Position numbers and translations under genes: made by a program. A model generated the notes under the pieces. That model saw only the letters and a list, made by a program, of their open reading frames with translations. It made no database searches and was not told the origin of the DNA. Of a DNA stretch of 64,000 nucleotides, positions 1-64,000 are shown piece by piece. Numbering within the stretch: position 1 is the first letter of the stretch; each line of letters starts with the position of its first letter. The DNA is from Truepera radiovictrix DSM 17093. GTDB taxonomy: Bacteria; Deinococcota; Deinococci; Deinococcales; Trueperaceae. The stretch lies in NCBI RefSeq assembly GCF_000092425.1, contig NC_014221.1, forward strand, positions 1,183,001 to 1,247,000, in the 5' to 3' direction.

Positions 1-10
1 TGCTAGCCTC

Positions 11-811
11 ATGACGGGTTCTGCAAACGGTGCACCCCCTGTCGCGGTCTCCTGGGAGGCCGGCCTCGAAGAGGCCGCGCGAGGGCTGGCGGCGCGGCTC
101 GGTCTACCGCTGGCACTCCCGGGCCATGAGGTCGCCCCCTTGCACCTGCACCTCGGTGCGGCGCGGCTCGAGCTGCGCGAAACCGGCTTAGAGGCCGCCG
201 GGCCGGTCTACGCGGACTTCACTGCGGGCCGCGCCGATTACCGCCGGCGTTTCGGCGGGGGCAGCTCGCAGCTCATCGCCCGCGCGGTGGGGCTTCGGGG
301 CGCGGTTAAACCGCACGTCGTGGACGCCACGGCGGGGCTCGGCCAGGACGCCTTCGTGCTCGCCTCGCTGGGCGCCACGGTGACGCTCATCGAGCGCTCG
401 GGGGTCGTCGGGGCGCTGTTGGACGACGCCTTGACCCGCGCGCGCGCGCACCCCGTCGTCGGGGAGATCGCCGCGCGGATGCACCTGGTTCTCGGGGACG
501 CGAGGGAGGTCTTGGAGGGGCTTAAGGGCACGGAAGCGCGCCCCGACGTCGTCTATCTCGACCCCATGTACCCACACCGCCGCATGCGCGCGCTGCCGAA
601 AAAGGAGATGCGCGTCTTTCGGCGTCTGGTTGGCGATGACGCGGACGCGGAGGCGCTGCTCCAGGCCGCGCTAGGGTGCGCCCGCTCCCGCGTCGTCGTC
701 AAGCGTCCGCGGGGGGCGCCCGCGCTCGGCGCACGGCCGAGCGGACACCTAGAGAGCAAAAACACCCGCTTCGACCTCTACGTCCTACCTGGCGCCCCGA
801 GCGACGTGTGA
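11..811 (+). CDS. rsmJ: 16S rRNA (guanine-N2) methyltransferase, RsmJ family
   Basis: Class I SAM-dependent methyltransferase of 266 residues. E. coli RsmJ, about 250 residues, methylates G1516 in the 30S decoding region. Seen: the glycine-rich SAM motif DATAGLGQDAF at residues 105-115, an acidic strand end around LIERS near 127, and the catalytic-type motif LDPMYP at 183-188 followed by the PHR and KKEMR context typical of RsmJ. The C-terminal VVVKRPRGAP segment also fits. The ATG lies 10 bases from the window edge, so the true start could be slightly upstream. A structured RNA candidate with a terminator follows. Family assignment is firm; activity is inferred. Confidence 0.9.
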   Translation: MTGSANGAPPVAVSWEAGLEEAARGLAARLGLPLALPGHEVAPLHLHLGAARLELRETGLEAAGPVYADFTAGRADYRRRFGGGSSQLIARAVGLRGAVKPHVVDATAGLGQDAFVLASLGATVTLIERSGVVGALLDDALTRARAHPVVGEIAARMHLVLGDAREVLEGLKGTEARPDVVYLDPMYPHRRMRALPKKEMRVFRRLVGDDADAEALLQAALGCARSRVVVKRPRGAPALGARPSGHLESKNTRFDLYVLPGAPSDV

Positions 812-897
812 GCTTGGCCGAGCGGCGCAGGGCGTCTAGCAGCGTGTTCTGCAGCCGCTTAACATGAGAGCGGGCGCCGCTGCTGTAAGATTTCTGT

Positions 898-1003
898 CAG
901 CTTGCCCAGGTAAGCTCTTCCGTAGCGGGCGCTCCACGATTTATGCTGCCCAGCGACTCCGGAGCGCCTCGCCGAAAGCACCTCCTCGTGGGGGTGCTTT
1001 TTG
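898..1003 (+). ncRNA. candidate structured small RNA or 5' leader with intrinsic terminator
   Basis: A -10-like TAAGAT at 886-891 precedes three consecutive helices. The first is a 7-bp hairpin at 899-916 with loop CCAG. The second is a perfect 8-bp stem pairing GGCGCTCC (928-935) with GGAGCGCC (961-968). The third is a terminator hairpin at 975-1002 ending in T5. No ORF with plausible composition covers the stretch. It could be an independent small RNA of about 105 nt, the 3' end of the rsmJ transcript, or an attenuator for the oxidoreductase gene 220 bp downstream. It does not match SRP, 6S or tmRNA hallmarks known to me. Confidence 0.4.
975..1003 (+). terminator. intrinsic terminator
   Basis: AAAGCACC and GGTGCTTT form a stem around a short loop, and the run ends in TTTTT. 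It ends the transcript downstream of rsmJ and also closes the candidate small RNA. Confidence 0.75.
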
Positions 1004-1213
1004 CTTGCGGCTCGGCGGGTGTCGCCGTGACGCGTGTCCATGACCCGTAGGTGTCCCGTAGGTGTGAGGTGCGCGCGACGAGGCGCAGTCGTCGCTAACC
1101 CTCGGCAAAGCGCTCGAGCGGGGTCGGCGCCAGCCGCTGTCGCGCTCTTTCGTGACCCCGGCTGCGGGTGAGGTCGAGGTTTTAGGGCGCCGCAACGCTG
1201 GCTGCGCCTGTGG

Positions 1214-1219
1214 TAGCGT
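1214..1219 (+). promoter_or_regulatory. -10 box TAGCGT of a leaderless gene
   Basis: TANNNT hexamer 7 nt before the ATG at 1227 with no Shine-Dalgarno sequence between, so transcription should start at the start codon. Confidence 0.6.
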
Positions 1220-1226
1220 AGCGCTC

Positions 1227-2708
1227 ATGGAAGCGCCCTACGCGCAGACAGAACCCTCCCGCGACGCCTACGACGCCGTGGTGGTCGGCTCGGGACCCAA
1301 CGGCCTCGCCGCCGCGATCACGCTCGCGCGCGCGGGGCTCTCGGTAGTGCTCCTCGAGGCCAAAGACGCCCCTGGCGGCGGTCTGCGCTCGGCCGAGCTG
1401 ACCCTGCCGGGTTTTACCCACGACCTCTGCTCGGCGATCCACCCCTTCGGGCGCGCCTCCCCCTTTTTTCGCTCGCTCCCCCTCGAAGCCTACGGCCTTA
1501 GCTGGGTGGAGCCGCCGCTGCCGCTCGCGCACCCCTTGGGCGGCGGGGACGCGGTGGTGCTCGAGCGCTCGCTAGAGGCGACGAGCGACGCGCTCGGCCG
1601 CGACGGGGCCGCCTACCGTTGGCTGATGGCGCCCCCCGCGCGCCACTGGGAGGCTTTAGCGGACGACATCCTCGGCCCGCTATTGCGCGTGCCGCGCCAC
1701 CCCGTAGCGCTGGCGCGCTTCGGCGTGCGCGCGGGCCCGAGCGCCTCCTGGACGGCGCGGGCGCTCTTTCGGGAGGAGCGCGCGCGCGCCCTTTTCGCCG
1801 GCCTCGCTGCCCACACCATCTTGCCGCTGGAGCGGCTCACCACCTCGGCGATCGCGGTGGTTCTGGGCGCCCTCGGGCACGCGGTGGGCTGGCCCTTTCC
1901 GCGGGGGGGCGCGCAGAGCCTCGCCGACGCGCTCGTCCGCTTTTTCACCGCGCTCGGGGGTGAGGTGGTCGTCAACGCCCCCGTGCACCGCGTTGACGCC
2001 CTGCCGAGAGCGAAGGCGGTCTTTTTCGACCTCACGCCGCGTCAGCTCGTCGCCATCCTGGGCGAGCGCCTCCCCGCGCGCTACCGCCGCCGTCTGCTGC
2101 GCTACCGCTACGGGGCGGGGGCGTTCAAGGTGGACTACGCGCTGAGTGGCCCCGTACCGTGGCTTGCCGAGGCGTGTTCGCGCGCCGGTACGGTGCACTT
2201 GGGCGGCACCCTGGCGGAGATCGCGCACGCCGAGCGCGAGGTGGCGCGCGCGCGGCACCCGGCGCGCCCCTACGTGTTGGTCGCGCAGCAGAGCCTCTTC
2301 GACCCCACGCGCGCGCCCGCGGGGCAGCACACCCTCTGGGCCTACTGCCACGTGCCGCACGGCTCGGCGCAGGACATGACGCGCGCCATCGAGGCGCAGC
2401 TCGAGCGTTTCGCCCCGGGCTTCGGGGCGCGCGTCATTGCGAAAAGCGTCCGCACCCCGGCTGAGCTCGAGCGTTACAACCCCAACTACCTAGGGGGCGA
2501 CATCAGCGGCGGGGTCAACGACCTTCTGCAGCTCCTCGCGCGCCCCGTGCTGCACCCCAACCCCTACCGGACGCCCGCCACGGGGGTCTACCTCTGCTCG
2601 GCGTCGACGCCGCCGGGGGGTGGGGTGCACGGGATGGCGGGGTTTAACGCCGCGCGGCGGGCGCTCGCCGAGGTGTGGGGCGTAGGGGCTTCAGCCGGTG
2701 AGCCGTAA
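1227..2708 (+). CDS. FAD-dependent oxidoreductase, phytoene-desaturase (CrtI)/PYROXD2-like
   Basis: A 493-residue flavoprotein. The N-terminal dinucleotide-binding motif VVVGSGPNGLAAAITLARAG is followed by an acidic residue and the PGGG turn of the CrtI superfamily. Near the C terminus the GGGVHGMAGFNAARRAL segment matches the second FAD-contacting region. The closest group by memory is the PYROXD2/phytoene-dehydrogenase-like branch, whose substrates are mostly unknown. No carotenoid gene is adjacent, so carotenoid desaturation cannot be claimed. I chose the ATG at 1227 over an in-frame ATG-less extension from 1152 because it has a leaderless -10 box. Its 3' end overlaps the convergent rsmF by 18 bp. 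Confidence 0.82.
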   Translation: MEAPYAQTEPSRDAYDAVVVGSGPNGLAAAITLARAGLSVVLLEAKDAPGGGLRSAELTLPGFTHDLCSAIHPFGRASPFFRSLPLEAYGLSWVEPPLPLAHPLGGGDAVVLERSLEATSDALGRDGAAYRWLMAPPARHWEALADDILGPLLRVPRHPVALARFGVRAGPSASWTARALFREERARALFAGLAAHTILPLERLTTSAIAVVLGALGHAVGWPFPRGGAQSLADALVRFFTALGGEVVVNAPVHRVDALPRAKAVFFDLTPRQLVAILGERLPARYRRRLLRYRYGAGAFKVDYALSGPVPWLAEACSRAGTVHLGGTLAEIAHAEREVARARHPARPYVLVAQQSLFDPTRAPAGQHTLWAYCHVPHGSAQDMTRAIEAQLERFAPGFGARVIAKSVRTPAELERYNPNYLGGDISGGVNDLLQLLARPVLHPNPYRTPATGVYLCSASTPPGGGVHGMAGFNAARRALAEVWGVGASAGEP

Positions 2709-4091
2709 GCCCCGCGGGTAAAAGTTCTTCACCGTCCCCTTGACCCGTCGCCCCCAGCCGAGCGCGAAACCCAGGGTGGTCACGAGCAGCCAGCCGTCCT
2801 CGCCGGAGCTCTCGACGACCTCGCCGCGCCGGTAGCTCCCAAGTCGGGGGTCTTCGGGGGCGAGCTCGAGCTGACGCGCCGCCGCGACCGCCTCCGGGGG
2901 GAGCGCGAGGGCGAGGCTGTGCGAGGGTTCGAAGCGCCCCTTTTTAGGGGTGCCGAGCCAGAGGCCGCTGCGCAGGACGCGCAACCCGCGCCCCTCGGGG
3001 GCCGCCTCCGGCAGGGCGACGAGGCGCTCGCCCTGGAGCTCGAGCGCGCGGTCGGCGAAGGGGGGCGCGGCGCGGAACGTGTCGCGGCAGAACGCCTCCC
3101 ATGCGTCGCGGACGGGGCGCGGGAGGGCAGGGGGGCGGCGGGGGGCGCGCGCGCCCGAGGGGGGCGTGCCCTCCGGCGCGCGGTGGAGCCGCGCGACGAA
3201 GTGTCCCTCGCCGGGCGCGCGGTGCGGCCAGAAGCGCGCGGCATGCGCCAAACTCGCGTCCGCTTCATCGGCGGCCCAGTCGGGGCGGCCCGGCGCGGCG
3301 CCCGGCAACGTCAGCGGTGCGAGCGTAAACTCGGGGTGCGCGCGCAAAAACGCCGCCACGGCCCCCTCGTTCTCTTCGGGGGCGAAGGTGCAGGTGCTGT
3401 AGACGAGCACCCCCCCCGGTTTGACGAGCGCCGCCGCCTCGCCGAGGAGCGCGCGCTGCCTGAGCGCGCAGCGCGCGACGGTCGCTGTGCTCCACATGGC
3501 GAGCGCGTCGTCGGATTTGCGGAACATCCCCTCACCTGAACAGGGGGCGTCGAGGAGGACGTAGTCGAACAGCCCGCCCCAACGCGCCGCTAAGCGCTCG
3601 ACCGGTTCGCTGACGAGGAGCGCGTTCGGAACGCCGCAGCGCTCGAGGTTTTCGCCGAGCGCGCGCACGCGCCCGGGAACGACCTCGTTGGCGACCAAAA
3701 GTCCCGAACCCCGAAGGAGCGCCCCGAGGTGCGTCGCCTTGCCGCCGGGGGCCGCCGCGAGGTCGAGCACCCACGCCCCCGGCTCGGGGGCGACGGCCTC
3801 GGCGACCGCCATCGCCGAGGGTTCTTGCAGGTAGTAGACGCCCGCGGCGTGCAGCGGGTGCAGGCCGGGGCGGGGGGCGCCCTCTGGGACGCGCAGCCGG
3901 TAGCCGCTGCGGCACCAGGGGAGACGCTCGAGCGGCCAGGGCGAGAGCGCCTCGAAACGCTCCGGCGCGCTCTTTAAGGTGTTGACCCGCAGACCGACGT
4001 GCGGCGGCCCCTGCAGCGCCCCAAAGAGCGCCTCGGCTTCGCCCCCCAAAAGCGCCTGCATGCGGGTTCGGAACTCGAGGGGGAGGCTCAC
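2691..4091 (-). CDS. rsmF: NOL1/NOP2/Sun-family RNA m5C methyltransferase, RsmF-like
   Basis: About 466 residues. The Rossmann SAM motif LDLAAAPGGKATHLGALL, the DAPCSGEGMF motif with the first catalytic Cys, and YSTCTFAPEENE with the second Cys are all visible. This is the two-cysteine arrangement of 5-methylcytosine RNA methyltransferases. The C-terminal half after the catalytic domain contains a PUA-like/RsmF C-terminal region. Known RsmF enzymes modify 16S rRNA cytosines; the exact site here is inferred. The open frame extends upstream to 4370, but the extra peptide has shadow-like composition. The GTG at 4091 follows a leaderless -10 box, so I chose it. Confidence 0.87.
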   Translation of the reverse strand: MSLPLEFRTRMQALLGGEAEALFGALQGPPHVGLRVNTLKSAPERFEALSPWPLERLPWCRSGYRLRVPEGAPRPGLHPLHAAGVYYLQEPSAMAVAEAVAPEPGAWVLDLAAAPGGKATHLGALLRGSGLLVANEVVPGRVRALGENLERCGVPNALLVSEPVERLAARWGGLFDYVLLDAPCSGEGMFRKSDDALAMWSTATVARCALRQRALLGEAAALVKPGGVLVYSTCTFAPEENEGAVAAFLRAHPEFTLAPLTLPGAAPGRPDWAADEADASLAHAARFWPHRAPGEGHFVARLHRAPEGTPPSGARAPRRPPALPRPVRDAWEAFCRDTFRAAPPFADRALELQGERLVALPEAAPEGRGLRVLRSGLWLGTPKKGRFEPSHSLALALPPEAVAAARQLELAPEDPRLGSYRRGEVVESSGEDGWLLVTTLGFALGWGRRVKGTVKNFYPRGLRLTG

Positions 4092-4096
4092 GTCTG

Positions 4097-4102
4097 ATGG
4101 TA
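4097..4102 (-). promoter_or_regulatory. -10 box TACCAT of leaderless rsmF
   Basis: Read on the minus strand, TACCAT lies 5 nt before the GTG at 4091 and there is no Shine-Dalgarno sequence. This decides the start of rsmF. Confidence 0.55.
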
Positions 4103-4463
4103 ACAGGGTGGCGGTGTCGGGGCAAACAGCGTAGCGCCACGTACGCTGCGTAGTTCGCTCGGGGCTTCGGGTCACCCGTGTGCGTTCTTTTGGGGCCGAA
4201 GACGACCGATGGTCCGGTGTCCAGCGAGTGCATACGGCTGGGTAGTCCGCAGGCTGCAAACCCCCGCCGAAACGGTCTTGACGCGTTGACACAGGTTGAA
4301 ACGGGGACGTCAACAGGACCCAGAGCGGTTTGCCTCTGTTGAGGCTAGCGGCGTTGTGGTAGCAGCGCACTCAACGCCCGTTGCGTAAACACCATCCCGC
4401 CGTGAGTTCTACCGCGTCCGAAGACGCGCAAGGTTCTAACGCCTTGAGCGCCCTAGTGCACGG
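4103..4463. other. intergenic region between divergent rsmF and sbcD
   Basis: About 360 bases between two leaderless promoters. I see a 6-bp inverted repeat GTTGAC/GTCAAC (4285-4314) and nothing that reads as a gene. The frame open on the minus strand is an upstream extension of rsmF without coding character. Confidence 0.5.
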
Positions 4464-4469
4464 TAGAGT
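4464..4469 (+). promoter_or_regulatory. -10 box TAGAGT of leaderless sbcD
   Basis: TAGAGT lies 6 nt before the sbcD ATG at 4476, with no Shine-Dalgarno sequence. It would start the sbcDC transcript at the A of the start codon. Confidence 0.65.
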
Positions 4470-4475
4470 GGGTTT

Positions 4476-5675
4476 ATGAAGCTGCTTCACACCGCCGATT
4501 GGCACGCCGGACGGGTGCTGCACGGTCAGAGCCGCACGCCGGAGGTGCGGGAGGTGCTGCGCGAGATCGCCGAGCTCGCCCGCTCTGAAGCGGTCGACCT
4601 GGTGCTCGTCGCGGGCGACCTCTACGACACCAAACACCCCACCCCCGACGCCGAGGCGGCCGTCTACGAGTTTTTCGGGACCCTGGCGCAAGCGGGGATC
4701 CCCAGCGTGGTGATCGCAGGCAACCACGATTCGCCGGTGCGCCTCGACGCGGCGGGTGGGCTCTTGGGGCTCGCTGGGGTGCGGGTCTTGGGCAACGCGC
4801 GCGTCGCCCAGCAGGGCGGGGTGTTCGAGCTCTACGCGGGTGGCGAGCGCGCCCGCATCGCCGCGCTGCCCTTCGTGTCGGAGCGGCGTATCGTCAAGGT
4901 CACCGAGCTTTTGGAGGAGGACCCCGGCAGGTGGCGCGAGCGCTACCGGCAGGGGATGCGCAAACTGATTCAAAACCTCACGGCCGAGTTCCGCACGGAC
5001 GCGGTCAACCTGCTGCTGCTGCACGGCACCATGCGCGGGGCGACCCTCGCCAACTCCGAATACCAGTTTCACTGCACCGACGACTACACCTTAGACGCCG
5101 ACGTCTTCCCCGAGGCGTGCAACTACGTCGCGCTGGGGCATATCCATAAACCCCAAGGGGTTGAGGGGATGCCGGAGGAGGCCGCGCGCTACGCCGGCAG
5201 CCCCTTGCAGCTCGACTTCGGCGAGGTAGGGGACACGAAGTACGTCTACCTCGTGGAGGCCAGGGCGGGCGCGCCCACGCGGATCCTCAAAGCGCACCCG
5301 CTCGCTGCGGGGCGGCGCCTCAAGGCGGTGCACTGCAAGCGCGACGAGCTCGACCGGCGCCTCGGTGAGCTCGAGTTCGACGGCTGGCTCAAGCTCTCGG
5401 TCGCCCTGGAGCGCCCCGAACCGGGCCTTAAAGACCGTTTAAAGCGCGACTACCCGAACCTCTTGGTGGTCGAGCAGCGCCTCCCCGAACGGGGGCTCGA
5501 GGGGGGTAACGGGATTGACCACACCCGCGTGGAGCTCGTCGAAGCCTTTGGGCAGTTCTACCGAGACACGCGTGGGGAGGCGCTGCCGGCGCCGCTAGCG
5601 GAGGCTTTCGGGGAGCTCTACCGCGCAACTGACCCGCTCGCCGACGAGCCGTCGCCCGCTGAGGGGGCGGCGTGA
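4476..5675 (+). CDS. sbcD: exonuclease SbcCD, nuclease subunit SbcD
   Basis: Mre11-type metallophosphoesterase of 399 residues, the nuclease half of the SbcCD complex that opens hairpins and trims protein-blocked DNA ends. Seen in order: LLHTADWHAG (residues 3-12), VAGDLYDTKHPT near 47, IAGNHDSPVR near 84, LLLHGTM near 188, and YVALGHIHKPQ near 217. Together these are the full set of metal-binding phosphoesterase motifs. The C terminus carries the SbcD capping region and ends in an acidic tail. The stop overlaps the sbcC start (GTGA), so the pair is translationally coupled. In a radiation-resistant phylum the complex is a recognised double-strand-break repair factor. Confidence 0.95.
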   Translation: MKLLHTADWHAGRVLHGQSRTPEVREVLREIAELARSEAVDLVLVAGDLYDTKHPTPDAEAAVYEFFGTLAQAGIPSVVIAGNHDSPVRLDAAGGLLGLAGVRVLGNARVAQQGGVFELYAGGERARIAALPFVSERRIVKVTELLEEDPGRWRERYRQGMRKLIQNLTAEFRTDAVNLLLLHGTMRGATLANSEYQFHCTDDYTLDADVFPEACNYVALGHIHKPQGVEGMPEEAARYAGSPLQLDFGEVGDTKYVYLVEARAGAPTRILKAHPLAAGRRLKAVHCKRDELDRRLGELEFDGWLKLSVALERPEPGLKDRLKRDYPNLLVVEQRLPERGLEGGNGIDHTRVELVEAFGQFYRDTRGEALPAPLAEAFGELYRATDPLADEPSPAEGAA

Positions 5676-8464
5676 GGCCGCTCCGGCTCGAGCTGCAGGG
5701 CTTCGGGTGCTTCCGCGAGGTGACAGCGGTCAGCTTCGACGACCTCGAGCTCTTCGCCATCTCGGGGCCGACGGGGGCGGGGAAGTCGACGCTGCTCGAC
5801 GCGATGACCTACGCCCTTTACGGGTCGACGGCGCGCCTCGGCAGACAACCCGGTACGACCCTCTTTAGCGCCGGCAAAGAGCAGCTCGCGGTGGCTTTTG
5901 AGTTTGCGCTCGGCGCGGAGCTCTACCGCGTGACGCGCGTCGCCGAGCGCAAGGGGGGGCGCAGCCCCAAGAGCGAGGTGCGCCTCGAAGCGTTCCAGGG
6001 CGGGGTGTGGCGGCAGCTCCCCGAGAGCGAAAAGATCGCCGAGGCCAACCGCAAGGTCGAGGCGCTCGTCGGTCTCGACTACGACTCGTTTACCCGCGCC
6101 GTGCTGCTGCCGCAGGGCGCTTTCGATCAGTTTCTGCGCGGCAGCGCCAAGGAGCGCATAAAGCTGCTCACGAGCCTTTTGGGGTTGGAGCGGGTCGAGC
6201 GGATGCAGCGCCTCGCCGGTGAACGGGCGCGGCTCGCCAAAGCGCGGATGCAGGGCCTGACGGAGCGGCTCGAGGGGGACTACGCGGGGGTGACGCCGGA
6301 GCGCCGCGGGGCGCTCCGGCGCGAGTTGGAGGCGGCTGAGGGGTCGCAGCGCGAGCTCACGGCGCAGCGCGCCGCGCTCGGCGAGCGCTTGCGCGACCTC
6401 GAGGCGCTAGCGGTGCTGGCCGAAAGGGCTCAGTGCGCCCGGGCGCGCCTCGAGGCGCTGCGGGCGCAGGCGGCGGAGATCGCGGCGGCGCGCCAGGCGC
6501 TCGAGCACGCCCGCGCCGCTCAGGCGCTCGAGCCGCCGCTGGAGGCCGAGGCGGCGCTGCGGGCGCGGCTCGAAGGGGTGCGGCGCGAGGCGGCGGCGTG
6601 CGCCGCTCGCGCCGAGCGCGCCGAAGCCGAGCTCGAGCGCGCGCAGGCGGCGCTGCAGGAGGCGGCCGCCGCCCACGCGCGCGTACCCGAACTCAGCGCG
6701 CAGCTCGAGGGGCTCGCCGAGGTGCGCCCCCTGATGGCGCAGCTTAGGGCGCGCGGCGGCGACTTGGCGCTCGCTCAAGAGACGCTGCCAGCGAGCCAAG
6801 CGGCCGACTGGGACACCGCCTGGGACGCCCTAGGGCGCCTCGAAGCGGCCCTGCCGGGGCTGAAGCGCGCCCAAGAGGACGCCCAGGAGGCGGCGGCCGC
6901 CGCCGAGCGCGCCGAGCGCGCCGTGACCGAGACCGAGGCGACCATCGCGCGCACCAAAGAGCAGCTGCGCGTTACCTGCGAGGAGGGCAAGGCGGCGGGG
7001 GCGCACAAGGAGCGGTGCAAAGAGGCGCTCGAGGCGGCGCGGGCGCAGGACCAGGCGGCGGCGCTGCGCCCGCACCTGCACGTCGGGGAGCCGTGTCCGG
7101 TCTGCGACCAGGTCGTGCGTGACCTCCCGCCGCCCCGTCCGAGCCAGGTCGCGGCGCTGCAGCGCGCCTTTGACGACGCCGAAGCGCGCCTCCAAGCGCT
7201 GCGCGAACGCTACCAGGCGGAGAAAGGGCGCTTGGGGATGCTTCGCCAAACCCTCGACGACCGCCGCGAGGCCCTCGAGCGCGCTCAGGCGCTCCGAACG
7301 CGCCAGACGGCGCGCTTGGCCGAAGCTGAAGCCGTCTTTCGCGAGCTCGGTACGACCGACCCCGAGGCGTTGGCGCGCCTTTTACGGGCTCGCCGACGCG
7401 AGCTGTTGGTGCGCCTCGCGCAGCGGATCTGCGAGCGGACCGGTGGCCGCGACCCGGAGGTCGCTTACCGCGCCCTGAGCCGCGAACGGGGGGCGCTCGA
7501 GGCGGCCCTGCGAACGGCCCAGAGCGCTCTGGCGGAGGCGAGAGCGGCGCGCGAGCGCGAGCGCGCCGCAGCGAGCGCCGCGGCGTCGCGGCTGCGCGAC
7601 CAGGAGGCCGAGGCCCTCGCGGCTGCGCAGCGCCTCTCGGAGGCGCTCGCGCAGAGCCCCTTTAAAGACGCCGCGGCGGTGCGGCAGGCGGCGCTAGCCG
7701 CAGATCGCCAAGCGGCGCTCGCCACCCGTCTGGAGCGTTACGCGCGCGACCTCGAGGCGGCCGAGCGGGAGAGCGCTAAGTTCAGCGCGGAGCTCGCGGG
7801 GCGCACCTTCGACGCTGAGGCGCTCAGCGCCGTGCGGCGCGAGCTATCGGAGACCGAAGCGGCCCTCGAGGCCGCGCAGCGGCGCGTCGGTGAGCTCTCG
7901 GGCGAGCTCGGGCGCCTCGAAAGGCAGCTGGAGCGGGCAAAGGCGCTGCGCCAGGAGCTCGCGCAGGCGCGCGACGAGGCGAGCCTCTACACCGAGCTCG
8001 ACCGCGACCTGCACACCCAGCGCTTCCCCTCGTACCTGCTCGACCGGGTGCAGCGCGAGTTGGCGCTGCGCGCCTCGGACATCTTGCGGCGCGTGACCGA
8101 CGGGCGCTTCGATCTGCGCTTCGAAGGGGGTGAGTATAGCGTGCTAGACGCCTGGAGCGGTGAGCTGCGAAGCGCCAAAACCCTCTCTGGGGGCGAATCG
8201 TTTATCACCTCGCTGGCGCTGGCCTTGGCGCTCTCCGACACCCTGGCGGGCAGCACCGCGCTGGGCGCTCTGTTTCTCGACGAGGGCTTCGGCACCTTAG
8301 ACGCCGAGACCCTGGACGCGGTCGCGGGGGTGCTCGAGTCGCTGACCGTCACCGGCCGCATGGTCGGCGTGATCACGCACGTCCAGGAGCTCACCGAACG
8401 TCTCCCCGCGCGGCTCATCGTGCGCAAGACGCCGGCGGGGTCGGTAGCGGCGTGGGAGGTCTGA
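5672..8464 (+). CDS. sbcC: exonuclease SbcCD, ATPase subunit SbcC
   Basis: Rad50-type SMC ATPase of 930 residues. Walker A is SGPTGAGKSTLLDAM near residue 32. A long Ala/Glu/Arg-rich coiled coil follows on both sides of a zinc hook, CPVC near 475, which dimerises two molecules through a shared zinc. The C-terminal head has the ABC signature TLSGGESF near 837, Walker B ALFLDEGFGTLD near 867, and a final His-containing switch in VITHVQEL. The start is GTG at 5672, overlapping the sbcD stop by four bases. Length is normal to slightly short for the family. It works with SbcD in DNA end processing. Confidence 0.95.
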   Translation: MRPLRLELQGFGCFREVTAVSFDDLELFAISGPTGAGKSTLLDAMTYALYGSTARLGRQPGTTLFSAGKEQLAVAFEFALGAELYRVTRVAERKGGRSPKSEVRLEAFQGGVWRQLPESEKIAEANRKVEALVGLDYDSFTRAVLLPQGAFDQFLRGSAKERIKLLTSLLGLERVERMQRLAGERARLAKARMQGLTERLEGDYAGVTPERRGALRRELEAAEGSQRELTAQRAALGERLRDLEALAVLAERAQCARARLEALRAQAAEIAAARQALEHARAAQALEPPLEAEAALRARLEGVRREAAACAARAERAEAELERAQAALQEAAAAHARVPELSAQLEGLAEVRPLMAQLRARGGDLALAQETLPASQAADWDTAWDALGRLEAALPGLKRAQEDAQEAAAAAERAERAVTETEATIARTKEQLRVTCEEGKAAGAHKERCKEALEAARAQDQAAALRPHLHVGEPCPVCDQVVRDLPPPRPSQVAALQRAFDDAEARLQALRERYQAEKGRLGMLRQTLDDRREALERAQALRTRQTARLAEAEAVFRELGTTDPEALARLLRARRRELLVRLAQRICERTGGRDPEVAYRALSRERGALEAALRTAQSALAEARAARERERAAASAAASRLRDQEAEALAAAQRLSEALAQSPFKDAAAVRQAALAADRQAALATRLERYARDLEAAERESAKFSAELAGRTFDAEALSAVRRELSETEAALEAAQRRVGELSGELGRLERQLERAKALRQELAQARDEASLYTELDRDLHTQRFPSYLLDRVQRELALRASDILRRVTDGRFDLRFEGGEYSVLDAWSGELRSAKTLSGGESFITSLALALALSDTLAGSTALGALFLDEGFGTLDAETLDAVAGVLESLTVTGRMVGVITHVQELTERLPARLIVRKTPAGSVAAWEV

Positions 8465-8578
8465 CGGGTCACGCGCGCACTCTCTTGCGTACCGGAGCGC
8501 GTCGCTAGTGGCGCGCCCGAGTCGGTAGTGCGAGCCGAGCGCGCTGCCAGCTCGGCGGCACCTGCTCCCGCCCTGGGC

Positions 8579-8950
8579 CTAGCGCCGCAGGGTGAAGGTG
8601 ACGTCTTGCATCGTGCGGAGCCAGCTGCGTAGCGACACCAAGTCGCCGTTGTTGCGCACCATGATGTCGTCGCCGGCGGCGCTCACGAAGCCGCTCAAGG
8701 TGACGACCTGCGCTTCACCACCCGAGATGTCCGCGGCGCCACCCGTGCTGATGAGCAGCACGACGCTCGCGAGCGGCTCGAGCTCCGCCTCGAGCTGCAA
8801 CCGGTAGTCTTCGATCACGGCCGTGTCGAGGACCTTGGTCAGGTTGGGTAGGGCGAGCTGGACCTGGGTCCCCTCACCCAAAAGGCTCAGGTCGCCGAGC
8901 GCGTGGCACATCGCGAGGTGCAGCACGAGGCCGATGAACGCCGATGTCAC
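8579..8950 (-). CDS. small hypothetical protein
   Basis: A 123-residue protein I do not recognise. It has balanced, acidic composition unlike the Arg-rich shadow frames around it. The N-terminal stretch is hydrophobic (residues 4-19) and may be a signal or membrane segment, although the single Cys does not form a lipobox. The rest alternates short hydrophobic strands. The GTG at 8950 has a GGAG six bases upstream. It sits alone, convergent with sbcC and divergent from the SPOR gene. A frameshifted or longer upstream form cannot be excluded. Confidence 0.55.
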   Translation of the reverse strand: MTSAFIGLVLHLAMCHALGDLSLLGEGTQVQLALPNLTKVLDTAVIEDYRLQLEAELEPLASVVLLISTGGAADISGGEAQVVTLSGFVSAAGDDIMVRNNGDLVSLRSWLRTMQDVTFTLRR

Positions 8951-9029
8951 CGGTCACTCCGCGAACGCAACGGCCACACGGGCGTCTGTGCGTCGCCACG
9001 ACGGGGCGCGGGTGGACGAAACGGGCGTA

Positions 9030-9047
9030 TGGGTATCAAGGTACCCA
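9030..9047. repeat. inverted repeat between divergent genes
   Basis: TGGGTA-tcaagg-TACCCA, a perfect 6-bp palindrome in a locally A/T-richer stretch. A minus-strand TATTGT (9049-9054) abuts it, so it could be an operator for the small gene at 8950. There is no direct proof. Confidence 0.35.
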
Positions 9048-9164
9048 CACAATAGAACCTCGCCCTTGCGCGATGCTGAAGGGAAGATGAGAATGCCCCG
9101 TGCTTTTGTAAAGCGCGCGGGGTGCGGTGAGGGGGGGCGCTTGGAGGGCGCGACGCGAAGATGC

Positions 9165-9170
9165 TAGGCT
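9165..9170 (+). promoter_or_regulatory. -10 box TAGGCT of a leaderless gene
   Basis: TAGGCT lies 6 nt before GTG 9177. It supports that GTG rather than the ATG at 9207 as the start of the SPOR-domain protein. Confidence 0.6.
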
Positions 9171-9176
9171 ACGGGC

Positions 9177-10358
9177 GTGCGCTTGGCCCTAGCTGTAGCC
9201 TTTCGTATGCGCTCTGCTGCTCGAGCGGCGGCGCGCCTAGCTGTCCTGACGCTCCTCGCCCTGGCGCTGTTCGGCTCTGGAAACGCTGCGGCGATCTCCT
9301 ACACGGTCCAGGTCGCAGCGCTCTCCGACGAGGCGGCGGCGCGCGGCCTGTTGCAGACCCTGACCGAGGCGGGTTACCCCGCCTACTTGGTCAGCGTTCC
9401 CGGGGAGGCGCAGACCGTGTTCCGCCTGCGGGTGGGGGCCTTTACCGACCGCGACGCCGCGCAAGCCTTTGCGACCGCGATGCGCGGCGTCGGCGGGACG
9501 GTGCCGGTGCCGGCGCTCGCCGAGGGCATCCCACGGGACCTCATCCCGCTCGAGCCGCGCCTCGTCGCGCGCTACCCCTTTGACCCCGCGTTCGACCGCT
9601 TCGCGGTGGTGCCCTGGGGCGAGGGGGGGGCGGCGCTGCGCATGCAGGGGCGTTTCGAGGACGAACCCCTCGAGCCGACCTACCACGTGCTGACCCCCGA
9701 GCTCATCGGCGCGCCCTTTCGCGCGTGGCGCGCGGCCCCCTCGCGAGCGGGCGGCGGGCGGCCCGGGGTCGTCGAACGGGTGACCAACCTGTGGCTTTTC
9801 GACCCCGACGCGCCCTATGCGGGAGACGGCGCTTTAGACGCCTACGGCGAGGCGCAGCTGCGCGAGGCCGCCGAAGCGCTCGGTCTGACCCCGGACCAGG
9901 TGCGCTCGTACCTCTTTTATGAACCGGGGCGTGGCGCGCCCTTTCTGGTAGTCGCCGAGCGCTACCGGCCAGCCGAGGGCGCCGGTGGGCGCTACCCTGC
10001 CCTCGGCAACCCGCGCGACGCAGCCATGCCCGCGTCCGGCCCCGAGCTTACCTGGTTCGGTCGCGCCGCGCCCGAGGGGTTTCCAGCGAGCGTCCCCGAA
10101 GCGCTCTTCGAGCTCTCCTCGGTCGTCACCGAGATGGGGCCGTCCCGCGACGACGCCGCCACGGAGGCCGTCTCGGGGGCGTCGTGGCGCGCACGCCGCG
10201 ACGGTGCCTACACCCGCCTCGAGGTCGGGGGGCGCTCGTGGCGCGCGCTCGTCGGGGTGCCCTTGTGGGCGAGCGGCGACGCTCTGCTTGTGCTCGAGGG
10301 TGAGGACGTCGTGATCTACGACCTCGAGCACGAGCCGGAAGGCGCGTCGGGGACGTAG
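9177..10358 (+). CDS. secreted SPOR-domain protein
   Basis: A 393-residue exported protein. An Arg-containing N terminus and a long hydrophobic core end at an Ala-Ala-Ala site near residue 38, typical of a signal peptide. A SPOR domain follows at about residues 41-110 (YTVQVAALSDEAAARGLL through VFRLRVGAFTDRDAAQAF). SPOR domains bind peptidoglycan stripped of stem peptides, usually at the division septum. The remaining 280 residues are unfamiliar: charged, Pro-rich, with predicted beta strands. The start codon is GTG with a leaderless -10 box. The gene is convergent with trxB. The role is inferred to be cell-wall related. Confidence 0.8.
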   Translation: MRLALAVAFRMRSAARAAARLAVLTLLALALFGSGNAAAISYTVQVAALSDEAAARGLLQTLTEAGYPAYLVSVPGEAQTVFRLRVGAFTDRDAAQAFATAMRGVGGTVPVPALAEGIPRDLIPLEPRLVARYPFDPAFDRFAVVPWGEGGAALRMQGRFEDEPLEPTYHVLTPELIGAPFRAWRAAPSRAGGGRPGVVERVTNLWLFDPDAPYAGDGALDAYGEAQLREAAEALGLTPDQVRSYLFYEPGRGAPFLVVAERYRPAEGAGGRYPALGNPRDAAMPASGPELTWFGRAAPEGFPASVPEALFELSSVVTEMGPSRDDAATEAVSGASWRARRDGAYTRLEVGGRSWRALVGVPLWASGDALLVLEGEDVVIYDLEHEPEGASGT

Positions 10359-10509
10359 CACCAAGAAGCGGGGCCCTCTCGCTTCACGCCCTTCGCGCGC
10401 CCCGTAGCGGGTGCCGGTCCACCACGCGAGCGCTGCCCCGAGCGTTACCGTCTGGAGCGCCTGTTGGACGTGACCCCATCGATGAGACGGGGCATGAACG
10501 TCACAGGAC

Positions 10510-11523
10510 CTAGGAGACCGCCTCGGGGTGCAAGATGTCGGCTTCGGAGCGCGAGACGTGCGCGTGCGCTTCGCGCTCCGCGAGGTAGCGCTCAGCCGCC
10601 ATCGCCGCGCGCGTCCCCGCCCCGACGCTCGTACCGAGCTGACGGTAGATCTCATCGGCGACGTCGCCGGCGGCAAACAGCCCCTCGACGTTGGTGTAGA
10701 TCTCGTCGCGGACGTCGATGTAGCCGCTTTCGCGAAGCTTGACGAGGCCCTCGAGGTAGGCGGTGTTGGGGACGTGACCGATGTAGACGAACACCCCGTC
10801 GGCGGCGAGCACGCTGCGCTCACCCGTTTTGAGGTTGTGCAGCCGCACCCCCTCGACCTGTTCGCCGCCCAGGATCTCCTCGACGACGCTATTCCACACC
10901 CAGTGCATCTTGGGGTTGGCAAAAGCGCGCCGCTGCGCCTCTTTGTTGGCGCGCAGTTCGTCGCGGCGGTGAACGACGCTCACGCGCTCGGCGAACTTGG
11001 TGAGAAACATCCCCTCTTCGACCGCCGCGTCGCCCCCACCGACGACGACGACGTGTTTGCCGCGGTAGAAAAAGCCGTCGCAGGTCGCGCAGGTCGAGAC
11101 GCCGCGCCCGTAAAAGGTGTCCTCGCCGGGGACGCCCAGACGGCGCGGGTTGGCGCCGGTGGCGATGATGACCGCTCGGGCGTGGTACTGCGCGTCGTAA
11201 CCGGTCACCAAAAACCCGCCGTCTTGCGGTTCGACCCGCTGCACCTCCTCCATGAGGATCTTCGCGCCGAACTTCTCGGCTTGGCGTACCATCCGCTGCG
11301 ACAGCTCCGCGCCGCTAATCACCTCGTCGAAGCCGGGGTAGTTCTCGACCTCTTGGGTCTGCGCGATCTGCCCCCCCGGCAACCCCTTTTCGAGGATCAA
11401 GGTGCTGAGCTGGGCGCGCCCCGCGTAGATGCCCGCCGTAAGCCCGGCGGGGCCACCCCCGACGATGATGACGTCCGCTCGCGTGATCTGGGTCGGTTGC
11501 GCGTCTCGTTGTCCGTCCGTCAC
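10510..11523 (-). CDS. trxB: thioredoxin-disulfide reductase
   Basis: A 337-residue NADPH-dependent flavoenzyme that keeps thioredoxin reduced in the cytoplasm. FAD motif [16 protein letters not shown] lies near residues 22-37. The redox-active CATC pair is Cys145/Cys148. The NADPH-binding [13 protein letters not shown] lies near 158-170, followed by the HRRDELRA signature. The C-terminal FAD-binding FAAGDVADE is also present. All key motifs are intact and the length is normal. The start is GTG at 11523 with a strong AGGAGGAG Shine-Dalgarno sequence three bases upstream and a TAGCCT -10-like box further up, so it is not leaderless. It is transcribed alone, convergent with the SPOR gene. Confidence 0.96.
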
Positions 11524-11848
11524 GGTCTCCTCCTACGTTCAGGCTAGCACGCCCCCTCACGGGTTCCGGTCAAACCCCGTACACAGCAACCACGGCGCAG
11601 CTTCTACCCAGCGCGGGTGAACGTTCGGCTCCGGCTTTACCGAGAGGAGCGCGCGTACGCAGCCGCCCGCGGTGGACACGGCGGTGCGTTTGCAAACGGT
11701 ACGCTTGCATGGAGGCTTGGGGCGTCTCGCGAGCGCACAAGGGTGTCTTCGCGCAGCGGGTGGAGGCTAGCGCTCAGCAGCGATGTGGCAGCGCACAGGG
11801 CGCGCGGCGCTTTGTGGCTCGAGGTGCCGACGAGGTAGCGCTTAAGCA
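11524..11848. other. intergenic region, trxB to tRNA-Gln
   Basis: It holds the trxB Shine-Dalgarno and promoter in its first 40 bases. The plus-strand frame at 11617-11838 is Arg-rich with no promoter or ribosome site, and I do not accept it as a gene. Nothing else is recognised. Confidence 0.4.
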
Positions 11849-11922
11849 TGGCTCAGGAACCTGGATTCGAACCAGGACTAACGCATCCAGAGTGCGTCGT
11901 GCTACCGTTACACCATTCCTGA
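11849..11922 (-). tRNA. tRNA-Gln, anticodon CUG
   Basis: On the minus strand a full cloverleaf folds. The acceptor stem is TCAGGAA/TTCCTGA, the anticodon stem ACGCA/TGCGT encloses the loop CTCTGGA, and the T arm is CCTGG-TTCGAAT-CCAGG. The 3' CCA is encoded. The anticodon CTG reads CAG, hence glutamine. G rather than A follows the anticodon. Confidence 0.93.
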
Positions 11923-11970
11923 ATGTCGTGCGGGCCGCCGCGGCAGCCTACCGGGGCCCAACTAGCGCCA

Positions 11971-11976
11971 AGTATA
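11971..11976 (-). promoter_or_regulatory. -10 box TATACT upstream of tRNA-Gln
   Basis: The minus-strand TATACT lies about 50 bp upstream of the mature tRNA 5' end and is the best promoter candidate. No clear -35 is visible. Confidence 0.5.
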
Positions 11977-12007
11977 CCGCAACCCGCCAAGGGCGTGTTG
12001 GCGGCCG

Positions 12008-12949
12008 CTACGCGTCGGTGTCGGAACCGAGCGTCGCGCCGAACGGCGAGCGGTCGAACTGCTGGTGACGAAACATCTCGAAGATGGCGTCAAAGGCGGC
12101 CCTGGTGTGCGCCTCGCGCCCCCAGCGGCGCAGCAGCGCGCTCTGGGCGAGCACGGCGGAGCGGTGAAGGGCGCGGTAGAGGGGACCCCGAAAGCGCTGC
12201 GAGAGCCGGTAGCCGCCCCGGTACCCTTCGATGAGAAAGCGCGGGTCGCGCGGCGTCGAGGCTCCGCCGAGGTGGACGACCTCGGTGGCGACGAGGCGGC
12301 ACGTCCACCCCGCGCGCCACAGCCGAAAGCACCACTCCATGTCCTCGTTGTAAAAGCGCAAGGAGGCGTCCATCCCGCCGACGTGCGCAACCGCCCGCCA
12401 CTTCAGGACTTGCAGACACCCCGAGAGCCAGGGTACGGGGAGGCTCGCGGGCTCGCCGCGCTGCGCGGCGAGCCGCCGGTAGAGAAGGGTGTACGTCGGC
12501 CCTTGGTGCTGGCGCCGGCCGTCGGCGGTGCGCGCGACGGGGCCGGTCATGGCGACCTCGGTGGGCTCGAGCGCCGCGAGCAGGGCCGGAAAGGTCTCCG
12601 GCGTGACCCACACGTCGGCGTTCATGTGCGCGACGAAGGGGGTGCGGACGAGGCGCAACCCGCAGTTGACCGCGTGGGCGAGGCTGTGGTTGGGGACGCC
12701 CAAAAGTTCCGCCCCCAAAAGCCGTTCGCGGAGCGCCGGCCGCTCGCTCGGGGGGCCGCTGTCGACCACGATGACGCGCGCCCCCACCGCGTAGCGCGCC
12801 AGGCGCGTCAGGCATTCGCCGAGCAGCTGCGGCGTGCGGTGGTGGATGACCAGGATGGTGAGCGCTTCGAATGTCGGGGCGGTCAGTTTGGCTCCTCGTC
12901 GGTCTACCTCTAGCTCCGGGTGGGTCATGGGGCCCGCGGCGAAGCCCAT
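12008..12949 (-). CDS. glycosyltransferase family 2
   Basis: A GT-A fold glycosyltransferase of about 313 residues. ILVIHHRTPQLLGECLTRL starts the nucleotide-binding domain. The VIVVDSGP segment, the AHMNADVWVTPET segment with the DxD-like metal site, and the WLSGCLQVLKWRAVAHVGGMD and FYNEDMEWCFRLWRAG segments are standard GT2 features, close to rhamnosyltransferase-like enzymes. No membrane segments are visible, so it acts on the cytoplasmic face, probably in surface glycan synthesis. The acceptor is unknown. The frame is open to 13024; I chose the ATG at 12949, though the ATG at 12928 is also possible. It is divergent from the patatin-like gene. Confidence 0.85.
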   Translation of the reverse strand: MGFAAGPMTHPELEVDRRGAKLTAPTFEALTILVIHHRTPQLLGECLTRLARYAVGARVIVVDSGPPSERPALRERLLGAELLGVPNHSLAHAVNCGLRLVRTPFVAHMNADVWVTPETFPALLAALEPTEVAMTGPVARTADGRRQHQGPTYTLLYRRLAAQRGEPASLPVPWLSGCLQVLKWRAVAHVGGMDASLRFYNEDMEWCFRLWRAGWTCRLVATEVVHLGGASTPRDPRFLIEGYRGGYRLSQRFRGPLYRALHRSAVLAQSALLRRWGREAHTRAAFDAIFEMFRHQQFDRSPFGATLGSDTDA

Positions 12950-13061
12950 GGTGACGCGGGGCTGAGCATAGCACGGCGCTTTGGTGACGCGCCGCGCGAG
13001 GGGGCGACGTGCTCCCCTACACATGCCGGCGGGTACACAGGCGCCTAATGAAGCCCTTTCG

Positions 13062-13067
13062 TATACT
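13062..13067 (+). promoter_or_regulatory. -10 box TATACT of a leaderless gene
   Basis: TATACT lies 6 nt before GTG 13074. It argues for this GTG instead of the earlier in-frame start at 12981. Confidence 0.65.
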
Positions 13068-13073
13068 GAAAGG

Positions 13074-14036
13074 GTGAGCGACCCAACCAGCGACCCGACC
13101 GCTGCGCCCTTATCCGTTGCGCCGCTCTCCGCGCCGACTGCTGAGCGCTCGGCCCCCGCTACGCGGATCGGGGTCGCGTTGGGGGGTGGGAGCGCTAGGG
13201 GCTACGCCCACATCGGCGCGCTCGCCGCGCTCGAGCGCCACGGCCTCGTCCCCGACCTCGTCGTCGGCACGAGTTTCGGCGCCATTATTGGCGCGCTCTA
13301 CGCGGCGGGCCTAAGCCCCGCACAGATCGCCGAAACGGCGACGAGCGTGCGCTTGCGCGACCTCTGGCGGGTGCTCGACTTCGGTCTGCACCGCGCGGCG
13401 CTCTTTCACGGCGACCGGCTCGAGGCCTACCTCGACGCGCTTTTGGAGGGGCGTCACTTTAGCGACCTCACGCGCGACTTCGCCGTGATCGCGACCGACC
13501 TCACGAGCGGGGAGCGCGTTACGCTGCAGTCGGGCCCCTTGGCGCGCGCCCTGCGCGCGAGCGCCTCGATGCCGGGGGTTTTCGCGCCGGTTCCGTGGGA
13601 GGACAGAAGGCTCGTCGACGGCGGTTTGGGGTCGCCGATGCCGCTAAGCACCCTCGAGGGTTATGACGTCGACCTCGCGATCGGTATCGGGGTCGGGCTC
13701 GAGGGGACCGAGTCGGGGGCGATCCGCCTCGCGCAGCGCTGCCTCAAAGCGCCGTGGGGGCAGCGGGTCTACCTGTCGCTGCGCGACCGGCCTGGAGATC
13801 ACCCGCTGCGGCAGCTCGGGCGCTCGTTCGCGCACACCTTGACCGCGTGGCAGAGCGCTCAGGCGCTCTCCGAAGAGGACCTCTACGTCCACGCCAAACC
13901 GCCCATTCACTGGCTCAACTTTCACCGCGCGCAAGACGCCATCCTCGCCGGCGAGGCGGCGTTGGAGCGCTTTATCCCGCGCATCCAGGGGGCGCTCGAG
14001 GCGCTCGCTTCGGATCGCGAACCCGTGGGTTTGTAG
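13074..14036 (+). CDS. patatin-like phospholipase
   Basis: A 320-residue Ser/Asp-dyad lipid acyl hydrolase of the RssA/NTE-like patatin family. The oxyanion loop GGGSARGYAHIG, the nucleophile elbow GTSFG, and the catalytic Asp in the VDGGLGSP motif are all present in the correct order. The first roughly 35 residues are Ser/Thr/Pro/Ala-rich and probably disordered. There is no signal peptide, so it acts in the cytoplasm or on the inner membrane face. It is divergent from the glycosyltransferase and shares its promoter region, which hints at an envelope role but does not prove it. The substrate is unknown. Confidence 0.88.
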   Translation: MSDPTSDPTAAPLSVAPLSAPTAERSAPATRIGVALGGGSARGYAHIGALAALERHGLVPDLVVGTSFGAIIGALYAAGLSPAQIAETATSVRLRDLWRVLDFGLHRAALFHGDRLEAYLDALLEGRHFSDLTRDFAVIATDLTSGERVTLQSGPLARALRASASMPGVFAPVPWEDRRLVDGGLGSPMPLSTLEGYDVDLAIGIGVGLEGTESGAIRLAQRCLKAPWGQRVYLSLRDRPGDHPLRQLGRSFAHTLTAWQSAQALSEEDLYVHAKPPIHWLNFHRAQDAILAGEAALERFIPRIQGALEALASDREPVGL

Positions 14037-14233
14037 CGCCTGGCCGGTATGGTCCGTAGCGCTGTCCGTCGGCGACCTGCTCACGTCAGGGGTGTCGGGA
14101 GAGGGGTGTGAGGCGCGTCGTCGCGCCCGCACCTTTGGAGGTCGTTGGAGGTCGGTACCGGTGGTCCGCCTCGCGTGCTGCTGCCTCCAACCGCCAGGGG
14201 GCCCGCAGCACGTGACCCGTGGTCGTGTGGCGG

Positions 14234-14863
14234 TCATGGGGGCGCTTTCAAGGGGGCTCCGTGGGTAGCGGCCAGAGCCCCGGGCGCCGCCGCGGCGAGC
14301 GTCGCGAGGTAGACGCGCGCGGCGCCGGCGGCAAAGAGGGCGAGCGCGCATTCGGTGGCGGTTGCGCCGCTCGTGCTCACGTCGTCGACAAGGAGGATCC
14401 GCTCCCCCGCGAGCGGGGCGCAGCGGAAGGCGCCGGCGACGTTGTCTGGCCGCGCGGGGGCCGCGAGGCGGGCCTGCTGACGCGTTCTGCGCGTGCGCCG
14501 CAGCACGGGGCGGTAGGGGAGGCGGAGGTGCCGCGCCGCGACCTCGGCGACCAAGGCCGACTGGTTGTAACCGCGCGTGAGCCGCCGCAGCGGGTGCAAA
14601 GGGACGGCGCACACGGCGTCGAGGGGCCAAGCGGCGCGCGCGACCTCGAGCGCGAGGCGCGCGCCGAGGGGTTCGCAGAGGCGCCGCGCGCCCCCGAACT
14701 TAAGGGCTCTTACGGTGCGCGCCAGAGCCCCCTCATAGGGGCCGAGGCTGAGGGCAAAGGCCTCTACGCGCGGGGAGAACAGCGTGGCCTCGCAGCCCGC
14801 GCAGAGACCCGAAGCGCGCCCGGGGGCGCTGCGGCAGGCGGGGCAACGCAGAAGGGCGAACAC
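14234..14863 (-). CDS. comF: ComF family protein, phosphoribosyltransferase fold
   Basis: A 209-residue protein. The N-terminal zinc-finger-like CPAC...CAGC pair is followed by the ComF core, including the ALKFGG segment, the AVPLHPLRRLTRGYNQSALVA signature and the PRPP-type loop ILLVDDVSTSGATATECA near the C terminus. ComF (GntX/Fam) proteins are needed for DNA uptake in naturally competent bacteria, including Thermus and Bacillus. The open frame runs upstream to 15109, but the GTG at 14863 sits 5 nt after a TACACT -10 box, and homology begins there. Transcription is away from the polyprenyl synthase gene end. Confidence 0.87.
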   Translation of the reverse strand: MFALLRCPACRSAPGRASGLCAGCEATLFSPRVEAFALSLGPYEGALARTVRALKFGGARRLCEPLGARLALEVARAAWPLDAVCAVPLHPLRRLTRGYNQSALVAEVAARHLRLPYRPVLRRTRRTRQQARLAAPARPDNVAGAFRCAPLAGERILLVDDVSTSGATATECALALFAAGAARVYLATLAAAAPGALAATHGAPLKAPP

Positions 14864-14868
14864 CCCGC

Positions 14869-14874
14869 AGTGTA
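14869..14874 (-). promoter_or_regulatory. -10 box TACACT of leaderless comF
   Basis: TACACT on the minus strand, 5 nt before GTG 14863. It fixes the comF start and marks it as a separate transcript from the upstream gene. Confidence 0.55.
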
Positions 14875-14955
14875 GGGTGTCGGGGCGCGCGGCGTGGTGG
14901 CGTTTTTGGTATGGCGTTCGGTGTAGCCGTGACGGGTGCTGCGTCGCGCATGGCG

Positions 14956-15972
14956 TTACGTGCGGCGGCTCGCCGCTTGGCTGAGCAGCTCGAGGATGTG
15001 CGCCGCGGCCTCCTGGCCGGGGAGCGCTGCGAGCGCCTCGCGGAGCAGCGCCAAACCGCGCGCGGCGCGCGCTTCGGCGACCCCTTGCGCGTAAGCGAGC
15101 GAGCCGCAACGCTTGAGCTGTTCGAGCACCGCGAGCATCTCCGCGCCCTTGGCGCTGCGCGGGCGGGCGAGCGCGCGCCGCGCAGCGTCGGCCTCGGCGG
15201 GGGGGGCGTGCGCAAAAAAGTGGGCGAGCACGAGCGTCCGCTTCGCCTCGAAAAGGTCGCCGGCAAACTCTTTGCCGTAGGCAACGTCGGCCATGAGGTT
15301 GAGCACGTCGTCGCGGATCTGAAAGGCGACGCCCAGATCCTCGCCGGCTCGCCGCAGGCGCGGGTCCGGTTCGGCGCCGGCGCAGAGCGCGCCGAGCTCG
15401 AGCGGCCCCACGACCGTGTAGTAGGCCGTTTTAAGGGTGACCATCTCCAGGTACGCCGCTTCGGAGATCTCGAAGCGGCCCTCGGCGACCCACGTCAGGT
15501 CGAGGTGTTGCCCCTCGGCGGTGCGCGAGATCATCCACTCAAACGCCTCCAAAAGGCGTGGCAGGGTCTCGGGGGCGGCGCGCGCGTCGCCTCTTAGCTC
15601 GCGCAGGAGGGTGCGCCACATGTAGATGTGCAGCGCGTCCCCGACGTTGAGCGCCACCGGCACCCCGGCGGTGCGGTGGAGCGCTGGGCGTCCGCGCCGG
15701 TCTTCGGAGTCGTCCTCGATGTCGTCGTGGATCAACACCCAGTTCTGAAAGAGTTCAAGAGCCGCCGCGACGTTGAGGCCCCGCTCCCACGGCGCGCCGT
15801 GAGCGGCGGTGCTAAGGAGCAGCAGGGTGCCGCGCAGGCGTTTGCCGCCGCGCGCGGGGTAGTCGCGTAAAAGCGCGTAGAACGCGCTTACGTCGGGGTG
15901 CGGGTGCGTCTGGGGCAGCTCACGGAAGATGGCCTCGTCGAGCGCCCTTTGAAGCTCGCTTAGCTCGAGCAT
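14956..15972 (-). CDS. polyprenyl (geranylgeranyl/farnesyl-type) diphosphate synthase
   Basis: A trans-isoprenyl diphosphate synthase of 338 residues, which extends allylic diphosphates with IPP to feed carotenoids, quinones or undecaprenyl carriers. Seen: GGKRLRGTLLLL near residue 38, the first Asp-rich motif DDIEDDSEDRRG near 83 with the product diphosphate ligands, KTAYYTV, and the second motif in FQIRDDVLNL. That second motif is degenerate relative to DDxxD. The start is ATG at 15972. The 32 residues upstream in the open frame have no coding character. A TATACT box (16009-16014) implies a roughly 30-nt leader. Chain length cannot be told from sequence. Confidence 0.88.
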   Translation of the reverse strand: MLELSELQRALDEAIFRELPQTHPHPDVSAFYALLRDYPARGGKRLRGTLLLLSTAAHGAPWERGLNVAAALELFQNWVLIHDDIEDDSEDRRGRPALHRTAGVPVALNVGDALHIYMWRTLLRELRGDARAAPETLPRLLEAFEWMISRTAEGQHLDLTWVAEGRFEISEAAYLEMVTLKTAYYTVVGPLELGALCAGAEPDPRLRRAGEDLGVAFQIRDDVLNLMADVAYGKEFAGDLFEAKRTLVLAHFFAHAPPAEADAARRALARPRSAKGAEMLAVLEQLKRCGSLAYAQGVAEARAARGLALLREALAALPGQEAAAHILELLSQAASRRT

Positions 15973-16008
15973 GGGGGGGCAAAAAGAGAGGGCGGCGTCA
16001 CGGGTTCG

Positions 16009-16014
16009 AGTATA
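16009..16014 (-). promoter_or_regulatory. -10 box TATACT for the polyprenyl synthase gene
   Basis: Perfect extended -10 hexamer on the minus strand, 36 nt upstream of ATG 15972. The -35 region is weak. Confidence 0.5.
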
Positions 16015-16156
16015 GCCCGCGCCGCCGAGGGGGGCAGGAGGGTGTGCGGGTGGGCTAGTCACGCCCACAGCTACCGGATCCTACCGGACTAAGGTGTCGC
16101 TCCCAGAGGGCCGCACGGAAGCCAATGTAGCAACCCCCGGCGCCGCTTTGGTCATG

Positions 16157-16200
16157 GCTTACGTTTAGGTTTTTGCTTACGTGTAGGTGTTTGCTTACGT
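16157..16200. repeat. 18-bp tandem repeat, 2.4 copies
   Basis: GCTTACGTNTAGGTNTTT repeats at 16157-16174 and 16175-16192, followed by a third partial GCTTACGT. It is T-rich against a GC-rich background and lies in the 330-bp gap between the polyprenyl synthase and the quinate-dehydrogenase-like gene. Function unknown. Confidence 0.75.
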
Positions 16201-16255
16201 GCGTTCTGGGGGCTGCGGCACCGGTGACCTGAGGCGCCCGTTGCAGAGGCTGCGG

Positions 16256-16261
16256 TAGAGT
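16256..16261 (+). promoter_or_regulatory. -10 box TAGAGT
   Basis: TAGAGT lies 7 nt before GTG 16269, the arrangement of leaderless genes in this window. It would drive the short leader ORF and the coupled gene at 16400. Confidence 0.5.
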
Positions 16262-16268
16262 GGGCCGC

Positions 16269-16403
16269 GTGAACGTTCGTGGGTCGATACGGATGCCCAG
16301 GGGGCCGCGCGCGGGGGCGGCGCACCGCGCACAACCGCCGGGCCGAGCCGGCGCGCCGCGCTACTCCGCCGGGTTCTTCGTCGGCCGTGAAAGGCAGGGG
16401 TGA
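16269..16403 (+). CDS. possible leaderless 44-codon leader ORF
   Basis: GTG at 16269, 7 nt after a TAGAGT -10 box, opens a 44-codon frame. Its TGA overlaps the GTG of the next gene (GTGA). The peptide is Gly/Arg/Pro-rich and unfamiliar. Such composition is expected by chance at this G+C, so the case rests only on promoter position and the 4-base stop/start overlap. It may be a translated leader that couples ribosomes onto the downstream gene. Confidence 0.3.
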   Translation: MNVRGSIRMPRGPRAGAAHRAQPPGRAGAPRYSAGFFVGRERQG

Positions 16404-17338
16404 TGGGGGCAGGGCACGGTGGCGAGCCGACCAAGCGGGTCGTCAGCGTCTCGCTGTCGGCGGCGAGCCGCGACGTCGAAGGCACCCTCGAGCTGCTCGG
16501 CGAGACGGTGGCGCTGAGGCGCGTCGGTACCGACGGCGACCGCGCGCGCGCGGCCGCGCTCATCCGCGAGCTCGACGGCACCGTCGACGCCATCGGTCTG
16601 GGGGGGATCAACCTCTACGTCTACGTCGGCAGCACCCGCTTCCGGCTCCGCGACGCCGCGCGCCTAGCGGCGCTCGCCCTGCGGACACCCGTCGTCGACG
16701 GCTCGGGGCTCAAAAGGAGCCTAGAGGGCCGCGTCGTCGCCGCGTTGGACGCGCGCGAGCGCCTCGCCGGCCGGCGCGTGCTGATGGTCTCGGCGGTCGA
16801 CCGCCACGGCATGGCGCAGGCGTTTCGGGCGGCGGGGGCCGAGGTGCGCTACGGCGACCTGGCGTTTTTGGTGGGGGTGCCCTACGTGCTGCGGAGCGCG
16901 TGGACGCTCCAGGCGCTCGGTTACGCGCTCGCGCCGATCGCCAAAGAGCTGCCCATCGAGCTGCTCTACCCGACCGGCGCGGCGCAAGAGCGCGAGCAGC
17001 GGGGTTGGGTCGCTGCGCGCCTAGGCGCCGCGTACGCTTGGGCGGAGGTTATCGCGGGGGACTGGCACCTGATCCGGCGCTACTTGCCGGAGCGTCTGAC
17101 GGGCAAGGTGATCGTCACCAACACCACCACGGCGGCGAATGTGGCGCTCCTTAGGGAGCGCGAAGCGCGGCTTCTGGTCACCACGACGCCGCGCCTCGGC
17201 GATAGGAGCCTTGCGACGAACCTGCTCGAGGCCGCTTTCGTGGCCGTGTCGGGGGGGGAGGCGCTCACGCAAGCGGCGCTAGACGACCTCGTCGCCCGTG
17301 CGGGGTTGTGCGGGACGTTTACCGAGCTGCAACCCTGA
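16400..17338 (+). CDS. quinate/shikimate-dehydrogenase-like Rossmann protein
   Basis: A 312-residue cytoplasmic protein that resembles, by memory, proteins labelled quinate 5-dehydrogenase in Deinococcus and Thermus genomes. The N-terminal half holds a phosphate-loop-like IGLGGINLYVYVGSTRFR segment. Strands such as GRRVLMVSAVDRHGMAQAFRAAGAEV and KVIVTNTTTAANVALL suggest a dinucleotide-binding domain, and LLVTTTPRLGDRSLATNLLEAA follows. No biochemical evidence for the name is known to me, and no shikimate-pathway gene is nearby. GTG 16400 or ATG 16403 may be used; AGGCAGGGG lies just upstream. It probably forms a transcript with the preceding mini-ORF. Confidence 0.6.
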   Translation: MMGAGHGGEPTKRVVSVSLSAASRDVEGTLELLGETVALRRVGTDGDRARAAALIRELDGTVDAIGLGGINLYVYVGSTRFRLRDAARLAALALRTPVVDGSGLKRSLEGRVVAALDARERLAGRRVLMVSAVDRHGMAQAFRAAGAEVRYGDLAFLVGVPYVLRSAWTLQALGYALAPIAKELPIELLYPTGAAQEREQRGWVAARLGAAYAWAEVIAGDWHLIRRYLPERLTGKVIVTNTTTAANVALLREREARLLVTTTPRLGDRSLATNLLEAAFVAVSGGEALTQAALDDLVARAGLCGTFTELQP

Positions 17339-17391
17339 AGCCGTGTTCTACGGGCGAGGCTGCCGCTTTCAAGGGACGAGCGCGCGGGTGT

Positions 17392-17397
17392 TAGACT
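17392..17397 (+). promoter_or_regulatory. -10 box TAGACT upstream of efp
   Basis: TAGACT lies 6 nt before GTG 17404. It is the likely promoter of the efp-accB-accC-asp23-nusB-folD run and places the transcript start on a short leader ORF. Confidence 0.5.
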
Positions 17398-17403
17398 GCT
17401 TGC

Positions 17404-17508
17404 GTGTCTGGTGCAGAGCACCTTAGGAGACTCGGGGGCAAAGCACCTTGGGGGCGGCCGCGGTGCGCGCGCGTGCACCCGCGGCGCCCTCACTTCTGCG
17501 GAGGCTAG
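17404..17508 (+). CDS. possible leaderless 34-codon leader ORF of efp
   Basis: GTG 17404 sits 6 nt after TAGACT and opens 34 codons ending in TAG two bases before the efp ATG. The efp Shine-Dalgarno GGAGG lies inside its last codons. The peptide is Arg/Pro/Gly-rich with two Cys and resembles nothing known. If translated it could couple or attenuate efp expression. It may equally be untranslated leader. Confidence 0.3.
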   Translation: MSGAEHLRRLGGKAPWGRPRCARVHPRRPHFCGG

Positions 17509-17510
17509 CG

Positions 17511-18068
17511 ATGATCAGCGTAACGGAACTGCGAAACGGCACCAAGGTCGAGATGGACGGCGGCCTGTGGGAGTGCCTCGACTACCAACACCTCAAAATG
17601 GGCCGCGGCGGCGCCAAGGTCGTGACGAAGTTTCGCAACCTCGAGAGCGGCGCCATCGTCGAGCGCACCTTTAACGCCTCGGAAAAGCTGCAAGACATCT
17701 TTATCGACTACCGCAAGATGCAGTTTCTCTACTCCGACGGCGACACCTACACCTTTATGGACACCGAGACCTACGAGCAGCCGACCCTGACGGCCGAGCA
17801 GATCGGTTCGTCGGCAAAGTTCCTCAAGGAGTCCATGGAGGTCACCGTCGACTACTACGGCGACAAACCGCTCAAAGTCACCCTGCCCAACGTCGTCGAG
17901 CTCACCATCACCCAGACCGACCCGGGGGTCAAAGGCGACACCGTCTCGGGAGGGTCGAAACCGGCCGTGCTCGAGACCGGCGCGACGGTCGCCGTACCGC
18001 TCTTTATCGACCAGGGTGAAACGGTGCGCATCGACACCCGCACGGGCGAGTATCTGGGGCGGGCGTGA
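17511..18068 (+). CDS. efp: translation elongation factor P
   Basis: A 185-residue tRNA-mimic that binds between the P and E sites and relieves ribosome stalling at polyproline. The KOW-like N-terminal domain holds the tip loop LKMGRGGAKV (near residues 29-38), with Arg rather than Lys at the tip. This differs from E. coli, where a Lys is beta-lysylated, and no modification enzyme is adjacent. The OB-fold domains follow, with the C-terminal signature LPNVVELTITQTDPGVKGDT. GGAGG lies 6 bases before ATG 17511, so I rejected the longer in-frame start at 17448. It heads the operon-like run to accB and accC, an order also seen in Firmicutes. Confidence 0.95.
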   Translation: MISVTELRNGTKVEMDGGLWECLDYQHLKMGRGGAKVVTKFRNLESGAIVERTFNASEKLQDIFIDYRKMQFLYSDGDTYTFMDTETYEQPTLTAEQIGSSAKFLKESMEVTVDYYGDKPLKVTLPNVVELTITQTDPGVKGDTVSGGSKPAVLETGATVAVPLFIDQGETVRIDTRTGEYLGRA

Positions 18069-18113
18069 TCGCCCCCAAAGCGCGGCTACAGGGGGGCGAC
18101 GAAGGGGTGAGGC

Positions 18114-18590
<477 letters not shown>

Positions 18591-18643
18591 CGCGCGGGGG
18601 CGACGTAGCGATGGTAAAAGCTGCTCACTCTCCAAGAAAGTCG

Positions 18644-18702
18644 GTAGTCAGCCGTCAGAAGTCAGCGTGGACCTCGCCTACTGACTTCTGGCTCCTGACT
18701 AC
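18644..18702. repeat. palindromic element between accB and accC
   Basis: Two 22-nt arms (18644-18665 and 18681-18702) are reverse complements at 19 of 22 positions and enclose a 15-nt loop. The stretch is visibly poorer in G+C than accB and accC. The arms are built from near-repeated GTCAG/CAGAAG units. It resembles the dispersed GTCAGGAGCCAGAAGTCAG-type palindromes found in several bacterial genomes. It ends 9 bp before the accC ATG and would place a stable hairpin in the accBC mRNA. Confidence 0.8.
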
Positions 18703-18711
18703 TGGATACTG

Positions 18712-20049
18712 ATGTTTAAAAAAATCCTCATCGCCAACCGCGGCGAGATCGCTCTGCGCGTGCTGCGCGCCGCCCGCGAGCTCGGGATCAAGACCGTCCA
18801 GGTCTACTCGACCGCCGACGAAAACTCGCTCCCCGTGCTTCTAGCCGACGAGTCGATCTGCATCGGCCCCCCTGCCTCGGCGGGGTCGTACCTCAACGTG
18901 CGCAACCTCCTCTCGGCGGCGCTCGTCACGGGCGCCGAGGCGATCCACCCCGGGTACGGTTTCCTCAGCGAAAACGCCGAGTTCGCGCAGAAGTGCGAGG
19001 AGCACGGCATCACCTTTATCGGGCCGCGCCCTGAAAACATCCGCGCGATCGGCGACAAAGCGAGCGCGCGGCGGGTCGCGCAGGAGAGCGACGTGCCGGT
19101 GGTGCCGGGTTCGGGGGCGCTCGCCTCACTAGACGAAGCCAAGGCGTTCGCCGCCAAGATCGGCTACCCCGTGATCCTTAAAGCCTCGGCCGGGGGGGGC
19201 GGGCGCGGGATGCGCATCGTGCGGAGCGAAGAGGAGCTCGCGCGCAACCTCGCCAACGCCCAGGAGGAGGCGCGGGCGGCTTTCGGCAACGGCGAGATGT
19301 ACATGGAGAAGTTTTTGGAGGAGCCGCGCCACGTCGAGATCCAGGTGTTCGGCGACGGCGAGGGGCACGTGATGCACTTTTTCGACCGCGACTGCTCGAT
19401 CCAGCGCCGCTACCAGAAGGTTCTGGAGGAGGCCCCGAGCACGCTTGACACGGCGCTCAGGCTCGAGATCGCCGAGGCGGCGGTGCGGCTCGCGCGCCAC
19501 ATCAACTACCGCGGGGCGGGCACCTGCGAATTCCTCGTCGACCGCGACGGTTCGTTCTACTTCTCCGAGATGAATACCCGCATCCAGGTCGAGCACCCCG
19601 TGACCGAGATGGTCACCCGTTTCGACCTCGTGCGCGAGCAGTTTCGCGTCGCCGCGGGGGAGGGGTTGTCGCTCGCGCAGGAGGACGTGACGGTCTCGGG
19701 CCACGCCATCGAGGTGCGCGTCAACGCCGAGGACCCCGACCGCGACTTTCGCCCCTCGGCCGGGACCTTGACCGACGTGCACTGGCCGGGGGGGCCCGGC
19801 ATCCGGGTCGACTCGCACGTCTATGCGGGGTACCGCATCCCGCCGCACTACGACTCGCTGGTCGCGAAGATCATCGCGTGGGCGCCCACGCGCGACGAGG
19901 CGATCGCCCGGATGCGGCGGGCGCTGCAAGAGACCGTGTTAGAGGGCATCAAGACCACCATCCCCTTTCACCTGCGCGTGTTGGACAACGCGTTTTACCA
20001 GCGTGGGGCCGTCTACACCACCTTCATCGCCAAACGGATGCAGGGATAG
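18712..20049 (+). CDS. accC: acetyl-CoA carboxylase, biotin carboxylase subunit
   Basis: ATP-grasp enzyme of 445 residues that carboxylates the biotin on AccB using bicarbonate. It starts at once with the family motif KKILIANRGEIALRVLRAARE. It then shows HPGYGFLSENAEFA, FIGPRPENIRAIGDKASAR, the ATP loop KASAGGGGRGMRIV near residues 158-171, the catalytic EAPS segment, and MNTRIQVEHPVTE with the essential Arg/Glu residues. Length is normal. There is no obvious Shine-Dalgarno sequence, because the palindromic element ends just upstream. That may lower or modulate translation relative to accB. Confidence 0.96.
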   Translation: MFKKILIANRGEIALRVLRAARELGIKTVQVYSTADENSLPVLLADESICIGPPASAGSYLNVRNLLSAALVTGAEAIHPGYGFLSENAEFAQKCEEHGITFIGPRPENIRAIGDKASARRVAQESDVPVVPGSGALASLDEAKAFAAKIGYPVILKASAGGGGRGMRIVRSEEELARNLANAQEEARAAFGNGEMYMEKFLEEPRHVEIQVFGDGEGHVMHFFDRDCSIQRRYQKVLEEAPSTLDTALRLEIAEAAVRLARHINYRGAGTCEFLVDRDGSFYFSEMNTRIQVEHPVTEMVTRFDLVREQFRVAAGEGLSLAQEDVTVSGHAIEVRVNAEDPDRDFRPSAGTLTDVHWPGGPGIRVDSHVYAGYRIPPHYDSLVAKIIAWAPTRDEAIARMRRALQETVLEGIKTTIPFHLRVLDNAFYQRGAVYTTFIAKRMQG

Positions 20050-20082
20050 GGCTCAATGGATAGGGCTACACGAGGAGAGACC

Positions 20083-20505
20083 ATGCGCGACCCTGACCCC
20101 CCACCCCCCTCCCCGACGGGCGCGCCCCTAGCGACCCGCGACTTAGACCTCGATATCGCTCAGGACGTGCTCTACGGCATCGCGCAGCTCGCTTTGGAGG
20201 GCGTCCACGGCGTCGTCCCGGCCTCCCCGCCCGCCCGCATGGGGGAGCTACTCACTGGACGCCGCACCAAAGGCATTGAGATAGAGCGCACCGGCGACGG
20301 ACTCGTGGTTAACCTCAACGTGCACATGCGTTACGGGCTCGAGATCCCCAAAGTCGCTGCCGAGGTGCAGCAGACCGTGCGCGAAGCGATCGCCTCGATG
20401 ACCGGCATGCGGGTGCGGAGCGTCAACGTCACCGTCGAGAAGATCGACCCCCCCGAGGAGCCCGCAGCGCCCCCCGTAGTGCGTGAGGACGCCGGCCGTG
20501 GCTAG
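20083..20505 (+). CDS. Asp23/Gls24 family protein
   Basis: A 140-residue small alpha/beta protein of the Asp23/Gls24 (DUF322) family. Seen: TRDLDLDIAQDVLYGIAQLALEGVHGVV at the start, GIEIERTGDGLVVNLNVHMRYGLEIPKVAAEVQQTV in the middle, and VRSVNVTVEKID at the end. Gram-positive homologues are membrane-anchored stress proteins. YqhY of Bacillus, encoded in the same accBC-nusB context, influences acetyl-CoA carboxylase activity, so a similar role is plausible here. I chose ATG 20083 because GAGGAG lies three bases upstream; an in-frame ATG at 20056 is less likely. It overlaps nusB. Confidence 0.85.
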   Translation: MRDPDPPPPSPTGAPLATRDLDLDIAQDVLYGIAQLALEGVHGVVPASPPARMGELLTGRRTKGIEIERTGDGLVVNLNVHMRYGLEIPKVAAEVQQTVREAIASMTGMRVRSVNVTVEKIDPPEEPAAPPVVREDAGRG

Positions 20506-20995
20506 GCGCCGCGCTCGCGAACTGGCGTTTCGCGCCCTTTTCCAGTCCGAGCGCGGCGGCGAACCGCTTTTAGAGGTCTGGGAGGGCATCCGCGACGACG
20601 TTACCGAGCAGCCGCCCGACGAGGCGGAAGAGGCCTACGGCGACCCCTTGGAGGAGGAGGGGTTGGCGTTCGCCGAGCGGCTCCTGCGCGCGTTTCACAC
20701 CCACCGCGAGGAGGTCGACGCGCGGCTCTCTGAGGCGCTCGAGGGGTGGACGTTCGCGCAGATGGCCCAGACCGACCTCGCCGTGCTCCGCCTTGCTCTG
20801 ACCGAGATCCTCTTCGAGCCGGAGGTGCCCAAAGAGGTCACCATCGAGGTGGCCGTGCGCATCGCCAAGCGCTACGGCGGCGAGGAGTCGGGCCGCTTCG
20901 TCAACGGCGTGTTGGGGCGGCTCTACCGCGAGGTGCGGGGCGACGCGCCAGGCGGCGAAGGTGCCTCCCCCCTCGCCGACGCGGTGCGGGAGTAA
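20498..20995 (+). CDS. nusB: transcription antitermination factor NusB
   Basis: An all-alpha RNA-binding protein of about 165 residues. With NusE (S10) it binds boxA in rRNA leaders and prevents premature termination. Seen: RRRARELAFRALFQSE at the N terminus, WTFAQMAQTDLAVLRLALTEILF in the centre, and EVTIEVAVRIAKRYGGEESGRFVNGVLGRL, the characteristic C-terminal core. An acidic insert (about residues 30-50) lengthens it relative to E. coli NusB. GTG 20498 overlaps the Asp23 gene's end; GTG 20483 is an alternative. It is followed immediately by folD. Confidence 0.92.
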   Translation: MARRRARELAFRALFQSERGGEPLLEVWEGIRDDVTEQPPDEAEEAYGDPLEEEGLAFAERLLRAFHTHREEVDARLSEALEGWTFAQMAQTDLAVLRLALTEILFEPEVPKEVTIEVAVRIAKRYGGEESGRFVNGVLGRLYREVRGDAPGGEGASPLADAVRE

Positions 20996-20996
20996 G

Positions 20997-21854
20997 GTGA
21001 GCGCCACGACGCTTGACGGCAAAGCGGTCGCCGCGCGGCTCAGCAGCGAGCTCCGGGCGACGTTGTCCACACTCCCCTTTAGCCCGCAGCTCGTCGTCGT
21101 GCGCGTCGGGGAGGACCCGGCGAGCGTGTCGTACGTGCGCGGCAAGGACCGCACGGCCAAGGCGCTGGGCTTACGCTCACGGGTCGAAGCGCTTCCGGAG
21201 GCTACCGACCAGGGGACCCTGATGCAGCTTGTGCAGGCGCTGAGCGCCGACCCCGACGTCGACGGCATCTTGGTTCAAGACCCCTTGCCGCCCCACCTGA
21301 GCATCCGACCCGTACAGGAGGCGATCGACCCCGCCAAGGACGTCGACGGTTTTCACCCCGTCAACGTCGGGCGGCTCTGGAACGGCGAGGAGGCGCTCGT
21401 GCCCTGCACCCCGGCTGGGCTCGTGCGCATCATGGACCACTACGGTCTCCCCATCGCGGGGCGAGAGGTGGTGATCGTTGGGCGTTCGACCTTGGTGGGC
21501 AAACCCGCCGCCGCCCTCTTTTTGGGGCGCCACGCCACCGTGACGGTGGCGCACTCCAAGACCCGTGACCTGGCTACCGTGACCCGCCGCGCCGACATCT
21601 TGGTGGCCGCGGTCGGTCGCCACGCGCTCATCACCCCCGAGATGGTCAAACCCGGGGCGGTGGTGCTCGACGTCGGCATCAACCGCGTAGACGGCAGACT
21701 CAAGGGCGACGTGCACCCAGGCGTCGCTGAGGTCGCGGGGTACCTGACACCCGTGCCCGGCGGCGTCGGCCCCATGACGGTCGCTATGCTCATGCAGAAC
21801 ACCGTCACCGCAGCGTTGCGGCGCCGCGGGGACGGGCCCGTGGGGGTGCGGTGA
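20997..21854 (+). CDS. folD: methylenetetrahydrofolate dehydrogenase/cyclohydrolase
   Basis: A bifunctional 285-residue enzyme that interconverts 5,10-methylene-THF and 10-formyl-THF using NADP, feeding purine and formyl-Met synthesis. The catalytic segment SYVRGKDRTAKALG, with Tyr and Lys, lies near residues 49-62. DGILVQDPLP and the folate-site PAKDVDGFHPVNVG follow. The Rossmann loop VIVGRSTLVGKPAA lies near 158-171, and the family end motif TPVPGGVGPMTVAMLMQNT is present. GTG 20997 follows the nusB stop by one base. Its TGA overlaps the next gene (GTGA). All active-site signatures are intact. Confidence 0.95.
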   Translation: MSATTLDGKAVAARLSSELRATLSTLPFSPQLVVVRVGEDPASVSYVRGKDRTAKALGLRSRVEALPEATDQGTLMQLVQALSADPDVDGILVQDPLPPHLSIRPVQEAIDPAKDVDGFHPVNVGRLWNGEEALVPCTPAGLVRIMDHYGLPIAGREVVIVGRSTLVGKPAAALFLGRHATVTVAHSKTRDLATVTRRADILVAAVGRHALITPEMVKPGAVVLDVGINRVDGRLKGDVHPGVAEVAGYLTPVPGGVGPMTVAMLMQNTVTAALRRRGDGPVGVR

Positions 21855-22951
21855 CGCCGCCCATCCGTCTCTTTGACATCACGCTGCCTCACGAACTGCA
21901 GCTCGAGCTCGAAGCGCGGGTGTTGGAGACGCTGCGAACGGGCGCGTTTATCCTGGGCGAGCGCGTCGCGGCATTTGAGCGCACTTTTGCCGCCTACAGC
22001 GGGGCGGCTCACGCCGTCGGCGTCGCCTCCGGGACGGACGCGCTCGTGTTGGCGCTGCGGGCGCTCGGCATCGGGCCCGGCGACGAGGTGATCGTCCCGG
22101 CGCTCTCGTTTTACGCTTCGGCCGAGGCCGTCCTGCTCGTCGGCGCGGAGCCAGTGCTCGTCGACGTCGACCCGCACACCCTGACGCTCTGCCCGGAGGC
22201 GGCCGCGGCGGCCCTCACGCCGCGCACCAAAGCGCTCTTGCCCGTCCACCTCTACGGCGTCCCCGCCGACATGCCCGCGCTCGCCGCGCTCGCCGCGCAG
22301 CACGGCCTCAAGATCATCGAGGACGCGGCCCAGGCGGTGGGCGCTACCCTGAACGGCCAGCCCGTCGGGAGCTGGGGGGACGCCTGCTGCTACTCCTTTT
22401 ACCCCACCAAAAACTTGGGGGGCGCGGGCGACGGTGGTCTCGTCACCACGCCGCACGAAGCGGTCGCGGCGCGCGTTCGGCTGCTACGCGTTCACGGCAC
22501 CACGCGGCCGTACTATCACGAGGCGGTCGGTTACACCTCGAGGCTCGACGCGCTGCAGGCGGTCGTCTTGAGCGCTAAGCTGCCCTACTTAGAGGCCTGG
22601 AATGCCCGCCGCCGCGAACTGGCGCGGCGCTACGACGCCGCGCTAAGGGCGCTCCCCGTGCGGCTCCCGCGCCACCAGGGGGGGGTGTATCACCTCTACG
22701 TCGTGCGCGTCCCCGAGCGCGACCGCGTGATGGCCGCCCTAAACAGCGCCGGTGTCGAGGCGCGCGCGTACTACCCCCACGCGCTCCCCGACCTCCCGCC
22801 TTTAGCGGGTAGAGCATCCGGCCCCTGTCTAGAGGCGCGGCGCGCCGCCGCCGAGCTGCTCGCTCTGCCCATGCACCCCAACCTGCGCGACGACGAGGTC
22901 GACAGGGTCGTGCAGGCGCTCGGTCGGGCCCTCCTCACGCTTTCGCGCTGA
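21851..22951 (+). CDS. DegT/DnrJ/EryC1/StrS family aminotransferase
   Basis: A PLP-dependent sugar aminotransferase of 366 residues, the type that makes amino-deoxy sugars on nucleotide carriers for surface glycans or antibiotics. Seen: GVASGTDALVLALRALGIGPGDEVI (cofactor phosphate region), LPVHLYGVPADM, IEDAAQAVGA with the PLP-stacking Asp, SFYPTKNLGGAGDGG with the Schiff-base Lys near residue 185, and the C-terminal ARAYYPHALPDLPP substrate segment. GTG 21851 overlaps the folD stop. No other sugar-nucleotide gene is in this run, so the substrate is unknown. A strong stem-loop follows the stop. Confidence 0.9.
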   Translation: MTPPIRLFDITLPHELQLELEARVLETLRTGAFILGERVAAFERTFAAYSGAAHAVGVASGTDALVLALRALGIGPGDEVIVPALSFYASAEAVLLVGAEPVLVDVDPHTLTLCPEAAAAALTPRTKALLPVHLYGVPADMPALAALAAQHGLKIIEDAAQAVGATLNGQPVGSWGDACCYSFYPTKNLGGAGDGGLVTTPHEAVAARVRLLRVHGTTRPYYHEAVGYTSRLDALQAVVLSAKLPYLEAWNARRRELARRYDAALRALPVRLPRHQGGVYHLYVVRVPERDRVMAALNSAGVEARAYYPHALPDLPPLAGRASGPCLEARRAAAELLALPMHPNLRDDEVDRVVQALGRALLTLSR

Positions 22952-22962
22952 CCCCCGCTTCG

Positions 22963-22985
22963 TGTGGGCTGTGAAGAAGCCCACA
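22963..22985 (+). terminator. stem-loop ending the efp-folD-degT run
   Basis: Perfect 8-bp stem TGTGGGCT/AGCCCACA with a 7-nt loop. There is no T-tract, so termination efficiency is uncertain. It marks the boundary to the low-GC region. Confidence 0.5.
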
Positions 22986-23059
22986 AGGTCAGCGTGCTAG
23001 GCTTAAACTGTAAGAATCTCGTAAGCCACGGAGTGCCATAGTTGCCTCAGGAGACCTCT

Positions 23060-23998
23060 ATGGACGCGCTAATCAAACCACTTCAACTGCAGCAGACCCA
23101 AAAAGGGTTAATAGTTAGGCGTCAAGGGGAGTGCATAGAGGCTGTAAGCTCGAAGGTAACAGATATTCGCCTGCTTACCGCACATCAGCAAGTAGAGATC
23201 ATTGAAATAAGTTTAAGGAAGGATGCACGTTTAACGCTGGTTCCTAGTGGATCAGCTGTTGAAACATATTATGTTCTAGCGGGTTATCTGACTTGCACTG
23301 TCTCAGATGGACTTAACACACTTAGTGCTGGTGACCATGTCATTGCACAGGCCCTTGAGGAGCCAGCTATCCTTTCCGCAATCACTGAAGCGCGGATACT
23401 TTATGTCACGTCACAGCCTCAGTTTCACGAAATAAGTGAGGATTTAGGGCAACTTCGCAGACTTTCTGTAGAAGTAGAGATGAAGGATGGCTATACCGCC
23501 GATCATTGCGACCGTTTACAAGCATTGTCTTATGCTACGGGCTTAGAGCTTGGCTTAAGTACTAGCAGATTGCGGTTACTTGACCAAGGCGCTTACCTGC
23601 ATGATGTTGGTAAAATTAGCGTCCCTATTGAAATTTTACAAAAACCTTCTTCTCTCACCTCTAGTGAGTGGGATGCTATCAAGCGTCACCCCACCGCTGG
23701 CAGGGAGCTATTAGATAAAACATTTATGAAGGAAGCAGGTAAAATCGTTGAACAGCATCACGAACGTCTTGATGGCAGTGGTTACCCCTATGGTTTAGCT
23801 GGCAGTGATGTGCTCATTGAAGCAACTATTGTGGCTGTGGCCGATACGTATGATGCAATGACCACAGATCGCCCCTATCGCCGCGCGCTATCTCGAGATG
23901 AAGCACTCGCAGAAATACAAAAATACGCGGGTGTACACTATCCCAAAGAAGTGGTGAGAGCGTTTATGTCAGCCATTAAAAAGCTAGAAAAGCTTTAG
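23060..23998 (+). CDS. cupin-HD-GYP domain protein, probable cyclic-di-GMP phosphodiesterase
   Basis: A 312-residue protein. Residues about 30-125 resemble a small cupin beta-barrel (YYVLAGYLTCTVSDG, then the LSAGDHVI turn). The metal-binding His set of enzymatic cupins is not obvious. Residues about 140-310 form an HD-GYP domain, with DHCDRL, the LHDVGKI metal motif, KRHPTAGRELL, and HHERLDGSGYP containing the GYP element. ADTYDAMTTDRPYR follows. HD-GYP enzymes hydrolyse cyclic-di-GMP. ATG 23060 has CAGGAG 7 bases upstream. Base composition and codon use (many TTA, AAA, ATT) differ sharply from all neighbours, indicating transfer. It has its own terminator. Confidence 0.87.
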   Translation: MDALIKPLQLQQTQKGLIVRRQGECIEAVSSKVTDIRLLTAHQQVEIIEISLRKDARLTLVPSGSAVETYYVLAGYLTCTVSDGLNTLSAGDHVIAQALEEPAILSAITEARILYVTSQPQFHEISEDLGQLRRLSVEVEMKDGYTADHCDRLQALSYATGLELGLSTSRLRLLDQGAYLHDVGKISVPIEILQKPSSLTSSEWDAIKRHPTAGRELLDKTFMKEAGKIVEQHHERLDGSGYPYGLAGSDVLIEATIVAVADTYDAMTTDRPYRRALSRDEALAEIQKYAGVHYPKEVVRAFMSAIKKLEKL

Positions 23999-24052
23999 TG
24001 TAGTTATGCAAGGAAGAGACTGTCAAGTGCACAGCTCACCAATTCGTGTGAA

Positions 24053-24086
24053 GAGCGTAAGTGTAAAGTTTTACGCTCGCGTTTTT
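24053..24086 (+). terminator. intrinsic terminator after the HD-GYP gene
   Basis: GAGCGTAA (24053-24060) pairs with TTACGCTC (24071-24078), followed after two bases by TTTTT. The position right after the stop fits. Confidence 0.75.
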
Positions 24087-24098
24087 CTTACCTTGCGC

Positions 24099-24104
24099 TA
24101 GAGT
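24099..24104 (+). promoter_or_regulatory. -10 box TAGAGT for the secreted-peptide gene
   Basis: TAGAGT lies just after the HD-GYP terminator and about 85 nt before the preferred peptide start. The small gene therefore seems to be its own transcription unit. Confidence 0.4.
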
Positions 24105-24189
24105 AAGTCAACGAAGGCGAATGCCAGAGCGTCTTCGCGCGGGGCGCAACTCAGACGTCCCACAACTTATGCACAAGGAGTTGGTGGAC

Positions 24190-24315
24190 ATGGTTCGGAA
24201 CAAAATCGTCGCAATGTTGGTTGTTGTTGGGTTGCTCTTTTCCTCTGCTGCGTTTGCCAATACGTCCGCTTCAAAAACGGCGGTATCGGTTCAAAAATTT
24301 GAGGTCAACAAGTAG
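24190..24315 (+). CDS. tiny secreted peptide of unknown function
   Basis: A 41-residue precursor: MVRNK, a strong hydrophobic core, then AFA, a clear signal-peptidase I site. Cleavage would release an 18-residue hydrophilic peptide beginning NTSASKT and ending FEVNK. The AAGGAG site 9 bases before ATG 24190 favours this start. An in-frame ATG at 24121 would give 64 residues with a charged extension. The gene has its own -10 box and a perfect terminator, so it looks like a real short unit. It shares the low G+C of the HD-GYP gene. I recognise no family. A signalling or toxin-like peptide is only one possibility. Confidence 0.6.
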   Translation: MVRNKIVAMLVVVGLLFSSAAFANTSASKTAVSVQKFEVNK

Positions 24316-24353
24316 CGCCTAAAGCAAATACTGCTAGTTTATAGCGTCAAAGC

Positions 24354-24383
24354 TAGAGCCGAGAAGCCTCGGCTCTATTTTTG
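24354..24383 (+). terminator. intrinsic terminator of the secreted-peptide gene
   Basis: Perfect 10-bp stem TAGAGCCGAG/CTCGGCTCTA with a 4-nt loop, followed by TTTTT. One of the clearest terminators in the window. Confidence 0.9.
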
Positions 24384-24540
24384 TGCATTTTCCCACACCT
24401 ATAACCTCGAGTAAGATTTCCGTCATAGTTGAAGGCGTAAACTTTCTCTCAAGAGGCAGCCCCCTCCGAACCATGCCTCCACCCGCCCCTCACTCCGGAA
24501 CTCTGGCCCAGGACCTGTGAGGGGATTTTTACCTCTACCC

Positions 24541-25623
24541 CTACTTGAACACGCCGTTTTCCTGAAACAGCTCCCCGTCTAGGTAGATCGCCCCACCCTG
24601 CCGCAGGTCGCAGATCATGTCCCAGTGGATCGCCGAGGCGTTCGTGCCGCCGGTCTCCTCGTACGCTTGCCCGAGCGCTAGGTGCACGGTGCCGCCGATC
24701 TTCTCGTCGAAGAGGATGCTTTTGATCGGCCGCTGGATGCGGCTGTTCGTCCCGATGCCGAGCTCGCCCAAGTAGCGCGCGCCCTCGTCGGTGCCGAGCT
24801 GCGCTTTCAGCAAGTCTTCGCCCTTTTCAGCGGTGGCGTGAACGACGCGGCCCTCCCTGAACTGCAGGCGGACGCCCCGCACCTCGACGCCGCGAAGGGT
24901 GCTGGGGACGTTGAAGGTGACCGTGCCTTCGGCGCTACTCTCCAAGGGGCCGGTAAAGACCTCGCCCGAGGGCATGTTGCGGCGCCCGTCCGAGTTGACC
25001 CAGCGGCGCCCACCTACCCGCAGCCGGAGGTCGGTGCCGTCGCCAATGATGCGGACCTCGTCGGCGCGGCTCAGCCGTTCGATGAGCGCAGCTTGCTGCT
25101 CGCGCAGCTCGAGCCACCGCGCGGTGGGGTCGTCGTCAAAGAGAAACATCGCGTCGTAGACGAAGCGTTCAAAGTCGTCCAGGCTCATGCCGGCGTCCTG
25201 GGCGCCCGAGGCGGTGGGGAAGAGGGTGCCGCACCACTTCGTCTTCAGCCGCAGGTTCTGCACGGGGCGGTTGCGCGTCTGCAGCTTGCCGAGCTTTGTT
25301 TTGTCGGCGCTTTGCAGCGCGCGGCTGTTGGTCGGCGCGGCGACCCGAAGCCAGGCGTGCGTGTGCCTTATCTCGGCGAGCTCGAGGGTGGGTTCGGCGG
25401 TGAAAAAGGCTTCCGGCGCGCACGCCAGGAGGTCTTCGGTCAGTTCGGGGTAGCTGACGCGCAGGTGCGGCACGCCGCCCCGCGCGAGCACCGCGCGCAC
25501 GAGCGGCCGCGCGAGCGCCATGGCGGGGGACTCAAGGTTTAAAAGGACGTTCTCGCCCGGTTGCACGTCCATGCAGTACGCCACGAGCAGGTCGGCGTAG
25601 CGTTCGTGAAGGGGGTGGATCAT
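24541..25623 (-). CDS. aminopeptidase, M29 family (AmpS/aminopeptidase T-like)
   Basis: A cytoplasmic cobalt/zinc exopeptidase of 360 residues. Family metal ligands are visible in order: Glu in PSGEVFTGP (near residue 225), Glu in GELGIGTNSRIQR, His in TVHLALGQAY, then the HWDMICDLR segment with His and Asp. This is the M29 metal set of thermophilic aminopeptidases such as aminopeptidase T from Thermus. Length is slightly short of the usual 400-410 residues, mainly in the N-terminal domain. The gene is monocistronic and leaderless. A region with no feature separates it from the low-GC island. Confidence 0.9.
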   Translation of the reverse strand: MIHPLHERYADLLVAYCMDVQPGENVLLNLESPAMALARPLVRAVLARGGVPHLRVSYPELTEDLLACAPEAFFTAEPTLELAEIRHTHAWLRVAAPTNSRALQSADKTKLGKLQTRNRPVQNLRLKTKWCGTLFPTASGAQDAGMSLDDFERFVYDAMFLFDDDPTARWLELREQQAALIERLSRADEVRIIGDGTDLRLRVGGRRWVNSDGRRNMPSGEVFTGPLESSAEGTVTFNVPSTLRGVEVRGVRLQFREGRVVHATAEKGEDLLKAQLGTDEGARYLGELGIGTNSRIQRPIKSILFDEKIGGTVHLALGQAYEETGGTNASAIHWDMICDLRQGGAIYLDGELFQENGVFK

Positions 25624-25629
25624 AGGTCC

Positions 25630-25635
25630 ACCCTA
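25630..25635 (-). promoter_or_regulatory. -10 box TAGGGT of leaderless aminopeptidase
   Basis: TAGGGT on the minus strand, 6 nt before ATG 25623. No ribosome-binding site is seen. Confidence 0.6.
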
Positions 25636-25682
25636 GCACGGGGCGCTGCTAGCGTCGGGCGGCTACAGGGGCGCGTCCCCCG

Positions 25683-26105
25683 TCACCGCGCGACGTTAAA
25701 GACATTGCTGCCGAGCGCGACGAGCGTGCCGAGCTCGTCGTGCAGCTCGCTGCGCACCACCACGACGCGGCTTCCCGAGCGCATGACGTCGCTGGTGGTG
25801 AGCAGCTGCACCCCCGCGGCGGGCTTTAAGTAGTCGACGCGCATGTCGATGGTGGCGACGCCGGGGATCCTCTCGGGGTCGCCGACCGCTACGGCGGCAG
25901 CGGCGCCGGCGGTGGCGTCGATCAGCGCCGAGAGGAGGCCGCCGTGCGGCATACCGCGAAGGGCGTTGCCGATGTGTTCGGGGCGCAGCTCGAGGCGGCT
26001 CACCACCTGCGCCGGGGTGCGGGTAAAGCGCTCGAGCTTGAGGCCCAAAAGCTTGTTGAAGGGGATGAGTTCCTCGAACAGGGTGCGTAGCGCAGTTTCG
26101 TCCAC
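25683..26105 (-). CDS. PaaI-like hotdog-fold thioesterase
   Basis: A 140-residue hotdog-fold acyl-CoA thioesterase. The NALRGMPHGGLLSALIDATAGAAA segment is the PaaI/YbgC-type motif (xGGxxxxxxD, with the catalytic Asp on the central helix). GVATIDMRVDYLKPA is the next strand pair, and SRVVVVRSELHDE the last. Relatives hydrolyse phenylacetyl- or other aryl/acyl-CoA esters; here the gene is far from the paa cluster. The frame opens at ATG 26117, but that ATG lies inside a TATGCT -10 box 7 nt before GTG 26105. I take the GTG as a leaderless start. Confidence 0.85.
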   Translation of the reverse strand: MDETALRTLFEELIPFNKLLGLKLERFTRTPAQVVSRLELRPEHIGNALRGMPHGGLLSALIDATAGAAAAVAVGDPERIPGVATIDMRVDYLKPAAGVQLLTTSDVMRSGSRVVVVRSELHDELGTLVALGSNVFNVAR

Positions 26106-26112
26106 GTCGCCG

Positions 26113-26118
26113 AGCATA
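26113..26118 (-). promoter_or_regulatory. -10 box TATGCT of leaderless thioesterase
   Basis: TATGCT lies 7 nt before GTG 26105 and contains the alternative upstream ATG. If used, the annotated ATG would not be transcribed as a start. Confidence 0.55.
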
Positions 26119-26393
26119 CCCGCTTCTGCGCGCTTTGGCGGTGGGGGTGCCGGGCGGCGTTGTAGTCAGCGGTGAGGGGTGCGGTCCGGAGGGCGTATGT
26201 GTGATGCGTGGGCAAATGATGAAAAAGCTGACACGAGAGGTGCCGATTTGGCGTAGACTCGAGGCACCTTAGCGCAAAGGAGATGTAACCGAGAGGGTGA
26301 CCGAAGAGGCGTAGCCAGGACCTTGAGCACGCGGTGGGGTTCCCAAGGGGTGCAGCCCGGCGCACGACGCGCCGTGAAGACGGGAGGTCGGGG

Positions 26394-28868
26394 ATGATCG
26401 GTCGATTCGGTTGGGCGGTGTGGGTGGCGGTCGTGCTTTTCATCAGCGCTTGTCGCGCGCCGGCTGACGTGCCGGCCGCGGCGCCGTCGCCGGACGCGCT
26501 AGCGGTTCCGAGCCAGTTCGAGGACGTTCGGCTCGCCTCGCTCGAGGCGCCCACGGCGCTCGCCTTTACGCCCGACGGGCGCCTGCTGATCACCACGCAG
26601 ACGGGGCAGGTGCGGGTCTATCAGAACGGGTCGCTGCGCGCGGCGCCGCTTCTAGACCTCAAGGGGCAGATCTGCACGAACGGGGCGCGGGGGATTTTCG
26701 GCATCGCGGTCGACCCCAACTTCGCTACAAACGGGTTTATCTACCTCTACTACACCTTCGACAAAGCCGGTACGGGAACCTGCGAGCGCGGCCGGAACGG
26801 CAGGGCGGTCAACCGCGTCTCGCGCTTTACGGTTTCGGGCAACGCGGCGGCTTTGAGCAGCGAAAGGGTGCTGATCGACAACATCCCCGCGCCCTTTGGC
26901 AACCATAGCGCCGGGGACGTCGCGATCGGTAAAGATGGGCTTTTGTACGTCACCGTCGGGGACGCGGGGTGCGACCCGAGCGGCCGTAGCGGGTGCTCTG
27001 CCGAGAACGCCGCCGCTAGGGACCGCCACACGCTCCTCGGCAAGGTCATCCGCATCACCCGTAGCGGCGACGTCCCGCAAGGCAACCCCTTTAGGGGCGT
27101 CGACAGCGTCCGCTGCAACCGCGGGAGCGCCGCGCCGGGGAGCGTCTGTCAGGAGATCTTCGCGCTGGGCTTGCGCAACCCCTTCCGCTTCGCCTTCGAC
27201 CCCAACAGCAGCGGCACCCGCTTTTTCATCAACGACGTCGGGCAGGCGGCCCGCGAGGAGATCAACCTCGGCCGCGCCGGGGCAGACTACGGTTGGAACG
27301 TGCGCGAGGGCAGCTGCAAGGTGGGCGGCACCGACTGCGGAGCCGCGCCGGCGGGGATGACGAACCCCATCTTCGAGTACGCCCACGGGGCGAGCGGCCT
27401 CTTCGCGGGGTGCACCTCCGTGACGGGGGGTGCGTTCGTACCTAGAGGCGTGTGGCCCGCCGCGTTCGAGGGCGCCTACCTGTTTAGCGACTACGTGTGC
27501 GGCAAGATCTTTGCGCTCACCCCCACGGACAGCGGGTACCGCGCCAGCCTCTTTGCCGACGGGCTCGGCAACAGCAGCGCCATTCACCTGCGTTTCGGCC
27601 CGCACGGGGGTTCACAGGCGCTCTTCTACACCACCTACGCGGGGGGCGGCCAGGTGCGCCGCATCGCCTACACCGGCGCACTCAACCGCGCGCCCCAAGC
27701 GGTCGTGACGGCTAGTCCGACCTCGGGGCCGGCGCCTTTGCGGGTCACCTTCGACGCTTCGGGGAGCCGCGACCCGGAGGGCGAGGCGCTCAGCTACACC
27801 TGGCGTTTTGGCGACGGCGCGACGGGCAGCGGGCCGCGCGTGACGCACACCTACGCCAAGGGCGACTACACGGCGACGCTCATCGTGCGCGACCCGCAAG
27901 GCGCCGAGGGGCGGGCGGTGGTGCGTATCAGCGCGGGCAACACCCCGCCGCAGCCGGTGATCACCGCCCCCGCGCCGGGCGCGCTCTTCGGGGTCGGCGA
28001 GCGGATCACGCTGCGCGGCGCGGCGACCGACGCCGAGGACGGGACGCTCTCCGGGAGCCAGCTGAGCTGGCGGGTGCTGTTGCGCCACGACGACCACACG
28101 CACCCGTACGAGCGCGCGACCGGGCGCGAGGTGACGATCACCATGCCCCCCCCCGAGGATCTGGCGGCGACCACGACGTCGTTTCTCGAGGTCTACCTGA
28201 GTGCGACCGACAGCCAGGGGCTGAGCCGCACGGTGCGGCAAGACGTCCACCCGCGCATGGTCGGGGTGACCTTCGACACCGAGCCGAGCGGCCTCAAGCT
28301 CACCGTCAACGGGGAGACGCTGACGACCCCCCGGACGATCGCCTCGTGGGTGGGGTACCGGCTCAACGTGCGCGCGGACGCGCAGACGACGCCCGACGGC
28401 CGGCGGGCGACCTTCGCCGCTTGGTCGGACGGCGGCGCGGCGGCGCACACCATCACCACCCCTAGCGCCGGGGGGCGCTACACGGCGCGCTTCGACGTCG
28501 CCGCGTCGGGGAGCCAAGCGGTCTCGAGCTTTACGTTGATCAATGCCGACACGAACCGGCCCATCGCGGGGTACGACCCCATCCCCGACGGCGCCACCTT
28601 GGACCTCGCCGCGCTGCCCACGCGCCGCCTCAACGTGCGCGCCAACACCACCCCGGCGCGCGTCGGCAGCGTGCGGTTCTTCCTCAACGGCAGCCTCTAC
28701 CGCACGGAGAACGGCGCCCCCTACGCGCTCGCGAGCGATACCCGCGGCGACTACCACCCCTGGACCCCCGCGCGCGGCACCTACACCCTGCGCGCCGTGC
28801 CCTATAGCGGCTCGAGCGGGGGCGGCGCGGCGGGGACGGCGGGGACGGTGCGGTTTACCGTGAGGTAG
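26394..28868 (+). CDS. PQQ-type sugar dehydrogenase lipoprotein with PKD and extra C-terminal domains
   Basis: An 824-residue exported lipoprotein. The signal ends in the lipobox LFISAC. Residues about 35-430 form a glucose/sorbosone-dehydrogenase beta-propeller (ALAFTPDGRLLITTQTGQ, GIFGIAVDPNF, GNHSAGDVAIGKDGLLYV, GLRNPFRFAFDP, GADYGWNVREG), which oxidises sugars with PQQ and passes electrons to the respiratory chain. A PKD domain follows near 440-520 (FDASGSRDPEGEALSYTWRFGDG), then two beta-rich Ig-like segments to the end. ATG 26394 has GGGAGG 6 bases upstream, so I rejected the longer frame from 26334. No PQQ synthesis gene is nearby. Confidence 0.88.
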   Translation: MIGRFGWAVWVAVVLFISACRAPADVPAAAPSPDALAVPSQFEDVRLASLEAPTALAFTPDGRLLITTQTGQVRVYQNGSLRAAPLLDLKGQICTNGARGIFGIAVDPNFATNGFIYLYYTFDKAGTGTCERGRNGRAVNRVSRFTVSGNAAALSSERVLIDNIPAPFGNHSAGDVAIGKDGLLYVTVGDAGCDPSGRSGCSAENAAARDRHTLLGKVIRITRSGDVPQGNPFRGVDSVRCNRGSAAPGSVCQEIFALGLRNPFRFAFDPNSSGTRFFINDVGQAAREEINLGRAGADYGWNVREGSCKVGGTDCGAAPAGMTNPIFEYAHGASGLFAGCTSVTGGAFVPRGVWPAAFEGAYLFSDYVCGKIFALTPTDSGYRASLFADGLGNSSAIHLRFGPHGGSQALFYTTYAGGGQVRRIAYTGALNRAPQAVVTASPTSGPAPLRVTFDASGSRDPEGEALSYTWRFGDGATGSGPRVTHTYAKGDYTATLIVRDPQGAEGRAVVRISAGNTPPQPVITAPAPGALFGVGERITLRGAATDAEDGTLSGSQLSWRVLLRHDDHTHPYERATGREVTITMPPPEDLAATTTSFLEVYLSATDSQGLSRTVRQDVHPRMVGVTFDTEPSGLKLTVNGETLTTPRTIASWVGYRLNVRADAQTTPDGRRATFAAWSDGGAAAHTITTPSAGGRYTARFDVAASGSQAVSSFTLINADTNRPIAGYDPIPDGATLDLAALPTRRLNVRANTTPARVGSVRFFLNGSLYRTENGAPYALASDTRGDYHPWTPARGTYTLRAVPYSGSSGGGAAGTAGTVRFTVR

Positions 28869-28900
28869 GCGACCCCGGCGCACGCTACCTCGGCGCACTC

Positions 28901-28940
28901 TACAATCGGCCGCCAGCGCTCGGTGCTACAATGGCGGCCG
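28901..28940 (+). promoter_or_regulatory. duplicated -10 boxes with inverted repeat before the aldo/keto reductase
   Basis: TACAAT occurs at 28901-28906 and again at 28927-28932. The first is followed at once by CGGCCGCC and the second by its exact reverse complement GGCGGCCG. The 8-bp palindrome straddles the second -10 box and could bind a regulator or fold in the leader. Confidence 0.55.
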
Positions 28941-28952
28941 AAAGGTGGGACG

Positions 28953-29855
28953 ATGACGCAAACGCGACTGGACGCAAGCTTGAGCGGAACCTTTTTGCTG
29001 GGGGGCGACCTCGAGGTCAACCGCCTCGGTTTCGGGGCGATGCGGGTCACCGGCAAGGGCATCTGGGGCGAACCCGAAGACCGCGACGAGGCCCTGCGGG
29101 TGCTGCGCCGCCTCCGTGAGCTAAACGTCAACTTTATCGACACCGCCGACTCCTATGGCCCTTACGTCAGCGAGGAGCTGCTCTGCGAGGCGCTGCACCC
29201 TTACGAGGGGATGGTGATCGCCACCAAAGGCGGCCTCACCCGCCACGGGCCCGACATCTGGCGCCCGGTCGGGCGCCCGGAGTACTTGCGGCAGTGCGTG
29301 TTGATGAGCCTGCGCCGCCTCAAGGTCGAACGCCTCGACCTCTGGCAGCTCCACCGCATCGACGCCAAAACGGACCGCGACGAGCAGTTTGCGGAGATCG
29401 CCAAGATGCAGCAAGAGGGCCTTATCCGGCACGTGGGTTTGAGCGAGGTGAGCGTCGAGGAGATCGAAGCGGCGCGGCAGCACTTCGAGGTGGCGAGCGT
29501 GCAGAACCTCTACAACCTCGTGACGCGCGGGAGCGAAGCGGTGCTCGAGTACTGCGAGCGCGAAAGCATCGCCTTTATCCCCTGGTTCCCGCTGGCAGCG
29601 GGCAGCCTCGCGCGCGAGGGGAGCGTATTAGACGAGGTCGCCAAGCGCCTCGGGGCGACCCCCTCGCAGGTGGCGCTGGCGTGGGTGTTAAAGCGCAGCC
29701 CCGTGATGCTGCCTATTCCCGGGACGAGCAAGGTAGAGCACTTGGAGGAGAACGTGGCGGCGGCCGGGCTCGAGCTGAGCGATGAGGACTTCCGCGCCCT
29801 CGACGAGGTGGGCCGGCAGGAGTCGGAGCGCCTCGCGCGGGAGAACGCGGCTTAA
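28953..29855 (+). CDS. aldo/keto reductase
   Basis: An NADPH-dependent (beta/alpha)8-barrel oxidoreductase of 300 residues. The catalytic tetrad is visible: Asp in FIDTADSYG, Tyr in the same motif, Lys in VIATKGG, and His in [28 protein letters not shown]-like sequence at the end is the NADP-binding loop (seen here as [16 protein letters not shown]). Its closest type is the AKR13/YajO-like oxidoreductase group acting on carbonyl compounds; the real substrate is unknown. ATG 28953 was chosen over 28923 because of the nearby AAAGGTGGG and homology. The promoter contains a striking duplicated -10/palindrome structure. CPBP follows 33 bp downstream. Confidence 0.9.
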
Positions 29856-29888
29856 AGGGGGGGTGGGCGTGTTCTAAGCGGTCGGTTC

Positions 29889-30731
29889 ATGAGCACCCTG
29901 CACGCCCCCACCCAACAGGTAGCGCGCGTCGCTTGGCGAGCGCTCGCGCTCTACCTCGTCATCACCTTTGCGTGGTCGTGGACCCTCGGCGCGCTACTGA
30001 TTGCTAGCGCGCGCGGCGCGCTGGCGCTACCCATGGCGCTGCACTACCTCAGCGCCTACGGCCCAGCCGTCGCCGCTGTGACCGTGACCGTCGCCGTCGG
30101 CGGGCGCCGGGACCTAAAGGCGTTGGGGCAGCGGATCGTCAAAGCCGACGTCGGCGCGCGGCTCTGGTTGCTGACGCTGGGCACGCCGCTGGCGCTGGGG
30201 GGGCTGGCGGTCGCCGTGTACGCCGCGCTCCACGGACTCGAGGGCGCGTTCTCACGCTTCGGCGACCTCGAGTACCTGGGGCGCGTCGGCGTCCCGGCGG
30301 CCCTCGCCGTGTGGCTGGCAACCTACGGCTTCGGCGAGGAGATCGGCTGGCGCGGCTTCGCCTTTCACCACCTGCAGCGCCTCGGTTGGGTGCGCGCGGC
30401 GGTGCTCGTCGGCGTGGTGTGGGGGCTTTGGCACCTGCCCTACTTTTTGTATAAACCCACCTTCGTGGCGCTGGGGCCGCTTGGCTTCGTCGGTTTTCTG
30501 GCGAGCATCACCCTGGGCTCGGTGCTGCTCGGGTGGTTTTACCGCCAAAGCGGCGGGAGCATCTTGATCGTGGCGCTCTGGCACGGCCTTTTCGATTTCG
30601 TCAGCGCTTCGCCGGTCGCCGCGGGTCCAGGCAACGCCGTGATCAGCGCGGCGGTGATCGTCTGGGTTCTCGTCATCGTGCGGCGGGCGCGTCGCGCGGA
30701 GTCGGCGAGCGGTGCGGGGGAGCCCAACTAG
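29889..30731 (+). CDS. CPBP-family intramembrane metalloprotease
   Basis: A 280-residue integral membrane protein with about seven hydrophobic segments. The CPBP (CAAX/bacteriocin-processing) motifs are present: FGEEIGWRGFAFHHLQ (EExxxR with the paired Glu and Arg), LVGVVWGLWHLPYFL with the catalytic His, and the C-terminal VALWHGLFDFVS. Such proteins act as intramembrane proteases, and some bacterial members are tied to bacteriocin self-immunity. It may be co-transcribed with the aldo/keto reductase, although no functional link is known. The ATG at 29889 has no clear ribosome site. Confidence 0.87.
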   Translation: MSTLHAPTQQVARVAWRALALYLVITFAWSWTLGALLIASARGALALPMALHYLSAYGPAVAAVTVTVAVGGRRDLKALGQRIVKADVGARLWLLTLGTPLALGGLAVAVYAALHGLEGAFSRFGDLEYLGRVGVPAALAVWLATYGFGEEIGWRGFAFHHLQRLGWVRAAVLVGVVWGLWHLPYFLYKPTFVALGPLGFVGFLASITLGSVLLGWFYRQSGGSILIVALWHGLFDFVSASPVAAGPGNAVISAAVIVWVLVIVRRARRAESASGAGEPN

Positions 30732-31031
30732 CGCGCGGCAAACCGGACCGCCGCTCTCCGCCCTGCGTCCCGCCTCGAGAGCCGCAGGGCGCGCGGACGC
30801 TCCTACACCATGGGTCGCCCGACCGCTCGCCGACGGCGACCCGGGCTTTGGGCGTAGCGGCGACCGGCGCACCTGTTACCGGCCGCTCATCCGCCCGATG
30901 TCGCGATGTCACGCTGCTAGCGACCACGGCGGTTTTTGGGGCTGCTCGTGAGCTGTGCCCGACGGAGCGCTTGCCGCTCAGGGACACCCCGAGCGGCGCC
31001 GCGCGTTGTTATAGCTGGCGCGACGGCACCG
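30732..31031. other. intergenic region between convergent genes
   Basis: About 300 bases between the CPBP gene and the converging dipeptide-permease operon. Frames here are Arg-rich shadows. I see no T-tailed terminator and no gene. Confidence 0.4.
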
Positions 31032-32141
31032 CTACTCCTGCCGCCGCGGGTCGAGCGCGTCGCGCAGGGCGTCGCCGACCAAGTTAAAGCCGAGCACCAC
31101 GAGGATAATGGCGAGCCCCGGAAAGGTCGCCACGTGTGGGGCGGTCGCGAGGTACTCGCGCCCGCGCGCGAGCATGAGCCCCCACTCCGGTTGCGGCGGC
31201 CGCGCGCCGAGACCCAAAAAACCGAGCCCGGCGGCGAACAAGATGGCGACCGCCATCTGCAGGCTCGACTGCACGATGATGGGGGCGAGCGCGTTGGGGA
31301 TGACGTGTTGGATAAGGATCGGCACGTCTTTTTTGCCGAGCGCTTTAGCCGCTTCGATATACTCGCGGCTCCTGACGGAGAGCACCGAGCCGCGCACGAG
31401 CCGCGCGTAGATGGGGATGCTGGCGATGCCCACGGCGATCATGACGTTGGTCAGCCCGGTGCCGAAGGTGGCGACGAGGACGATGGCGAGGAGGATGCCG
31501 GGAAACGCCAACATGACGTCGATAAAGCGCTGCACGACGAGGTCGAAGGTGCCGCCGTGGTAGCCCGACAGCGCCCCGATGGGCACGCCGACCGCGATGC
31601 CGATGGCGACCGCGATCAGCCCGATAAAGAGCGAGATCCAGGCGCCATGGACCAAGCGGCTAAAGACGTCGCGCCCCTGTTCGTCGGTGCCGAGGAGGTG
31701 AAAGCGGACGTTCGCCGGCCCGTCGACCCCGAAAAGGCGCACGTTGCTCGAGACGAGCCCGAAAAACCAGGTCCAACGCGCCCCCTCGACGAACCACCGC
31801 ACCGGATAGCGCTCGCTCTCGTCGACGACCACGCCGCCGGTTGGGCTGCGCGTGACGGGGCTCACCCAGAGGCCGAACGCGCCATCTGGCCCCGACCAGT
31901 GCACGCCGACGCCCGGGGGGATGTAGGTGGTGCGGAGGCTCTGTTGGGTGGGGCTGTAGGGGGCGATAAAGGGGGCGAAGAGGACCACCAGGAGAAAGAC
32001 CGCGATGATAAAAAAGCCGATGCGCGCGAGCGGGCTGCGCAACAGGCGCCGCTGCCAACCGCGGCGCGCACGCACGCGCGCGCTCGTCTGGGGCTGGCCG
32101 GGGGCGCCGAGGCCGCCCTGTTTGGTGACGGGTTTAGTCAT
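31032..32141 (-). CDS. oligopeptide/dipeptide-type ABC transporter permease, DppC-like
   Basis: An inner-membrane permease of 369 residues, partner of the DppB-like protein. The N-terminal OppC extension and first membrane helix are near residues 30-60. About 90 residues of periplasmic sequence follow before the main BPD_transp_1 domain. The EAA cytoplasmic loop (EYIEAAKALGKKDVPILIQHVIPNALAPIIVQ) contacts the ATPase. ATG 32141 overlaps the dppB-like stop by eight bases, so translation is coupled. I rejected the longer frame from 32183. No ATPase gene (DppD/DppF) lies in this cluster, so the importer must borrow one. Confidence 0.9.
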   Translation of the reverse strand: MTKPVTKQGGLGAPGQPQTSARVRARRGWQRRLLRSPLARIGFFIIAVFLLVVLFAPFIAPYSPTQQSLRTTYIPPGVGVHWSGPDGAFGLWVSPVTRSPTGGVVVDESERYPVRWFVEGARWTWFFGLVSSNVRLFGVDGPANVRFHLLGTDEQGRDVFSRLVHGAWISLFIGLIAVAIGIAVGVPIGALSGYHGGTFDLVVQRFIDVMLAFPGILLAIVLVATFGTGLTNVMIAVGIASIPIYARLVRGSVLSVRSREYIEAAKALGKKDVPILIQHVIPNALAPIIVQSSLQMAVAILFAAGLGFLGLGARPPQPEWGLMLARGREYLATAPHVATFPGLAIILVVLGFNLVGDALRDALDPRRQE

Positions 32142-33054
32142 AGCGGATCCTCGGGTCGATGAGGGCGTAGAGGAGGTCGACAAGGATGTTGATGACGATA
32201 AAGCTCACCGAGATGAGCAGCACCGCGCCCTGCACGACGGGGTAGTCTCGAGCGAGAATCGAGTCGACGAGCAGCCGGCCGATCCCGGGCCAGTTAAACA
32301 CCGTTTCGGTGAGCACGGCGCCGGCCATCAGGGTGCCGAACTCGAGCCCGCCGACGGTCACGATGGGGATGAGCGCGTTGCGCAGCGCGTGCTTGTTGGT
32401 CACGACGCGCTCCCGAAGGCCCTTGGAGCGGGCGGTGCGGATAAAGTCTTGGCTCAAGATCTCCAACATCGACGAGCGGGTCATGCGCGCGATAATGGCG
32501 GTGCTGCTCACCCCCAAGGTCACGGCGGGCAACACCACGTGCGCGAGCGTGCCCCGGCCCTGGACCGGGAACCAACCGAGCTGCACGCTAAAGTACAAGA
32601 TAGCCAGCAGCCCGAACCAAAAGACCGGCATCGACACGCCGATCAGCGCGATGAGCGTCACCGTGACGTCGGCGACGCTGTTGGGCCGGAGCGCCGAGAT
32701 GACGCCCGCCGGGACGCCGATGAGAAGGGCGATCAGGATCGCTGCGGAGGCGAGCTCGAGCGTGCTCGGGAAGTAGCGCGCGAGCTCGTCGATGACCGGC
32801 CGCCGCGTGCGGGTCGAGTTGCCGAGGTCGCCCTGCACCAGGTCGCGCATAAAGATGCCGAACTGCACGTGGGGCGGCTCGTTGAGCCCGAAGCGTTCGC
32901 GGATGCGCTCGACGGTTTCGGCGCTTGCGAACTCCCCGGCGAGCAGCACGGCCGGGTCGCCGGGGGCGAGGCGCACCATGGCAAAGACGATAACGATCAC
33001 CCCGAGGATCGAGGGGAGGGCGATGAGCGAACGCCGTAAAAGATAGCTGAGCAT
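32134..33054 (-). CDS. oligopeptide/dipeptide-type ABC transporter permease, DppB-like
   Basis: A 306-residue permease with six predicted membrane helices. The N-terminal LLRRSLIALPSILGVIVIVFAMVRLAPGDPA is typical of the DppB/OppB family. The EAA loop (RTARSKGLRERVVTNKHALRNALIPIVT) and the following TETVFNWPGIGRL are also standard. Start ATG 33054 has an AAGGTGAT ribosome site. It forms the transmembrane channel with the DppC-like protein for peptides or related solutes delivered by the binding protein encoded upstream. A 150-bp gap with two strong hairpins separates it from that gene. Confidence 0.93.
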   Translation of the reverse strand: MLSYLLRRSLIALPSILGVIVIVFAMVRLAPGDPAVLLAGEFASAETVERIRERFGLNEPPHVQFGIFMRDLVQGDLGNSTRTRRPVIDELARYFPSTLELASAAILIALLIGVPAGVISALRPNSVADVTVTLIALIGVSMPVFWFGLLAILYFSVQLGWFPVQGRGTLAHVVLPAVTLGVSSTAIIARMTRSSMLEILSQDFIRTARSKGLRERVVTNKHALRNALIPIVTVGGLEFGTLMAGAVLTETVFNWPGIGRLLVDSILARDYPVVQGAVLLISVSFIVINILVDLLYALIDPRIRYD

Positions 33055-33104
33055 ATCACCTTCTGAGTTGCGCGGTAGGGGGCGGGCGCGCTGAGGCGGA
33101 AAGA

Positions 33105-33187
33105 GGGCGCGCCCCCTTTAGGCGCGCCCCGGAGCTTGCAACCGCCACCTGTGGGCCCTCGGGGCCAGGTGGCGCCTCGCCGGTTGC
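33105..33187 (-). terminator. two stacked hairpins between binding-protein and permease genes
   Basis: GGGCGCGCC (33105-33113) pairs perfectly with GGCGCGCCC (33121-33129). A second, longer hairpin pairs GCAACCGCCACCTG (33138-33151) with CAGGTGG (33166-33172) plus CGGTTGC (33181-33187) around an 8-nt bulge. There is no long T-tract. Such elements usually stabilise the upstream message or attenuate read-through, so more binding protein than permease is made. Confidence 0.6.
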
Positions 33188-33204
33188 GTGTTTGGCGTCG
33201 CTCC

Positions 33205-34722
33205 TTAGCGGAAACGCGCGTTGTAGGCGAGAACGCGCTCGGTCGGGTGCACGATGATGCCTTCGACCTCGTCGCGAATCGCGGTGAGCTGGCTTTCGCT
33301 ATGCAGGAAAAGCCACGCCGCGTCGTCCCAGATGATCTGCATCGCTTCGGCGTAGAGCGCTTCGCGCTCGGCGGGGTCGGTGCTCGTGCGGGCCCGGTCG
33401 AGGAGGCTGTCGACCTCTTCGTTCGAGTAGAACGCACGGTTCGAACCCGTCGGGACCCACTGGTCGGTGTGGAAAAGGGCGTAGAGACCGTAGTCGGCGT
33501 CGCCCGTCACCGTGCCCCAGCCGAGCATGGCGAACAAGACGTCGTTCTCCTCGGGCGGCCGGTTGGTGAGCTCGAGGTAGGCGGCCCACTCGAGCGTTTC
33601 GATGGTGGCGTTGATGCCGACCTCGGCGAGCTGGTTCTGGATCGCCTCGGCGATCTGGATGTCTTGGAGGTAGCGGCCGCTCGGGCTATACATGGTGATG
33701 TCGAGCCCGTTTTCAAAACCCGCCTCGGCGAGCAGCTCGCGCGCCCGCTCGGGGTTGTACTCGTACTCGCCGACCGGGGTGTAGCCGAACACGCCGGGGG
33801 AGATGGGGGCGTCCGAGACGCGGGCCGCGCCGCCCAGCAAAAACTCGGTGATCTCCTCTTTGTCGACCGCGTAGTTGATCGCTTGGCGCACGCGCACGTC
33901 GTTGGTGGGTTCGCGGAGGGCGTTGAAGTACATGTAGATGGTGCGCACGCTGCTCGTGTTCTCGACCGTGATGTTGGGGTTGGCGTCTAGGCGTTCGACG
34001 TCTTGCGGCGGCACCCGCACCGCGACGTGCGCCTCGCCGGTCTCGACGAGCGCCATCCGGCTCGTGCTCTCGGCGGCGGTGATAAAGCGCACCTCGGTGA
34101 TCTCAGGGCCCTCGTTCCAGTAGTCCTCGTACGCCTCGAGGGTGATCACGCCCTCGCCGCGGTCCCAGCTCACGAAGCGGTAGGGACCGGTGCCGACCGG
34201 GTTGTCGCCGAAGTCTTCACCGGCGGCTTCGATGGCGGCGGGGCTCTGCATCGCGGTCGAGGAGTGGGTAAAGTGCGCGAGCAGCGGGGCGAACGGTTCG
34301 TCTAAGGAGAGCTCGAGGGTGAGCTCGTCGATGACGGTGATCTCGCTGATGGGGGCGAGCAAAAAGGCGAAGGCGAAGGCGTTGTCGGGGTCTGTGAGCC
34401 GCTCGATGTTGTACTTGACCGCCTCGGCGTCGAGCGGCTCGCCGTCGTGGAAGGTGATGCCGTCATGGAGCGTCAGCGTCCAGGTGCGCGCGTCTTCGCT
34501 CACCTCGTACGACTCGACGAGCCACGGGACGATGCTGCCGTCGGGCTCGAGCTTAAAGAGGGTTTCGCTGATGTGGCTGATGACGGTCGCCGAGGGGGAG
34601 TCGGTGGCGTCGTTCGCGTCCAAGGTGACCGCGTCGGTGCCCTGGGCGATGATGAGCGGTTGCGCCCAGGCGGTGCCGAGGCCGAGACCGGCAGCGAGGC
34701 AGAGATAGCGAAGCGTTTTCAA
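33205..34722 (-). CDS. ABC transporter substrate-binding protein, peptide/nickel family (SBP_bac_5)
   Basis: A 505-residue periplasmic solute receptor. A hydrophobic signal ends at AWAQ. The family motifs ETLFKLEPDGSIVPWLVESYEVSEDARTWTFHL-like (near residues 50-85, here WTLTLHDGITFHDG), VGTGPYRFVSWDRGEG and MYFNALREPTNDVRVRQAINYAVDKE are present. It resembles glutathione- or peptide-binding members; the ligand is unknown. The start is unusual: TTG at 34722, 7 bases after a perfect AAAGGAG, exactly where the signal peptide begins. The longer open frame to 34830 is non-coding in character. It is followed by strong hairpins and the two permease genes. Confidence 0.92.
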   Translation of the reverse strand: MKTLRYLCLAAGLGLGTAWAQPLIIAQGTDAVTLDANDATDSPSATVISHISETLFKLEPDGSIVPWLVESYEVSEDARTWTLTLHDGITFHDGEPLDAEAVKYNIERLTDPDNAFAFAFLLAPISEITVIDELTLELSLDEPFAPLLAHFTHSSTAMQSPAAIEAAGEDFGDNPVGTGPYRFVSWDRGEGVITLEAYEDYWNEGPEITEVRFITAAESTSRMALVETGEAHVAVRVPPQDVERLDANPNITVENTSSVRTIYMYFNALREPTNDVRVRQAINYAVDKEEITEFLLGGAARVSDAPISPGVFGYTPVGEYEYNPERARELLAEAGFENGLDITMYSPSGRYLQDIQIAEAIQNQLAEVGINATIETLEWAAYLELTNRPPEENDVLFAMLGWGTVTGDADYGLYALFHTDQWVPTGSNRAFYSNEEVDSLLDRARTSTDPAEREALYAEAMQIIWDDAAWLFLHSESQLTAIRDEVEGIIVHPTERVLAYNARFR

Positions 34723-35140
34723 CGGACAACTCCTTTCGCTTGGGGGCGTACAGGTGTACCGTCGTCTGCGGCGCGGCGAGGGGGCGCGCAGACCCCGTGG
34801 CGGCGGGGCGCCGCTTGGGAGTTTATACACCGTAGCGCTGACCTCAGTTAACCCCGTCCGCCCCGAGACGTCAATACGTCCTCGCTGCAGCCGTACACCG
34901 GCGCGGCAGGCCCACAGGGTGCTCAGCCGAAGCGTACCCTGAAGCGCACGAGGGCTTTAAGGGTTCGGCGCGTCGCTGGGCTAGCTGCAGAGCGCTGTGA
35001 TGGCGTCGGTCGCGCCTGCTGGCCGCGAACTTTTCTAAACCGCCCCACGCGCGTCAGCACCGGCGCCTTTAGCGCGCGCGGCTGCTGTTACGATGTCACC
35101 GATGTCACAAGGCTGACGTCAAAAGGTTCAGCGAAAGGCT
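34723..35140. other. intergenic region upstream of the dpp-like operon
   Basis: About 420 bases. It holds the operon's AAAGGAG (34730-34736) and a minus-strand TATAAA (34822-34827) that may be the -10 box. A GATGTCAC direct repeat lies near 35092-35110. No gene is recognised. Confidence 0.4.
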
Positions 35141-36544
35141 CTAGTGCTGCCGCGCCGCCTCTTTGATGGCGTGGGTCGAGAAGCCGAACTGCGGCCCGTG
35201 GCGTTCGCCCACGTCGCTCAAGATGGCTTCGGCGAGCTCGGCGAGCGTCGTGCCCCCGACTTCAACCCGCATCTTGAGCCCCTGCCGGAGGTCGTCGAGG
35301 GTGCGGTCGTCGAGCAGGGTCTCGGTGCCGTACTTGAGGACGTTCGGGGAGACGAGCAGCAGATCCGCTTCCCCCGGCCTGATCTGCGTCAAAAAGTCGC
35401 GCCCCGCGAGGAGCCCCGCGACGGTCGTGACCTCGCCGAAGGTGCGGTTTTTAAGGGCGCGGACCTCGAGCGCCAACCCCTCGATCGCGCGCAGGGGGGC
35501 GACGGCGCGCGCCAAGACGGGGGCGAAGAGCTTGCCCGTTCCCAAGATGACCTTGCGCGGCCGCTCCAAACGCGTCGGCAGCGCGGGCAGCGGCTCGCTC
35601 AAAAAGTCCTGCACCATCCCGACGCCGTTCTCTAACATCGGGAAGCCCTCGTAGGCGTCACTCGCGGGCAGCGGTTCGTCGGCGAGCAGGTAGAACTCGT
35701 CGCTCGCGAAGACAAAGCGCGTCCCACGCGCCTCGAGCATCCGCCGCTGAAACCGGTGCACCCGCCGCAGCACGTCGCGCGCCTCTTGGGGGGTGTACGG
35801 GCGCAGCTCGGGGAGGTTGCGGCGGTGCTCGGTAAGGCCGACGGGCACGCACGCCACCGCCTGGACGTTGTCGTACGTGGCGAGGTGCTCCAGGGTCTCG
35901 TCGAGGTGCTCGCCGTCGTTGCGGCCCGGCAGCAGCACCATCTGCGTGTAGAGGTCGATGGGCTCCAAGCGCTGCAGCATCTCCCGGATGCGGGTTGCGC
36001 GCTCGTCTCTAACCTTAAGGCGCCACCACTTCATCATGTCGCGGCGCAGGTCCTCGTTGACCGTGTGCACGGAGACGTAGAGCGGCGAGAGGTGTTCGTC
36101 CAAGATGCGCGCGATGTCCTCCTCGCTCAAGTTGGTGAGGGTGACGAACGAGCCGTACAAAAACGAGGTGCGAAAGTCGTCGTCCATGATGTAGAGGCTT
36201 TTGCGAAAGCCCTTGGGCATCTGGTGGACGTAGCAGAACTCGCACTTGTTGGCGCACTTTTTGAGCCCGTCGAAGATGACCTCGGCGAACTCGAGCCCGG
36301 GGTCCTCCCAAGCGACCGCGAAGCGCACCTCGCGCCCGGTGAGAGGGTCACGCGCGTCGAGCGTGACCTCGCCGCGCGCCAACTCGCGGCGGTAGGCGAG
36401 GACGTCGGTCACCGCCCCCCCGTTGACCCGCAACAGCTCCCACCCGGGGCGCACGCCCGCTCGGTAGGCGGGCGAACCGCGCTGCACCTCGGAGATGGTG
36501 GCGGGGTAGAGGGTCTCTTCGGTCGGGGGGGCGGCGAGCGGCAT
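35141..36544 (-). CDS. DUF512 family radical-SAM protein with N-terminal PDZ domain
   Basis: A 467-residue protein. Residues about 10-65 are PDZ-like (ISEVQRGSPAYRAGVRPGWELLRVNG). A cluster-binding CANKCEFCYVHQMPKG follows (C-x3-C-x2-C near residues 105-112), then FRTSFLYGSFVTLTNLSEEDI and a long C-terminal DUF512 region. The family is widespread in Firmicutes, Cyanobacteria and Deinococcota. No reaction is established to my knowledge; a radical-SAM [4Fe-4S] enzyme is inferred from the Cys motif. ATG 36544 sits 8 nt after a TAAACT box. Length fits the family (about 430-470). It is a lone gene. Confidence 0.9.
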   Translation of the reverse strand: MPLAAPPTEETLYPATISEVQRGSPAYRAGVRPGWELLRVNGGAVTDVLAYRRELARGEVTLDARDPLTGREVRFAVAWEDPGLEFAEVIFDGLKKCANKCEFCYVHQMPKGFRKSLYIMDDDFRTSFLYGSFVTLTNLSEEDIARILDEHLSPLYVSVHTVNEDLRRDMMKWWRLKVRDERATRIREMLQRLEPIDLYTQMVLLPGRNDGEHLDETLEHLATYDNVQAVACVPVGLTEHRRNLPELRPYTPQEARDVLRRVHRFQRRMLEARGTRFVFASDEFYLLADEPLPASDAYEGFPMLENGVGMVQDFLSEPLPALPTRLERPRKVILGTGKLFAPVLARAVAPLRAIEGLALEVRALKNRTFGEVTTVAGLLAGRDFLTQIRPGEADLLLVSPNVLKYGTETLLDDRTLDDLRQGLKMRVEVGGTTLAELAEAILSDVGERHGPQFGFSTHAIKEAARQH

Positions 36545-36552
36545 AACGCACT

Positions 36553-36558
36553 AGTTTA
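36553..36558 (-). promoter_or_regulatory. -10 box TAAACT of the DUF512 gene
   Basis: TAAACT on the minus strand, 8 nt before ATG 36544, again with no Shine-Dalgarno sequence. Confidence 0.45.
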
Positions 36559-36628
36559 GCAGACCCCTCCGGGGGCGTCCAAGCGCAGGCTACGTTGCTC
36601 TCGCGCGCACGAAGCTTTGCGGGGGGCT

Positions 36629-37132
36629 CTACAGAGGGAAGGCGACGCCGAAACAGCCCTCGAGCGTCGGCCAGAACCCAGCGCTGAGGCCCGCAAAACT
36701 CCGCACGTACGTCCGGACCTCCCCGAAGGGGCGGGGGGCCCCGAGGTAAGGTTCCTCGTCGACGACGTACTGCCCACCCAGGATGACGCGCAGATCGCTC
36801 CCGCTCGGAAAGTAGAAGTAAAAGCTCGCGCTAGCCCCTACCCCCGCGTAGAGCTCATAGGTCGGGGCCTGGGAGAAGGTGTAGAGAAAGTCGACGCCCA
36901 GCTGGCTCGCCACCAGCAAGGTCTCCAGGGTCCCGCGGACCGTCAGGGTGTCCGTCAAGGGGCCGCCGACGTGCAGCGCGGGGAGGGGCGGGAAAGAGGG
37001 CAGACCCACTGGCGCGTAGGAGACGCCTAGACCGACGTAGGCGCCTCGTGGCTGCGGGCTCTGCACCTGTGCGCTGGCGGCGCTCAGCCACAAAAATCCC
37101 ACCAGCCATACTAGAAGGGCGGCACGCTTCAT
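36629..37132 (-). CDS. small secreted or outer-membrane beta-barrel-like protein
   Basis: A 167-residue protein. MKRAALLVWLVGFLWLSAASAQ is a clear signal peptide. The rest is rich in Gly, Tyr, Phe and Leu with alternating strands (GAYVGLGVSYAPVG, YELYAGVGASASFYFYF, AGLSAGFWPTLEG) and ends in a hydrophobic Leu, as do small outer-membrane barrels. I recognise no specific family. ATG 37132 has AAGGAG four bases upstream, so the longer frame from 37177 was rejected. It is divergent from the MarR gene, so the two could be co-regulated. Confidence 0.7.
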   Translation of the reverse strand: MKRAALLVWLVGFLWLSAASAQVQSPQPRGAYVGLGVSYAPVGLPSFPPLPALHVGGPLTDTLTVRGTLETLLVASQLGVDFLYTFSQAPTYELYAGVGASASFYFYFPSGSDLRVILGGQYVVDEEPYLGAPRPFGEVRTYVRSFAGLSAGFWPTLEGCFGVAFPL

Positions 37133-37196
37133 TCGTCTCCTTAAGAGAGCGGTTTGGAGGAGTGTAGCACATCCCAACGGTCTACGAGGGGGCTGC

Positions 37197-37237
37197 TTGA
37201 CAAAACTTGTTGCAACATCTATCGTTTAAACAACTAT
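37197..37237 (+). promoter_or_regulatory. MarR promoter with overlapping palindromes
   Basis: A -35 box TTGACA (37197-37202) is separated by 17 bp from TATCGT (37220-37225). The spacer contains the palindrome TGTTGCAACA, and GTTTAAAC follows at the -10 end. Perfect palindromes between and over the boxes are the usual site for autoregulation by a MarR dimer. It is the only near-consensus -35/-10 pair with TTGACA seen in the window. Confidence 0.65.
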
Positions 37238-37741
37238 ATGCGGGAGGTGAGGACGTTTAGCGCAGACATCCGCAACGCCATCAAACAGGCCAAACCGTTC
37301 GCGAGCCTCGAGCACGAGCTCTACCTGACGCTGCAGCGGCTCGCGGGGGAGCTCGGCGCCGAACTCGGGGAGCTCTTTCGCGCGGCGGGGCTCAGCGGGC
37401 CGCAGTACAACATCCTGCGCATCCTGCGCGGCGCCGGCGCCGCCGGGCTCCCCTGCAGCGAGGTCGCCGAGCGCCTGGTGACCAAAGCGCCCGATGTGAC
37501 GCGGCTGCTCGACCGGATGGAAAAGCGGGGTTGGGTGACGCGCTGCCGGCACGCCGGCGACCGGCGCGTGGTCACCGCCCGCATCACCGCGGCGGGGCTC
37601 TCGCTCCTGGCGGCGCTCGACGCACCGGTCGCGGCGCTTCACGAGGCGCAGTTCGCCCACCTGACGCCGGAGCAGCGGGGGGGATTGCTCGAGCTGTTGC
37701 GGGCGGCTCGAGCCCGCCCCGGCGAAACCTCTCAGCCTTGA
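37238..37741 (+). CDS. MarR family transcriptional regulator
   Basis: A winged-helix repressor of 167 residues. GLSGPQYNILRILRGAG starts the DNA-binding domain. The recognition helix is CSEVAERLVTKAPDVTRLLDRMEKRGWV, and the wing is RHAGDRRVVTARITAAG. MarR proteins release DNA when bound by phenolics, quinones or oxidants. Its promoter contains perfect palindromes, and the next two genes (DoxX and an extradiol-dioxygenase-like VOC protein) form an operon 17 bp downstream. A role in sensing quinone or catechol stress, like MhqR of Bacillus, is inferred. ATG 37238 was chosen; the frame opens earlier at 37154 across the promoter. Confidence 0.9.
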   Translation: MREVRTFSADIRNAIKQAKPFASLEHELYLTLQRLAGELGAELGELFRAAGLSGPQYNILRILRGAGAAGLPCSEVAERLVTKAPDVTRLLDRMEKRGWVTRCRHAGDRRVVTARITAAGLSLLAALDAPVAALHEAQFAHLTPEQRGGLLELLRAARARPGETSQP

Positions 37742-37758
37742 CACGCAAAGGAACCTCT

Positions 37759-38208
37759 ATGTTGACCCCTACTCACCCGACTTCGGACGCCTCTGCCGCG
37801 GCGACGCGGCGGCAGTTCGGCCTGACGCCGCTGCGCGTCACCGTCGGCCTGGTCTTTTTCGCCCACGGCCTGCAAAAGTTCGGCTTCGGCGTCGCCGGCA
37901 CCACGGCGGCGTTTACGCAGCTGGGGGTGCCCCTGCCGGAGTTGTCGGCGCCGCTTGTTGCCACCGTGGAGCTCGTGGGCGGCCTGCTGTTGATGCTGGG
38001 GCTTTTCACCCCCGTCGCGGCGCTTCTGCTCGCCTTCGTCGCGCTCAGCGCGACGCTCCTCGTGCACCTGAGGGCGGGCTTTTTCGCGCCGGACGGGGTC
38101 GAGTTTACCCTCACCCTCTTCGCCGCGACCCTCGCGCTCACCCTCACGGGCCCGGGCGCCCTCGCCTTGGACGGGTGGCGGCGTGGGCGCGCGCATGAGC
38201 CCAAGTAA
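37759..38208 (+). CDS. DoxX family membrane protein
   Basis: A 149-residue protein with four hydrophobic helices (LRVTVGLVFFAHGLQKFGFG, LVATVELVGGLLLMLGL, ALLLAFVALSATLLVHL, TLTLFAATLALTLTG). The FFAHGLQK motif is typical of DoxX/YodE-like quinol-related proteins. Homologues often accompany MarR regulators and thiol- or quinone-handling genes. AAAGGA lies before ATG 37759. It is flanked by the MarR gene (17 bp upstream) and overlaps the VOC gene by 14 bases, so the three are surely one operon. The exact activity is unknown. Confidence 0.87.
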   Translation: MLTPTHPTSDASAAATRRQFGLTPLRVTVGLVFFAHGLQKFGFGVAGTTAAFTQLGVPLPELSAPLVATVELVGGLLLMLGLFTPVAALLLAFVALSATLLVHLRAGFFAPDGVEFTLTLFAATLALTLTGPGALALDGWRRGRAHEPK

Positions 38209-39076
38209 CGCGCCTTTGCCGCCCTACACCCTGCCCCCAACGACCCGGCTCGGGCGGGTGCGGCTTCAAGTCAGCGACCTCGCGCGCTCGCTGGCGTTTT
38301 ACGGCGACCTCCTGGGGTTTACCGTGCTCGAGCGCGAGGCGCACCGGGCGGCGCTCGGGGTGGGGGAGGAGGTGCTGCTCGAGCTCGTCGAGCGCCCCGG
38401 CGCCCGACCGGTGCCTAAGCGCGGCAGGTTGGGCCTCTACCACGTCGCCGCGGTGCTGCCTGGGCGTGAAGCGCTCGGCCGCGCCCTGCGCCACCTCGAG
38501 CGTGCGCGGATCTCCTTCGGCGCGGCCGACCACGGGGTGAGCGAGGCGCTCTACCTGAGTGACCCCGACGGGTTGGGGTTGGAGCTCTACGCCGACCGCC
38601 CCCGTGACACCTGGCGCTGGTCGGCGGGCGAGCTGCAGATGACGACGGCGCCGCTCGCCGCAGAGAGCCTGCGCCGCGCCGCCGGCGCGGCGGCCTGGAG
38701 CGGTATGCCGGCCGGGACGGCGATCGGTCACCTCCACCTGCAGGTTGGCGACCTGGAGCGGGCGGCGGCCTTTTACGAGGGGCTGCTCGGTCTGACGACC
38801 ACGGTGCGCAGCTACCCCGGGGCGCGCTTCCTGGCGGCGGGGGGTTACCACCATCACCTGGGGCTCAACACCTGGGCGGCGGGCGCCACCCCGGCCGCAG
38901 ACGACGAGGCGCGGCTGCTCGAGTGGTGCCTCGTGCTGCCGCGCGCAGCGGACGTCGCGGCGCTGTCGGAGCGGTTGGCGCGCGCGGGCGTGGCGCACCG
39001 CCGCGCCGGGCCGGCGGGGGTGCAGGTCGATGACCCGTGGGGGACGACGCTCCGGCTACTGAGCGAAGTGCGCTAG
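38195..39076 (+). CDS. VOC/glyoxalase superfamily protein, catechol-2,3-dioxygenase (CatE)-like
   Basis: A 293-residue protein with two vicinal-oxygen-chelate halves. The first has RLGRVRLQVSDLARSLAFYGDLLGF at residues about 18-42 and GLYHVAAVLPGR. The second has IGHLHLQVGDLERAAAFYEGLLGL near 178, followed by AAGGYHHHLGLNTW. Metal ligands of extradiol dioxygenases (His and Glu across the domains) are plausible at GHLHLQ, GYHHHL and the SLSDPDGLGLELY Glu. It matches the CatE/MhqA-like family that opens or detoxifies catechols and hydroquinones. It overlaps the DoxX gene by 14 bases and its end overlaps the convergent deacetylase-like gene by four. Confidence 0.87.
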   Translation: MSPSNAPLPPYTLPPTTRLGRVRLQVSDLARSLAFYGDLLGFTVLEREAHRAALGVGEEVLLELVERPGARPVPKRGRLGLYHVAAVLPGREALGRALRHLERARISFGAADHGVSEALYLSDPDGLGLELYADRPRDTWRWSAGELQMTTAPLAAESLRRAAGAAAWSGMPAGTAIGHLHLQVGDLERAAAFYEGLLGLTTTVRSYPGARFLAAGGYHHHLGLNTWAAGATPAADDEARLLEWCLVLPRAADVAALSERLARAGVAHRRAGPAGVQVDDPWGTTLRLLSEVR

Positions 39077-39999
39077 GTTGGGTAGCCCGCGAAGACCTCC
39101 CGAAGGGCCTCGACGCCGCGCGCGTGCGCCTCGACCGTGACCTCGATGTCGCGGTGATAGCCGCCCCCCATGGTGTAGACCACGGGGACGCCGGCGGCGC
39201 GCAGGAGGCCGTACACGAAGCGGTCGCGCGCCTCGGCGCCCGCGAGGCTCAGCGCGGCGCGGCCGAAGCGGTCGCCCGCCAGGACGTCGGCGCCGCCCAC
39301 GTAGAGCGCCAACTCGGGGCGAAAGCGCGCGACGGCGTCGGGGAGGGTGGCCTCGAGCCGCGCGAGGTACGCCGCGTCCGTCACCCCGTCCTCGAGGGGG
39401 ACGTCGCACGCGCTCCGCTCTTTGTGAAACGGGTAGTTGTGCGCGCCGTGCACGCTGTAGGTAAAGACGTGCGGGTCGAAGGCGCAGAGGTGCGCGGTGT
39501 CGTCGCCCTGGTGCACGTCGAGGTCGATGATCATCACGCGCGCGGCGAGGCCGCGCTCGAGCGCGTGGTAGGCCGCGACCGCGAGGTCGTTAAAGACGCA
39601 GAAGCCCTCGCCGCGGTCGGCGAAGGCGTGGTGCGTGCCGCCACCCAGGTTGACCCCGTACCCACGCGTTCGCGCGTCGTAAAGGGCCGCCAGGGTGCCG
39701 CCGACGGTGTGGCGTTCGCGCGTCAGCAGGGCGCGCGACTGCGGCAAGCCGAGGCGCCTTTCGGCCTTGGGGGGGAGCGCGAGGGCCTCTAAAGCGGCCA
39801 GGTAGGCCGCCGTGTGGACGCGGGCGAGGTCCTCGCGGGGTGCGGCGGGCGCCTCGTCGACCTGCCACCCGAGCTCGCGCAGCCGCGCCGCGAGCTGCGC
39901 GTACTTCTGCGCCGGGAAGCGGTGCCCCGGGGGCAGGGGGAGGGGGAGGTGCGCTGAAGAGAACGCTCGAGGCGCGTAAGGTGGCGGGGGGGTGAGCTG
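39073..39999 (-). CDS. histone-deacetylase-family (class II-like) amidohydrolase
   Basis: A zinc hydrolase of about 308 residues, arginase/deacetylase fold. Seen: GGGTHHAFADRGEGFCVFND with the catalytic His pair and zinc-region residues, MIIDLDVHQGDDTAHL with Asp/His zinc ligands, and the YTMGGGYHRD terminal motif with the transition-state Tyr. Bacterial members act as acetoin-utilisation-type or acetylpolyamine deacetylases; the substrate here is unknown. The frame opens at GTG 40035. I prefer GTG 39999, since homology begins at FSSAHLPLPLPPGHRFP, but this is not firm. It is monocistronic and convergent with the VOC gene. Confidence 0.9.
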   Translation of the reverse strand, partial: QLTPPPPYAPRAFSSAHLPLPLPPGHRFPAQKYAQLAARLRELGWQVDEAPAAPREDLARVHTAAYLAALEALALPPKAERRLGLPQSRALLTRERHTVGGTLAALYDARTRGYGVNLGGGTHHAFADRGEGFCVFNDLAVAAYHALERGLAARVMIIDLDVHQGDDTAHLCAFDPHVFTYSVHGAHNYPFHKERSACDVPLEDGVTDAAYLARLEATLPDAVARFRPELALYVGGADVLAGDRFGRAALSLAGAEARDRFVYGLLRAAGVPVVYTMGGGYHRDIEVTVEAHARGVEALREVFAGYPT

Positions 40000-40080
40000 C
40001 ACAGCCCTAGTCTCGCCTGTAGGGGCGGCGTGCACCGTAAGGTACTCGCCCGTCGACCTACGCGGAGCTACACGCGGCGC

Positions 40081-40542
40081 CTAGATCTCGCTGTCGGTGC
40101 CCGACGGGCCGCGGGCGCTCTGCGGCACCACGAAGCCGTGAACCGGCGGCAGGGTGTCGAAGCGGAGCCAGTCGCCGGCGGCGACGTCATCGGGCAGTTC
40201 GGCGAAGCTGCCGGTGACGAGCGGTACCCCGGCGTCCACGACGACCATCCGGGCGCGGCGCAAGAGGACGAGCCCGCGAACGTGGAGCCGGCTGAGGCCC
40301 GTGACCTTGAGGCAGCGCTCGCGGAGCTCGGTCTTCTCGACCCGCTCGGTGACGGGGTGCAAGATGAGCTGCGCGGCGCCGGGGCGGGCGCTATAGGGGC
40401 CGGTGCGCTCGAACACCCCGAAGATCACCCCCGCAGCGCTGCACTCGAGCAGGGGGCTCCCTTCCGTGTGGGCGAAGAGCTGCACAGACGCAGCGTAGGG
40501 GCGCCACTGGGCGAGAAAGCTCTCGACGGACTCCTCGAACAT
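40081..40542 (-). CDS. hypothetical protein
   Basis: A 153-residue soluble protein I do not recognise. It has mixed alpha/beta character: an amphipathic N-terminal helix (EESVESFLAQWRPYA), then strands VQLFAHTEGSPLLECSAAGVIFGVFER and LHVRGLVLLRRARMVVVDAGVPLVTGSF, and an acidic, Pro-rich C terminus. There is no signal peptide or membrane segment. Composition is clearly coding and unlike the overlapping plus-strand frame. The ATG lies 6 nt after a TAGACT -10 box, so it is a leaderless single gene. It may be a Deinococcota-specific family; a profile search would show. Confidence 0.7.
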   Translation of the reverse strand: MFEESVESFLAQWRPYAASVQLFAHTEGSPLLECSAAGVIFGVFERTGPYSARPGAAQLILHPVTERVEKTELRERCLKVTGLSRLHVRGLVLLRRARMVVVDAGVPLVTGSFAELPDDVAAGDWLRFDTLPPVHGFVVPQSARGPSGTDSEI

Positions 40543-40548
40543 GGCGCC

Positions 40549-40554
40549 AGTCTA
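40549..40554 (-). promoter_or_regulatory. -10 box TAGACT of a leaderless gene
   Basis: TAGACT on the minus strand, 6 nt before ATG 40542. It supports the reality of the unknown gene. Confidence 0.6.
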
Positions 40555-40669
40555 CCGCGCCCCTGCACGCCAGCGGCGAGGTGACGTGCGGCGCGTGTGG
40601 GCGGCTCGAGCGCCTCGAACGGAAGCTCGCGGGTGCCCCGAGCGGTGTCGGGGCCGCGGCGAGGTGTGC

Positions 40670-40675
40670 TAGAGT
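40670..40675 (+). promoter_or_regulatory. -10 box TAGAGT
   Basis: TAGAGT lies 6 nt before GTG 40682, the standard leaderless spacing. It would start a transcript that meets a strong hairpin within 25-55 nt. Confidence 0.5.
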
Positions 40676-40681
40676 GAGGCA

Positions 40682-40756
40682 GTGAACGTTTCCCCCCCGC
40701 ACGTGACGCCGCCCAGCCGCTTGGCTCGGCGGCGTTTTCGCGTTTGGGCCCCCTAG
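40682..40756 (+). CDS. possible leaderless 24-codon leader peptide
   Basis: GTG 40682 opens a 24-codon frame (VNVSPPHV...RVWAP, stop TAG) that spans the terminator-like hairpin at 40706-40738. Two Pro-Pro pairs lie before the hairpin. If translated, ribosome position would decide whether the hairpin forms, a classic attenuation layout. The evidence is purely positional. Confidence 0.3.
   Translation: MNVSPPHVTPPSRLARRRFRVWAP
40706..40738 (+). terminator. terminator-like hairpin upstream of the Zn-ribbon gene
   Basis: ACGCCGCC (40706-40713) pairs with GGCGGCGT (40728-40735). An inner AGCC/GGCT stem closes a short loop, and TTTT follows. It lies between a -10 box and the gene at 40811, so it is either an attenuator or the end of a very short RNA. 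Confidence 0.65.
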
Positions 40757-40810
40757 CCGCTTGCGCTAGCGGGTGCTGCACGCGTCGCGGGCTGGGGTGC
40801 AGGAGGGTGC

Positions 40811-41512
40811 ATGCTCGACAAGCTTAACCAGGTTCAGCTCCGCGATTTGGACCTCGACGCGCTGCGCGAGGAGCGTGAGCGGACGCCAGAGGAGCTGCTC
40901 GCGCTGCGCGAACGCAAAGAGCGGTTACAGGGTGAGCTCGCGCGGACGCAGGAGAAAGCTGGGGCGCTCCGGCGCGAGGTGAGCCAGAGCGAGCTCGAGA
41001 TCCGCTCCCTCGACGAGCGCCGCAAGGGCGCCTCGCGCGCCGCGCTCGAGGCCAGCTCGCCCAAGGAGGCGTCGCAGTACCAGAACCAGGAGCTGCAGTT
41101 CGCGACCCGCTTGCAGGAGCTCGAGGAGGACACGCTGCCTCTGATTGAACGCCTAGAGGCGCTCGACGCCGAGGTCGCGCGGCTGCAGGGCGAGCTCGAC
41201 GCCCTCGAGCCCGAGCTGGAGGCGAGCACGCGGGCCGAGGAGGCACGGGTGAGCGCCCTTGAAGCGAAGATCACCGCGCTGACCGAAGAGCGCGAGGCGC
41301 TCGCGGCGTCGGTCGACGCGCCCTTGCTGAGGCAGTACGAAGGGGTGCGCCGCGCCAAACGCGGGGTCGGGCTGGTGGAGGTCGTCGACGCGCAGCGCTG
41401 CGGTGGCTGCAACGTGCGCCTCCCCATCCACGTGGTGCAAAAGGCGCGGAGCGCGCGCGGCGTCACGCGCTGCCCGAGCTGCGGGCGCATCCTGTGGGTG
41501 AAAGCGGCGTAA
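40811..41512 (+). CDS. coiled-coil protein with C-terminal C4 zinc ribbon
   Basis: A 233-residue protein. Residues about 1-175 are heptad-rich helix (ERTPEELLALRERKERLQGELA, then EASSPKEASQYQNQELQFATRLQELEEDTLPLIERLEALDAEVARL). The C terminus carries two CxxC knuckles, CGGC and CPSC, 24 residues apart, in a zinc ribbon (zf-RING_7 family, once DUF164). Members occur widely in Actinobacteria, Firmicutes and Deinococcota, and their role is not settled; nucleic-acid binding is likely. AGGAGG lies four bases before ATG 40811. A hairpin and a possible leader peptide lie just upstream. A decayed dehydrogenase follows. Confidence 0.88.
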   Translation: MLDKLNQVQLRDLDLDALREERERTPEELLALRERKERLQGELARTQEKAGALRREVSQSELEIRSLDERRKGASRAALEASSPKEASQYQNQELQFATRLQELEEDTLPLIERLEALDAEVARLQGELDALEPELEASTRAEEARVSALEAKITALTEEREALAASVDAPLLRQYEGVRRAKRGVGLVEVVDAQRCGGCNVRLPIHVVQKARSARGVTRCPSCGRILWVKAA

Positions 41513-41530
41513 GGGCGTCGCTCGCCCCCC

Positions 41531-42185
41531 AAACTGGGCGAGCTCGGCGTCCTTGCCGAGGCGGTGAGCGTGGGTACCGCGCTGCCGCTCTTTATGGGGC
41601 GAGCGCGGCAGCGCGCTGCGCCTACGTACCCCTTGATGACAGGCTACGAGAGCCTCGCCCGCGTCACGCAGGTCGGCGAAGGTGTCGACCGCGCGCTTGT
41701 GGGTAGGCGATTGTAGCGCCCTACGGCCACCACACGGCGGCGCTGCTAGACGAGGTGAGTCGCATGCTAACGATGATGCGCCGCCGGGAGCGGGAGAATC
41801 GAGAGAGGTGAGCGAAAAGGAACGAGCAGAGAGAGGTTGCTCTCATACCTCGCTTCTCACGCTTTTCCCCCTCTTTTCTCGTTTCTACAAAGGCACGCAG
41901 GGCTTGGCCGAGGCCGTGCGTTGTGAAGGTCGATGCTGCGTGCTCTCAGACGGCAACGTGGAGCCGTTGGTTTTGGAACCTCACGTTCTCGAGCACGAAC
42001 TCAGCGTCGTCGCCTCCTCAGACGTTAAAGGCTACACCGGCCACGCGGGGGCGTTCTGGACCTATTGGCGGAAGACGAGAGCGCCTCTGGCGGCGCTTTT
42101 CGGGTGGCGCGTCGCGGCGCCGGAGCTGCCAGGAGCGTTTGAGCGGGCGGCCTGTGAGCCGCCCGTCAAGATCTTCGTCTCTTAA
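41531..42185 (+). pseudogene. decayed zinc-containing alcohol dehydrogenase (MDR family)
   Basis: Two pieces of one MDR-type dehydrogenase can be read. The first (41531-41770) gives ELGVLAEAVSVGTALPLF, then YPLMTGYESLARVTQVGEG and, after a one-base frame change near 41705, VVAPYGHHTAALLDE. These are the N-terminal catalytic-domain motifs. The second (about 41930-42185) gives VEPLVLEPHVLEHELSVVASSD and the C-terminal FGWRVAAPELPGAFERAACEP end in another frame. The dinucleotide-binding domain between them is missing. An imperfect palindromic element fills the junction. There is no start codon or promoter. It is clearly dead. Confidence 0.8.
41795..41886. repeat. imperfect palindromic element inside the dehydrogenase pseudogene
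   Basis: A 26-nt purine-rich arm (41795-41820) and a pyrimidine-rich arm (41861-41886) are reverse complements at 19 of 26 positions. The 40-nt loop contains its own GAGAG/CTCTC hairpin. The element lies exactly at the break between the two halves of the pseudogene, so it may be a small mobile palindrome (MITE or REP-like) or the scar of a deletion. Confidence 0.6.
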
Positions 42186-42203
42186 GACTGAGCTGCGCCA
42201 GCG

Positions 42204-43169
42204 TTAGAAGTTGAAGTCGGCGATGTTGCTCGCGTCGAAGATGAAGGGGTCGCCGAGCAGGATCTGCAGGCTAATGTCGTCCTCTGTAACGGTGTAGCTG
42301 CCGAGGCGGCCGGCGTCGATCGTGTCGCCCGCAGCGACCTCGCCGGTAGCGGCGGCGACGGCGGCGTAGACCGATAAGTAGCCCAGATCGATGGGGTTCC
42401 AGAGGATGACGTCGCGCACCGTGCCGTTTTCGACGAAGGGCCGCATCTGCGTCGGGGTCGAGAGCCCTACCACGGCGACCTCGCCCGAGCGGCCCGCTTG
42501 CGCGACCGCGTCGGCGGCGCCGGGGAAGGCCACCGACGAGAGGGCGAAGATCCCCTCGACCTCCGGGTTGGCGTTAAGGACGTCTTGTGTCGCCTGAAAG
42601 GCGCGCTGCTGGTCTTCGCCGGGGGCGCGCGTATCAATGATCCGAAACTCCGGATAGTCCGAGGCGATTTTCGCCTCCATGGCGGCGATCCAGGCGTTCT
42701 GGTTGGGCGCCGTGAGGTCGCTCGTGATGATCGCTGCTTGGCCGTCCGGGCCGATCTGGTCGACCATGGATTCCAAAAGCGCCTCGCCGATGCCCTGCGC
42801 GGTCGCCTGGTTGACGAAGATGTCGCGCGCGTTCGCGTCGGCGTCCCAGGTAATGACGGTGATGCCCGCGTCCATCGCCCGTTGCAGCGCCGGGGCGAGC
42901 GCCTCGGGATCGTTCGCGGCGACCGAGATGACGTCGACTTGGGCGGTGATAAAGTTCTCGATCAGCTCGACCTGACGGTCGGCGCGCGCCTCGGTCGGCC
43001 CCTGATAGATGAGCCGCACACCGAGCTCTTGTGCCGCCTCCTGAGCGCCCTGCTGGGTGGCGTTAAAGTAGTCGATGCCGACGAGTTTGGGGATCATGGC
43101 GATGGTGATCTCTTCTTGCGCCAGCGCGACGCCACCAACGGTGAGCAGAGCAGCGAGAAAACGTTTCAT
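42204..43169 (-). CDS. sugar/AI-2-type ABC transporter substrate-binding protein (CUT2)
   Basis: A 321-residue periplasmic receptor of the RbsB/LsrB/RhaS type. The signal MKRFLAALLTVGGVALAQ is followed by IAMIPKLVGIDYFNATQQGAQEAAQELG and LIYQGPTEARADRQVELIENFI. VAANDPEALAPALQRAMDAGI, VITWDAD, and GLSTPTQMRPFVENGTVRDVILWNPIDLGYLSVY come next. The pattern fits rhamnose-binding RhaS and AI-2-binding LsrB equally; no rhamnose or lsr catabolic gene is present to decide. ATG 43169 has GGAGG four bases upstream, so the longer frame was rejected. It is the last gene of the ATPase-permease-permease-receptor operon. Confidence 0.92.
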   Translation of the reverse strand: MKRFLAALLTVGGVALAQEEITIAMIPKLVGIDYFNATQQGAQEAAQELGVRLIYQGPTEARADRQVELIENFITAQVDVISVAANDPEALAPALQRAMDAGITVITWDADANARDIFVNQATAQGIGEALLESMVDQIGPDGQAAIITSDLTAPNQNAWIAAMEAKIASDYPEFRIIDTRAPGEDQQRAFQATQDVLNANPEVEGIFALSSVAFPGAADAVAQAGRSGEVAVVGLSTPTQMRPFVENGTVRDVILWNPIDLGYLSVYAAVAAATGEVAAGDTIDAGRLGSYTVTEDDISLQILLGDPFIFDASNIADFNF

Positions 43170-43251
43170 AGAGCCTCCTTGAGGGCGTAGGTGGGGTGAA
43201 GGGCCGGGTAGGGGAGAAAACCTTGTGACTTGCCTTCTAAAGCCAACCTCC

Positions 43252-44244
43252 TTAGGCGCGGCTCGCGCCCCAACGCGCGAGCTGGCTGACCAGCACCGCG
43301 AAGAGCAGGATCGCTCCGACCACGATGTTCTGGATTTCGGTGGGGACAAAGGCGAGCGTCAGGCCGTTACGCACGACCGCGACGAGCAAAAGCCCGAGGA
43401 CAGTACCGCCGACGCCGCCCGTCCCGCCGGTGATGGCGGTGCCGCCCAAGATCACGGCGGTGATCGCGTCGAGCTCGTAACCGATGCCCGCGTCGGCGCG
43501 CGCCGAGGAGATGCGCGCGACGAAAACCCCGCCCGCGAGCCCCGCGAGGAGCCCCGAGAGGGTGTACACCCCTAACAGCACGCGCCCGACGGGCACCCCG
43601 CTAAAGCGCGCGGCGGTGACGTTGTTGCCGATCGCGTAGACCATGCGCCCGAAAGTGGTGCGCGCGAGGAGAAACCAAACACCGGCGGCGACCCCGAAAA
43701 GGACGAGCGCTTGTAGCGGCACAGGGCCCAAGTAGGCGCGGCCCAAAGCGAGAAACCCTTCGGGAAAGGCGCCGAACGAGCGCGCTTGGCTGATGCCCAG
43801 CGCGAGGCCGCGGTAGATGGCGAGCGTTGCCAAGGTGACGATCAGCGGTGGGATGCCGACGCGCGTGATGATGAGGCCGTTGAGAAGCCCCAAGAGCGCC
43901 CCCGCGAGGAGAGCCAGCGCGAACGCCAGCCAGACGTTGAGCCCGAGCGAAAAGGTGAACCCCAGCAAGATCGCGCAGAGCCCCAGGATGGAGCCCACCG
44001 AGAGGTCGATCCCAGCCGTTAGGATGACGAGGGTCATACCGAGGCTAATCAGGCCGATCTCGGTGCTGAAGCGGAACACCTCGGCGAAGTTGCGCACGGT
44101 CAAGAAGGCGGGCGAAAGGCGGCTCATGATGATCACGGCTACTGCCAAGAGCGCGAGCAAGAGGAGTTCGGACGGCAGGCGCCGCCAGAGCGGGACGTGG
44201 CCCCGGCCTTCCCTGGGGAGCGGGGGGGCGTCAGGTCGGGACAT
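43252..44244 (-). CDS. CUT2 ABC transporter permease (second subunit)
   Basis: A 330-residue membrane protein with eight or more hydrophobic segments, BPD_transp_2 family. Seen: LGMTLVILTAGIDLSVGSILGLCAILLG (the GIDLSVG motif characteristic of sugar permeases of this family) and GLINGLII-like LLGLLNGLIITRVGIPPLIVTLATL. AITGGTGGVGGTVLGLLLVAV, near the C terminus, is the EAA-like ATPase contact. ATG 44244 overlaps the preceding permease by 14 bases. It pairs with that permease to form the channel. Confidence 0.93.
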   Translation of the reverse strand: MSRPDAPPLPREGRGHVPLWRRLPSELLLLALLAVAVIIMSRLSPAFLTVRNFAEVFRFSTEIGLISLGMTLVILTAGIDLSVGSILGLCAILLGFTFSLGLNVWLAFALALLAGALLGLLNGLIITRVGIPPLIVTLATLAIYRGLALGISQARSFGAFPEGFLALGRAYLGPVPLQALVLFGVAAGVWFLLARTTFGRMVYAIGNNVTAARFSGVPVGRVLLGVYTLSGLLAGLAGGVFVARISSARADAGIGYELDAITAVILGGTAITGGTGGVGGTVLGLLLVAVVRNGLTLAFVPTEIQNIVVGAILLFAVLVSQLARWGASRA

Positions 44245-45196
44245 CTAGGGGCTCCTCGACGTGGGTGCGGCTGAGGGGGGTGCGGCGGCTCCGGATGGCG
44301 TCGAGCGTCACCGACACGAGGATGAAAAGCCCCTGCAGCGCCCCTTCCCAAAAGGCGGAGATGCGCAAAAACGTCAGCGTGGTGCCGGTCGCCGAGACGA
44401 GCAGGGCGCCTAAAAAGGTGCCTAAAAGCGTCCCCGAACCCCCGAAGATGTTCGTCCCGCCCACGACGACTGCGGTGATGACCAGAAACTCGAAGCCGCT
44501 CCCGGTGTTCGATTGAATGGTGGTAAAGCGCGTGGCGAAGGCCATCGTGGCGACCCCGACGAGCGCCCCCTGAAAGACAAAGACGCTCAGCTGCGTCCAG
44601 CGCACGGGGATACCGGCGAGCCGCGCCGCTTCGGGGCTCGAGCCGAGCGCGTAGACGCTCCGGCCCCAGCGCGTGTGCGACAGCAGATACCAGCCCAGAA
44701 GCGTCACGCCCGCCATCAGCCACACGGGGATGGGCACGCCCAGCAGGGTGCCGGTGCCGAGCGCGCGGAAGTTCGCGGGGAGGTCGTAGATCCAGCTGCC
44801 ACCGGTGATGAGGATGATGGCGCCGCGAACCACCGCGAGCGTGGCGAGCGTCACCACGATCGAGTGCACCCGCACGTACGCCACCAGCGCGCCGTTGACG
44901 GCCCCGAGCGCCGCGCCGGTAGCGACGGCCAGGAGAAAAACGGCCGGGATGGGGACGCCCGCTTTGGCGCTGTAGCCTGCCACGGTCGCGCAAGCGGCTA
45001 GAATCGCCCCGACCGAGATGTCGATCTGGCCCGTGAGGATAACGGCGGTCATCCCGACGGCGGCGATCATCAGGTAGGACATGTTGACGAGCAGGTTGAG
45101 CGCGTTGCTGGTGTTGTAAAACCCGGGGGCAAAGAGCGCCAGCAAAAGCGCCAGAAAGGCCAGAAAGACCGCGACCGACAGCTCCCGCGACCTCAC
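44231..45196 (-). CDS. CUT2 ABC transporter permease (first subunit)
   Basis: A 321-residue permease. MSYLMIAAVGMTAVILTGQIDISVGAILAACATVAGYSAK shows the family core motif (GQIDISVG). GAVNGALVAYVRVHSIVVTLATLAVVRG and VVGGTNIFGGSGTLLGTFLGALLV follow. GTG 45196 overlaps the ATPase stop (GTGA), which fixes the start. The very long in-frame extension to 46030 runs through the ATPase gene in another frame and is not coding. It is transcribed from the promoter near 46830 together with the other three genes. Confidence 0.92.
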   Translation of the reverse strand: MRSRELSVAVFLAFLALLLALFAPGFYNTSNALNLLVNMSYLMIAAVGMTAVILTGQIDISVGAILAACATVAGYSAKAGVPIPAVFLLAVATGAALGAVNGALVAYVRVHSIVVTLATLAVVRGAIILITGGSWIYDLPANFRALGTGTLLGVPIPVWLMAGVTLLGWYLLSHTRWGRSVYALGSSPEAARLAGIPVRWTQLSVFVFQGALVGVATMAFATRFTTIQSNTGSGFEFLVITAVVVGGTNIFGGSGTLLGTFLGALLVSATGTTLTFLRISAFWEGALQGLFILVSVTLDAIRSRRTPLSRTHVEEPLDVPT

Positions 45197-46686
45197 GCTA
45201 CCGCCTCCACGGCGGCGCCTGCTCGGGCGCCGGTCGCCGCGCGCATCACATCCTCTTGCGAGGCGCCGCGCGGCAGCTCCGCGACGATTCGACCGCCGCG
45301 CATCACCAGAATGCGGTCGGCCATGCCGAGTACCTCCAGGAGTTCGCTCGAGATCATCAGCACGCCGAGTCCCTGCGCCACGAGCGCGTCCATCAGGCGG
45401 TGAATCTCGGCCTTCGCGCCGACGTCGACCCCTTGCGTGGGTTCGTCTAGGATGAGGAGTTTGGGCTGGGTCGCCAGCCACTTGCCGATGACGACCTTTT
45501 GCTGGTTGCCCCCCGAGAGGTTGCGCGCCGCCATCTCGCCGTTGGCGGGGCGGATGCCGAGCTCGGCGATCGCCTCGCGCGCGCGCGACGCCTCCCGCGC
45601 GAAGTCGAGGCGTGTGCCGAGCCGCAAGGTCGCGAGCGAGAGGTTCTGCTGCACGCTTAAAGCGCCGATGAGCCCCTCCTTGCCGCGGTCCTCGGGGACC
45701 ATCGCCAGGCCTTGGCGCACCGCCCGCCGCGGGTTGCGCGGCAGCGGCTCCCCGAGGAGCGTGGCCGTCCCGCTCGCATAGGGGTCGATACCGAAAAGCG
45801 CGCGCGCGACCTCGCTCCGCCCCGAGCCGACGAGCCCCGCAAGCGCCACGATCTCGCCCTCGTGCACCCGAAACGACACGTCCTTGAAAGCACCCGGTTG
45901 GCTGAGACCCTGGACGTCTAGCAGCACCCGCCCGGGAGGGCGCAGCGTGCGCGGGTAGAGCGCCTTGTGGACGCGCCCGACCATCTTGGCGATCAGCCAG
46001 TCTTGGTCGATCTGCGCGACCCGGCCCCAACCGACCGCCTCGCCGTCGCGCAGCACCGTGACCTGCTGGGCGATCTCGAAGATCTCCTCCAAGCGGTGCG
46101 AGATGTAGATCATGCTGACCCCTTGCGTTTGCAGTTCGCGCAGGGTGACAAACAGGCTCCGCACGTCGCGCTGGGTCAGGGCTGCCGTGGGTTCGTCCAG
46201 GATGAGAAGGCGCGCTCGCTGCAAGAGGGCCTTGGCGATCTCGACGAGCTGCGCCCTGGCCTTGCCGAGATCCCCTAGGCGTGCGTTAAGGGGTAGCTGC
46301 AGGTTGAGGCGCCTCAAAAGCGCCTCCGCTTCGGCGCGCATCACGCCCCAGCGGATGCGGCCCCCCCGCGTCGGCTGCCGCCCCATAAAGAGGTTCTCGA
46401 GGACGGAGAGGTCGGGAAATAGGCTCGTCTCCTGGTGAATGGTGGCGATGCCGGCCGCCTGGGCGTGCCGTGGCGAGCTGAAAAGAACGCGCTCGCCGTC
46501 TAGGACGATCTCGCCCTCGTCGGGGCGATAGACGCCCGAGAGCACCTTGATCAGGGTCGACTTGCCCGCGCCGTTTTCGCCGACGAGCGCGTGCACCTCC
46601 CCGGCGCGGAGGGTGAACGAGACGCCCTTAAGCGCCCGAACGCCCCCGAAGCTCTTGCGGATCCCTTCTAAGCGCAGTAGATCCAT
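45193..46686 (-). CDS. CUT2 sugar ABC transporter, duplicated ATPase subunit
   Basis: A 497-residue protein with two ABC domains. The first has Walker A GENGAGKSTLIKVL near residue 37, a signature LGDLGKARAQLVEIAKAL and Walker B LLILDEPTAALT. The second has a degenerate Walker A GLVGSGRSEVARALFG, the signature NLSGGNQQKVVIGKWL, and LLILDEPTQGVDVGAK. This pattern (one good, one altered site) is standard for RbsA/MglA/RhaT/LsrA-type ATPases. It powers uptake through the two permeases encoded downstream. ATG 46686 has no clear ribosome site. It is the first gene of the operon. Confidence 0.95.
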   Translation of the reverse strand: MDLLRLEGIRKSFGGVRALKGVSFTLRAGEVHALVGENGAGKSTLIKVLSGVYRPDEGEIVLDGERVLFSSPRHAQAAGIATIHQETSLFPDLSVLENLFMGRQPTRGGRIRWGVMRAEAEALLRRLNLQLPLNARLGDLGKARAQLVEIAKALLQRARLLILDEPTAALTQRDVRSLFVTLRELQTQGVSMIYISHRLEEIFEIAQQVTVLRDGEAVGWGRVAQIDQDWLIAKMVGRVHKALYPRTLRPPGRVLLDVQGLSQPGAFKDVSFRVHEGEIVALAGLVGSGRSEVARALFGIDPYASGTATLLGEPLPRNPRRAVRQGLAMVPEDRGKEGLIGALSVQQNLSLATLRLGTRLDFAREASRAREAIAELGIRPANGEMAARNLSGGNQQKVVIGKWLATQPKLLILDEPTQGVDVGAKAEIHRLMDALVAQGLGVLMISSELLEVLGMADRILVMRGGRIVAELPRGASQEDVMRAATGARAGAAVEAVA

Positions 46687-46812
46687 GACCCGTAACCATC
46701 TGCGACGCGCTGCGGCGACCCGTACACGTCAGCACCAAAGCCGTAGCGACACGCCCTGCTCCGCTCCCACGCCAGCGACAACGCCCGCCTCCTTCTCTGT
46801 AAAAGCGCCCTC

Positions 46813-46841
46813 AGCTTAGCACGGTGCCGGGTGTGGTGCAA
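46813..46841 (-). promoter_or_regulatory. promoter of the CUT2 transporter operon
   Basis: On the minus strand TTGCAC (46836-46841) and TAAGCT (46813-46818) are separated by 17 bp, near the -35/-10 consensus. It would start transcription about 120 nt before ATG 46686, divergent from the paa regulator. Confidence 0.55.
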
Positions 46842-46903
46842 GATTATGTTGCCTTCTGTGATTCTCTGTGAGAGTAGCGGCTGCACCCACCACCCTTGCC
46901 TAA

Positions 46904-46917
46904 CGAACGCTTGTTCG
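46904..46917. promoter_or_regulatory. PaaR/TetR-type operator
   Basis: CGAACGCTTGTTCG, a near-palindrome. It differs at one position from the CNAACGNNCGTTNG site that I recall for PaaR of Thermus thermophilus. It ends one base before the TATACT -10 box of the regulator gene, so binding would block its transcription and that of paaABCD. Confidence 0.7.
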
Positions 46918-46918
46918 G

Positions 46919-46924
46919 TATACT
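46919..46924 (+). promoter_or_regulatory. -10 box TATACT of the leaderless paa regulator
   Basis: TATACT lies 7 nt before ATG 46932, with no Shine-Dalgarno sequence. It overlaps the operator region and so fixes the start at 46932 rather than 46896. Confidence 0.7.
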
Positions 46925-46931
46925 GGACCCA

Positions 46932-47501
46932 ATGGACCGCCGTAGCGAAATCCTTACCACCGCCGGTCATCTCTTCCGCGAGCGCGGCTACCACGCGACC
47001 TCGATGCGCGACATCGCCGCCTCGCTCGAGCTGCGCGGCAGCTCGCTATACGCGCACATCGATTCCAAAGAGGAGGTGCTGTGGGAGATCGTCAACCGCG
47101 CCGCCGACGCTTTTTTAGCGCACGCCGAAGCGGTCGAGGCGCGCGCCCTGGCGCCCCGCGAGCGCCTGCGCGCCCTTATCGCGGGGCATCTGCAGGTGAT
47201 CGTGCAGGAGCTGCCGCGCGCCACGGTCTTTTTCCACGAGTGGAAGTTCCTTTCGCCCGAGCGTCGCGCGCAGGTCACCGAGTGCCGTGACCGCTACGAG
47301 GGCTTTTTTCGGCGCGCCGTCGAGGCGGGGGTCGCGAGCGGCGACTTCGCTACCGAGGATCCGAAGCTAGCGGCGCTCTTTATCCTCTCCGCGCTCAACT
47401 GGACCTATCAGTGGTTTCGTGAGGGGGGCGAGCTGGCTCTGGAGGCGCTGACGGAGCGCTACACGAGCCTCGTCTTAAACGCTCTAGGAGGATGTCCGTG
47501 A
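46932..47501 (+). CDS. TetR family regulator of phenylacetate genes, PaaR-like
   Basis: A 189-residue repressor. The N-terminal helix-turn-helix is [44 protein letters not shown], followed by an all-helical ligand domain. Upstream lies a PaaR-type operator touching the -10 box, and its stop overlaps the paaA GTG (GTGA). Autoregulation and control of paaABCD, relieved by phenylacetyl-CoA as in Thermus PaaR, are inferred from this layout. The same family includes fatty-acid-responsive FadR proteins, so another acyl-CoA ligand cannot be excluded. Confidence 0.88.
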
Positions 47502-48457
47502 CCATAGCAGGAGTGGAGACCGACCCGGCCTACGAGGCCAAACTCGCCGCCTTCGAGGCGCGCATCGCCGCGGGTGAACGCATCGAACCCGGTGACTGGA
47601 TGCCCGAGGCGTACCGCAAACAGCTCATTCGCATGATCAGCCAACACGCGCACAGCGAAGTCGTCGGGATGCTCCCCGAGGGCGAGTGGATCGGCCGGGC
47701 GCCCAGCTTGCGCCGCAAACTCATCTTGATCGCCAAGGTGCAAGACGAGGCGGGGCACGGCCAATACCTCTACCACGCCGCCGAAACGCTCGGCGCTACC
47801 CGCGAGGAGATGACCGAAGCGCTGCTGACGGGCAGAGCCAAGTACTCTTCGGTCTTTAACTACCCTACCCTCACCTGGGCGGACGTCGGCATGATCGGTT
47901 GGTTGGTCGACGGCGCCGCCATCAAAAACCAGACCATGCTGGCGCGCTGCTCGTATGGGCCCTACTCGAGGGCGATGGTCCGCATCTGCACCGAGGAAAC
48001 GTTCCACCACAAGCAGGGCAAAGAGATGGTGATCCGCTACGCGCAGGGCACCCCTAAACAGCGCCAGATGGCGCAAGACGCCCTCGACCGCTGGTGGTGG
48101 CCCAGCTTGATGATGCTCGGGCCGCACGACAGCGACTCGCCCAACACCCCGCAGCTGGTCAAGTGGGGCATCAAGACCAAAACCAACGACGAGGTGCGTC
48201 AGGAGTTCATCGCCGAGCACGCTCCCGAGCTGCAGGAGGCGGGGCTGGTGATCCCCGACCCCGAACTTCGGCAGAACCCCGACGGCACCTGGCACCACGG
48301 ACCGATCGATTGGGACGAGTTTTGGCGGGTCGTTAGAGGCGACGGTATCTGCAACAAGGCGCGGCTTGAAGCCAAGAATAGGGCGCACGACGAGGGCCGC
48401 TGGGTGCGCGAGGCGCTGCAGGCCTATAGCGAACGCGGGCGCGCGCAGGCCGCCTGA
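47498..48457 (+). CDS. paaA: phenylacetyl-CoA epoxidase, catalytic subunit PaaA
   Basis: A diiron monooxygenase of 319 residues that epoxidises the ring of phenylacetyl-CoA, the committing step of the aerobic hybrid phenylacetate pathway. The ligand motifs are seen in [17 protein letters not shown] (Glu and His near residues 83-86) and in [15 protein letters not shown] near 165. [12 protein letters not shown] is also conserved. AGGAGG lies six bases before GTG 47498, and an in-frame ATG at 47492 is too close to the ribosome site. It pairs structurally with PaaC. The gene order A-B-C-D is standard. Confidence 0.96.
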
Positions 48458-48461
48458 GACG

Positions 48462-49001
48462 ATGGAGACGCAGTGGCCCCGCTGGGAGGTCTTTAAACAA
48501 GACGCCCCCAAGCGCCCCCACCAGGCGATCGGTACGGTGCACGCCACCGACCCCGAACACGCCCTTTTGGTCGCTCGCAACGTCTTCGTGCGGCGCCCGA
48601 GCGCTGTGAGCCTCTGGGTCGCACCCGCGGACAGGGTCCTGACGGTGACGCAAGAGGAGCTGCAGGGGGGGCGGCGAGAGGAGGCGAGTGCGGCGAAAGA
48701 CGCGCAGCGCTTCCAGGTCTTCTGCAAAACGTCGCACAAGCAGTCGCTCGCGTTTGCCGACCACCAGGGGGAGGTGCGCGCGCGTTCCCCTTGGGAGGCT
48801 CTGGCGCGGGCACAGGAGACCTTTGCGGTCGCTACCCCGCTCGCCTGGATGATCGTCCCGGAAGACGCCATCGTCCGCACCCGCGACGAAGACGCGCCGA
48901 GCTGGTTCGACCCAGCTCGCACAAAGACCTACAAGCAGCAGTCCGCCTATGGGACGGTCAGCGCCGCCCCCAGGGCGAAGGCGCGGCCCGGGGGGGTGTG
49001 A
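48462..49001 (+). CDS. paaB: phenylacetyl-CoA epoxidase subunit PaaB, tandem-duplicated form
   Basis: A 179-residue subunit, about twice the roughly 95 residues of E. coli PaaB. The first half (WPRWEVFKQDAPKRPHQ...TVHATDPEHALLVARN) and the second (FQVFCKTSHKQSLAFADHQ...RARSPWEALARAQ) each match the single PaaB domain. Only the second keeps the WFDPARTKTYKQ tail. PaaB bridges the PaaAC heterodimers, so a duplicated form may alter complex stoichiometry. It starts four bases after paaA stops and its TGA overlaps the paaC ATG. The long in-frame extension from 48366 was rejected. Confidence 0.93.
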   Translation: METQWPRWEVFKQDAPKRPHQAIGTVHATDPEHALLVARNVFVRRPSAVSLWVAPADRVLTVTQEELQGGRREEASAAKDAQRFQVFCKTSHKQSLAFADHQGEVRARSPWEALARAQETFAVATPLAWMIVPEDAIVRTRDEDAPSWFDPARTKTYKQQSAYGTVSAAPRAKARPGGV

Positions 49002-49756
49002 TGGACGACGCGCTCAAAACAGCCCTCATCGCCAAGCTCACCGCGCTAGCTGACGACGAACTCGTCCTCGCGCATCGCAACGCCGAGTGGACGGGCCACG
49101 CGCCCATCCTAGAAGAGGACATCGCGCTCGCTAACCTCGCGCAGGACGAGCTCGGCCACGCCACGCTGTGGTACGAGCTGCGCGCGGCCTTGGACGGCAG
49201 CGACCCCGACCGCGTGGTGTACTTCCGGGACGCGTCCGCGTACCGCAACGTCCCGCTCGTGGAGCTGCCCAAGGGCGACTGGGCGCTCACCATGCTGCGC
49301 CAGTTTCTCTTCGACGCCTACGAGTGGGTGCTTTTAGAGCGCCTGGAGGGGAGCGCCTACGCGCCCATCGCCGAGGCGAGCGCCAAGATGCGCCGCGAGG
49401 AGCGCTTTCACCTGCAGCACGCGCGCGCTTGGGTCGAGCGCTTGGGGCTCGGTACCGAGGAGTCGCACCGGCGCATGCAGGAGGCCCTGGGGGTGTTGTG
49501 GCCGCACACGGAGGCGCTCTTTACGCCCCTAGCGGGGGACGCGCAGCTCGTCGCGGCGGGTTTCGCGCCCGACGTGTCGGTGCTGAAAACGCCCTGGTTG
49601 GCCCTCGTCGAGCCGCATCTCAAGGCGTCGGGGTTGCGCGTGCCGGGGTTTCAGCGCACCCCCTACGGGCGCACGCGTCACACCGAACACCTCGAGGCGC
49701 TCCTTGAGGAGCTGCAGGCGGTAGCGCGGCTCGAGCCCGACACGGCGATCTGGTAG
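49001..49756 (+). CDS. paaC: phenylacetyl-CoA epoxidase, structural subunit PaaC
   Basis: A 251-residue ferritin-like protein that pairs with PaaA but lacks a working diiron site in characterised homologues. Seen: LIAKLTALADDELVLAHRNAEWTGHAPILEEDIALANLAQDELGHA, RDASAYRNVPLVELPKGDWALTMLRQ, and the C-terminal GFQRTPYGRTRHTEHLEALLEELQ. ATG 49001 overlaps the paaB stop (ATGA-type). The frame reaches back to 48791 inside paaB, which is not coding for this protein. paaD follows 8 bp downstream with an AGGAGG site. Confidence 0.94.
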   Translation: MDDALKTALIAKLTALADDELVLAHRNAEWTGHAPILEEDIALANLAQDELGHATLWYELRAALDGSDPDRVVYFRDASAYRNVPLVELPKGDWALTMLRQFLFDAYEWVLLERLEGSAYAPIAEASAKMRREERFHLQHARAWVERLGLGTEESHRRMQEALGVLWPHTEALFTPLAGDAQLVAAGFAPDVSVLKTPWLALVEPHLKASGLRVPGFQRTPYGRTRHTEHLEALLEELQAVARLEPDTAIW

Positions 49757-49764
49757 GAGGTAGG

Positions 49765-50262
49765 ATGACGCAGGCTGCCGCGCAGACGCAGAAGACGCCG
49801 GAAGAGGTGTGGGCGCTCCTTGAAACGGTGATGGACCCGGAGTTGCCGGTGGTCTCGGTCGTCGAGTTGGGCGTGGTCCGGGAGGTGATGGTCGAAGGGG
49901 GGCGCGTTCGCGTCACCCTCACCCCGACCTTTTCGGCGTGTCCAGCGCTGCGGGTGATGCAAGACGAGATAAGAGGGGTGCTCGAGCCCTTTTTCACCGA
50001 GGTCGTCCTTGCAACGAAGCTGTCGCCCCCCTGGAGCAGCGACTGGATCGCCGAGAGCGCGCGGGCGAAGCTGCAAGCGTTCGGGATCGCGCCGCCGCAG
50101 CCGAGCGCTGAGCTGCTCTCGCTGCAACCCGCGCCGACGCCCTGCCCCCGCTGCGGGTCGCTCGACACCGAAGTCAAGAACACCTTTGGGCCCACGCTGT
50201 GTAAAGCGCTCCTCTACTGCAACCGCTGCCGGGAGCCGTTCGAGGGGTTTAAGGCAGTGTAG
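49765..50262 (+). CDS. paaD: phenylacetate degradation protein PaaD (Fe-S assembly-type)
   Basis: A 165-residue protein of the MIP18/PaaD (DUF59) family. The N-terminal half has VWALLETVMDPELPVVSVVELGVVREVMVEGGRVRVTLTPTFSACPAL with the reactive Cys. The C-terminal half has a PCPRCGS...YCNRCREPFEGFK zinc or iron ribbon. PaaD is required for epoxidase activity, probably by maturing the Fe-S cluster of the reductase PaaE. No paaE is next to it, so electrons must come from a reductase encoded elsewhere. AGGAGG precedes ATG 49765. The next gene is convergent. Confidence 0.94.
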   Translation: MTQAAAQTQKTPEEVWALLETVMDPELPVVSVVELGVVREVMVEGGRVRVTLTPTFSACPALRVMQDEIRGVLEPFFTEVVLATKLSPPWSSDWIAESARAKLQAFGIAPPQPSAELLSLQPAPTPCPRCGSLDTEVKNTFGPTLCKALLYCNRCREPFEGFKAV

Positions 50263-50309
50263 AACGGCGCGCGCCACGTTAGCGGCCGAACACGCGAGTA
50301 CAGCCCAGG

Positions 50310-51608
50310 CTAGGGGGCGTCCGGCGCTGAGCCGCTCGCTTGCTGCTCTTCCCCCTCGGCGAGGAGGAAGAGCATCGCAGCAGAGAGGTTCATCTGGCCT
50401 GCAGCGTAGTTGTTTTCGGAGGTGAGCTCTAACTCGTCGTAGGCGCGGCGCACGAGGGTCTCGAGGCGCCCCGTGGGGTCCCACTTGCCGATCGTAGCGT
50501 AAGGGAAGTTGACGAAGTGAAAGGCGACGCCCCTAGTGCTGCGGCTGCGGGTTGGCCGCAACCCCGCTTGGTATTGGCCGCCGCAGATGTCGCCTGCAAA
50601 CGATCGGTATCCGTCACGCACCACGAGCTCCGTCATCGAGGTCGCGACGCGCTGCATAAAGGCGTCGTCGAAGACGCTAAAGCCCTCCATGGCGAGGTCT
50701 TGAAACGCCTGAAAGGTCAGCTGAAGGTAGACGAACGGTTGACAGCTAAGGACATCCCCTCTAGCTTCGGGCAAAAACCGCTGGTTCCAGACGTAAGCGG
50801 GGCCGCCAGGGGTGGCGACTTCGCGCACCTGAAGGGGCACTTGCCGCGCCATCCGCTCGGCTTCGGCGTAATATGACGCGTCACCCGTTAGGCCGTACAT
50901 GTAATAGTGAAAGCGGATCCACTGCACGTAGGGGTGCATGAGGTCACGGCTCAAAAAGGGAAAGCCGCGCGGTACGTCGTTGCGCCTGCGCCACTTGGCC
51001 TCGAAGTCGTTCTGGAGGTAATCCGTCCAAAACGCCGCGCGCTCGGCGTAACGCGCGTCGAAGTCGGCGTTGGCCTTAAACGCGTAGGCTACGGCGGCGA
51101 CCATCGAGTGCGTGAGAATCTCGTCCATTTCGTGGTAATCATCGCCGATGAAGGCGGCGCTATCAGCGCCCGTAAGTGTCAAATAACGCCAGTTGCGAAA
51201 GCCGTCGGCGTTGTAGTCGCGCAGCTCGCCGGCGGCCAGCTGCATAAGGCGGTCGACTTCGTCGAGGATGGCGAGGTCGCCGGTGACCCGCAGTACCGTC
51301 AGAAGGCTCGTCACGTAGACATTGAAGTGCCTACCGAGCTGGAAGAGGTCGCCGCTCGAGGCGAGCGTCTCGGGGTTGTAGAACCTATCCGTCGTATTGA
51401 CGTACTCGATACCGTTCCAGAAGCGGCTGTGCCAGAGCCGCATCTCGCGTGGTAGATGTTCGGGGGAAAAGTTTGGGTCGCCGCGCAGCGAAAAGGTGGG
51501 GACGGGCTCGAGGGGAAGCGGTTCGAGCGTGACAGCTTGGGCTCCCACAGCAGGCAAGGTGCAGCTTGTCAGAAAGGTGGCGAGCAAGCAGCCGAGCAGA
51601 AACTTCAT
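50310..51608 (-). CDS. lipoprotein of unknown function, predicted alpha/alpha-toroid
   Basis: A 432-residue exported lipoprotein. MKFLLGCLLATFLTSC is a signal with a lipobox (LTSC). The rest alternates paired helices with aromatic, hydrophilic loops (VDRLMQLAAGELRDYNADGFRNWRYLTL, ILTHSMVAAVAYAFKA, FHYYMYGLTGDASYYAEAERMARQV). This is the look of (alpha/alpha)6 glycan lyases and unsaturated glucuronyl hydrolases, but I cannot assign a known family or identify catalytic residues. ATG 51608 sits 6 nt after a TAGGCT box. It is separated by 85 bp from the AI-2E gene and has its own promoter. Confidence 0.72.
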   Translation of the reverse strand: MKFLLGCLLATFLTSCTLPAVGAQAVTLEPLPLEPVPTFSLRGDPNFSPEHLPREMRLWHSRFWNGIEYVNTTDRFYNPETLASSGDLFQLGRHFNVYVTSLLTVLRVTGDLAILDEVDRLMQLAAGELRDYNADGFRNWRYLTLTGADSAAFIGDDYHEMDEILTHSMVAAVAYAFKANADFDARYAERAAFWTDYLQNDFEAKWRRRNDVPRGFPFLSRDLMHPYVQWIRFHYYMYGLTGDASYYAEAERMARQVPLQVREVATPGGPAYVWNQRFLPEARGDVLSCQPFVYLQLTFQAFQDLAMEGFSVFDDAFMQRVATSMTELVVRDGYRSFAGDICGGQYQAGLRPTRSRSTRGVAFHFVNFPYATIGKWDPTGRLETLVRRAYDELELTSENNYAAGQMNLSAAMLFLLAEGEEQQASGSAPDAP

Positions 51609-51614
51609 TGCTAC

Positions 51615-51620
51615 AGCCTA
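51615..51620 (-). promoter_or_regulatory. -10 box TAGGCT of a leaderless lipoprotein gene
   Basis: TAGGCT on the minus strand, 6 nt before ATG 51608. The leaderless arrangement also occurs for this exported protein. Confidence 0.55.
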
Positions 51621-51693
51621 ACCCTCTACCGTGATAGCCGTGTGACGGTCGGGTTGACTGGTAGTTGGCAGTGCGCTCGAGGGGTGTGGCCGA

Positions 51694-52866
51694 TTACTCA
51701 TCATAGCTCGAGACCGCAGCCCGCTCCTGCGTAAACGCGGCGACGGGGCTCGGGGTAGGTTCGACCGAGGGCTCGAGCGAGGAGGTGCGCCGCCGGTACC
51801 ACGCGCTGGTCTTGTAGTAGTCGCGGTAGAGCAGCTGTAAAAAGGCTGTGACCGGAATGGCTGTAATCACGCCCCAGAACCCGAAGAGCGCCCCACCAGC
51901 GGTGACGGCCGACAAGATGGCGACGGGGTGAACGTCGACGCCTTTGGAGAGCAGCATCGGCCCGAGGATGTTGCCGTCGATCTGTTCAATGGCGAACATC
52001 ACCAGCGCGGTGATCAAGGCGAGCTGCCAGGAGACCGTAAGCGCCACGAGGGCCTCGATCATGGTGGCGATGATAGGCCCGATATAGGGCACGGGGTTGA
52101 GCATGGCGTTGATCAACCCGAGCGCCAAAGGGTTCGGGACGCCGAGGAGCGACAAGACGGTCGCCGAGACGACGAACATGATACCGGCCTCGAGCACCTT
52201 GGCGCGCAGGTAGCCCCCTACGGCCGCGTCGAGCTTCATCCCGAGGTCGCGCGCAAGGGGTTGCCTACGTTCGGGGAAAAGTTCGTAGAGGCTCTGCCGG
52301 ATGGTGGGAAACCCGGCCATGGTAAAGGCGATAAAGACGAACAGGATAAAGAGGTTGAAAAACCCCGTGACGAGCCCCTGGGTTCCCTGGATAATCTGGC
52401 GCACGAGGGTGCGCGCGTTCAGTTCGAGCCAGTTCAGGACGTTTTGCCGCAGGTCGCTCCAGAACACGAGCAGCTCCTGCTGGTTGTCGGCTAAAAGGTT
52501 GAGGTTTTGTAGCCATTCGGGCGGGTCTTCGGACTGCAGCCAGCTGGGGAGTTGGGTGAGCGAACGGCCCAGGGCGGCTGGCAGCTGCGCTAAGTCGACG
52601 AGAATGCTGCTAAGGAGCAACAACGCGACGATGACAAAGAGCACGAGCGCCGTCATGATGAGCGAGACGCCTACGGCGCGCGGCACGCGGCGGCGTTCGA
52701 GCCGCACCAGAAGCGGGTTGACCAGGTAGGCCACGAGCAGCGCGATCAAAAAGCTGCGCCACGCGAGCCGCGTCAAGTTGAGCACGTAAAGGGCGAGCGC
52801 GACGCCGGCGACGATGATGAGGGCGCGCAAATATACGTTGTCCCAGATGAGCCTTAAGCTCTTCAC
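51694..52866 (-). CDS. AI-2E family transporter (YdiK/PerM-like permease)
   Basis: A 390-residue integral membrane protein with about eight helices. The AI-2E signature is visible: LPSWLQSEDPPEWLQNLN periplasmic loop, GFFNLFILFVFIAFTMAG, YLRAKVLEAGIMFVVSATVLSLLGVPNPLALGLINAMLNPVPYIGPIIA, and QIDGNILGPMLLSKGVDVHPVAIL near the end. Members export various solutes; some (TqsA) are linked to autoinducer-2, others to sodium/proton exchange. AAGGAG lies before GTG 52866. It is a single gene with an A/T-rich upstream region carrying tandem repeats. Confidence 0.93.
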   Translation of the reverse strand: MKSLRLIWDNVYLRALIIVAGVALALYVLNLTRLAWRSFLIALLVAYLVNPLLVRLERRRVPRAVGVSLIMTALVLFVIVALLLLSSILVDLAQLPAALGRSLTQLPSWLQSEDPPEWLQNLNLLADNQQELLVFWSDLRQNVLNWLELNARTLVRQIIQGTQGLVTGFFNLFILFVFIAFTMAGFPTIRQSLYELFPERRQPLARDLGMKLDAAVGGYLRAKVLEAGIMFVVSATVLSLLGVPNPLALGLINAMLNPVPYIGPIIATMIEALVALTVSWQLALITALVMFAIEQIDGNILGPMLLSKGVDVHPVAILSAVTAGGALFGFWGVITAIPVTAFLQLLYRDYYKTSAWYRRRTSSLEPSVEPTPSPVAAFTQERAAVSSYDE

Positions 52867-53314
52867 GAGGTCTCCTTATCGCGAGCGGCCCATACGCTTA
52901 AACCCGCACCCGTGAGGCGCTCGGAGCGAGGGCCATGCAGCTAGACGCCTCCTCGAGCGTTCCCGTGGGGCCGCTAGCACCGCCCGCGGCGCTATACCGG
53001 TGACCAGGAGCATCCTTGGGTCGTGCGCGCTCACAGCGCTTCGTCCACCGAGCGTGCTCGCCAGGTGTTGTGACACCTAAAGGTACTGCTAAAGGCGTTG
53101 CAAACGACATAACAGAAACGACATAACAGGTGGTGTGCAAAATGCATGTGTTAACGTGTGCCAACGTGGGCGTTTATATAGATGTGGTCGACGAGAGAGC
53201 GCACATAGCGACGTCAAGGGTGCCACTGGTACGCCCTCTATTTTACACACGCTTTGGCGAGGGGGCGTCAACCGTGCGCTAGCGAGGGGGTTGCCCCGCG
53301 ACGCTCATCTTGCG
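52867..53314. other. low-GC intergenic region upstream of the AI-2E gene
   Basis: About 450 bases, clearly richer in A+T than its surroundings around 53060-53260. It holds a perfect tandem 14-bp repeat, TATATA-like stretches on the minus strand (near 53165-53175) and several TTGAC-like hexamers. Short minus-strand frames here are Cys/His/Thr-rich and unconvincing. Confidence 0.4.
53102..53129. repeat. perfect 14-bp tandem direct repeat
   Basis: AAACGACATAACAG occurs twice head to tail. It is A/T-rich against the local background and sits about 240 bp upstream of the AI-2E start. It could be a double operator site or a mutational slip. Confidence 0.7.
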
Positions 53315-54409
53315 CTAGGGCCCGGTGCGCGCGAGCAAGAAGAGAAAGTACGGTGCGCCGATGGCTGCAACGACGATCCCTACGGGGAGCTCGACGGGTG
53401 CAAAGAGGTTGCGCGCCAAGGTGTCGGCGATGACCAAGAGCAGGGCCCCCGAGAGCGCCGCAGCGGGTAGCATCACGCGGTGATTGGGGCCCACGAGCCG
53501 CCGCGCTAGGTGCGGTGCCACGAGGCCGACGAAGCCGATCCCCCCCGATACGGCCACAGCCGACCCGGCGAGCGCGACGGCGATGCCGACGAGGAGGAGC
53601 CGCTGCCGCTCCACGCCGGCGCCTAGGCCGGTAGCGACGTTTTCCCCCAAGTTGAGCACGTTGAGGGTGCGGGCCTTGGCGAACGCGAGCGGCGCGAGGA
53701 GGGCCGTCCAGGGCAGGAGGGCCACGACGTAGCGCCACGAGGTGCCGGCGATGGTGCCCTCCAACCACGCCACCGCGTAGCTGTAGAGCTGCTGGTCGAG
53801 GCGCAGCGACAGGACCAGCATGGCGGCTCCCAGGCCGGCGTTGACGGCGATACCGACCAAAAGCAAACGACCTGGGGTGACGGTGCCACCTTTGTAGGCA
53901 AAAGCGTAGATGAGCACTGCCGCCCCCGCCGCTCCCACGAAAGCGGCAGCGGGCAGCGCAAAGGCCGGTGCGGTGCCCGCTGCCGTGAAGTAGAGAAGGG
54001 CGACGACCGCCACCCCTGCGCCCGCGTTGATCCCTAGGATGCCGGGGTCGGCGAGCCCGTTTTGCGCCACCCCTTGTAAGATGCTCCCCGAGAGCGCCAA
54101 GGACACCCCGACGAGCAGGGCGAGGACGATCCGAGGCAGCCTGAACTGGTACAGCACGAGCTCCTGCTGGTCGGTGCCCTGGCCCAAAAAGGTCTGGAGA
54201 ACCTCCAGCGGACCGATGCGGATAAAGCCCAGGTTGAGGCTCAACAGGCACGCTGCGACGACGAGCCCCCCCAATACGAGGAGCGTGAGCGCCGGTCTAC
54301 TAGGTCCACGCGAGCCGCGCCCGTACCCCCACAACCGACCGCGCGCGCTGCGGTCGCGGGGCTCGGGGTGGTGCGGGTGACGAACCTCGCGCACGGGGTC
54401 GCCCATCAC
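53315..54409 (-). CDS. iron-siderophore ABC transporter permease (FecCD family), second subunit
   Basis: A 364-residue permease with about ten helices. Seen: LVLYQFRLPRIVLALLVGVSLALSGSILQGVAQNGLADPGILGINAGAG (the FecCD N-terminal signature), LNLGENVATGLGAGVER before the ATPase-contact segment, and GFVGLVAPHLARRLVGPNHRVMLPAAALSGALLLVIADTLAR near the end. It forms the channel with the permease encoded upstream and overlaps its stop (GTG 54409 or ATG 54406). It is the last gene of the long iron operon; no ATPase follows it. Confidence 0.93.
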   Translation of the reverse strand: MMGDPVREVRHPHHPEPRDRSARGRLWGYGRGSRGPSRPALTLLVLGGLVVAACLLSLNLGFIRIGPLEVLQTFLGQGTDQQELVLYQFRLPRIVLALLVGVSLALSGSILQGVAQNGLADPGILGINAGAGVAVVALLYFTAAGTAPAFALPAAAFVGAAGAAVLIYAFAYKGGTVTPGRLLLVGIAVNAGLGAAMLVLSLRLDQQLYSYAVAWLEGTIAGTSWRYVVALLPWTALLAPLAFAKARTLNVLNLGENVATGLGAGVERQRLLLVGIAVALAGSAVAVSGGIGFVGLVAPHLARRLVGPNHRVMLPAAALSGALLLVIADTLARNLFAPVELPVGIVVAAIGAPYFLFLLARTGP

Positions 54410-55440
54410 ATCCCCCGCTTGTCGCGCCGCGCGAGGTAGAGAAAGAAGGGGACGCCGACGAGCGCGGTCAGGAGCCCGACGGGGGTCTCGAAAGGGGGGT
54501 TGACCATGCGGGCGCCTAGGTCGGCTAGAACCAGCAGAAGCGCCCCCAAGAGCGCCGACGAGGGGAGGATGAGGCGGTAGTCGAGCCCGACGAGCGCGCG
54601 CGCGACGTGCGGCACGACGAGTCCCACGAAACCGACGCCTCCGGCGACTGCGACCGACGCGCCCGCGAGGAGCAACACCACCACGGTGCAGAGCGCCCTG
54701 ACGAGCCCCGTTCGGAGCCCGAGCCCTTTGGCTACGTCCTCACCGAGGCTGAGCAGGGTGACGCTGCGGGAGAGCGCGAGGCCGCCGACCATCGCGGCGC
54801 CAAACCAGGGCAGCATCAGCCGCACCTGCTCCCAGCGCGTCCCCTGCAGCCCTCCAGCGGTGTAAAAGAGGACGTCTTGCGCCAGGTTAAAGGTGATGAT
54901 GAGCCCCGAGGTGAGCGAGGCTAAAAGCGCTGCGACCGCCGCTCCGGCGAGCGCCAGCTTGACCGGGGTGAGGCCACCTCTGGCGAGCGAGCCGACGCCG
55001 TACACGAGCGCGGCTCCAAACCCTGCCCCGCAAAACGAGATGAGGATGAGCTCCGTGTAGCCCGTTCCCGGCCGCAGCACGAAGGTGAGTACCAGAAACA
55101 AGCTGGCGCCGGCGTTGAGCCCTAGGATCGAGGGGTCGGCGAGCGGGTTGCGGGTCATCCCCTGCATGATGGCCCCGGCCACGGCGAACGACGCACCGAC
55201 CATCGCGCCGCTAAGGACGCGCGGCAAGCGCACCTCTTGGATGATCTGGTGCGCGGTGAGCTCCGGGTTGGGCGTAAAGACGGCCGCCCAGACGGTTTTG
55301 AGGTCGATGGTCGCGGCGCCCACCGACACGGACCAGACGAGCCCGGCAGCGAGCGCCGCGAGGCAGCCCAGCATCAAGAGGGTCGCGGCGAGCGGGCGGG
55401 AGCGAACGTCGGGGGAGGCGGGCTCGAGGCTGCGGTTCAT
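54406..55440 (-). CDS. iron-siderophore ABC transporter permease (FecCD family), first subunit
   Basis: A 344-residue FecCD permease. EVRLPRVLSGAMVGASFAVAGAIMQGMTRNPLADPSILGLNAGASL, LSLGEDVAKGLGLRTGLVRAL and GFVGLVVPHVARALVGLDYRLILPSSALLGALLLVLADLGAR give the family's N-terminal, coupling and C-terminal motifs. It starts six bases after the binding-protein gene, with which it is co-translated, and overlaps the next permease. The two permeases plus the FecB-like receptor make one iron-chelate importer, but its ATPase would have to be the HmuV-type protein of this operon or another elsewhere. Confidence 0.93.
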   Translation of the reverse strand: MNRSLEPASPDVRSRPLAATLLMLGCLAALAAGLVWSVSVGAATIDLKTVWAAVFTPNPELTAHQIIQEVRLPRVLSGAMVGASFAVAGAIMQGMTRNPLADPSILGLNAGASLFLVLTFVLRPGTGYTELILISFCGAGFGAALVYGVGSLARGGLTPVKLALAGAAVAALLASLTSGLIITFNLAQDVLFYTAGGLQGTRWEQVRLMLPWFGAAMVGGLALSRSVTLLSLGEDVAKGLGLRTGLVRALCTVVVLLLAGASVAVAGGVGFVGLVVPHVARALVGLDYRLILPSSALLGALLLVLADLGARMVNPPFETPVGLLTALVGVPFFLYLARRDKRGM

Positions 55441-55446
55441 GGAAGG

Positions 55447-56394
55447 TTACTCACCCCTTGGCGCCCCGCTCGCGCGGGTGTAGTGCTCTAGGTAGATCTC
55501 GAGGTCATCTAGGATGCGTTCCGCCGCGCCGACGCCGACGCCCAGCATCCAGATGTCTTCGGCGACCTCGTAGACGCGCCCCCGTCGCACCGCCTCGAGG
55601 CCCGCCCAGAGCGGCCCGCTGGTAACGCGCGGGTAAGCGGTCTCCGCTTTGGGACCGTACACGCTGACAAAGAGGACGTCGCCGCCGATCTCGGGCACGC
55701 CCTCCTCGGTGATGCTCGCCGCAAAGCCGTCGACGTCACCCGACGGCGGCCGCGGCAGTCCGGCGTCCGCCAACACGCTACCGCTAAAGGACGCTCTTTG
55801 ATAGACGCGGATTTCGCGGGGTAAAAAGCGCACGACAGAGATCGTGGGTGCTCTGTCGCCGAGCCGCTCCCGAAAGGCCGCCGCGCGCGCTTCGTAAGCC
55901 TCCAAGAGCGCCTGCGCTTCGGCCGCGCGGCCGAGCGCTTCGCCGTGCAGCCGCAAGTTCTCCTTCCAGGGGGCGCCGACGGTTTCGGTGAAGACCGTCG
56001 GGGCGACTTGTGACAGCTGCGCGTAGAGCGCCTCGTGCCGCAGCTTGCTGCCCAAGATGAGGTCGGGTGCAAGGGCGGCGATGGCCTCCAAGTTGGGCCG
56101 ATCCCCCAGACCGAGGTAGGTCGTGCCCCCAAGCGCGTCCGCTAAGTAGTCCGGCCAAGGGTCATCGGCGCCGAGCCACGACCCCGCACCGACGGGCGCT
56201 AGCCCGAGCATCACGGCGCTGTCCAGTTCGCCGGTCTCGAGCGCGACAACGCGCGTCACGGTCTCCGGCACGCAGGTGTTACCCATGGCGTGCGTGACGA
56301 GCCGGCCGCTACACGCCTGAGCCAGGGCCGCGTTGTGGACAACGCTGAGGACAAGCAGGAGCCCTAGGGCGAGGGTACGTTTGGGGTCTCTCAT
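55447..56394 (-). CDS. iron-siderophore ABC transporter substrate-binding protein (FecB-like)
   Basis: A 315-residue periplasmic receptor. The signal ends at AALAQ. The TroA/FecB helical-backbone fold shows RVVALETGELDSAVMLGLAPVG, PNLEAIAALAPDLILGSK, LYAQLSQVAPTVF (shared with the other receptors here), and a C-terminal LDDLEIYLEHY. FecB-type proteins bind ferric citrate or catecholate/hydroxamate chelates; the ligand is unknown. It lies 26 bp after the small 118-residue gene and 6 bp before its permease. It is one of four binding proteins in this operon. Confidence 0.92.
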   Translation of the reverse strand: MRDPKRTLALGLLLVLSVVHNAALAQACSGRLVTHAMGNTCVPETVTRVVALETGELDSAVMLGLAPVGAGSWLGADDPWPDYLADALGGTTYLGLGDRPNLEAIAALAPDLILGSKLRHEALYAQLSQVAPTVFTETVGAPWKENLRLHGEALGRAAEAQALLEAYEARAAAFRERLGDRAPTISVVRFLPREIRVYQRASFSGSVLADAGLPRPPSGDVDGFAASITEEGVPEIGGDVLFVSVYGPKAETAYPRVTSGPLWAGLEAVRRGRVYEVAEDIWMLGVGVGAAERILDDLEIYLEHYTRASGAPRGE

Positions 56395-56419
56395 CGCGTC
56401 GTGCTTCCTCCCGTTCCCG

Positions 56420-56776
56420 CTAGTTCAGCTGGCGACAACCCGGCTGCGCGGCGCTTAGCGGTGGGGCTGCCGTGCGGCTGTGAAGGCGCTCCTGAGACCG
56501 CGCCAGCATCTCGCGAAAGGCTTCGAAGTCGGGCGGCGACAAGCGCAACCCCACCGAGAGGAGCCAGACGTGCACCGCGCCCGCTGCGGTGCTCACCTGT
56601 AGGTCTCCCGGACTGCCTTTGGGGGGCGCCTGGAGCGCGCGCACGACACCGCTGAGGTCCCCTTGGTGGAGCCGGATGGTGGCGTTGTCCCAGACCAGGT
56701 GCAGCGCGCCGCAGGTGCAGAGGGCGAGAAAGCGGGTGTCGCCGACTTTGGCGAGGAGGGCGAGGGGGCCGCACAT
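56420..56776 (-). CDS. small unknown protein of the haem/iron operon
   Basis: A 118-residue protein I do not recognise. It starts CGPLALLAKVGDTRFLALCTCGALHLVWDNATIRL, with two CxC/C elements that could bind metal or haem, then LHQGDLSGVVRALQ and a helical C terminus (DFEAFREMLARSQERL). ATG 56776 lies four bases after the HugZ-like gene stops, so the two are coupled. The longer frame to 57028 runs inside that gene and was rejected. Similar small CxC proteins beside iron uptake genes exist in other bacteria, but I know of no function. Confidence 0.65.
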   Translation of the reverse strand: MCGPLALLAKVGDTRFLALCTCGALHLVWDNATIRLHQGDLSGVVRALQAPPKGSPGDLQVSTAAGAVHVWLLSVGLRLSPPDFEAFREMLARSQERLHSRTAAPPLSAAQPGCRQLN

Positions 56777-56780
56777 GGCG

Positions 56781-57569
56781 TTAGGCGCCGAGCGCGGCGC
56801 GCGCGGCGGCCGCGAGACGCACCATCTCGTCGCGCACCCCTCGGGGGTCGTTGACGGGCCGCTCGAACGCCAAGCGGACGGTCTTGACGCGCTCCTCCTC
56901 GTCCGCGCCCCCTCGCACCTCGAGGTCAAAGCCGTAGCGGTCGAGGCCGAGCATGGTGGCCCTAGCAGCCCAGGAGACGCCCACCAAGGCGCGGGCGTAG
57001 GCCACGAGGTTGTGCGCGTGATCCCCATTCATGTGCGCCAAGATGGCGGGGGCGGCGCGCCGCAAAGGATCGGGTTCGGCCCGCCGGTACGCCTCCGCGT
57101 CGACCCACCCCATGCGCCCGAAGCCGCCGATGTAGAAGGCGCGCTGCGGGCGCAGGCGGTAGCGGTGAAAGTCGGCGAAGCCGCTATAGGCCGCGGCGCT
57201 CGGGTGCAGCTCTAGGTAGGCCGGTAACAGCGCTGGGTCGGGTTCAGGCTCGAGCACCCCGATGAGGCTGAGGCGCGCTTGCGCCAGCACGCGCTCGCTC
57301 TCTAGGTCGGTGGCGACGAGCAGGGAGGCTTTGGGGTCTCTTTTAAGGTTTTTGGTGTGTTCGGCGAGGTCGCTGAGCAAAAAGAGCGCGTCGCCCCCCT
57401 CGAGCGGTAGGAGTTCGACCACGGAGGTGTAGGGGTAGCCGCGCGCGTCGGAGGTGGCGAGCACCCCGTGGCGGCTCCCGGCGAGCAGCGTGCGCGCGGC
57501 CTCGGCGTAGGAGGGGCGTTTGGGGTCGGGGCGGGGGGGACCTTTGGCGTGAGGTTGGGGGTCGAGCAT
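56781..57569 (-). CDS. HugZ-type haem-degrading protein (split-barrel plus DUF2470)
   Basis: A 262-residue protein. The N-terminal flavin-reductase/pyridoxamine-oxidase-like split barrel (residues about 20-165) starts YAEAARTLLAGSRHGVLATSDARGYPYTSVVELLPL. The C-terminal DUF2470 domain has AILAHMNGDHAHNLVAYARAL, where the haem-ligand His of HugZ would lie, and LDRYGFDLEV. HugZ proteins cleave haem to free iron in the cytoplasm. AAAGGAG precedes ATG 57569, 19 bp after hmuV stops. Its place directly after the haem permease genes supports the role strongly. Confidence 0.9.
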   Translation of the reverse strand: MLDPQPHAKGPPRPDPKRPSYAEAARTLLAGSRHGVLATSDARGYPYTSVVELLPLEGGDALFLLSDLAEHTKNLKRDPKASLLVATDLESERVLAQARLSLIGVLEPEPDPALLPAYLELHPSAAAYSGFADFHRYRLRPQRAFYIGGFGRMGWVDAEAYRRAEPDPLRRAAPAILAHMNGDHAHNLVAYARALVGVSWAARATMLGLDRYGFDLEVRGGADEEERVKTVRLAFERPVNDPRGVRDEMVRLAAAARAALGA

Positions 57570-57588
57570 CGCGTCTCCTTTCGCTTGG

Positions 57589-58485
57589 CTACACTTCGGG
57601 GGTGATCCGGTCAGCTCTGGGTAGGGGGGCTACGGACGCGCTTCCGTCAGCTCCAGCTGCTGAGACGATGAGCGGGCAGTCCAGACAGGGGTGCGCCACG
57701 ACGCGCACGGGCGTCTCGAAGGTGGCGTGCAGGGTCGCCTCGGTGAGCACCTCTGCGGGCGCGCCCCAGGCGACGACCGCCCCGCCCCGCAGGAGGAGCA
57801 CGCGGGTCGCGTACTGCGCCGCGAGGTTGAGGTCGTGCAGCACCGCCAGCACCCCGGCGCCCTGCGCCGCGAAGCGCCGAGCGATCCCCAACGCAGCGTG
57901 CTGGTGGGCGAGGTCTAGGTTGTTGGTGGGTTCGTCGAGCAGCAGGTAGCGCGGCCCCTTGTTCTCCCAGATCTGCACGAGCGCGCGCGCGAGCTGCACG
58001 CGCGCCTTTTCGCCGCCCGAGAGGCTCGGGTAGCGGCGCTCGCTGAGGTGAGCGGTGTGGGTCTCGCGCATCGCCTCGAGGGTGAGGGCGTGGTCGGCGG
58101 GACCCTCGCTCCCGCGTACGTGCGGGTGGCGACCCATGAGGGCGACCTCGAAGGCGGTAAAAGGAAAACGAAGGAGCGCTTCCTGCGGCAGCACGGCGCG
58201 GCGCTTCGCCTGCTCGAGCCGCGGCACCCGCCGCAGCGGTGCGCCGTCTAACGTGACCTCGCCGGCACTCGGGGGGAGGTCGCCGCAGAGCACCTTGAGG
58301 AGCGTCGACTTACCCGCCCCGTTGGGGCCGACGACGGCCAAAAGCTCGCCGGGGTGCACCGCCACGCTCACGCCCCGTAGGAGCGTGGCGTCGCCTACGC
58401 GCACCGAGACCTCGCGCGCGGCGAGGCCCGACCCGGACGATGCGGGGGTGCGGGGTGGTGCAGGCAGGGGGCGCGTTACGCTCAC
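57589..58485 (-). CDS. hmuV: haem ABC transporter ATP-binding protein, HmuV-like
   Basis: A 298-residue ATPase with Walker A GPNGAGKSTLLKVL near residue 55, Q-loop LPQEALLRFPFTAFEVALMGRHPH, the signature YPSLSGGEKARVQLARALVQ, Walker B RYLLLDEPTNNLDLAHQ, and the switch His in AVLHDLNLAAQYATR. The C-terminal end CLDCPLIV and an acidic tail are typical of HmuV. GTG 58485 overlaps the permease stop (GTGA). The in-frame extension to 59148 is not coding. It is the only ATPase in the operon and may serve more than one permease. Confidence 0.92.
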   Translation of the reverse strand: MSVTRPLPAPPRTPASSGSGLAAREVSVRVGDATLLRGVSVAVHPGELLAVVGPNGAGKSTLLKVLCGDLPPSAGEVTLDGAPLRRVPRLEQAKRRAVLPQEALLRFPFTAFEVALMGRHPHVRGSEGPADHALTLEAMRETHTAHLSERRYPSLSGGEKARVQLARALVQIWENKGPRYLLLDEPTNNLDLAHQHAALGIARRFAAQGAGVLAVLHDLNLAAQYATRVLLLRGGAVVAWGAPAEVLTEATLHATFETPVRVVAHPCLDCPLIVSAAGADGSASVAPLPRADRITPEV

Positions 58486-59564
58486 CCGGAGACCCCCCGC
58501 CCGCTTCTGTCCCGCAGCAGGAGCCACAAAAAGAAGGGGCCGCCTACGAGCGAGGTCACGATGCCGATGGGCAGCTCCGCAGGGGCGACGACGGTGCGCG
58601 CGAAGAGGTCGGCGAAGAGCAGCAGGGCGGCGCCCAGGAGCACCGAGCCAGGTAGCAGCGTCCGGTGGTCCGGCCCCAGAGCGAGCCTCAGCAGGTGCGG
58701 CACCACGAGCCCCACGAAGCCGATAATGCCCGAGACCGACACCGCCGCCCCCACCGCTAGGGCGGTGAGTACGATGATGGCGGCTTTGACGACCTCGACC
58801 CGTACGCCTAGGTGCCCCGCTTCGGCTTCGCCCAGCAAAAAGGCGTTGAGGGGCCGCGCGAGCTGCGGCATAAGGAGGATGCAAAGCAGCAAAAAGGGCG
58901 CGGCGGAAAGGAGCGCGCGCCAGGTCACTCCGCCCAGGCTCCCCAAGCTCCAGAAGGTCAGGTCGCGTAGCTGCGCGTCGTCGGCCAAAAAGGTGAGAAA
59001 GCCCGTCGCCGAACCCGCGACGGCGTTGACCGCGACCCCCGCGAGGAGCATCGTGGCGACCGCCGTGCGCCCCTGCGAGGTGGCGAGCGCGTAGACGAGC
59101 AGCGTCACCAAGAGGCCGCCCACAAAGGCCGCGACGGGTAGCAGCCACGCCCCGCCGACGCCTAGCGCGCCCCCCAGCACGATCACGGTCGCTGCCGCGA
59201 GGGCCGCGCCGGTCGAGACGCCCAGGAGGCCGGGGTCGGCCAGGGGGTTGCGGAAAAGCCCCTGCATGGCGGCGCCGGAGACCGCCAAGGCCGCCCCGAC
59301 GAGCGCGCCCAGCGCCACGCGCGGCAGGCGAATGGCGAGCAGCACCGCCGCTTGCTGCGTCTCGAAGGGGACGTCCAAGGGGACACCGAGCCGGTCTAGC
59401 AAGATCGCCGCGACCTGCGGGGGCGCGATCCGCACCGCGCCGAGGCCGACGTTGAGCAGCACGGCGGTCACGAGCAGGGCGCCGAGCACGCCGAGGACGA
59501 GGCCGCGGCGCGGAGGTCGGGTGGTCGCGGCGGGGTGCTCGCGCGCGGGGGCGTAACCGGTCAC
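58482..59564 (-). CDS. hmuU: haem ABC transporter permease, HmuU-like (FecCD family)
   Basis: A 360-residue permease. AIRLPRVALGALVGAALAVSGAAMQGLFRNPLADPGLLGVSTGAALAAA gives the N-terminal motif with the HmuU-type GLFRNPLADPGLLG. FLLGEAEAGHLGVRVEVVKAA and GFVGLVVPHLLRLALGPDHRTLLPGSVLLGAALLLFADLFAR follow. It is encoded between the HmuT receptor (4 bp upstream) and HmuV (4-base overlap), the standard T-U-V order, so a haem ligand is the best inference. A homodimer forms the channel. Confidence 0.92.
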   Translation of the reverse strand: MTGYAPAREHPAATTRPPRRGLVLGVLGALLVTAVLLNVGLGAVRIAPPQVAAILLDRLGVPLDVPFETQQAAVLLAIRLPRVALGALVGAALAVSGAAMQGLFRNPLADPGLLGVSTGAALAAATVIVLGGALGVGGAWLLPVAAFVGGLLVTLLVYALATSQGRTAVATMLLAGVAVNAVAGSATGFLTFLADDAQLRDLTFWSLGSLGGVTWRALLSAAPFLLLCILLMPQLARPLNAFLLGEAEAGHLGVRVEVVKAAIIVLTALAVGAAVSVSGIIGFVGLVVPHLLRLALGPDHRTLLPGSVLLGAALLLFADLFARTVVAPAELPIGIVTSLVGGPFFLWLLLRDRSGRGVSG

Positions 59565-59568
59565 CGCT

Positions 59569-60495
59569 CTAGCGCGCCCCTCCGGCGAGCTGCGCTTCCG
59601 GGTAGAACGCCTGCGTCAGCTCCCGGACGGCCTGCCCGACGCGCGGCGTAAAGCCCAGCAGGTAGAGGTCGTCGAGCGCGACGATGCGGCGCGCCGCCCA
59701 GGCGGGCGTCTGGGCGAGGCCGGGGAGCGTCCCGACCCCCTCGACGCCGCCGACGCTCTCCAACCCACGCGCGAGAAAGAGCAAAACCTCGGGTGCAGCG
59801 GCGACGGCCGCCTCCGCTGTCAGCGGTTTGTACCCCTCGTATTCGGTGACCGCGTTGGCGCCGCCCGCGAGCGCGATCATCGCGTGGGCGCTCGTACCCG
59901 TCCCCGAGACAGAGAGCGCGCCCGCGCCGCGCGCGTAGATAAACATCACCTTGGGCGCGCGGTCTGCGCGCGCGGCGTCGGTAATAAGGCGCGCCTCGAG
60001 CACGTCTAGGTCGATCTGCCGCTTGAGCGCCTCCGCGCGCTCGGGTACGCCGAAAAGGGCCGCTACGAAGTCGATCTTGGCTTTGGCCCCCGTTACGCTG
60101 TCCTCTTGGGGCACCGTGACGAGCTGAACGCCCGCCTCGCCGAGCTGCGCGAGCACCTCGGGCGGCCCGGCGTCTTCCCCCGCCAGGATGAGGCTGGGGT
60201 TGAGGGCGAGGACCCCCTCGGCCGAGAGCTGCCGGACGTACCCCACCTTCGGCAGCGCGGCGACCCCCTCGGGGGGGTAGAGGCTCGAGGTGTCGACGGC
60301 GGCGAGCGTGTCGCTCTGCCCCAGGGCGAAGACGATCTCGGTGAGGTCGCCGCCCAAGGTGATGACGCGGCTGAGGTCAAGGGTGCTGGGGTCGATCTCC
60401 TGGCCGCGCGCGTCTTGCAGCGTCTGCGCGAAAGCGCTCGCGAACAGCGCCCACAGGGTGGCGAGAACCTTGAGAACCTTGGGTGTGCGGGTCAT
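59569..60495 (-). CDS. hmuT: haem ABC transporter substrate-binding protein, HmuT-like
   Basis: A 308-residue receptor. The signal ends at AFAQ. VITLGGDLTEIVFALGQSDTLAAVDTSSLYPPEGVAALPKVGYVRQLSAEGVLALNPSLILAGEDAGPPEVL is the typical HmuT N-lobe with a candidate Tyr/Glu haem site. GTGTSAHAMIALAGGANAV and LYLLGFTPRVGQAVREL form the second lobe. GGAGGAGG lies before ATG 60495. It directly precedes hmuU and hmuV. The haem assignment rests on operon order and the HmuT-like motifs, since free-standing receptors of this class can differ. Confidence 0.9.
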   Translation of the reverse strand: MTRTPKVLKVLATLWALFASAFAQTLQDARGQEIDPSTLDLSRVITLGGDLTEIVFALGQSDTLAAVDTSSLYPPEGVAALPKVGYVRQLSAEGVLALNPSLILAGEDAGPPEVLAQLGEAGVQLVTVPQEDSVTGAKAKIDFVAALFGVPERAEALKRQIDLDVLEARLITDAARADRAPKVMFIYARGAGALSVSGTGTSAHAMIALAGGANAVTEYEGYKPLTAEAAVAAAPEVLLFLARGLESVGGVEGVGTLPGLAQTPAWAARRIVALDDLYLLGFTPRVGQAVRELTQAFYPEAQLAGGAR

Positions 60496-60536
60496 CTCCT
60501 CCTCCTAGTCCTTGTGACGTGCTTGTGTACACGTGC

Positions 60537-60650
60537 TCAGCCGAGGCGTTGCAGCCCCTGCGTGGTGGCGAAGGCGGCGAGCTCGACGGCTAACGCCGCC
60601 GCGACGAGCAGCAGGAGCCTAAGCCAGAGGCTCCCAGCGCGCCCCTTCAC
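60537..60650 (-). CDS. 37-residue single-span membrane peptide
   Basis: GTG 60650 overlaps the stop of the preceding receptor gene (GTGA) and opens 37 codons. They encode a basic N terminus (VKGRAGS), one hydrophobic helix (LWLRLLLLVAAALAVELAAF) and a short polar tail. The gene ends 41 bp before hmuT. Position inside a coupled operon, positive-inside orientation and lack of shadow character argue that it is real. It may stabilise or tune one of the neighbouring permeases. No family known to me. Confidence 0.5.
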   Translation of the reverse strand: MKGRAGSLWLRLLLLVAAALAVELAAFATTQGLQRLG

Positions 60651-61585
60651 CGCGACACCTCGACCCCGAAGGCCGCGAGGATGTCGCCGAGCTGCGCCCG
60701 CCGCCCCAGGGGGCCGTTGGCCGTCCACACCGACGGGTCGACGACGCTTACCCGCCCCTCCTGGACCGCCTCTAAGTTCGTCCACGGGGGCGAGGCGAGG
60801 GTAGTGTCGGCGAGCGCCGGGTCGTTGACGGCGACGAAGAGGTGCGTGGCGCCGAGGTCGGCGACGACTTCGGTGGACAACGGCAGCGGCCCCGTAGCGT
60901 CACGGTTTTCCGCGACGAGCGGCGCGGGGGTGAGCCCCAGGTCGCGGTAGAGGAGCGGGGCGAGCGCGTACGGGTAGAGGATGGGGCCGCTGGGGGTTAA
61001 AAACACCGCCGCGACGCGGGCCGCGCCGGCGGCGGGGGCGAGCGCCTCGCGGGCCGCGGCGACGCGCGCGTCGTGCTCCGCCAAGACCCTCTCGGCTTCG
61101 GCCGTGCGCCCGAGTACCTGCGCGACCGCTAGGAGCTGGGTGCGCATCCGGTCCTCGCCGGCGGGCGCCAGCGGCAGCGCGACCGTGGGGGCGATCTGCG
61201 AAAGCTGTGCGTAGCTCTCGCCGACGAGTTCGGTGGGCGCCACGATGAGGTCGGGCGAAAGGGCGAGGATGGCCTCGAGGTTAGCGCCGTCGCTGCTGCC
61301 GACCTCCGCGGCGTCCGCCAGATAGGGCGTCAGGTAGGCGTTGCTGGCGCCGAAGTAGACGCCGATGCCGACCACCTCGGCGCCGAGCGCGAGCGCCGCG
61401 TCGGCGTGGCCGGAAAAGAGCGCGACGAGGCGCGCGGGCCGCAGCGGGACCCGCGCCTCGCCGAGGTCGTGGCGGACGAGGCGGGCCTCGGCCCCCTCCT
61501 CGACCTCGAGCGCCAGCGCGAAGGGGAGGCAGAGGAGCGCGAGGGTCAGGGTGAGGCGCCAGAGGGCGCGTCGAGGGGTGTTCAT
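60647..61585 (-). CDS. ABC transporter substrate-binding protein, iron/haem type
   Basis: A 312-residue receptor of the TroA/FecB-like fold. The signal ends near ALALE. Seen: ARLVALFSGHADAALALGAEVVGIGVYFGASNAYLTPYLADAAEVG, ANLEAILALSPDLIVAPTELVG, YAQLSQIAPTVAL, and a C-lobe ending GPLGRRAQLGDILAAFGVEV. It carries the same YAQLSQIAPTV motif as the receptors at 55447 and 62694, so these three are paralogues. ATG 61585 overlaps the frameshifted STAS-like gene (ATGA), and its stop overlaps the 37-residue membrane peptide. Ligand unknown. Confidence 0.88.
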   Translation of the reverse strand: MNTPRRALWRLTLTLALLCLPFALALEVEEGAEARLVRHDLGEARVPLRPARLVALFSGHADAALALGAEVVGIGVYFGASNAYLTPYLADAAEVGSSDGANLEAILALSPDLIVAPTELVGESYAQLSQIAPTVALPLAPAGEDRMRTQLLAVAQVLGRTAEAERVLAEHDARVAAAREALAPAAGAARVAAVFLTPSGPILYPYALAPLLYRDLGLTPAPLVAENRDATGPLPLSTEVVADLGATHLFVAVNDPALADTTLASPPWTNLEAVQEGRVSVVDPSVWTANGPLGRRAQLGDILAAFGVEVSR

Positions 61586-62092
61586 AAGACCTCCTGGGTG
61601 TTGGGTGCTGGCCTACGCGGCGCGTCGCCATCTAAAAGCCTCCCGGTAAGCCACGCCTCCGCCTCGCGCAAGGTGGCGAAGGCGCGCATGGGCGCGCCGA
61701 AGACCTTGGGGCCGTTCTGCGCGACCGTAGCGGCGTAGGCCGCGCGCCTTTCTGGGTCGGCGACGACGAAGGCGACGCCGCGGCAGAGCCGCCGCATGGC
61801 CTCCCGGTGCCCCTTGACGCCGAGCGCGTAGGCGCGGTGGCAGCGACGTTGAGAGCGCCACGCGGCCAGGACCCTTGACGCCGAGCGCGTAGGCGCGGTG
61901 CGTCTCGGGGGGGAGCGCGCGCGCAAACTGCGCGGGGTGGGTGACGATGGCGAGCGCGAACGGCTCCTCGCGGCCGAGGAGCGCTGCAATGTCCGCCAAA
62001 AACGCCCGCACCTCACCGTCGCCGTAGGCGTCGCTGTAGCGCACCACCGCGAGCGGCCAGCGCCGCGTGTCGGTGAGCGTCGCCGGGGTCAC
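61582..62092 (-). pseudogene. frameshifted STAS/SpoIIAA-like protein
   Basis: Two frames join into one alpha/beta protein. The first part (GTG 62092, overlapping the nitroreductase stop) reads WPLAVVRYSDAYGDGEVRAFL, EEPFALAIVTHPAQF, PPETHRAYALGVKG. The second resumes with HREAMRRLCRGVAFVVADPERRAAYA and ends MRAFATLREAEAWLTGRLL, the familiar STAS-type end. A 61-bp insertion made of a 29-bp copy plus 32 unrelated bases shifts the frame. Removing it restores about 149 codons with overlaps at both ends to the neighbouring genes. This may be a real mutation or an assembly error. Confidence 0.75.
61811..61900. repeat. 29-bp direct repeat flanking a 32-bp insert
   Basis: Identical 29-mers at 61811-61839 and 61872-61900 are separated by 32 bp of unrelated sequence. 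They encode HRAYALGVKG. The net gain is 61 bp, not a multiple of three, hence the frameshift. Confidence 0.9.
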
Positions 62093-62697
62093 GGCGCGCC
62101 TCCCGTGCGGCGAAAGTCGACCAGCACCGCGCTCAGCCCCCGTCTGCGCCGCCCCTGGGGGACGCGCTCCGGCACGCCGTAGAAAAAGGTGCCGACGACC
62201 TCGGTCGCTTCGGGGGGGGCGGCGTGGCCAAGGAGCGGCCAGAAGGCCTCGTGCTCCCACACGGCGGCCGTGCTCCACTTGCTCCCCAACCCCGCCGCCC
62301 AGAGGTGCAGCATGAGGTTCTGCGCGGCGCAGCAGCACGCGGCGTAGTCCTCCTTGCGCGTCAGTGCGTCCGCGCCTGGGGCGCTCGAGCACGTCAGCAC
62401 GAGCACGCCCTTGGCGCCCCCCCACTCCTGGCGTTTGCGCGCGACCCGCTCCGGTTTGGCCCCCTTGCGCGCCTGCAGCTCGGCCCACAGCTCGCCCAGA
62501 CGCGCGATGCGCTCCCGGTCCAAGAGGTAAAAGCGCCACGGCTCGGTGAGGTGGTGGTTGGGCGCCCAGCGGGCGGACTCGACGGCCTCTACAACCGCGG
62601 CGTGGTCGGGCTCGAGGTCCGCAAAGCTCCCCTGCGAGACCGTGCGCCGCTCCCGCAGGAGGTGGGCGAGGTCGGTCGCGTCGCGGGGCGTCGTCAC
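62089..62697 (-). CDS. nitroreductase family protein
   Basis: An FMN-dependent oxidoreductase of 202 residues. Seen: RRTVSQGSF near the N terminus, the flavin-binding SARWAPNHHLTEPWRFYLL near residue 45, EDYAACCCAAQNLMLHLWAAGLGSKWST near 115, and VVGTFFYGVPE near the C terminus. In iron or haem operons such enzymes may reduce ferric chelates or flavins; this is inferred from position alone. GTG 62697 overlaps the upstream receptor stop, and its TGA overlaps the next gene's GTG. Both junctions are four-base GTGA overlaps. Confidence 0.88.
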   Translation of the reverse strand: MTTPRDATDLAHLLRERRTVSQGSFADLEPDHAAVVEAVESARWAPNHHLTEPWRFYLLDRERIARLGELWAELQARKGAKPERVARKRQEWGGAKGVLVLTCSSAPGADALTRKEDYAACCCAAQNLMLHLWAAGLGSKWSTAAVWEHEAFWPLLGHAAPPEATEVVGTFFYGVPERVPQGRRRRGLSAVLVDFRRTGGAP

Positions 62698-63695
62698 CGG
62701 CCCGCCTCCGCCGTCTCGCCGGCGGGCACCTGGGTGGTGGGGTCGCCGTCGATGGCGGCCGCCAACCTGGGTACGAGCCCGTCCAAGAGGTACGGCAGGC
62801 TCAAGGGGGTGACGAACGACGTCGCGGCGCCCAGCGGGTCGGTGTAGGTCGCTAGAAACACCTCGCGCCCCTGCTGGTGCACCCTCAGGTTCCGGTAGAG
62901 GGGGTTGGCGAGCGGCTCCGCGTCGGGGTCCGCGTCGAGCCAGAGGAGCACGTCGACGTCCAGCAGGTCGATGCGCTCCATGCTGAGGTTGCCGCCAAAC
63001 GACCCCTCGGCGATGGCGCCCAGGCCCTCCGGCAGCCTAAAACCGAGGTCGGTGAGCAGGCGGCCGCGCAGGTCCTCGGGGCCGTAGAGGTAGATGCCCT
63101 GGTAGGGGGTCGCCACCACGGCGGTTGCCCCGACGAACTCGGGGTGCGCCTCCTGCACCGCTTGAAAGCGCGCCTCGACCTCTGTAACGACCCGCTCGGC
63201 CTCCTCGGCCTTGCCGACCGCGCGCCCGACGGTGCGGGTGAGCTCCTGCCACGGCACCCCCCAGTCGACGTAGGCCGCGGGTTGCGCGACCGTCGGCGCG
63301 ATCTGCGAGAGCTGCGCGTACTGCTCGGGGGTCATGGCCGAGTAGAGCCCCAAGATGAGGTCGGGCTGCAGCGCCAGGACGCGCTCGAGGTCGACCCCGG
63401 TCTGGGTGTTGCCGACGACCTCGGGCAGCGCGCCGCCGAGCTCGTCCAAGCGGGGGCGGGCCCACGGCCAGATGCCGTTGTCGTGGTCGCCGCTGATCCA
63501 CTCGGTCACCCCCACCGGCGCGATCCCCAAAGCCAGCAGCGCGTCCTGCTCGACCGCGCCGACTGTCACGACGCGCTCGGGCGGGCGCTCGATGGTGGTA
63601 GCGCCGTAGCGGTGCTCGAGGGTGACGGGAAAGCCCGCTTGGGCGCTCCCCAGGGAGAGGGCGAGGAGGAGTGAGAGGGTCAAGAGGTGTCTCAT
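62694..63695 (-). CDS. iron-siderophore ABC transporter substrate-binding protein
   Basis: A 333-residue periplasmic receptor of the FepB/FecB class. The signal is MRHLLTLSLLLALSLGSAQA. Then come ERVVTVGAVEQDALLALGIAPVGVTEWI, VDLERVLALQPDLILGLYSAMTPEQYAQLSQIAPTVAQPAAYVDWGVPW, and ERIDLLDVDVLLWLDAD in the C-lobe. The IAPTVAQPAAYVDWGVPWQE segment is typical of Fe-siderophore receptors of actinobacterial and cyanobacterial type. AAAGGA lies before ATG 63695. It has no dedicated permease next to it, so it may feed one of the downstream FecCD pairs. Confidence 0.92.
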   Translation of the reverse strand: MRHLLTLSLLLALSLGSAQAGFPVTLEHRYGATTIERPPERVVTVGAVEQDALLALGIAPVGVTEWISGDHDNGIWPWARPRLDELGGALPEVVGNTQTGVDLERVLALQPDLILGLYSAMTPEQYAQLSQIAPTVAQPAAYVDWGVPWQELTRTVGRAVGKAEEAERVVTEVEARFQAVQEAHPEFVGATAVVATPYQGIYLYGPEDLRGRLLTDLGFRLPEGLGAIAEGSFGGNLSMERIDLLDVDVLLWLDADPDAEPLANPLYRNLRVHQQGREVFLATYTDPLGAATSFVTPLSLPYLLDGLVPRLAAAIDGDPTTQVPAGETAEAGR

Positions 63696-63775
63696 GGAGG
63701 GTCCTTTCGTGAGGGGTAGGCGTGATGGGGTGATGGGGCCTGAGGGTCTACGGCTCTAAAGGGGAGGGGCCAGCT

Positions 63776-64000
63776 TCAGGGCGGCGCGGCGGCGCTAAGC
63801 TGCGCGACCCGGTACTGCGGGTACGCATAATCCTCCTTGCTGGTCGTGCTGTGGGGGGTCGTGACGCTCGGCGCGAGCTCGACGTGCGCTTCAAACGCGC
63901 CCGCCGTACCGTCCGGGCGCCAGAACTCGAGCCGCACCCGCTCCCACGCGCTTTCGCCGGCCTCAAGCAGCGCGCCGCCGCGAGCGAGCGTCAGGCCGCG
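63776..64000 (-). CDS. 3' end of a gene cut by the window edge, unknown product
   Basis: An open frame enters from beyond the right edge and ends at TGA 63776-63778, giving 74 C-terminal residues. It reads LEAGESAWERVRLEFWRPDGTAGAFEAHVELAPS, then SVTTPHSTTSKEDYAYPQYRVAQLSAAAPP. Composition is coding-like and it has no start inside the window. It lies 80 bp upstream of the siderophore receptor and probably belongs to the same operon. I do not recognise the family from this fragment. Confidence 0.6.
   Translation of the reverse strand, partial: RGLTLARGGALLEAGESAWERVRLEFWRPDGTAGAFEAHVELAPSVTTPHSTTSKEDYAYPQYRVAQLSAAAPP

Follow-up and report, generated by a model that had tools for sequence, protein, structure and literature searches.

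The palindrome between accB and accC in Truepera is most simply explained as a member of the IVP/S23 element family that has no gene, either non-autonomous or a remnant. We give this reading a probability of roughly 70%. The account is the simplest because the palindrome shares its heptads, its arm order and its genome with an element that carries an IVP gene. The palindrome belongs to a family of seven-base repeats, and a gene-bearing member with the same ends lies in the same genome. Inverted heptad arrays flank most of the PF05635 genes examined in several phyla, and one protein clade matches this particular heptad. A related element occupies one plasmid site in some plasmids and is missing from it in others, with 5 bp duplicated where it is present. 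To our knowledge, the heptameric repeats reported so far have no known source, and the common PF05635 (S23) proteins have no established function. Joining the two gives both a single testable hypothesis, in which the protein recognises the repeat and the two move together.

The palindrome between accB and accC

As originally predicted, two 22-nt arms (18644-18665 and 18681-18702) are complementary at 19 of 22 positions (86%) around a 15-nt loop (18666-18680, from the arm search and the fold). They are the sole 22-nt arm pair in the 64-kb window, that is, the whole stretch of DNA analysed, when up to three mismatches and a loop of 3-30 nt are allowed. First-order Markov copies of the window lacked such a pair in 18 of 20 cases, and the other two had 2 and 4 of them. 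Folded as RNA, the 79-nt accB-accC element reaches -38.3 kcal/mol (z -5.75), and none of 200 shuffles was as good.

The flanking genes are indeed accB (biotin carboxyl carrier protein, plus-strand ORF at 18114-18590; TIGR00531, E 1.7e-49) and accC (biotin carboxylase, plus-strand ORF at 18712-20049; TIGR00514, E 2e-204). The palindrome does lie in an A/T-richer patch, with a G+C content of 0.58 over 18644-18702 versus 0.71 in accB, 0.67 in accC and 0.69 in the window. It was also fair to say that the accC start lacks a Shine-Dalgarno sequence, since there is just a weak GGA 8-10 nt upstream.

The true repeat unit at this junction has seven bases, GYCAGNN, and its arrays extend beyond the 22-nt arms, to 18640 and 18713. 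The left array (18640-18665, plus strand, run score 29) reads GTCGGTA-GTCAGCC-GTCAGAA-GTCAG and includes the first arm. The right array, inverted (18681-18713, minus strand, run score 32), reads CTGACTT-CTGGCTC-CTGACTA-CTGGATA-CTGAT, includes the second arm and overlaps with its end the accC start codon at 18712. The remaining spacer (18591-18639, plus strand) is without clear heptads, run detection beginning at 18640. A candidate open frame of 33 codons (18611-18712, plus strand) crosses the palindrome in the same frame as the ORF at 18458-18712, and its TGA overlaps the accC ATG (TGATG).

Two other identities were considered for the site. An intrinsic terminator was rejected because the sequence after the stem, TGGATACTGATGTTTAAA, has no T-run and the site lies inside an operon. 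A known structured RNA was rejected because no Rfam family reaches its gathering score in 17800-19500, where the sole listed match is snoU54 (19.1, threshold 35). Elsewhere in the window, an 18-nt unit is repeated 2.5 times at 16157-16201 (GCTTACGTGTAGGTGTTT) and there is a perfect 14-nt tandem repeat at 53102-53129 (AAACGACATAACAG).

The heptad family and its gene-bearing member in Truepera

The expectation of a dispersed family was confirmed by searching the genome, a single contig of 3,260,398 bp. A three-heptad pattern with at most one mismatch gave 111 matches, overlapping ones counted, versus 0 for the reversed control. Site mapping covered 168,594 bases, mostly outside the window and chosen for containing heptad matches. 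At a score of at least 25 these bases contain 31 sites with 41 array runs, and a cut-off of 19 gives 35 sites with 51 runs; the reversed sequence yields 3 and 11 runs, respectively. Given these control counts, we take the number of real GTCAG sites to be about 30. They are mainly intergenic and often fill the whole gap, as judged from our own ORF calls.

Across 259 heptads, the core is conserved (G 0.88, T/C 0.86, C 0.88, A 0.85, G 0.98) and the sixth position is free. Among two-arm sites scoring at least 19, all 13 are ordered GTCAG-loop-CTGAC, the same order as the ends of the IVP element. The arms are not specific to their partners. In 14 elements, the mean match of an arm to its own partner is 15.4, versus 15.3 to other arms (8390 of 20000 permutations as high), and the own partner is the best match in three of the 14, two of which are the accB-accC hairpin and the IVP element. 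Stem-specific covariation was rejected on this ground, since arms pair equally well with the arms of other elements, and the heptad, more than the stem, is therefore the common feature. The palindrome is not one fixed 22-nt unit but a heptad array. In consisting of tandem 7-nt units at many intergenic places, the GTCAG arrays resemble STRRs, although we take their unit sequence to differ from those of the classical STRRs.

Arrays of another heptad, GAGYRMY, abut or adjoin GTCAG arrays at G000:C1:768484-768598, 773309-773353 and 1254623-1254757. As these arrays run into each other, the two heptad types may be nested or interconverting. Another member of the Trueperaceae, G045, has 242 matches to GAGYRMY heptads, often GAGTGAT, a count for which the reversed control is not valid as the pattern reads nearly alike backwards; its PF05635 match is only below the cut-off.

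One pair of GTCAG arrays in the Truepera genome, at G000:C1:1252061-1252140 (plus) and 1252531-1252590 (minus), encloses a gene of 121 codons. The gene belongs to PF05635 (23S_rRNA_IVP, the intervening-sequence protein of 23S rRNA, E 2.0e-34) and also matches TIGR02436, four helix bundle protein. The accB-accC copy likewise has inverted arrays of one heptad at both ends, with just the 15-nt loop and no PF05635 gene inside. The original suggestion of a mobile, non-autonomous element is strengthened by this gene-bearing element with the same ends. The situation is like that of MITEs, which are short, gene-less inverted-repeat elements with a gene-bearing relative in the same genome: there are many genomic copies here, and the relative with the same ends is the element at G000:C1:1252061-1252590. 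Unlike in MITEs, the ends are arrays of variable length rather than fixed terminal repeats, and the relative has no known transposase. A second PF05635 gene, at 3059660, is associated with other heptads.

Two Protein Data Bank entries, with five chains each, are related to the IVP protein, namely 2gsc (E 1.1e-17) and, less clearly, 2rld (E 0.049 by itself and 1.2e-9 when a profile is used). An excerpt of one paper describes the Xanthomonas protein as a homopentameric ring (PMC4990558). In family profiles and the Protein Data Bank, no nuclease or transposase motif was recognised in the IVP. A role as a defence system was rejected because the IVP has no PADLOC match. There is a weak likeness, below the cut-off, to Avd, the accessory protein of diversity-generating DGR systems (E 2.6e-5), and Avd is homologous to PF05635 according to an excerpt of PMC10053308. 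Unlike in DGRs, no PF00078 reverse transcriptase is matched in the Truepera genome, and an Avd-like partner role would therefore be one without an obvious enzyme.

PF05635 elements across phyla and at plasmid sites

The architecture of the Truepera element is a general one. We compared the upstream flank of PF05635 genes with the reverse complement of the downstream flank, at the same locus and between loci in different genomes. The comparison covered 30 Deinococcota loci (of 31 matches, those with a locus) and 30 further loci, mostly from Bacteroidota and drawn from many more matches. Own flank pairs lie above the 95th percentile of cross-locus pairs in 48 of 60 cases (23/30 in Deinococcota, 25/30 in the others), with scores of 18.4 versus 10.0 and 21.8 versus 10.2, respectively. 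Flank pairs of accC, used as a control, do so at 3 of 65 loci, that is, at chance level. Period-7 runs occur at the flanks of 22/30 Deinococcota and 19/30 other loci; period 8 is found in 2 and 5, period 6 in 4 and 1, and the remaining periods in at most 2. Judged by eye, each locus has its own heptad, and many have the same one at both ends. Among the 144 arms of 72 loci, 84 hold a period-7 run, with a median of 4.3 units.

The match between protein and heptad extends to one clade. A tblastn search of plasmids with the Truepera IVP returned 23 records, mostly cyanobacterial, of which 16 were examined. Five cyanobacterial loci with proteins 58-65% identical to it are flanked by AGTCAGRA-type heptads like those of Truepera, and a sixth in this identity range, L306, is flanked by repeats of other kinds. 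A tree was built from 72 PF05635 proteins; its bootstrap had not settled, and its cyanobacterial rows include the near-copies L305/L307 and L304/L308. All eight GTCAG-labelled loci fall in one clade of 10 in this tree (support 100/99). These loci come from Deinococcota, Firmicutes (G113) and Cyanobacteria. Besides these eight, the clade contains L306 and G103, the latter scoring 16 and 8 for GTCAG, a partial signal. The label requires 3 changes on the tree, versus a mean of 7.7 when shuffled, and none of 500 shuffles was as low. The threshold for a GTCAG locus was set after the scores were seen; under a looser threshold L239, L311 and L315 also qualified, and the last two score nearly as high or as high on the reversed control. 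L240, L226, L266 and L267 were dropped before the tree as fragmentary or weak PF05635 rows.

The distribution of the heptad among genomes is uneven. Among 61 genomes of the order, exact matches to the three-heptad pattern number 57 here, 3 in G058 and 1 each in eight others. A four-heptad pattern is present in 13 of 111 genomes of the phylum, with 62 matches here, 104 in G063 and 5 in G103; the congener G110 has none. PF05635 is found in 10 of the 13 genomes with GTCAG arrays versus 18 of the 98 without (Fisher p 4e-5, uncorrected for kinship), and the three array-bearing genomes lacking PF05635 have one array match each. Counter to this, G063, whose matches are a variant of its own (GTCAGCC/GTCAGCGG), has 104 GTCAG-type matches, yet none of its four PF05635 proteins falls in the GTCAG clade. 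No PF05635 match was found in G110, a draft genome that is 91% complete. The arrays of G063, G045 and G110, which are without a matching intact IVP, imply that arrays can outlive or lack the gene, or have another maker.

Evidence of movement comes from plasmids. An element is present on Trichormus and Scytonema plasmids and absent on those of Nostoc linckia, Microchaete and Nostoc carneum, which are about 98% identical around the site (site A). The filled sites exceed the empty ones by 428 bp (L305) or 414 bp (L307), and the left arrays of the two differ by 14 bp. The empty site has a single GTAAT, and when the site is filled GTAAT stands at each end of the insert, an exact 5-bp duplication. 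The insertion point is the stop codon of the upstream gene. The L305 insert has no other annotated gene and no transposase gene. On a further plasmid, L319, site A holds a relic that consists only of the left array and the beginning of the gene.

Among the plasmid sites compared, site A is the only filled/empty pair with an exact duplication. At a second site (L304/L308 filled, L323-L325 empty), a TTCTA duplication is visible by eye and was not confirmed by exact matching. At the third (L303) and fifth (L310), the ends are too diverged. The fourth is filled in L312, empty in L330 and, in L329, occupied by heptad arms that enclose a 260-nt gap lacking an IVP frame; it shows no clean duplication. 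Phage or virus carriers were rejected, there being no tblastn match in phages and none confirmed in viral_contigs. In Truepera itself no insertion event was seen, and the accB-accC copy has no demonstrable target duplication; the scored relatives have a junction without a GTCAG array and are too diverged to reveal one.

These elements recall the intervening sequences (IVSs) of 23S rRNA genes in Coxiella and Leptospira, in which an S23/IVP gene lies between inverted arms. Excerpts of PMC4990558 describe the Coxiella IVS as 428 nt long with tandem GACAGAT heptads before its ORF, and mention older suggestions that IVSs are mobile. Unlike an IVS, the accB-accC copy lies between protein genes, has no ORF and comes from a dispersed family. 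An Azospirillum plasmid sequence (L315, 1-1739) has a PF05635-like gene with heptad arms inside a 23S rRNA gene, the whole stretch matching RF02541.

We envisage that solitary hairpins would be derived from gene-bearing elements that lost their middle part, or would be moved in trans by such elements. The IVP protein itself may read the heptads. A ring with one heptad per subunit is conceivable because the solved relatives have five chains and the arms mostly have three to five heptads. The staggered cut would be made by the IVP or by a host enzyme, and insertions would survive in operon gaps such as the one between accB and accC. A mobile element of this kind is one that fits between operon genes while leaving the operon open.

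Alternative explanations and other heptameric repeats

The hairpin could instead be a functional regulatory element of accBC, kept because it lowers or couples accC translation, whatever its origin. We regard this as possible, at well below even odds. In its favour, the hairpin is stable (the z score given above) and the open frame across it ends at TGATG. A different palindrome also occupies the same junction in the congener G110 (L184), with ATGAGCA-like heptads and significant period 7. Among family genomes, 37 have an accC match, 30 of them with a locus and 28 with a readable accB-accC spacer. The spacer is 121 nt here and 174 nt in G110, and, against such a role, it is just 3-83 nt in 26 other Trueperaceae and holds no GTCAG array. 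Over the 200 nt before accC, the GTCAG-array scores here, 29 and 32, compare with a maximum of 12 among the 28 scoreable relatives (29 examined). Instead of a single copy conserved in distant relatives, which would have told against the original prediction, there are many copies and no array in the 28 scored relatives. The presence of the same heptad family at about 30 other places in the genome likewise counts against a role particular to accBC.

Periodic runs at the accC flanks of the control set (period 7 in 17/65, period 8 in 8/65) led to a comparison of the accB-accC gap as a hot spot. We considered 45 loci with a spacer of 40-200 nt, mostly from Bacteroidota (the L061-L140 set with full flanks). 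Period 7 is significant in 18/45 spacers and period 8 in 10/45 (shuffling p ≤0.01), with other periods in 0-3. Periods 7 and 8 are significant in 1 and 2 of 45 regions downstream of accC and in 1 and 6 of 45 upstream of accB. A z of -2 or below is combined with period 7 or 8 at p ≤0.02 in 23/45 spacers. The gap therefore collects heptad or octad repeats in Bacteroidota too, with sequences other than that of Truepera, which accords with a function at this junction. Against this, fold stability is equal downstream of accC (z ≤-2 in 29/45 for both), and the Bacteroidota loci are related, so that the counts are not independent events. The accB-accC gap may simply be easy to target, or hairpins may be retained in it for setting the AccB:AccC ratio. 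Junctions with and without hairpins form a natural series for the study of translational tuning.

We think it unlikely that the arrays serve to bind a host regulator or a nucleoid protein and are not parts of a mobile element. The conserved GYCAG core with its free sixth position is what a protein site might look like, and excerpts of the papers on Geobacter paired heptads (PMC2700814) and Beggiatoaceae TAACTGA (PMC4679880) favour regulator binding for those repeats. Against such a role, the arrays are nearly absent from the congener and most of the order, whole arrays with an IVP gene are present or absent at one plasmid site, and inverted flanks match at 48 of 60 PF05635 loci.

We consider it very improbable that the arrays are REP-type palindromes moved by a Y1 (TnpA-REP/RAYT) transposase, although both kinds are dispersed intergenic palindromes. 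The arms do hold GTAG, and REPs tagged with GTAG are reportedly known. The genome has 11 Y1_Tnp matches. An ORF separates one of them, at 766862, from a GTCAG array about 1.3 kb away, at 768545. Around three of the 11 copies (four loci), however, the stretches examined hold no GTCAG array (best run score 8-12, versus at least 19 for arrays), and identical scores place 10 of the 11 in two groups, of 7 and 3, the pattern expected for IS200 copies. The structure also differs, in being made of heptad arrays, and the related plasmid element at site A has a 5-bp target duplication, which does not fit single-strand Y1 insertion. Equally improbable is expansion of simple sequence in place by slippage and fold-back copying, with likeness between sites due to convergence: array length does vary between near-identical loci (the 14 bp between L305 and L307), but about 30 separate sites share the GYCAG heptad, which also accompanies one protein clade in three phyla. 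An arm is no closer a mirror of its own partner than of other arms, and the plasmid insertion is clean, with a duplication.

A gene-less member of the IVP/S23 family thus remains our preferred reading of the palindrome, and it bears on other repeats. In the excerpts available of the respective papers, Nostoc csR1/STRRs, Xanthomonas GGGAATC, Beggiatoaceae TAACTGA and Geobacter class 3 repeats are likewise 7-nt units, often in intergenic inverted pairs. Geobacter has paired MTYCTGA heptads (PMC2700814), which on the other strand read TCAGRAK, and the Nostoc csR1.1 repeat ttgtcag (PMC2408588) is close to GTCAG. In one Xanthomonas strain there are 70 inverted GGGAATC pairs, generally apart from mobile elements (PMC4692102, excerpt). 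TAACTGA occurs in Beggiatoaceae, cyanobacteria and Bacteroidetes, and for it 'no mechanism is evident' (PMC4679880, excerpt). Unlike here, the portions of these papers that we cite treat heptameric repeats as regulator sites, as G-quadruplexes or as of unexplained origin, and do not link them to an IVP gene. Our searches of openly licensed PubMed Central papers gave no report of heptad arrays joined to an IVP gene outside rRNA, and one may be in print elsewhere.

Our results suggest a common origin for many of the bacterial heptad repeats that have lacked an explanation, as fragments of a single widespread type of mobile element. A bolder version, which we offer tentatively and hold to be doubtful as a whole, is that IVP/S23 elements are widespread transposable elements without a known transposase, in which a four-helix-bundle ring protein would recognise its own 7-nt repeats and mobilise both its own gene and gene-less hairpins. 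The heptameric repeats of cyanobacteria, Xanthomonas, Geobacter, Beggiatoaceae and Deinococcota would then be one phenomenon, and insertions between accB and accC would have been kept repeatedly as setters of the AccB:AccC ratio.

Two observations concern the places that PF05635 elements occupy. Across Deinococcota genera, elements of different clades lie in the same operon gaps, namely trpE-trpG, odhB-lpd and acyl-CoA dehydrogenase-etfB (gene names read from sequence). On cyanobacterial plasmids, the elements L306, L310 and L311 lie between annotated cas genes.
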